This document shows positions 1 to 12,518 of a stretch of DNA of 12,518 nt, piece after piece. The notes under the pieces are model-generated. The model searched no databases. It saw nothing but the letters and a program-made list of their open reading frames with translations, and was not told the origin of the DNA. Within the stretch, counting starts at the first letter, position 1. Each line of letters begins with the position of its first letter. Both the position numbers and the translations under genes were made by a program. The DNA is taken from the NCBI GenBank assembly GCA_012270355.1, contig JAAXIL010000074.1, positions 1-12,518 of the forward strand, read 5' to 3'. This DNA is from Psychrobacter sp. Its GTDB lineage: Bacteria > Pseudomonadota > Gammaproteobacteria > Pseudomonadales > Moraxellaceae.

Positions 1-50
1 TCGGGCTCATAACCCGAAGGTCGTTGGTTCAAATCCAGCCCCCGCTACCA
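1..50 (+). tRNA. metY: Initiator tRNA-Met (CAT), 3' part only
   Basis: The window opens inside a tRNA. Positions 1-5 and 13-17 form the anticodon stem around a seven-base loop with anticodon CAT at 8-10. The stem carries the three consecutive G:C pairs (GGG/CCC) typical of initiator tRNA. The T arm contains GGTTCAAATCC, and the encoded CCA end is at 48-50. The D arm and 5' acceptor strand lie outside the window, so the 1:72 mismatch that marks initiators cannot be checked; position 72 reads T. Its place just upstream of rimP-nusA-infB matches metY in Escherichia coli. The gene symbol rests on that synteny. Confidence 0.93.
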
Positions 51-81
51 CTTTTAATCTTACTCTTTTTTATGTGTTTTT

Positions 82-110
82 AACCCACCAGTATGTTTGT
101 GGGTTTTTTT
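82..110 (+). terminator. Intrinsic terminator after the initiator tRNA
   Basis: AACCCAC (82-88) pairs with GTGGGTT (99-105) across a 10-nt loop and runs into seven T residues. It separates the tRNA transcript from rimP, so rimP-nusA-infB probably has its own promoter in addition to any read-through. Confidence 0.85.
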
Positions 111-135
111 GTACTTGCGATTTGTGTTTAACTGA

Positions 136-164
136 TTCGCAACCTTGATGAGTTAGAATAATAT
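136..164 (+). promoter_or_regulatory. Possible weak promoter for rimP-nusA-infB
   Basis: TTCGCA (136-141), a 17-bp spacer and TAATAT (159-164) match the sigma-70 boxes at four of six positions each. The segment lies between the tRNA terminator and rimP, where a promoter is expected. TAGAAT at 154-159 is an alternative -10 without a good -35. This is a tentative placement. Confidence 0.3.
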
Positions 165-202
165 ATTGCACGGTACATAAATCATTTAAATTATCTTAAG
201 AC

Positions 203-706
203 ATGAAACTATCCAATAAAATTACTGAGCTTACTCAAATTATTGCCCCTGCGGTGGCGGCTTGTGATGTGGCATTGTGGGGCGTAGAGTTTTCCCCACA
301 AGGGGGTCGCTCGATGCTACGTATTTATATCGAAGCCTTGCCCGATGCCAAAAATCAAGACAAGCAGGTGACGATCGAAGACTGTGCGGCAGTGACGCAT
401 CAAGTCAGTGGTGTGTTAGAGGTACATGACCCGATTGCAGGTGAGTATGTGCTGGAAGTATCATCGCCTGGGCTTGACCGCTCGTTTTTCTCGCTCGAAC
501 AAATGCAAGATTATGTGGGTGAGACCGTACAACTGCGTTTGATTCATCCTGTAATTGACGGAGATGCTAAGACCAAACGTCGCAAGATGACAGGTAAATT
601 AACCGCTGTGAATGAACATTCGATTGATATTACGTTGGACGATGGGCAACAGTTTACGGTGCAGGGTGATAATTTGGACAAAGCCAGCTTAATTTATAGT
701 GAGTAA
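203..706 (+). CDS. rimP: Ribosome maturation factor RimP
   Basis: The 167-residue product is RimP, a cytoplasmic factor that binds the free 30S subunit and helps its late maturation. The first half has the RimP N-terminal fold, with the stretch VALWGVEF near residue 25 and LRIYIE near residue 40. The family signature SSPGLDR is near residues 87-93 and is followed by the SH3-like C-terminal domain (RKMTGKL, then a DDGQQFTV strand). Length is close to the usual 150-170. The ATG at 203 gives a start just ahead of conserved sequence; the ribosome site before it (TTAAGAC) is weak. nusA follows after 102 nt, the usual neighbour. The stop is TAA. Confidence 0.96.
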   Translation: MKLSNKITELTQIIAPAVAACDVALWGVEFSPQGGRSMLRIYIEALPDAKNQDKQVTIEDCAAVTHQVSGVLEVHDPIAGEYVLEVSSPGLDRSFFSLEQMQDYVGETVQLRLIHPVIDGDAKTKRRKMTGKLTAVNEHSIDITLDDGQQFTVQGDNLDKASLIYSE

Positions 707-710
707 TTAT

Positions 711-741
711 AAAAAGCGTTTTATAGCAGTTGATGCTTTTT
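711..741 (+). other. Small hairpin between rimP and nusA
   Basis: AAAAAGC (711-717) and GCTTTTT (735-741) are exact inverted repeats around a 17-nt loop, just after the rimP stop. It is AT-rich and followed by only a short T run, so it would be at best a partial attenuator between rimP and nusA. Confidence 0.3.
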
Positions 742-808
742 AAATCGTCGCTTTAGCCCGAAGTAAAAAATCTTGAATTTTTATAACAAAACAAAAAGTA
801 GGTAACGC

Positions 809-2344
809 ATGAGTCGTGAAATTTTAACGGTGGTTGAAACCGTCAGTAACGAAAAAGGCTTAAATCCTGAAGATATTTTTGAAGCGATTGAGCAAGCCCT
901 TGTCGTCTCGACTAAAAAGAAGGTCTATACCGATCAGCCTGAAGTGGCGTTGCGGGTAGATATTGACCGCAAAACGGGCGATTATGACACCTATCGTTAT
1001 TGGACTGTGGTGGCGGACGAAGACCACGAAATGCCCGCTTGTCAGTTGGCACTCAGCGATCTTGATGAAAATGAATGGTCACTTGGCGACATTAAAGAAG
1101 AGCAAATTGAATCGATTGAATTTGGTCGCATTGCCGCCACGCAAGCCAAACAAGTCATCATTCAAAAAATTCGTGAAGCCGAACGGGCGTTGACGGCGGA
1201 TATGTTTGAGCCACGCATTGGCGAGATGTTGTATGGCATCGTCAAAAAACAAACCAAAGATGGCTATATTATTGATTTGGGTGACAACGCCGAGGGCTAT
1301 CTTGCCCGTGACCAAATGTTACCCCATGAAAAATTGACGGTGCAATCTCGCATCAATGCCATTTTGTATCATGTTAATCGGGAAAATCGTGGGGCACAAT
1401 TGTTGCTTTCTCGCACGCACCCCGATATGTTGGCGGCTTTGATGACCAAAGAAGTGCCAGAAATCAGTGAGCAAACCATTGAAATTCGGGATGTGGCACG
1501 TCAGCCTGGTGTGCGAGCGAAAATTTCGGTCAAAACCAATGACCATCGCATTGATCCGGTTGGAGCATGTATCGGAATGCGGGGTACTCGAATTCAGGCG
1601 GTGCAACAAGATTTGGATGGTGAACGCATTGATGTCATCGTGTGGTCAGACGATCCTGCCCAATATATCATCAGTGCTCTAGAGCCAGCCGATGTGAATA
1701 GCATCATCCTTGATGAAGATGCCCGCACCGCCGACATTGTGTTCAGTGCTAATGACCAATTGGCTCGAGCGATTGGGGCACAAGGGCAAAACGTTCGCCT
1801 TGCCTCAGAACTGACAGGTTATAAGCTTAATATGATGCTCGAAGAAGAATATCTTGAGCGACAACAAAGCGAAACCAAAGGTTATATCGATTTATTTTAT
1901 AATAAATTGGAAGTTGATGAAGATTTGGCTCAAGCTTTGGTTGATGTGGGTTTTACCACTATCGAAGAGGTGGCGTATGTGCCGTTTGAAACTTTCTATG
2001 ATATTGAAGGTTTGGACGATGAGGCCATCGAGATGATTCAAGAGCGTGCCAAAGAAGTGGTGATTGCCGATGAATTGGTCAAACAGCAAAACATGAAAGA
2101 GCCAAGCCAAGAGCTCTTGGATATGGAAGGCATGACGGTAGATTTGGCGTATAAACTCGCTCAAAAAGATATCATTACCGTAGATGATTTGGCGGAGCAA
2201 GCCATTTTTGATATCGAAGACATTGAGGGGCTGGGTAGCGAGTTGGCGGGACAGCTTATCATGACTGCTCGAGCATCTTGGTTCGACGAAACTGACGATG
2301 CTTCAGATGATGCGTCAAGTGATAAGTCTGACGATGCGTCTTAA
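809..2344 (+). CDS. nusA: Transcription termination/antitermination factor NusA
   Basis: The 511-residue product is NusA, an RNA polymerase-binding factor that promotes pausing, intrinsic termination and rRNA antitermination. Domains appear in the expected order: an N-terminal polymerase-binding domain (about 1-130), an S1 domain (about 135-200, starting IGEMLYG), KH1 with GMRG at 256-259, KH2 with GAQG at 323-326, and two C-terminal acidic helix-hairpin repeats (about 360-490) as in Escherichia coli NusA. The last 14 residues form a Ser/Asp-rich tail with repeated DDAS. GTAGG 7-11 nt before the ATG is a fair ribosome site. infB follows after an unusually structured 233-nt spacer. The stop is TAA. 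Confidence 0.98.
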   Translation: MSREILTVVETVSNEKGLNPEDIFEAIEQALVVSTKKKVYTDQPEVALRVDIDRKTGDYDTYRYWTVVADEDHEMPACQLALSDLDENEWSLGDIKEEQIESIEFGRIAATQAKQVIIQKIREAERALTADMFEPRIGEMLYGIVKKQTKDGYIIDLGDNAEGYLARDQMLPHEKLTVQSRINAILYHVNRENRGAQLLLSRTHPDMLAALMTKEVPEISEQTIEIRDVARQPGVRAKISVKTNDHRIDPVGACIGMRGTRIQAVQQDLDGERIDVIVWSDDPAQYIISALEPADVNSIILDEDARTADIVFSANDQLARAIGAQGQNVRLASELTGYKLNMMLEEEYLERQQSETKGYIDLFYNKLEVDEDLAQALVDVGFTTIEEVAYVPFETFYDIEGLDDEAIEMIQERAKEVVIADELVKQQNMKEPSQELLDMEGMTVDLAYKLAQKDIITVDDLAEQAIFDIEDIEGLGSELAGQLIMTARASWFDETDDASDDASSDKSDDAS

Positions 2345-2355
2345 ATCGCATTACA

Positions 2356-2388
2356 AGCAATCATTGATGGTAGGTTTCGATTGCTACC
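2356..2388 (+). other. Competing small hairpins downstream of nusA
   Basis: AGCAATC (2356-2362) can pair with GATTGCT (2379-2385), while GGTAG (2369-2373) can pair with CTACC (2384-2388). The two helices use overlapping bases, so only one can form at a time. No T run follows. A regulatory or RNA-processing role is possible but unproven. Confidence 0.35.
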
Positions 2389-2440
2389 TTCAGTTAAGAC
2401 TGGCGTTAACATATCGAATCATTAACAAATTTTTATAACG

Positions 2441-2470
2441 GCAAAACGAATCTGAATGTATTCGTTTTGC
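2441..2470 (+). other. Perfect 11-bp hairpin in the nusA-infB spacer
   Basis: GCAAAACGAAT (2441-2451) and ATTCGTTTTGC (2460-2470) are perfect inverted repeats with an 8-nt loop. The following bases are GGGTCGG, not T, so it is not a standard intrinsic terminator. It could be an mRNA-processing or stabilising stem, or a protein-binding palindrome, in the infB leader. Confidence 0.55.
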
Positions 2471-2577
2471 GGGTCGGATTAACGTTCAAATTCATTTTTG
2501 TCTTAATCGGTGAATACCCATTAAGTCAATTTTAATCGTAATAACACCAGATTTAAAAACATAATAGGTTAGACATA

Positions 2578-5298
2578 ATGGCAGATAAAACGGTCAAAGA
2601 ACTCGCAGAAATGGTCAGCAAAACCGTCAGTGAGTTGCAACAGCAACTCGTTGATGCGGGGATGCCTGAGCGTGGCGAGGACGACCTGGTCACCGAGCTT
2701 GAGCAAGAGCAATTGGTGGCATACCTAAAACAGTCGCACGGGCAAGAACGCAAGCGTCGCATTAGTCTAAAATCCAAGACCACGAGTACCGCTCGAGTCA
2801 CGGGATCATCAGGCAAAGCCAAAAGCGTGAACGTCGAGGTGCGAAAGAAAAAAGTATTCGAAAAGCCTGACCCAAATAAATTAGCCGAAGAAATTGCTGC
2901 TCGAGAAAAGGCAGTTGCTGAAGCTAAAGAGCGGGCGTTGCAAGAAGCCAAGCAAAAAGAACAGGCTAAAAAAGAGGCGGAAGAACGTCAAGCAGCAACC
3001 TTAGCGGCAATGCGGGCGAATTTGGGTGGCGGACAATCGGACACCGCAAGCGATGAAGAAGTCGCCAGCGTGGTGGTGAAAAAAGGTAGTAAGGCTGCGG
3101 ATGATGCCAAAGCAAATGTGAAGAAAAAGGCAGTCGCTAAAGCCCCGCCGAAGGTAGAAACCGAAGCAGAACGCAAAGAGCGAGAAGCACGGGAAGCCGA
3201 AGAAGAACGCCTACGTAAAATTGAGGCAGAAACTCGCCGCAAACAAGCTGAAGAAGCTCAAAAGCGTACGCTTGAAGAAATGCGAAAAATGGCGGGCAAA
3301 TATTCGGATAAAGAGCCAGTTGCTGAAGTGCGTAAAGATGAGCCACTTGCCGAAGGTTTGGTGGGTGAAGCTCTAGAAGAGTCGTTTGAGAAAGAACGTC
3401 GTGAAATTAAACGGGGGTCGTCAAGCACGGCAGCCCGCGGACGTCGCCGCAAAAGCCAAGAAGAGCGGGAAATTCGCAACCGTCGGCATGGCTTAAAATC
3501 CAGCCAAGCAGGACAGCATACCTTCAAAAAGCCGGTTGAAGAAATCGTTTATGACGTGGAAATTGGCGAACAAATCGTGGTGTCTGATTTGGCACAACGC
3601 ATGGCAGTCAAAGCCCGTGAAGTCGTTAAGATGCTCATGAAAATGGGTGAGATGGTGTCAGAGTCTGACAGTATCGATCAAGCGACAGCTAGCTTAGTGG
3701 TGGAAGAGTTGGGGCATAACCCGATTGCCGTTAGTGACACTCGTGTCGAGGACGAACTGCAAGATGCGGTTGCCGAACGTCGCAGTAATGTGCAAACCCG
3801 TCCGCCTGTGGTCACCATCATGGGACATGTGGATCATGGTAAAACCTCGCTACTGGATAAAATTCGGGAAGCGAAGGTTGCGTCAGGCGAAGCAGGGGGC
3901 ATCACCCAGCATATCGGAGCGTATCATGTCGAAACCGATCGTGGCGTGATTACTTTCCTTGACACACCTGGACACGCTGCCTTTACCGCCATGCGGTCAC
4001 GAGGGGCTCAGGCAACGGATATTGTGGTGATTGTTGTTGCCGCTGATGACGGCATGATGCCACAAACCGAAGAGGCAATCGACCATGCCCGAGCGGCAGG
4101 AACACCGATTATCGTTGCCATCAACAAAATTGATAAAGACTCGGCAGATCCTGACCGTGTCTTGAATGAGTTGACAACCAAAGAAGTCGTATCCGAAGAT
4201 TGGGGTGGTGACACGCCAATGGCTCGGGTATCTGCCAAAACGGGCGAGGGCATTGATGACCTGTTGGAACTTATCAGCCTTCAAGCCGAACTCATGGAAC
4301 TCGATGCCCCAACCGATGGTGCGGCTCAAGGGGTAGTCATTGAATCTCGTTTAGATAAAGGTCGTGGAGCGGTCGCCAGCCTGTTGGTTAAAAAAGGCAC
4401 GCTTAATCAAGGCGACTTAGTATTGGCGGGCGAGTTTTACGGTAAAGTACGAGCGATGACCGATGAAGATGGCAATCGCACTAAATCAGCAGGACCATCG
4501 ATTCCCGTAGAAATTTTGGGCTTGCCCGATACCCCAGCAGAGGGCAGTGAAGTCCTTGTGGTTTCTGATGAGAAAAAAGCCCGTGCAGTGGCGGCATTCC
4601 GTGCGAACCGTGAGCGGGAAGCCCAGCTTGAACGCCAAAACAAGATGCGATTAGAAAGCATGTTTGAGCAAATGGGTCAAGAAGATGTGTCGTTCTTAAA
4701 CATTATTCTCAAAACCGATGTGCGTGGTTCGCTTGAAGCCTTGCTGGTTGCGTTAAATGAGTTGTCAACCGATGAAGTCAAGGTAAAAGTGATTAGCTCA
4801 GGTGTTGGACCGATTACTGAATCTGACGTCACGCTTGCCGAATCGAGCGAAGCGGTACTGCTTGGCTTTAACGTGCGAGCTGACACCACTGCCAAACGCA
4901 AAGCTGATGAAGCTGACCTCGATATCCGCTACTACAGCGTCATTTATGGCTTAATTGATGATGTGAAAGCTGCCATGAGTGGCATGCTATCCCCTGAACA
5001 CCGTGAAAAAATCTTGGGTATTGCTGAGGTGCGGGAAGTGTTCCGCTCGAGCAAATTTGGGGCTGCCGCTGGCTGTATGGTGGTTGAAGGTACGATTTAT
5101 CGTAACAAGCCAATTCGAGTTCTGCGTGATGATCAAGTCATCTTTACGGGACAACTGCAATCGCTACGCCGTTTCAAAGACGACGTGAACGAGGTACGAG
5201 CAGGCATGGAATGTGGTTTAGCGGTTAAAGGCTACGATGTGGAAGCAGGTGACAAAATCGAAGTGTTTGAAATTCAAGAGATTCAACGCACGATTTAA
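2578..5298 (+). CDS. infB: Translation initiation factor IF-2
   Basis: The 906-residue product is IF-2, the GTPase that brings initiator tRNA to the 30S subunit and promotes 50S joining. A small IF2 N-terminal domain (about 1-52) is followed by a long Lys/Glu/Ala-rich charged linker with helical stretches, then a second IF2 N-terminal-type domain (about 331-382). The G domain has G1 GHVDHGKT at 416-423, G2 GGIT at 440-443, G3 DTPGH at 462-466, G4 NKID at 516-519 and G5 SAK at 552-554. The remaining sequence holds the beta-barrel domains II and IV and domain III. The length is typical for gammaproteobacteria. TAGG 9-12 nt before the ATG supports this start. Shorter isoforms from internal starts are known in Escherichia coli but were not resolved here. 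The stop is TAA. Confidence 0.98.
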
Positions 5299-5332
5299 CT
5301 TGCTTATTTTTGCTCAATAATAAATGCTCATT

Positions 5333-5368
5333 AAAGACCTAGCAGGTCAGCCTGATAGGTCTTTTTTA
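5333..5368 (+). terminator. Strong intrinsic terminator after infB
   Basis: AAAGACCTA (5333-5341) pairs with TAGGTCTTT (5356-5364). After one G/A mismatch, an inner CAGG/CCTG stem caps a TCAG loop. A run of T residues follows (5362-5367). It splits the rimP-nusA-infB transcript from rbfA-truB. Confidence 0.9.
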
Positions 5369-5404
5369 TATATAGCTTGCCCAAAATACAACGGTTACGG
5401 TGTT

Positions 5405-5445
5405 AGACTCACTCGCTGTACTTGTTTGTACTATCTTCACTCGTC
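5405..5445 (+). repeat. Short interspersed repeat, copy A
   Basis: The segment includes TTGTACTATCTTCACTCGT, which recurs exactly in inverted orientation near 11014-11032. The flanks are similar in both copies, with CTCGCT/GCTGT upstream and an AT-rich tail downstream. It lies between the infB terminator and rbfA and looks like a degenerate intergenic repeat; no coding frame or transposase is associated with it. Confidence 0.6.
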
Positions 5446-5513
5446 TGCCTTGTACCCGTTGCATTCTGGATTGGCTATAACTGAATTTAGGATTAAAGGT
5501 AATTCCAATAATT

Positions 5514-5912
5514 ATGAACCAACGACTACAACGCTTAGGCGATCAGATTCAGCGGGAACTTGCGGTACTGATTCGGGATGACGTCAACGACACCCGTTTG
5601 ACTGGATTTGTCACCATCACTTCTGTCAAAGTCAGCTCAGATTTGGGCTATGCCGATGTCTATGTGACGGTGATGGAACCCGAAATGAATGATGCCATGA
5701 CCAAAACCAGCCATGAGCAAAGTTTGGATGTGCTTAACAATGCGGCAGGATTTTTGCGAACCGAGCTATCGCATCGCCTAAAAACCCGCACCACGCCTCG
5801 TCTTCGTTTTCATTATGATGAAGTGACGGCTCGTGGCAATTATATGATGGATCTGATTTCCAAAGCCAACGCCAGCTCTATAGGCGATGATACAGATGAC
5901 GACGCCGAATAA
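5514..5912 (+). CDS. rbfA: 30S ribosome-binding factor RbfA
   Basis: The 132-residue product is RbfA, which binds the 30S subunit near 16S rRNA helix 1 and is needed for late maturation and cold adaptation in Escherichia coli. It has the single KH-like fold: an N-terminal helix with RLGDQIQRELA, strands ITSVKVSSDLGYADVYV, a helix with LNNAAGFLRTELSHRL, and the conserved TTPRLRFHYDE. The C-terminus is an Asp-rich tail. AAAGGT lies about 13 nt before the ATG, rather far for a ribosome site. The gene overlaps the start of truB, which indicates translational coupling. The stop is TAA. Confidence 0.97.
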   Translation: MNQRLQRLGDQIQRELAVLIRDDVNDTRLTGFVTITSVKVSSDLGYADVYVTVMEPEMNDAMTKTSHEQSLDVLNNAAGFLRTELSHRLKTRTTPRLRFHYDEVTARGNYMMDLISKANASSIGDDTDDDAE

Positions 5913-6909
5913 CACTAACGGCAATCGCCCAACGATTAAGCAAAAAGTCAGTGGGGTGATTTTAATCGACAAACCGCAAGGCATGACCTCACAACAGGTG
6001 GTGTCAAAAGTAAAGTGGTTATTTAAATCGCCCGAGCACGATAGCAAGAAAGCGGGACATACAGGCACGCTTGACCCGATGGCAACAGGGCTATTGCCTG
6101 TATGCCTGGGGGAAGCTACCAAGTTTAGTCATTACCAGTTAGATGCCGATAAATCTTACGTTGCTCGGGTGCAACTCGGCACTCAAACCGACACGGGGGA
6201 CGCAGAAGGTAAGTCCATTGCCACAGCGTTCATTCCCAACCTTACTCAATCTCAGCTTAATGAAATCGCTCAAGCATTTATGGGCGAACAGTTGCAAACG
6301 CCACCCATGTATTCTGCCCTCAAAAAAGACGGCAAAAAGCTGTATGAATATGCCCGAGCAGGCATTGAAGTTGAGCGAGAACCCCGCCCAATTAGCATTA
6401 AAAATCTAGAACTCAAGCTCGTTCAAGCGGATGTTATTGAGCTTACGGTGACCTGCTCTAAAGGCACTTATGTACGCGTATTGGGCGAGGATGTTGCTAA
6501 GGGGTTGGGAACACTCGGACACTTAACTGCCTTAAGACGCACGTCAGTCGGCGATTTGTCGATAACCAATGCCATTACTCTTACCAATCTTGAAGCCCTA
6601 GCTTTAAACGAGCGGTTTGAAAAGTTGCTATCACCCGACGTATGCTTGGGGCAAATGCCCACATTAGTGCTGACTGAAGCGGATTGTCAACGACTGCGAT
6701 TAGGGCAACGTCTAAATATTAAATCGTTGATTACTACAGAGCTTGAAGCTGAACTAAAGAAACAAACTTTAGCTGAATTCTCGGATGATAGAGATAGTGA
6801 AAACCATCCATTAGACGTGCGTCTCTATCAGGATGATCAACAATTTGTTGGTCTTGGGGTATTATCCCGCAATGGGCGATTGCAACCAAAGAAAATGCTT
6901 AATCTGTAA
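5887..6909 (+). CDS. truB: tRNA pseudouridine(55) synthase TruB
   Basis: The 340-residue product is TruB, which isomerises U55 in the T loop of tRNAs. Near the N-terminus, GVILIDKPQGMTS matches the family's first motif. The catalytic segment GHTGTLDPMATG places the catalytic aspartate at residue 63. YSALKKDGKKLYEYAR and CSKGTYVRVLGEDVA follow in family order, and the C-terminus resembles a PUA-like domain. The ATG at 5887 overlaps rbfA by 26 nt; a second in-frame ATG at 5896 would overlap by 17 nt, and neither has a clearly better ribosome site. It is longer than Escherichia coli TruB (314), mainly through C-terminal insertions. The stop is TAA. Confidence 0.97.
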   Translation: MIQMTTPNNTNGNRPTIKQKVSGVILIDKPQGMTSQQVVSKVKWLFKSPEHDSKKAGHTGTLDPMATGLLPVCLGEATKFSHYQLDADKSYVARVQLGTQTDTGDAEGKSIATAFIPNLTQSQLNEIAQAFMGEQLQTPPMYSALKKDGKKLYEYARAGIEVEREPRPISIKNLELKLVQADVIELTVTCSKGTYVRVLGEDVAKGLGTLGHLTALRRTSVGDLSITNAITLTNLEALALNERFEKLLSPDVCLGQMPTLVLTEADCQRLRLGQRLNIKSLITTELEAELKKQTLAEFSDDRDSENHPLDVRLYQDDQQFVGLGVLSRNGRLQPKKMLNL

Positions 6910-7087
6910 GTTCAAACTTTAGTTCCACTCCTTTTTTTCATAACTTTCTTACAAAATTTACAACCTTACACATTTCTTTGCAGGGAACTTATCGTCTCAG
7001 TAGCCCTTAACCATTATTATTATTGAGTAGATTTCAAACAAAACAAATCTATAACAACTCACTCAAACTTATAAATGAGGTTAAACG

Positions 7088-7612
7088 ATGGCAAATATTG
7101 CATTCTTACTAGATACGGATTTTGAACAAGCCGAGTATGAGGACGTGAATGATAAACTTGTGGCAAAGGGTCACAACACGACGCTGATTACGACTAACGA
7201 TGACAAACAGGTTCAAGGCTTAAACCACACGGATAAAGGCGATAAATTTACAGCAGATTTGTTTGCCAAAGATGCGAACGCCTCTGATTACGATGCCATT
7301 GTCTTACCAGGGGGCACGGTTAATGCCGATGCATTGCGTATTAACGAAACCGCCCAAAACATGGTAAAAGCTTTTGCCGATTCAGAAAAACTCGTTGCTG
7401 CCATTTGCCATGCCCCTTGGATATTTGTGAATACCGGGCTTGCCAAAGGTAAAACATTGACCGCTTATAAAACGCTTCAAGCTGATTTGGAAAACGGTGG
7501 AGCTACTTTTGTTGACAAAGAAGTGCAGCAAGATGGTAATTTTATTACCTCTCGTACCCCTGACGATATTGATGCGTTTGTAGATGCGATTGATAAAGCT
7601 GTTAATGTTTAA
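7088..7612 (+). CDS. PfpI/DJ-1 family protein (YhbO-like)
   Basis: The 174-residue product belongs to the type-1 glutamine amidotransferase-like PfpI/DJ-1 family. The nucleophile elbow AICHAPW places the likely catalytic Cys at 107 with His at 108. An upstream Glu at 13 (LDTDFEQ) fits the residue that assists the Cys, and LPGGTVNADALR holds the conserved LPGG. Relatives such as Escherichia coli YhbO are linked to protection from oxidative, heat and carbonyl stress; protease and deglycase activities have both been claimed, so the exact reaction is not asserted. GAGG at 7077-7080 is a good ribosome site. It sits between truB and rpsO with two tiny genes, outside the usual ribosomal order. The stop is TAA. 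Confidence 0.9.
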   Translation: MANIAFLLDTDFEQAEYEDVNDKLVAKGHNTTLITTNDDKQVQGLNHTDKGDKFTADLFAKDANASDYDAIVLPGGTVNADALRINETAQNMVKAFADSEKLVAAICHAPWIFVNTGLAKGKTLTAYKTLQADLENGGATFVDKEVQQDGNFITSRTPDDIDAFVDAIDKAVNV

Positions 7613-7655
7613 GATTTTGATTTAAAGTAATTCAAAATAAAATTTGGAGGATGGA

Positions 7656-7814
7656 ATGAGTGATAAACCGATGCAGGCTGTCGATAATGCCATTGAAAAA
7701 GAGTTCGATAAAATGACCCCTGAAAGCCTTGCCGATGCGACGACGGAAAGTGTCAGTGAAAAGCAACTTGGCGAGGATGCGGTAGAGAAAGTTGAAGAAG
7801 AAGGCAAAAAGTAA
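7656..7814 (+). CDS. Small charged protein of unknown function (52 aa)
   Basis: This frame encodes 52 residues beginning MSDKPMQAVDNAIEKEF and ending EKVEEEGKK. A strong ribosome site, GGAGG at 7646-7650, sits 5 nt before the ATG. The peptide is very rich in Glu, Lys, Asp and Ala, has no Cys, Trp or membrane segment, and is probably helical or disordered. An overlapping ATG at 7651 gives only two codons. It lies 43 nt after the PfpI-family gene and may share its transcript. I do not recognise a family; a stress-related role is a guess from context. The stop is TAA. Confidence 0.72.
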   Translation: MSDKPMQAVDNAIEKEFDKMTPESLADATTESVSEKQLGEDAVEKVEEEGKK

Positions 7815-7884
7815 TTATAAAGCTGAAAATTGCCGTTTTTAACTATAACCATTGAAGTTATACAAATTAAGCTGAGAGAAAGTT

Positions 7885-8052
7885 ATGGGACAACCTAATC
7901 CAAATGATACAAAGTTTGAGCAGCAAAAATCTGATTCAGAAATTGCAGGTCTTAAGAACCAAGCAGACGATAATCTAGGTGCTGGAGCAGATAAGTCCGA
8001 TGCTGAGGCTGCTAAAGGCATCAGTGACAACCTAGAGTCTAAGAAAAAATAA
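7885..8052 (+). CDS. Small hydrophilic protein of unknown function (55 aa)
   Basis: This frame encodes 55 residues beginning MGQPNPNDTKFEQQKSD and ending DNLESKKK. GAGAG lies 7-11 nt upstream as a modest ribosome site. The product is rich in Asp, Lys, Ala, Asn and Ser, lacks Cys, Trp and any hydrophobic stretch, and is probably disordered. It follows the 52-residue gene by 70 nt, a spacer that contains a small TATAAC/GTTATA hairpin (7844-7862), and is closed by the terminator at 8093-8124. The two small proteins resemble each other in composition but not clearly in sequence. Family unknown. The stop is TAA. Confidence 0.66.
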   Translation: MGQPNPNDTKFEQQKSDSEIAGLKNQADDNLGAGADKSDAEAAKGISDNLESKKK

Positions 8053-8092
8053 TACTTGTTTATAGTTAAATAATTAACTTGATTAGTATGTG

Positions 8093-8124
8093 CAAAAAAC
8101 GGCTGACATCTCAGCCGTTTTTTG
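8093..8124 (+). terminator. 14-bp intrinsic terminator, probably bidirectional
   Basis: C followed by AAAAAACGGCTGA (8093-8106) pairs with TCAGCCGTTTTTT followed by G (8111-8124) around a CATC loop. T runs on the 3' side of both strands mean it could end transcription in either direction. Its DNA also contains the -35 box of the rpsO promoter. Confidence 0.92.
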
Positions 8125-8131
8125 TTATAGT
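8103..8131 (+). promoter_or_regulatory. Predicted sigma-70 promoter of rpsO, inside the terminator
   Basis: CTGACA (8103-8108), exactly 17 bp, then TATAGT (8126-8131) match the consensus at five of six positions each. TG at 8123-8124 adds an extended -10. Transcription would start near 8138 and give a leader of about 90 nt containing the rpsO hairpin. The -35 box lies in the upstream terminator stem-loop. Confidence 0.72.
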
Positions 8132-8167
8132 AACCGCCCTTTTTAGCCCACATCTTTAGGTTGTCTT

Positions 8168-8220
8168 TTGTGATGCAAGGATAACCCGAATGATGGAGGC
8201 ATTATCTAATTGCATCGCAG
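8168..8220 (+). promoter_or_regulatory. rpsO leader hairpin, candidate S15 autoregulatory site
   Basis: TTGTGATGCAA (8168-8178) pairs with TTGCATCGCAG (8210-8220), including GU pairs. After a two-A bulge, GGATAA (8179-8184) pairs with TTATCT (8202-8207), leaving a 17-nt apical loop. The 3' strand runs into the Shine-Dalgarno sequence CAGGAGA (8218-8224). S15 represses its own mRNA through leader structures in Escherichia coli and several other bacteria; that this stem does so here is inference. Confidence 0.55.
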
Positions 8221-8229
8221 GAGAACATT

Positions 8230-8496
8230 ATGCTGACTACTACTGATCGTCAACAAATCATTGCTGAATTTCAACGTGGTGAGAACGACACCGGCTCACC
8301 AGAGGTGCAAGTGGCTCTGTTGACGGCTCGCATCAACGATTTACAAGACCATTTTAAAGAGCACAAAGCGGATCATCATAGCCGTCGTGGTTTGATTCGT
8401 ATGGTTAACCAGCGTCGTAAACTGCTTGATTACCTAAAAGGTAAAGATGCCAGTCGTTATAGTACGCTAATCGGACAACTTGGCTTACGTCGTTAA
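8230..8496 (+). CDS. rpsO: 30S ribosomal protein S15
   Basis: The 88-residue product is S15, a primary 16S rRNA-binding protein that organises the central domain of the 30S subunit. It shows conserved [17 protein letters not shown] near residues 19-36, the rRNA-contact segment [11 protein letters not shown] near 45-55, and a C-terminal helix ending LGLRR. Length is normal. AGGAGA lies just upstream of the ATG and is partly paired in the leader hairpin. Upstream is its own promoter within a terminator; downstream an intrinsic terminator precedes pnp, the normal next gene. The stop is TAA. Confidence 0.98.
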
Positions 8497-8540
8497 TAAT
8501 TTCCGATATTCGCTAAGTTTGAAGCTTTTTTAGATGTTAT

Positions 8541-8573
8541 AAAAGGTATGATTGGATTCAGTCATGCCTTTTT
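8541..8573 (+). terminator. Intrinsic terminator between rpsO and pnp
   Basis: AAAAGGTATGA (8541-8551) pairs with TCATGCCTTTT (8562-8572), with one GU pair and a 10-nt loop, and ends in a T run. A terminator that lets part of transcription through into pnp is also present in Escherichia coli. Confidence 0.85.
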
Positions 8574-8579
8574 GTATTT

Positions 8580-8607
8580 TTGTACCATAGGCTTTGTTGA
8601 CTATATT
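8580..8607 (+). promoter_or_regulatory. Possible promoter for pnp
   Basis: TTGTAC (8580-8585), a 16-bp spacer and TATATT (8602-8607) follow directly after the rpsO terminator. This would place the whole 8653-8751 stem in the pnp leader. The match is moderate. TTGACT at 8597-8602 has no fitting -10. Confidence 0.38.
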
Positions 8608-8652
8608 TAAGATAGATTGGTGAACATCCGCAAAACCCTGTAAAATAAAACT

Positions 8653-8751
8653 GTTTTGCTTGAGATAAACGGCTTCTAATTCATGGAAATAGGTTCTTCT
8701 TATTAGACACTGTTTTTATCAATTAGAGGCTATATCATACTTGAGCAAAAC
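8653..8751 (+). promoter_or_regulatory. Long double-stranded pnp leader, candidate RNase III site
   Basis: GTTTTGCTTGAG (8653-8664) pairs with CTTGAGCAAAAC (8740-8751): 12 bp with two GU pairs. After an internal loop, GCTTCTAATT (8672-8681) pairs with AATTAGAGGC (8721-8730): 10 bp with one GU pair. In Escherichia coli the pnp leader forms a long stem that RNase III cuts, allowing PNPase to repress its own synthesis. The position and size here match that arrangement; the function is inferred. Confidence 0.6.
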
Positions 8752-8783
8752 CATTCAAATAAAACGTAAAGATTAGGAAAATT

Positions 8784-10886
8784 ATGTCAATGTTTAATAC
8801 CATTTCAAGAGAATTTCAATACGGCAATCAGCAAGTGATTTTGGAAACAGGACGTATTGCCCGCCAAGCCAACACGGTGCTTGTGCACATGGGCGGTGTG
8901 TCGGTGCTGGTCGCTGCCGTTGTCAAAGACGAAGCAAAAGAAGGACAAAACTTCTTTCCGCTGACCGTCAACTATACCGAAAAAATGTATGCAGCAGGAA
9001 AAATCCCAGGTGGATATTTGAAGCGGGAAGGTCGCCCGAGCGAATTTGAAACCCTAACGTCACGATTGATTGACCGTCCTATCCGTCCGCTATTCCCAGA
9101 TGGTTATGTCAATGAAGTGCAAATCTCTGCTACCGTTGTTTCGTCAGACAAAACGCACGATGCTGACATTGAAGCCATCATAGGAGCGTCGGCATCACTT
9201 GCCATTTCTAACGCAACCTTTAATGGACCAATTGGTCGAGAGAGAGTGGGTTTTATTGATGGCGAATATGTATTAAACCCATCTATTAAAGAGCTGGAGC
9301 AAAGTGATTTAGATTTGGTGGTAGCAGGCACGAAATCTGCCGTGTTGATGGTGGAGTCGGAAGCCAAAGAATTGTCTGAAGATCAGATGCTCGGAGCGGT
9401 GTTGTATGGGCATGAACAGCAACAAATCGTGATTGATAACATCATTGAACTTGCCAAAGCGGTTGGCACGCAAAAGCAGGAATTCGTTGCTCCCGAAAAT
9501 GACAAAACGCTAAGCGAACAAATGCAAAGCCAGTTTGGCGATCAGGTGGCACAAGCTTACACCATCAACGAAAAGCAAGACCGCTCTGCCAAACGCGATG
9601 AGATTAACGACAAAGCGATTGAGACTTTAGCCGGTGACGAGACAGCTGAAGATTATGAGGATAAAAAGTCCGCCATCAAAACCATTTTTGATGACATGAA
9701 GTATCGCACGGTGCGAGACAACATTTTGTCAGGCAAACCTCGTATTGACGGACGTGATCTCGACACCGTACGGGCGTTGGATATTCAAGCGGGTGTGTTG
9801 CCCTACACGCACGGTTCGGCGTTGTTTACTCGCGGAGAAACACAAGCTTTGGTAACTACCACGCTAGGCAATAGCCGTGACGTTAACTTAGTTGATTCGT
9901 TATCAGGCACTAAACAAGACCACTTTATGTTGCATTACAATTTCCCCCCATATTCGGTGGGAGAAACTGGACGGGAGGGCAGTCCAAAACGTCGGGAAAT
10001 TGGGCATGGTCGCCTTGCAAGACGTGGCGTACAAGCCATGTTGCCAGACGCAGACCGCTTTCCGTATGTGATTCGAGTGGTGTCAGAAATCACTGAATCA
10101 AACGGTTCATCATCAATGGCATAGGTGTGCGGAGCGAGTCTGGCTATGATGGATGCAGGCGTGCCAATGAATGCCCCTGTTGCTGGTATTGCGATGGGCT
10201 TGGTGAAAGAGGGTGACCGTTTTGCCGTACTCTCGGACATCTTGGGTGATGAAGATCATTTAGGCGACATGGACTTTAAAGTGGCAGGCTCGAAAGATGG
10301 TATCACCGCTTTGCAAATGGACATTAAGATTGAAGGCATCACGCCCGATATCATGGAGCAAGCACTTAAGCAAGCCCATGCAGGTCGCATCCATATCCTA
10401 GAGGCGATGAACAAAGTATTGGCATCGAGCCGTACTGAAATCAATGCTCATGCCCCGAATTATGCCGTGATAAACATTGATGCCGATAAGATCCGTGATG
10501 TGATTGGTAAAGGTGGGGCAACCATCCGTCAGTTGACCGAAGAAACAGGTGCGGTCATCGACATTGAAGACAATGGTACGATTCGTATTTTTGGCGAAAA
10601 CAAAGCTGCTACAAAAGAAGCCATCCGTCGCATTGAATCACTCACCGCTGAAGTCGAAGTGGGCAAAGTGTATGAGGGTACGGTTGCTCGGGTCGTTGAC
10701 TTTGGAGCGTTTGTGACCGTATTACCTAATACCGATGGTTTGGTGCATATCTCGCAAATCACCGATGAGCGAGTGGAAAATGTGTCGGATCACTTAAGTG
10801 AAGGGCAAACCGTCAAAGTCTTGGTACAAGACGTGGACAACCGTGGTCGCATTAAACTGACGATGAAAGGTATTGACCAAGCGTAA
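8784..10886 (+). pseudogene. pnp: Polynucleotide phosphorylase, interrupted by in-frame TAG
   Basis: Read through one TAG, the frame encodes a 700-residue PNPase, the phosphorolytic 3'-5' exoribonuclease that also associates with the degradosome. The first RNase PH core, the helical linker and the start of the second core are present up to residue 446. Codon 447 (10122-10124) is TAG where the family has Ser in SSSMAS-VCG. The same frame then continues through the acidic catalytic cluster [13 protein letters not shown] (485-497), a KH domain with GKGG at 575-578, and an S1 domain (about 625-697), ending in TAA. No other damage is visible, and a serine codon TCG is one base from TAG. Without read-through the 446-residue product would lack the catalytic acids and both RNA-binding domains. 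A GTG follows the TAG directly, but no ribosome site favours a restart. It could be a recent nonsense allele, a sequence error or a suppressed codon. Confidence 0.93.
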
Positions 10887-10920
10887 ACGTTACGCAAGGT
10901 TGTATCCCTATATCTATTAC

Positions 10921-10960
10921 ATCAAAAACCCCCAGCCTAAACGGATTGGGGGTTATTGAT
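10921..10960. terminator. Hairpin between convergent units
   Basis: AACCCCCA (10927-10934) pairs with TGGGGGTT (10947-10954), and outer ATCAA/TTGAT repeats extend the symmetry. The minus strand has five T residues after the stem, so it fits best as the terminator of the minus-strand operon; on the plus strand the tail is TTATTGAT and termination of pnp would be weaker. Confidence 0.7.
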
Positions 10961-10999
10961 GTCAGATAAGACGTTGAATTTATATCAAAACCAAAAATT

Positions 11000-11055
11000 A
11001 AAACATTGCGGAAAACGAGTGAAGATAGTACAAGTGGGACAGCAAGCGAGTTTGA
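11000..11055 (-). repeat. Short interspersed repeat, copy B
   Basis: On the minus strand this segment contains the same 19 bases as copy A (TTGTACTATCTTCACTCGT), with CTCGCTTGCTGT upstream and a TTTTGATATAAATT tail downstream. It sits between the pnp/minus-operon hairpin and the end of the macro-like gene and carries no gene. Confidence 0.6.
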
Positions 11056-11084
11056 CAATGAGATTTTGATTTTTGGAAATGGGT

Positions 11085-11651
11085 TTAAGTCAACTCAATT
11101 CCTTTCGGCACGTGAATATCAATCCGCACTTTTGGTAAATCCTGCCATGCCTTAGTTAGCATCGGTAAAATTTCCGTTTGCCAGTCCAAGATCGGCACTC
11201 GCATCTGTGCCGCAGCGTTATCAGTATCTTGCCCATATTCGGCATAAATTAAGGGACGAGCGAGTAGAGCGATGCGACGCAAACCGTCGTAACGGATTAA
11301 TCGGATAAGCTCAGGTTGCAATGATTGCAACGTCTCAACTAGCCAGCGTTTGCGAATAGGATGATAGGGATGGTCGGTGGCAGCCAAGTTTGCGATATAA
11401 ATCGGCTGGTTATTTGTGCTATTGGCTCCCAAACCTGACTGCTCAAGCTGGCGTTTGGTGACCAAGCATTGCCCCACTTTAAATCCCCCGTCTATACATG
11501 CACGGCGATACGCAAGGTAATTGTCAGGATATAATGTTTTACATCGAGCCAACACGGGGTCGAGTACACTGCCGTCATCACTGACGGGTAAAATCAATAG
11601 CCCCGCTTGGCTTCTGAGAATAGGCTCATGCGTCAAAGAGATGCGTGCCAA
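11085..11651 (-). CDS. Macro-domain-like protein (DarG-type, degenerate)
   Basis: The 188-residue product resembles the ADP-ribosyl-binding macro domain of DarG-type proteins by three blocks in order: LYPDNYLAYRRACIDGGFK with VGQCLVT (40-65), the HPIRKRW helix followed by LRRIALLARPL (97-134), and ILDWQTEILPMLTKAW ending in VRIDIHVP (154-182). The Asn-containing loop near the N-terminus (NTVN type) reads LPVSDDG, and the glycine-rich GCG loop after the IAIPPL strand is missing, so ADP-ribose binding or hydrolysis may be lost or changed. No DarT toxin gene is nearby. The start is TTG with AAGGA 5 nt upstream; no better ATG exists. It lies 15 nt after the preceding minus-strand gene, so it is probably co-transcribed. 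The family call is from memory of motifs. The stop is TAA. Confidence 0.6.
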   Translation of the reverse strand: MARISLTHEPILRSQAGLLILPVSDDGSVLDPVLARCKTLYPDNYLAYRRACIDGGFKVGQCLVTKRQLEQSGLGANSTNNQPIYIANLAATDHPYHPIRKRWLVETLQSLQPELIRLIRYDGLRRIALLARPLIYAEYGQDTDNAAAQMRVPILDWQTEILPMLTKAWQDLPKVRIDIHVPKGIELT

Positions 11652-11666
11652 ATCAATCCTTAAAAT

Positions 11667-11930
11667 TTATTGAGCTTCAAGTTGGGCAATTTGAGCTTCT
11701 AATAACTCAATTTGCTCTGCTTTTTTAGCGTTTAATTCATCCATCATCGCCACCTGTTCTGCGATAAGCTTTTCTTGTTCCTGCAATTGGATTTGCTGGT
11801 CTTCAAGACGCTGGATTTCCTCTTTGGCAAGCACTTCATTTTCAGGAAGTGGAGCTTCTAGAATTTCTTCGGGGTCGGGAAAATTTGCCAAGGTGGCGTT
11901 ATTATCACTTGTATCATTATCTGTCGTCAT
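11667..11930 (-). CDS. Coiled-coil segment, probably the C-terminal part of the 11991-12344 gene
   Basis: From its first ATG this frame encodes 87 residues: an acidic Asn/Thr-rich start, then a Gln/Glu/Leu-rich stretch (about 34-87) with strong coiled-coil character. No Shine-Dalgarno sequence precedes the ATG. The frame is open upstream for 20 further codons, back to the TAG that ends the 117-residue frame, and the residues on both sides of that TAG share the same Asn/Thr/Ser/Asp-rich composition. The simplest reading is one gene of 225 residues broken by a single TAG. It could instead be a separate small gene. The stop is TAA, 15 nt before the macro-like gene. Confidence 0.6.
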   Translation of the reverse strand: MTTDNDTSDNNATLANFPDPEEILEAPLPENEVLAKEEIQRLEDQQIQLQEQEKLIAEQVAMMDELNAKKAEQIELLEAQIAQLEAQ

Positions 11931-11990
11931 TGTTGAAACGTCGGTTGCGGACGAGGGGTCAACTTCCTTTATTACATTGTTGGCATTATT

Positions 11991-12344
11991 CTACTCAACA
12001 GCAGTTTCGGTTATAGAAGGAGCTAATGTCGGCTCATTATCGGCAAATTTTGTGAAATATAGCCACAATCCTGCCAATATAATGCCAAGCAAAATCATAA
12101 CCAATAGCCAGTTAGCTTGTTTTTTTTTAGGCGTTTTTTTTAATAATCCACCAGGTTTTTGTGTTAAAGAAGGCGAAGCTATAGTGCCCTTGGGTGCATC
12201 GATTGATTTGTTATGGATAGGAGTAGGACGAGCCTTTGATTTGATAAAAGGTAGTTTGGATTTGGATTTTGGAGGAGTAGGCATATCTGCTGAAGTATTG
12301 GATGGAGCGGGCTTCTTTTTTTTGCCAAGATTAAAGTTTTTCAT
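11991..12344 (-). CDS. Membrane-anchored Lys-rich protein, N-terminal part before in-frame TAG
   Basis: The 117-residue frame starts at an ATG without a clear ribosome site. Residues 1-77 are Lys/Pro/Ser-rich, basic and probably disordered; residues 79-97 (WLLVMILLGIILAGLWLYF) form one transmembrane helix; the tail is acidic. Lys residues before the helix suggest the N-terminus stays in the cytoplasm and the C-terminus faces the periplasm. It ends at TAG, after which the same frame continues into the coiled-coil segment, giving a likely 225-residue bitopic protein with a periplasmic coiled coil. I do not recognise a family. A promoter with extended -10 lies at 12381-12410. The opposite strand is also open here but is low-complexity and looks like a shadow. 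Confidence 0.62.
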   Translation of the reverse strand: MKNFNLGKKKKPAPSNTSADMPTPPKSKSKLPFIKSKARPTPIHNKSIDAPKGTIASPSLTQKPGGLLKKTPKKKQANWLLVMILLGIILAGLWLYFTKFADNEPTLAPSITETAVE

Positions 12345-12380
12345 CCGTAGTGTCGCTTATCAAACCCATAAAATGGTTTT

Positions 12381-12410
12381 ACTATAGCAAAACTCAAAAC
12401 AAAAGCCCAA
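12381..12410 (-). promoter_or_regulatory. Predicted promoter of the minus-strand operon
   Basis: On the minus strand TTGGGC (12410-12405), an 18-bp spacer and TATAGT (12386-12381) form a sigma-70-like promoter, with TGC before the -10 as an extended element. Transcription would start near 12374, about 30 nt before the ATG at 12344. Confidence 0.55.
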
Positions 12411-12451
12411 CTATTCAGTAAGAATAACAATGTATTTTGTCTAAATTAAAA

Positions 12452-12517
12452 TTAAAAAATACCCATCAATAATAAGTAGCTGATTAAAAATACAGGCTCA
12501 GTCAATAAACCGAATCG
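12452..12517 (-). CDS. Possible C-terminus of a membrane protein (partial)
   Basis: Reading in from the window edge on the minus strand, one frame gives 21 residues, RFGLLTEPVFLISYLLLMGIF, then TAA. The hydrophobic run looks like a terminal membrane helix. It lies about 40 nt upstream of the operon promoter. It is too short to identify, and an open frame of this size could arise by chance in AT-rich DNA. Confidence 0.33.
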   Translation of the reverse strand, partial: RFGLLTEPVFLISYLLLMGIF

Positions 12518-12518
12518 G

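Follow-up and report, generated by a model that had tools for sequence, protein, structure and literature searches.

The in-frame TAG that interrupts the polyribonucleotide nucleotidyltransferase gene (pnp) in the stretch of DNA analysed here (the window, 12,518 nucleotides) is very probably an artefact of base calling or assembly, introduced where the draft sequence is locally of poor quality. What makes a sequencing or assembly error the most likely explanation is that the TAG lies in a patch of improbable changes, and that further patches of this kind occur elsewhere in the draft genome. At a few places, each about 15-75 bases long, the contig seems to have been built from a single low-quality read or very few of them; wrong bases would pile up there, mostly as A/C and G/T confusions, and one such miscall would have converted a Ser codon of pnp to TAG.

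The pnp frame and its stop codon

The window is contig 132 of a Psychrobacter-like draft genome (1.95 Mb in 258 contigs, 83% complete and 2.6% contaminated), and by pnp its nearest named relatives are Psychrobacter, at 84% over the first 446 residues. The gene order in the window is rimP, nusA, infB, rbfA, truB, a pfpI-like gene, rpsO, and pnp, with names assigned from the sequences and a family-library check made for pnp alone. All eight of these genes have TAA as their terminator.

The pnp gene (8784..10886, forward strand) is a single reading frame broken by one TAG at codon 447 (10122..10124, forward strand), which is in frame with both the start codon (ATG, 8784) and the terminator (TAA, last base 10886). 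Its two halves match the NCBIfam profile TIGR03591 consecutively, the first scoring 619 bits (cut-off 525) over positions 1-437, and the second scoring 395 bits over positions 439-688 of 689; the curated score is thus exceeded and the profile covered, as expected of a member of this family. The codon aligned to the TAG encodes Ser in all 109 related loci (TCT in 72, TCA in 16, TCG in 8, TCC in 5, AGC in 4, and AGT in 4), which comprise 29 from genus genomes and 80 from database records, with possible duplicates among the genomes. Ser likewise stands at this site in each of the 120 homologous proteins listed, these being the best 120 of 7998 scored. The original prediction of an in-frame TAG at a Ser codon of pnp is therefore borne out by the coordinates, the frame, the related loci, and the listed proteins.

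When the 446-residue frame was used as a query, the window's own protein was alone at 100% among the 120 listed proteins. The next matches, at 98%, were three intact PNPases of 698-700 residues (P0001-P0003, all 98% identical to the window), and the remaining listed proteins reached at most 85%. We would like to note that a record titled Streptomyces cinereus (BMPS01000017.1, our L109) carries a pnp about 80% identical to that of the window, as in Moraxella and Psychrobacter records, and that either the title or the contig of this record looks wrong.

Patches of private changes in pnp and infB

Compared with the 120 listed proteins, the window stands alone at 12 pnp codons, stop included, and at 10 of these 12 all of the other 120 proteins share one residue. 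The private codons fall into three patches on the forward strand: codons 130, 132, 138, 145, 152, and 153 (9171..9242), codons 268, 271, and 275 (9585..9608), and codons 447, 455, and 463 (10122..10172). The third patch includes the TAG, and its two other members (codons 455 and 463) lie no more than 16 codons downstream of the stop. It had been supposed that pnp shows no damage beyond the stop, a premise that does not survive the 11 further private codons. Neighbouring private pairs at most 10 codons apart number 9 in pnp; 100,000 random placements gave 1.75 such pairs on average and never more than 7. Elsewhere in pnp, the window residue is always present in at least one of P0001-P0003. Six more sites are private when compared with 102 DNA relatives (codons 65, 79, 106, 115, 336, and 619), and we left these out of the errors because they are common to at least one of the same three proteins. 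The window also has two synonymous private bases in pnp, at 9243 and 10020, which proteins cannot judge.

A patch of the same kind is found in infB at codons 655, 659, and 670 (4540..4587, forward strand), as judged from six near-identical copies, the window's included, and 114 further proteins. The five other copies are 99-100% identical, and 10 positions vary among the six; the window is alone at three of these (codons 655, 659, and 670, all invariant in the other 119 proteins), and at the remaining 7 it shares its residue with three or more of the five copies. Close private changes that are absent from near-identical copies, as clustered errors would leave, are thus present in both pnp and infB. 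In nusA, private changes were seen at codons 141-150 and 173-179, the latter stretch (window 1325-1345) holding four private changes in seven codons when compared with 29 genus genomes. The nusA changes may be either errors or lineage changes.

None of the 15 private codons (12 in pnp and 3 in infB) needs a transition, the bases having been read back from the codons, as the near-identical copies are available as proteins only. Counted by hand from the window codons and the relatives' residues, the changes comprise 10 A/C or G/T exchanges, 2 G to C, and 3 transversions whose kind depends on the original codon, which makes 10 a minimum for the A/C and G/T exchanges. The chance of seeing no transition in 15 is 0.0023, 0.00037, and 0.000055 at transition fractions of 0.33, 0.41, and 0.48, respectively, of which the second and third are the values for the own and the control genome from a 30-gene comparison. 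That wider spectrum, built from changes private with respect to two references, was itself not distinctive, with a transition fraction of 0.41 own and 0.48 control and an A/C plus G/T fraction of 0.33 own versus 0.32 control. It is dominated by natural divergence, and the error reading is neither supported nor excluded by it.

The error profile in PMC3334598 gives A/C (29.2%) and G/T (26.8%) as the most frequent HiSeq errors, has wrong Illumina calls piling up in distinct regions, and puts the errors in the B-tails of reads at 6.5%; shared lasers are described in PMC4381044. The window patches resemble clustered Illumina substitution errors as these sources present them, being dense local miscalls in which A/C and G/T are the commonest exchanges (PMC3334598, PMC4381044). 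They differ in that they are known from the consensus contig alone and in that their fit to A/C and G/T exchanges is incomplete, two of the changes being G to C and three ambiguous. We infer low read quality or depth as the cause and an Illumina-like platform.

The same patches bear on the strongest of the alternatives, namely that the TAG is a real and recent nonsense mutation marking the early decay of pnp, which we regard as unlikely. PNPase would then be cut after 446 residues and would be without its second catalytic core and its KH and S1 parts. A single stop in an otherwise open frame is what such a mutation would leave, and E. coli in laboratory culture tolerates the loss of pnp. However, decay would scatter changes, whereas those in pnp sit in three patches, and the patches contain no transitions even though transitions are common among real differences (0.41-0.48). 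The private changes, moreover, occur in no other listed protein.

Mid-gene stops elsewhere in the draft genome

Further stops were sought in 40 more contigs of the same genome (360,876 bases, about a fifth of the genome), a non-random sample consisting of contigs 1-22, contigs with tRNA or release-factor matches, and two contigs numbered beside that of the window. The reference was a set of 844 ORFs from 1.2 Mb of a relative, which gave matches to 92 own genes (with the window) and to 153 genes in 400 kb of a control genome. The raw counts were 19 stops in 12 of the 92 own genes versus 12 stops in 7 of the 153 control genes, many of these raw stops being gene ends, run-over, or pre-start sequence. 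Stops flagged 'short' or 'lowid' were classed by hand as one of these three, in own and control genomes alike, with the exception of L183:3737, which lies near the alignment start and has conserved residues on both sides and was kept by hand. One ORF (L237_-_19279_186) with several stops in both genomes looks non-coding and was dropped from both, reducing the genes from 92 to 91 and from 153 to 152. By this hand classification, mid-gene stops with conserved surroundings are found in 5 of 91 own genes versus 0 of 152 control genes (Fisher p = 0.0069, or 0.018 without pnp). Without both pnp and L183:3737, the comparison is a marginal 3 of 90 versus 0 of 152 (p = 0.050).

The five mid-gene stops are the TAG of pnp (10122-10124, forward strand), a TAG in an FBPase-like gene (L187:2901), and TAA codons in a peptidyl-prolyl isomerase-like gene (L151:3114), a TsaD-like gene (L136:485), and an RluB-like gene (L183:3737); the names of the last four are those we presume from their sequences. 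Among 30 genus genomes, the own one is alone in having a stop in the isomerase-like gene, and three more changes at invariant sites lie within 5 codons of that stop. The FBPase-like stop is accompanied by one further change at an invariant site within 6 codons. Three other genus genomes each have one stop in the FBPase-like gene, which we take, from the aligned range, to be their terminators. The TsaD-like gene has one or two stops in 7 of the 29 other genus genomes, and for this reason we treat it as weaker evidence. The RluB-like stop adjoins several A/C and G/T exchanges in a comparison with one relative. As a separate observation, four own genes (L149, L146, L191, and L200) and one control gene are split between reading frames relative to the reference.

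Changes were also found in parts of the translation machinery. In RF2, the stretch at L192:5513-5566 (G000:C119) has an APL motif where the one relative compared (G027) has SPF, with more changes beside it. The SPF recognition tripeptide of RF2 is usually described as universal, and the APL site is likely another error patch by the look of its sequence. A tRNA match at L049:1501-1574 (G000:C176:10798-10871), with its anticodon read as ACG (Arg), deviates from the consensus in its T-arm and was not called by ARAGORN. Both RF2 and this tRNA-Arg (ACG) are expected to be essential, so that errors are the simplest reading of their changes. A different tRNA-Arg (TCT) is cut off at the ends of two contigs (L043:1-71 in C242 and L050:1493-1550 in C66), as at an assembly break. 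For a nonsense mutation in pnp, these results cut both ways: stops in other genes of the genome would agree with it, but RF2 and tRNA-Arg are also affected, which argues against it.

Read-through of the TAG and the meaning of the stop

That the TAG is real and is translated, for instance with a suppressor tRNA that inserts serine, is highly improbable. The reading frame stays open and conserved before and after the TAG, as read-through would have it, and in a genome 83% complete a suppressor tRNA could be missing from the assembly. Against this, RF1 (prfA) is intact, scoring 528 bits versus a cut-off of 423, and TAG ends 13 of the 75 own genes traceable to their end (31 of 143 in the control). 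Neither mark of UAG reassignment, the loss of RF1 or the disuse of UAG as a terminator, is therefore seen. A CUA anticodon was found in none of the 18 tRNA matches from this 83% complete genome (15 anticodons called by ARAGORN and 3 read from alignments). The second mid-gene TAG, in the FBPase-like gene, occupies a Leu position, and TAA accounts for the other three mid-gene stops. RNA folding of positions 10100-10160 gave -13.5 kcal/mol (z 0.57), a value equalled or bettered by 142 of 200 shuffles. A recoding element at the stop is thus without support, the local structure being no better than that of the shuffles.

The case resembles natural UAG suppression or reassignment in having an in-frame TAG in a conserved gene, and differs from it in that RF1 is intact, no CUA tRNA was found, TAG terminates genes, and mid-gene TAA codons occur too. 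A weaker form of the idea, in which the TAG is present in the strain and a little read-through of UAG yields some full-length PNPase, perhaps through a suppressor tRNA encoded outside the assembled part of the genome, is scarcely credible either. The patches could conceivably have been made by a strain chimera, as 258 contigs and 2.6% contamination resemble a metagenome bin, but a chimera would import relatives' residues and none of the 120 listed proteins has the window's residue at any of the 12 private codons, making this a very improbable source.

The stop had originally been put down to a sequence error, a very recent nonsense mutation, or read-through, plausibly with a tRNA that inserts serine. 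Sequence error is now strongly supported by a patch of private transversions, by like patches in the contig and the genome, and by mid-gene stops of both TAA and TAG; read-through by a serine tRNA is left unsupported by an intact RF1, the ordinary use of TAG as a terminator, and the tRNA matches of this incomplete genome.

A real stop that is read through would make this an example of natural amber suppression in a housekeeping gene. As matters stand, the lesson is a practical one: before recoding is proposed for a lone in-frame stop in a draft genome, its surroundings should be searched for private changes and the kinds of base change among them compared, and the reads of this assembly are needed before any of its genes is called lost. 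In the living organism, pnp is probably ordinary and intact.
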